Origin: Actinomycetes bacterium
GTDB lineage: Bacteria > Actinomycetota > Acidimicrobiia > Acidimicrobiales > RAAP-2
Assembly: GCA_021799915.1 (NCBI GenBank)
Contig: JAJYZN010000188.1
Location: 1 to 5,206, forward strand
Length of the DNA: 5,206 bases
Direction: 5' to 3'
Positions 1 through 5,206 of this stretch are shown here, one piece after another (the first letter of the stretch is position 1; the number at the start of each line of letters is the position of its first letter). The notes under the pieces were generated by a model. It did no database searches. It saw only the letters and a program-made list of their open reading frames with translations, and was not told the origin of the DNA. The position numbers and the translations under genes were made by a program.

Positions 1-6
1 GTCATC

Positions 7-33
7 TTGCCATTGAGGTGTGACTCTCATAAT
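7..33 (+). promoter_or_regulatory. Candidate sigma-70-type promoter for the operon
   Basis: A -35-like TTGCCA (7-12, five of six matches to TTGACA) and a -10-like CATAAT (28-33, five of six matches to TATAAT) are separated by 15 nt, which is shorter than the usual 17. Transcription would begin near position 40. The site lies in one of the few AT-richer patches of the window, directly upstream of the first gene. The boxes are seen in the sequence. Promoter function is inferred and weakened by the short spacer. Confidence 0.35.
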
Positions 34-38
34 GAGAG
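24..38. promoter_or_regulatory. Perfect 7-1-7 palindrome, candidate operator
   Basis: CTCTCAT-A-ATGAGAG is a perfect inverted repeat with 7-nt arms around a single A, and it fully covers the candidate -10 box. A dimeric repressor bound here would block the promoter. The 7-1-7 geometry with an AT-N-AT centre matches the shape of Fur/Zur-family boxes, although the outer bases differ from the Zur or Fur consensus I know. The regulator is therefore unidentified. A transcribed hairpin is unlikely, because the site lies upstream of the predicted transcription start. Confidence 0.4.
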
Positions 39-45
39 GGTCCTC

Positions 46-52
46 GGAGGGG
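46..52 (+). promoter_or_regulatory. Shine-Dalgarno-like GGAGGGG without a matching long ORF
   Basis: GGAGGGG is the only good ribosome-binding sequence in the leader. At normal spacing it points to a CTG at 60-62, which is in frame with the first gene but reads only five codons before TGA at 75-77. No ATG, GTG or TTG at suitable spacing opens into the downstream gene. Either the site is fortuitous, it serves a tiny leader peptide, or the sequence contains an indel between here and position 132. Confidence 0.3.
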
Positions 53-131
53 ACTGGGCCTGACCCCAATCGTGTGACTGACCTCGTTCCTTGCAGCTGA
101 TCTGTCGGCCCGGTTCCTCCTGGCGTTCATC

Positions 132-1484
132 TTGGCGCTGGCCTCATGGGTGGGAGTGCCTTCCACCGCGGCAGGGGCCGCAGCAGTGAGAAGCGCCGCC
201 ATCTCGGGGTCGTCCGCGACTCCAGGCGTGACGGCTCCAGCCCTGCCCCAGACCACTGCGGCCCGAAAGGGTGCCCTGTGGCTGGCCAGCCAATTCGTCC
301 CCGCCGGGTACATCCCCAGCGCGCCGGGTTCCACCACACCTGATCTCTCGTCCACGGCCCAGAGCGTTCTGGCTCTTTCGGCGGCCGACGTGGATCTCCC
401 CACGGCCCGGGCCGGTCTCGCCTACCTTCAGTCCCACCAGAGCGCGTACGTGACAGACGAGGGCGCAACGGGCCCCGGACAGGTGGCGCAGCTCATTCTC
501 GACACGGTGGCCCTCGGGGGAGATCCTCGGAACTTCGGCGGGACGGACCTGGTCACAGAGCTCTTGGGGACCGAACAGACGAGCGGGCCTGATGCCGGGC
601 TCTTCGGTACGCAGGCCCAGGTCACAGGCTATGCCGCCGGCACCTACCAGCAGGGTCTGGCCCTCATAGCGCTGGCAGCCGCCGGGGTCCGAGGCCAGAG
701 CTCCACCGAGGCCGCCATCTCGTGGCTGGAGGGTGAGCAGTGCCCAGGCGGAGGTTGGACCACTCCGGATCTGGCGGTCAACACATGTGGCGGCACGCCG
801 TCGAATTTTGCCGGGCCCGACACGAATTCCACCTCCCTGGCCGTGGACGGCCTTGCGGCGCAGGGCGCGCTGGCTTCGTCGGCGGCCACCGGTGCACTCG
901 CCTTCCTCACCGCCGGCCAGGACGCTGATGCCGGCTGGAGTTACTACCCCAATACGAAGACCACACCGGGGACCACCGATCCCGACTCGACGTCCCTGGT
1001 GATCCAAGCTCTCATGGCCCTCGGTGTCTCACCGTCGAGCGCGTCGCTGGTGAAGGGCTCGTCGGATCCGGTGTCGGCGCTGCTGGCCTTCCAGTTGCCT
1101 TCGGGCACCGGTGCTGGAGGCTTCTACTACCCGCCCGCCCCGGCTCCGGCGAACCTCATCGCCACCTACGAGGCCGTACCGACCCTCACTGGCCTCACGC
1201 TGCCCTTCGGTCCTTCAGGTGGCGGCTACTGGCTGGTGGGGGCCGACGGTGGGATCTTCGCCTTCGGGAACGCCACCTACCAGGGTTCGCTGCCGGGCCT
1301 GGGTGTCGACGTGCACGACATCGTGGGCATGACCGCCACCGCCACAGGTGGCGGCTACTGGATCACCGAGCGTACAGGTGGGGTCCTGGCCTTCGGCGAC
1401 GCCGAGCCGGCGGGCTCGATGGCCGGGACCGGTGTCTCCGACGTGGTGGCGATCGTGGCCAGCCCGGTCCGAACGGTGTCGTGA
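132..1484 (+). CDS. Secreted prenyltransferase/squalene-cyclase-like repeat protein with C-terminal GGGYW repeats
   Basis: The encoded protein has about 450 residues and is probably an exported alpha-alpha-barrel protein. Helical repeats with QW-like Gly/Trp turns are visible: AISWLEGEQ..GGGW (about 195-209) with TNSTSLAVDGLAAQG (231-245), FLTAGQDADAGW (258-269) with DSTSLVIQALMALG (285-298), and LLAFQLPSGTGAGGF (317-331). No canonical DxDD or DDxxD cyclase motif is seen, so a binding role is more likely than terpene catalysis. Residues 363-446 form two 43-residue GGGYW-type repeats. The start is uncertain: TTG 132 is the first accepted start codon, but hydrophobic, Arg-preceded sequence continues in frame upstream (RFLLAFILALASW) to a stop at 75-77. 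The real signal peptide therefore probably begins earlier, at CTG 102 or CTG 78, or across an indel. The gene ends in a GTGA overlap with the next one. Actinobacterial relatives, as I recall, sit beside SCO2322-family and ECF genes. The ligand is unknown. Confidence 0.85.
   Translation: MALASWVGVPSTAAGAAAVRSAAISGSSATPGVTAPALPQTTAARKGALWLASQFVPAGYIPSAPGSTTPDLSSTAQSVLALSAADVDLPTARAGLAYLQSHQSAYVTDEGATGPGQVAQLILDTVALGGDPRNFGGTDLVTELLGTEQTSGPDAGLFGTQAQVTGYAAGTYQQGLALIALAAAGVRGQSSTEAAISWLEGEQCPGGGWTTPDLAVNTCGGTPSNFAGPDTNSTSLAVDGLAAQGALASSAATGALAFLTAGQDADAGWSYYPNTKTTPGTTDPDSTSLVIQALMALGVSPSSASLVKGSSDPVSALLAFQLPSGTGAGGFYYPPAPAPANLIATYEAVPTLTGLTLPFGPSGGGYWLVGADGGIFAFGNATYQGSLPGLGVDVHDIVGMTATATGGGYWITERTGGVLAFGDAEPAGSMAGTGVSDVVAIVASPVRTVS
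1216..1475 (+). repeat. Two tandem 43-residue GGGYW/GG-(I/V)-(F/L)-AFG repeats
   Basis: Unit 1 starts at residue 363 (nt 1218) and unit 2 at residue 406 (nt 1347). Both read GGGYW, then GG(I/V)(F/L)AFG(N/D)A, then GS(L/M)(P/A)G.GV, followed by a valine-rich strand. At DNA level a 17-nt match (caggtggcggctactgg) recurs exactly 129 nt apart, at 1216 and 1345. Such repeats usually occur in longer runs in actinobacterial secreted proteins and look like beta-propeller or beta-sheet blades. Only two are present here, which is too few for a closed propeller by itself. Confidence 0.85.
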
Positions 1485-2515
1485 CCCGGTCCGGCGTCGG
1501 GCGTCGGCATGCGGAGCGGGCGGTCGCCGCCGCGCTCGTGGCGGTGGCCGGCCTGGGGGTCGGCTCGATAGGGGTCGCGCTCCCGGCTTCGCCGGCGTCA
1601 GCCAATCCTCAACTGGCGGGCTGCACCACTTCAGTGGGAGTGGTGGTAGCGGTGGACTTCGCACCGTGGGGCGGCCCAATCAAACGGGGATGCGGTGGGA
1701 CAGCGAGCAACGGCGTGGTCGCCATGCACGATGCCGGGTTCACAACGACAGGGGTGTCGGCCTATGGGACAGCGTTCATCTGCCGGATCGACGGGGACCC
1801 GGCGTCGACCTCGTGCAGCTCGACCCCGCCAGCCAACGCGTATTGGGGGTTCTGGATCGCCGATCCGGGGGAGACAGCCTGGTCCTACAGCACCGAGGGG
1901 GCCGAGTCGATCTGTCCGGCTCCCGGCAGCACCGAAGCGTGGACCTTCGGAGCCAACCGGTCTCCGCCAACCTTCTCCCCGTCCCAGGTGCGGGCGACCA
2001 CAGTCTCGACGTCGGGGAGCACGCCGACGTCCACGTGCGGTGCTGCACCCAAGACTTCCAGTCCGAGCCGCACAGGGACAAAGACATCGAGCGGTGGGCA
2101 GAGCCCGAAGAGCACAGGTACGGACTCGAGCACGTCGAGCGCGCCGGCCCCCACCACGTCGACCACGTCCCCTGCGGGCCGCGTCGGAGTGACCACCACC
2201 TCACCTCCCACCTCATCCGATGGTGGTGGAAGCACAGCAGGGACTCGTGCCTCGTCCAGCACCGCCCCCACGTCACCCGCGCCCGGCAGCTCCCTCTCGG
2301 CGCGCCGGCAGGTGGCACCAGGCGACGGGGGCAGCGGGTCGCCGAACAGGTCTCCCAGGATCGTCACGGCCACCCCGCTCCACAGGAGCGGAGGTGGTGA
2401 TCGGGGCGGAGGTTCACCGGTGTCGTTCTTGGTGGGAGCAGCCGTCTTGCTCGTGGTCGGTGCCGGAGCGATCGTCGCCGTCCGTCGCCGTCGTCGGCAG
2501 GGCCCCGAGGGCTGA
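1481..2515 (+). CDS. SCO2322-like membrane-anchored extracellular protein (DUF4430-like domain, Ser/Thr stalk)
   Basis: The protein has 344 residues. Residues 1-41 form a signal peptide with a basic n-region, an Ala/Val/Gly core and an ASA|N cleavage site. Residues 42-160 are a compact domain with Cys 48, 71, 101, 112 and 145 and the string SAYGTAFICRIDG (93-105), YWGFWIADPG (121-130), WSYSTEG (134-140) and a final W-T-F (154-156). This order of motifs resembles SCO2322-family proteins and, more distantly, the DUF4430/transcobalamin beta-domain pattern (G..I..I.G, then YW..., then a late aromatic strand). Residues 161-312 are a Ser/Thr/Pro/Gly-rich stalk with Cys 186, probably extended. Residues 314-334 form a transmembrane helix followed by RRRRR, a stop-transfer anchor. 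The GTG start overlaps the previous stop as GTGA, and no strong Shine-Dalgarno precedes it, so translational coupling is likely. The protein should display its small domain outside the cell, tethered near the ECF transporter. The biochemical role is not established. Confidence 0.85.
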   Translation: MTRSGVGRRHAERAVAAALVAVAGLGVGSIGVALPASPASANPQLAGCTTSVGVVVAVDFAPWGGPIKRGCGGTASNGVVAMHDAGFTTTGVSAYGTAFICRIDGDPASTSCSSTPPANAYWGFWIADPGETAWSYSTEGAESICPAPGSTEAWTFGANRSPPTFSPSQVRATTVSTSGSTPTSTCGAAPKTSSPSRTGTKTSSGGQSPKSTGTDSSTSSAPAPTTSTTSPAGRVGVTTTSPPTSSDGGGSTAGTRASSSTAPTSPAPGSSLSARRQVAPGDGGSGSPNRSPRIVTATPLHRSGGGDRGGGSPVSFLVGAAVLLVVGAGAIVAVRRRRRQGPEG

Positions 2516-2518
2516 TCG

Positions 2519-3778
2519 ATGCGCCGGAGGACCCGACGGTGGGCGGTCGCCGACGATCGCAGGGTACCTCGGACACTGCATCCAGTGGCGTGGTGGATTT
2601 GGGCTGTGGGCCTGGCCACCGCGGCCAGTCGGACCACCAACCCTCTGCTCTTGGCGTTGGTGCTGGCCGTCCTCGGTGTGGTGGTGGCGAATCGGCGCAG
2701 CGAGGCGCCCTGGGCTCGGGCGTTCAAGTACTACTTGGCCATGGCCTTGGTGGTGGTGGGCATCCGGGTCGTCTTCCGGACGATCTTCGGGGGAGATATC
2801 AACGCCGAGGACATGCACGTGCTGTTCACCTTGCCCCACGTTCCCCTCCCGTCCTGGGCGGCAGGGGTCCAGCTCGGGGGCCCGGTCACGGCCGAAGGAA
2901 CCCTGGCGGCCCTCTACAGCGGGCTGCAGCTCGGCTGCCTGCTGTGCTGTCTCGGAGCGGCCAACGTCCTGGCCAATCCCAAACGGGCCTTGCGCGTTCT
3001 CCCCGGTGCGCTCTACGAGTTGGGGGTGGCCGTGGTGGTGGCACTGAGCGTGGCCCCGCAACTGGTCGAGAGCTTCCAGCGGGTGCGACGGGCTCGCAAG
3101 CTCAGGGGAGCACAAGGACGGGGACTGCGCGTGCTTCGAGGCATCGCCGTTCCGGTTCTCGAGGGGGCGCTGGAGCGAGCCCTGTGGTTGGCCGCGGCCA
3201 TGGACTCGCGCGGGTACGGGCGGACCGGCGGGGTATCGCGACGGGTGCGGGTATTCGTTGGGTTGTGCATGGTGGGTGGGATGTGCGGGCTGTGCGCCGG
3301 TGCGTACGGACTTCTCGACGCCACCGCACCTCTGCCACTGGGCGTGCCGACCCTGATCGCCGGTGGGCTGTGCTGCGCGGTTGGACTGGCCCTGGGCGGT
3401 CGCCAGGTCCACCGGACCCACTACCGGCCAGATCCCTGGAGGGCTTCCGAATGGGTGGTGGCCGGATCCGGCGTGTTCGCCGCCGCCGTGCTCTTCGCCG
3501 GGCTCGGCGCCCACGGTCACGGGCTCAATCCGTCTACCCACCCCCTGACTTGGCCCTCGCTCCCCGTGGGGCCGGCGTTGGGGATCCTGACGGCTGCGGT
3601 GGCCGCAGTGGTGGCACCACCGCCGCGGCGTCCAGCGCGCGGCGGAACCCGACCCGCTCCACCACCAGCACAGGAGACCACATGCCAGGCCGGCTCCGAG
3701 CGCGCCGCCCCACCGACCTCGCGGCCTGCCGGGAAGATCGTCGGCGTGGGATCCCAGGCAAGCGGTGTCCCGAGGTGA
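2519..3778 (+). CDS. Energy-coupling factor transporter transmembrane component T (EcfT/CbiQ family)
   Basis: This 419-residue integral membrane protein would link the S component to the ATPases of an ECF importer. Hydrophobic segments lie near residues 22-36, 42-58, 70-86, 129-151, 160-180, 244-265, 272-293, 311-330 and 345-366. Between them the cytoplasmic coupling region carries both diagnostic Arg-Gly motifs: ARKLRG (192-197) and MDSRGYG (228-234), within E-x-F-x-R-x-x-R-A-R and A-M-D-S-R-G contexts typical of EcfT. The ATG follows GAGGG (2507-2511) at 7-nt spacing and starts 3 nt after the previous stop. The protein is longer than the roughly 260 residues of classic EcfT, because extra membrane segments follow the coupling helices and a Pro/Arg/Ser-rich tail spans about 367-419. 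I recall similar C-terminal regions, including the YRPDPWRA.EW string at 302-312, in Streptomyces homologues. The tail overlaps an alternative start of the next gene. Eight cysteines sit in or near membrane segments. The T-component call is firm. The substrate cannot be told from this subunit. Confidence 0.93.
   Translation: MRRRTRRWAVADDRRVPRTLHPVAWWIWAVGLATAASRTTNPLLLALVLAVLGVVVANRRSEAPWARAFKYYLAMALVVVGIRVVFRTIFGGDINAEDMHVLFTLPHVPLPSWAAGVQLGGPVTAEGTLAALYSGLQLGCLLCCLGAANVLANPKRALRVLPGALYELGVAVVVALSVAPQLVESFQRVRRARKLRGAQGRGLRVLRGIAVPVLEGALERALWLAAAMDSRGYGRTGGVSRRVRVFVGLCMVGGMCGLCAGAYGLLDATAPLPLGVPTLIAGGLCCAVGLALGGRQVHRTHYRPDPWRASEWVVAGSGVFAAAVLFAGLGAHGHGLNPSTHPLTWPSLPVGPALGILTAAVAAVVAPPPRRPARGGTRPAPPPAQETTCQAGSERAAPPTSRPAGKIVGVGSQASGVPR
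3602..3629 (+). other. Strong RNA hairpin inside the 3' part of the T-component gene
   Basis: Bases 3602-3613 can pair with 3618-3629 around a GCAC loop (3614-3617), giving 12 positions with one A-C mismatch (3607/3624) and one G-U wobble (3609/3622). No U-run follows, so it is not a standard intrinsic terminator. It lies in the non-membrane tail region of the T component, about 40 nt upstream of a good ribosome-binding site. Hairpins are frequent by chance in DNA this GC-rich. Confidence 0.3.
3672..3676 (+). promoter_or_regulatory. Strong ribosome-binding site (AGGAG) for an alternative ATPase start at ATG 3682
   Basis: AGGAG lies 5 nt before an ATG at 3682-3684 that is in frame with the ATPase gene. 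Using it would add 31 basic residues (beginning MPGRLRARRP) to the ATPase and overlap the T-component gene by 97 nt. It is the best Shine-Dalgarno/ATG pair in the second half of the window. The GTG at 3775, by contrast, has no clear ribosome-binding site but does have the GTGA overlap. Confidence 0.45.
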
Positions 3779-5206
3779 TCGCCTTCGAGCAGGTGAGCGT
3801 GACCTATGACGGAGGGGAGTCACCTGTCCTGCGGGCTGTGACGGCGCGGGTCGAAGAGGGCGAGCTGGCCCTGGTGGTAGGTCGGACCGGGGCTGGCAAG
3901 TCCACGTTCCTCGGAGCGGTGAACGGTCTGGTGCCCCATTTCACGGGTGGAACGCTCGTCGGGCGGGTGACCGTTTTCGGCCGCGACACCCGAACGCACA
4001 AGCCACGGGAGCTGGCCGATGTGGTGGGTGTGGTGGGCCAGGATCCCCAGGCCGGCTTCGTCACCGACGTCGTCGAAGAGGAGCTGGCCTACGGGATGGA
4101 GCAGCTGGGCCTGGCTCCGAGTGTCATGCGTACCCGGGTGGAAGAAGCCCTTGACCTCCTGGGCATCGCCGACCTTCGAGACCGGCCGCTGGTCTCGCTC
4201 TCAGGGGGGGAGCAGCAGCGGGTGGCCATCGGATCGGTGCTCACCACCCACCCCCGAGTGCTGGTGCTCGACGAGCCGACGTCGGCTCTCGACCCCACCG
4301 CCGCCGAAGACGTGCTCGCCGCGGTCACCCGGTTGGTGCACGACCTGGGTGTCACGGTCCTCATGGCCGAGCACCGGCTGGAGCGGGTGGTGCAGTTCGC
4401 CGACCGGGTCATCGAGGTGCGGTCGGACGGCTCGGTGCTCGAGGGCCCTCCCGAGAGCATGTTGGCCGTCACCGACGTGGCGCCCCCGGTGGTCCAGCTC
4501 GGCAGATTGGCCGGATGGGACCCCCTGGCCCTGTCGGTCCGAGACGCCCGGCGCCGTGGCGGGTCGCTGAGAGCGATGCTGTCCGGCCAGGCACCCCCGC
4601 CCAGCCGCTCCCTGCCGGCTCCCGGTGGCCCAGGCCATGGCGACACGGTCCTTACCGCCCGCCGCATCGTCGTCCGCTACGGCGATGTCACCGCGGTGCG
4701 CGGTGTCGACCTCGCCCTCTGCGCCGGACAGATCGTGGCTCTCATGGGACGCAACGGTTCGGGGAAGTCCTCCCTCCTTTGGGCGCTCCAGGGCTCCGGC
4801 CCACGACGCAGTGGCACCGTCGACGTGCGCGGCGAGGACCCGAAATCACTCTCGTCCTCTCGGGCGAGGTCTCTGGTGGGGCTGGTGCCCCAGACGCCGG
4901 CCGATCTCCTCTACCTGGACACCGTGGCCGAGGAGTGCGCCCAGGCCGACAGGGAGTCGAGCGGGGACTCCCCGAGCCGGCCAGGCTCGCTCCCGGCCCA
5001 CCCGTCCACCACCAGGGACATCCTCGATCGCCTGGTGCCGGGCGTACCAGACGATAGCCACCCCCGCGACCTCTCCGAGGGCCAGCGGTTGGCGCTGGTG
5101 TTGGCCATCCAGCTGTCGGCCGGCCCCGACGTCGTCCTCCTCGACGAGCCGACCCGGGGACTCGACTACTCGGGGAAGCAGAGCCTCGCCAACATCCTGG
5201 CCGAGC
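3775..5206 (+). CDS. ECF transporter ATP-binding protein with two fused ABC domains (partial, 3' end outside window)
   Basis: The open frame runs 477 codons to the window edge with no stop. It encodes a fused pair of ABC ATPases (EcfA/EcfA', CbiO-like) that would power the T component from the cytoplasm. Numbering from GTG 3775, domain 1 has Walker A GRTGAGKST (36-44), Q-loop Q89, signature LSGGEQQR (142-149), Walker B with catalytic Glu (LVLDE, 163-167), D-loop SALD (170-173) and switch H200. A linker of about 60-70 residues follows. Domain 2 has Walker A GRNGSGKSS (325-333), Q-loop Q373, signature LSEGQR (433-438), Walker B VVLLDE (453-458) and D-loop RGLD (461-464). Its switch His lies beyond the window. 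The domain-2 signature has Glu where LSGGQ has its first Gly, so the two ATP sites may be unequal. GTG 3775 overlaps the T-gene stop as GTGA and begins the ABC fold at the usual place, which is why I chose it. ATG 3682 is an in-frame alternative with a better ribosome-binding site. An S-component gene probably follows. Confidence 0.95.
   Translation, partial: MIAFEQVSVTYDGGESPVLRAVTARVEEGELALVVGRTGAGKSTFLGAVNGLVPHFTGGTLVGRVTVFGRDTRTHKPRELADVVGVVGQDPQAGFVTDVVEEELAYGMEQLGLAPSVMRTRVEEALDLLGIADLRDRPLVSLSGGEQQRVAIGSVLTTHPRVLVLDEPTSALDPTAAEDVLAAVTRLVHDLGVTVLMAEHRLERVVQFADRVIEVRSDGSVLEGPPESMLAVTDVAPPVVQLGRLAGWDPLALSVRDARRRGGSLRAMLSGQAPPPSRSLPAPGGPGHGDTVLTARRIVVRYGDVTAVRGVDLALCAGQIVALMGRNGSGKSSLLWALQGSGPRRSGTVDVRGEDPKSLSSSRARSLVGLVPQTPADLLYLDTVAEECAQADRESSGDSPSRPGSLPAHPSTTRDILDRLVPGVPDDSHPRDLSEGQRLALVLAIQLSAGPDVVLLDEPTRGLDYSGKQSLANILAE

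Follow-up and report, generated by a model that had tools for sequence, protein, structure and literature searches.

A putative transcobalamin-like receptor, split in two and encoded with an ECF importer in an Acidimicrobiales bacterium

Introduction

Can the two domains between which animal transcobalamin holds cobalamin also occur in bacteria as separate polypeptides that serve a vitamin importer? The question is raised by a window of 5,206 nucleotides (the whole stretch of DNA analysed here) from an Acidimicrobiales genome, in which a preliminary description saw a gene for an alpha-alpha repeat protein (gene A), a gene for a membrane-tethered protein with a small domain (gene B) and ECF importer genes in succession. 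In a textbook ECF transporter, the S component alone picks up the vitamin. How B12 is collected from outside is little known for many Gram-positive bacteria, and the abstracts on the importers CbrT and BtuM describe knowledge of B12 uptake as limited.

Results

Four coupled genes lie on the plus strand of the window: gene A (113-1484), gene B (1481-2515), the gene for an EcfT transmembrane subunit of the CbiQ family (2519-3778) and that for a fused EcfA-EcfA' double ATPase (3775-5206), which runs off the window and ends at C105:4265 in the genome assembly of the source organism (G000). The 4-nt overlap between genes A and B (GTGA, 1481-1484) is as previously described, EcfT starts 3 nt past gene B, and another overlap of 4 nt joins EcfT to the double ATPase. 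The ECF genes noted downstream of A and B are confirmed by PF02361 (CbiQ/EcfT) and a pair of ABC_tran domains, all above their Pfam cut-offs, and the set of EcfT and two ATPases is completed outside the window by an S component (C105:4262-5233 in G000) that overlaps the ATPase gene by 4 nt and scores slightly below the cut-off of PF12822 ECF_trnsprt (29.3 versus 30.7 bits). Among the matches listed, the named homologues nearest to A and B come from Acidimicrobiales bacteria.

From position 1271 onward the window equals contig C105 of G000 (one mismatch in 3936 bases), and positions 113-1361 equal contig C103. Positions 1-112, which are not part of gene A, match C103:3591-3709 on the opposite strand, and both C103 matches share 7 bases (113-119). 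Judged from these sequences, assembly probably produced a chimeric join here, at the end of a contig, and the join cuts off the 5' end of gene A. In G000 the reading frame of gene A extends upstream of window position 113 through a hydrophobic leader to an ATG at C103:1395, and the TTG at 132 that had been taken as its start is not the native one. Native riboswitch and leader are absent from the window because of this probably chimeric left end; the native 5' region lies outside, and Rfam, searched with the window alone, produced no match at gathering scores. C103 and C105 both terminate inside a GGGYWLVGADGGIFAFG-type repeat, two copies of which make up the C-terminus of gene A (1216-1400), where the window also differs from C103. 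Repeats of this type are dispersed in the genome, and nearly all of the 99 genome matches of the window fall within 1216-1400.

Gene A encodes a predicted secreted alpha/alpha-toroid protein with a squalene-cyclase fold, in keeping with its earlier reading as an alpha-alpha repeat protein of that type: PF13243 (SQHop_cyclase_C) matches at 28.4 bits against a gathering score of 26.1, and a profile built in this analysis places the toroid domain at 207-1208 (E 2.6e-165). Similarity to the SCO2321 family NF053823 (NCBIfam) amounts to 143.5 bits (E 8.5e-42) and does not reach the cut-off of 300. The gene A family is large (574 of the proteins scored as candidates reach E <= 0.001), and the toroid of one relative, L036, matches squalene-hopene cyclases best among the matches listed. 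Class II terpene cyclases carry a DxDD motif; its absence from gene A and from 120 out of 120 homologues (the best 120 of the 574) argues against a cyclase. Searched with the gene B profile, homologues P0032-P0151 (120 of the 574, length-limited proteins) gave no match at E 10.

The gene B product is likewise predicted to be secreted and, as previously proposed, to be tethered to the membrane, with hydrophobic segments at residues 14-32 (N-terminal) and 316-334 (C-terminal, putatively transmembrane; window 2426-2482), the latter followed by an Arg-rich tail. Ser, Thr, Pro and Gly account for 71% of linker residues 172-300. The motif order reported for the small domain holds (YGTAFICRIDG at residues 95-105, YWGFWIADPG at 121-130 and AWTF at 153-156), Cys residues are conserved within the domain (C71, C101, C112) and just ahead of it (C48), and two Trp residues (W122, W134) are invariant. 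According to the predicted model, residues ~50-159 (window 1628-1957) adopt the transcobalamin beta-domain fold rather than an unrelated one, with 15-20% identity to the animal carriers over the aligned part, and HMM-HMM comparison aligns the small domain end to end with DUF4430 (PF14478). Judged by controls, the fold similarity and the profile-profile similarity both exceed chance. In the same ligand-free model, strands 52-55 and 59-66 follow helix 41-47 in what would be the region of the beta-hairpin insert that bears the ligand-stacking residue in the transcobalamin-like SLBB clade. Even at E 10, Pfam contains no family matching gene B, and an HMM search for PF14478 found no match in gene B, in the 37 sequences of the B alignment or in its own genome. 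Against PDB sequences, the profile of that alignment gave nine matches, all above E 0.09 and none to transcobalamin, the best of which fall in the linker and anchor of B. With the SCO2322 family NF040672 (NCBIfam), gene B scores 19.7 bits (E 8.4e-4), below the cut-off of 85.

How the two halves are arranged in relatives was followed in a class set, 20 loci with a gene B match that were fetched from members of the same taxonomic class (every match except that of genome G125). The B domain is present in 19 of these, L054 being without it by the family profile, and in three of the 19, toroid and B domain share one frame, the toroid coming first in L036 and L038 and B first in L039. Among named genomes, 120 stretches encode a relative; the best 80 were kept and gave 79 loci, mostly from Streptomyces but also from Kitasatospora, Micromonospora, Catellatospora, Dactylosporangium, Hamadaea and a Solirubrobacterales MAG. 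With reading frames counted stop to stop, and in a search whose counts are not population frequencies since it was seeded on gene B and is Streptomyces-heavy, 65 of the 79 loci hold a fusion (63 with B before the toroid, two with the toroid first) and all 79 also a B-only frame. L151 and L036, alike in length and riboswitch position, are one contig, so distinct fusions number 67 overall. In 71 of the 79, EcfT has a B gene no more than 1.5 kb upstream, and ATPase and S come after it; of the remaining eight, all but L097 end near the operon.

Such natural fusions support the idea that A and B work as one unit. The proposal that they represent the two halves of transcobalamin as separate polypeptides is supported: the predicted beta fold, the DUF4430 profile and the fusions speak for it. 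The toroid is nearer to squalene cyclases than to transcobalamin, and an A-B interface is putative. A model of a natural fusion deviates from intrinsic factor and transcobalamin by an rmsd of ~23 A and does not reproduce the transcobalamin domain arrangement; VIA gave no transcobalamin chain among the 50 matches listed for it.

Relatives vary in layout. B is divergent from the ECF genes, with a riboswitch on its own strand, in L041, L042, L044, L046, L047, L048, L050 and L051. Beside its main operon, L040 has a second short B-domain frame (1098-1664, plus) directly 3' of a cobalamin riboswitch (900-1040). Genome G020 apparently contains the system twice: C200 carries A, B and EcfT of a close version, and C208 a more distant S accompanied by a riboswitch. 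Of the 21 genomes in which B has a match, G125 and G144 gave none for S, and their B matches are weak and contain stop codons. Streptomyces anulatus (L086) encodes a divergent 550-aa protein (4147-5799, minus) with squalene-cyclase-type matches and a weak C-terminal DUF4430 match (13.8 bits), all sub-cutoff, adjoined on its own strand by a cobalamin riboswitch (5760-5836, minus); going by its sequence, this is possibly a one-chain transcobalamin-like protein.

Upstream of gene A in G000, the cobalamin riboswitch family RF00174 matches at C103:1583-1505 (minus) with 29.9 bits and E 1.2e-5, below the gathering score of 31.5, and this is the sole RF00174 match found in G000. A survey of homologous operons for B12 riboswitches proved positive, with RF00174 above its gathering score in 13 of the 20 class loci. 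As for the other seven, four (L014, L037, L052, L053) break off at the genes or a little upstream of them, L043 has a sub-score match (29.9 bits), L049 has none and L054 is the locus without B domain. An Rfam search of 21 genomes (co-occurrence cut-offs: B E <= 0.001, S E <= 1e-10, riboswitch E <= 0.001) found B together with S in 19, and in 18 of these a riboswitch lies within 5 kb of B or S, G095 being the one without a riboswitch nearby; the distance in G000 was measured through the window, as its riboswitch and B sit on two contigs. Conversely, the same 5-kb range around B or S holds 22 of the 24 riboswitch matches of the 19 genomes; in G006, G020 and G115 the riboswitch adjoins S, and the B match is on a different contig. 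Eight of the 79 named loci were given to Rfam, which placed RF00174 near the A/B genes in each; the above-gathering match is on the opposite strand in L086 and L117, L086 having a sense-strand copy below gathering score (28.2 bits). RF00174 also occurs in the genomes of 27 out of 27 named loci, a count made at genome level among the matches listed. At the Hamadaea locus L145, a gene for the large subunit of ribonucleotide reductase (5987-8827, minus) sits under a cobalamin riboswitch of 110.6 bits, back to back with a B gene for which a separate riboswitch match was obtained.

The earlier reading, which did not insist on cobalamin as the ligand, can be made more specific: a corrinoid is by far the likeliest. 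Nor does the S component clearly belong to a non-corrinoid family with matching regulation, as its match to the FolT family is weak and sub-cutoff, its ECF_trnsprt score is only slightly so and the regulation found is a cobalamin riboswitch. The S component has no match to the CbiM and CbiN families at E 0.1; against solved structures its best match is at E 0.41, and none of the three at E <= 10 is named CbrT. The genome contains seven matches to B12-binding domains, six of them above cut-off. Five were identified: MetH (above the family cut-off), two methylmalonyl-CoA-mutase C-terminal domains, a B12-binding radical SAM protein and a CarH-like regulator (sub-cutoff). CobN and CbiC, the two genes searched for among corrin-ring synthesis steps, were not found in the assembly, whose completeness of 95.7% makes their absence likely, not proven.

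Discussion

Our findings suggest that the operon (riboswitch - A - B - EcfT - EcfA-A' - S) probably serves to capture and import a corrinoid, with cobalamin the most likely one. In such a scenario, the riboswitch would allow expression when intracellular cobalamin is low, and A and B would be exported, B remaining attached to the membrane through its C-terminal helix and a long, flexible linker. Toroid and beta domain may then jointly enclose the corrinoid, like the two domains of transcobalamin, and B would carry it to the S component for ATP-dependent uptake driven by the ECF module. Chances seem evenly balanced that this extends to a widespread actinobacterial class of ECF importers with a two-part extracellular receptor, in which a tethered beta domain closes over a separate toroid on the corrinoid and delivers it to S. 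In the course of evolution, the halves of such a receptor would have been separated, joined in either order and duplicated.

One could argue that B captures the corrinoid alone and that the toroid is otherwise engaged, for example in cell-wall anchoring or spacing or with another partner. The dispersed repeats at the end of gene A would fit such a role, the human transcobalamin beta domain has, according to the record 5np4, been crystallised by itself with cyanocobalamin, and a toroid reaches E <= 1e-3 in only six class loci, compared with the 19 of 20 that have a B domain. The toroid profile is narrow, however, and misses tblastn toroid matches in L037, L040, L041, L046 and L048; moreover, fusion of toroid and beta domain in either order at 67 distinct loci and the transcobalamin precedent make capture by B alone unlikely to our minds. 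We are similarly doubtful that cobinamide, another cobamide or cobalt is imported instead of cobalamin. CbiQ/CbiO-type ECF modules serve cobalt too, as their family names tell, and cobinamide is also taken up by ECF-CbrT, as stated in its report (PMC5997447). Against this, the S component resembles ECF_trnsprt and no CbiM/CbiN family at E 0.1, the predicted fold of the beta domain is that of cobalamin carriers and cobalt by itself would hardly help corrinoid synthesis where CobN and CbiC were not found.

An ordinary terpenoid enzyme gene of the squalene/hopene cyclase kind, situated next to an unrelated vitamin ECF transporter, might account for the PF13243 match of gene A and for the best matches of the L036 toroid, yet the conserved order with ECF genes and the cobalamin riboswitch render this scenario highly improbable. 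As a reading of gene A itself we have ruled it out, based on the lack of DxDD, the hydrophobic leader and the fusion to a beta domain.

Should A and B indeed capture a corrinoid, a B12 acquisition system would be encoded by a conserved gene group that occurs in Streptomyces, several Micromonosporaceae, a Solirubrobacterales genome and Acidimicrobiales relatives, and extracellular receptors would join the ECF transport mechanism. There would then be natural split and fused versions of transcobalamin for testing the mechanism and origin of the animal carriers, and a bacterial counterpart whose two-domain binding can be taken apart.

As for known systems, B12 riboswitches precede nine S. coelicolor genes or clusters listed by Borovok, as told in PMC4991794. 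The SCO2321 and SCO2322 families (NF053823, NF040672) are relatives of A and B, which stay far below the curated cut-offs, and their names state no function. ECF-CbrT is a cobalamin importer (eLife 2018, PMC5997447), and the accessible part of that report mentions no extracellular capture protein. Our literature search, with most subscription papers outside its reach, met no description of the actinobacterial system or its split form, which by that measure is a new variant of a known, experimentally thin kind of two-domain B12 scavenging. That kind goes back to Burroughs et al. 2007 (PMC1796856), whose accessible text defines the SLBB superfamily, including bacterial beta domain-toroid fusions in CbiO/CbiQ operons with a predicted role in B12 scavenging, and assigns the transcobalamin-like clade, with fusions in either order, to low-GC Gram-positives, planctomycetes and, less often, euryarchaea. 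Shared with those proteins, as described there, are the secreted beta domain plus toroid, ECF-type neighbours and predicted B12 scavenging; different are the occurrence in Actinomycetota, the membership of a family missed by Pfam DUF4430, the split halves, the linked S component and the cobalamin riboswitch. In comparison with animal transcobalamin, intrinsic factor and haptocorrin, which are single polypeptides, the Acidimicrobiales genome encodes two, of which B is predicted to be membrane-anchored; beta-domain identity to these carriers is low, the toroid is closer to squalene cyclases and cobalamin binding is putative.
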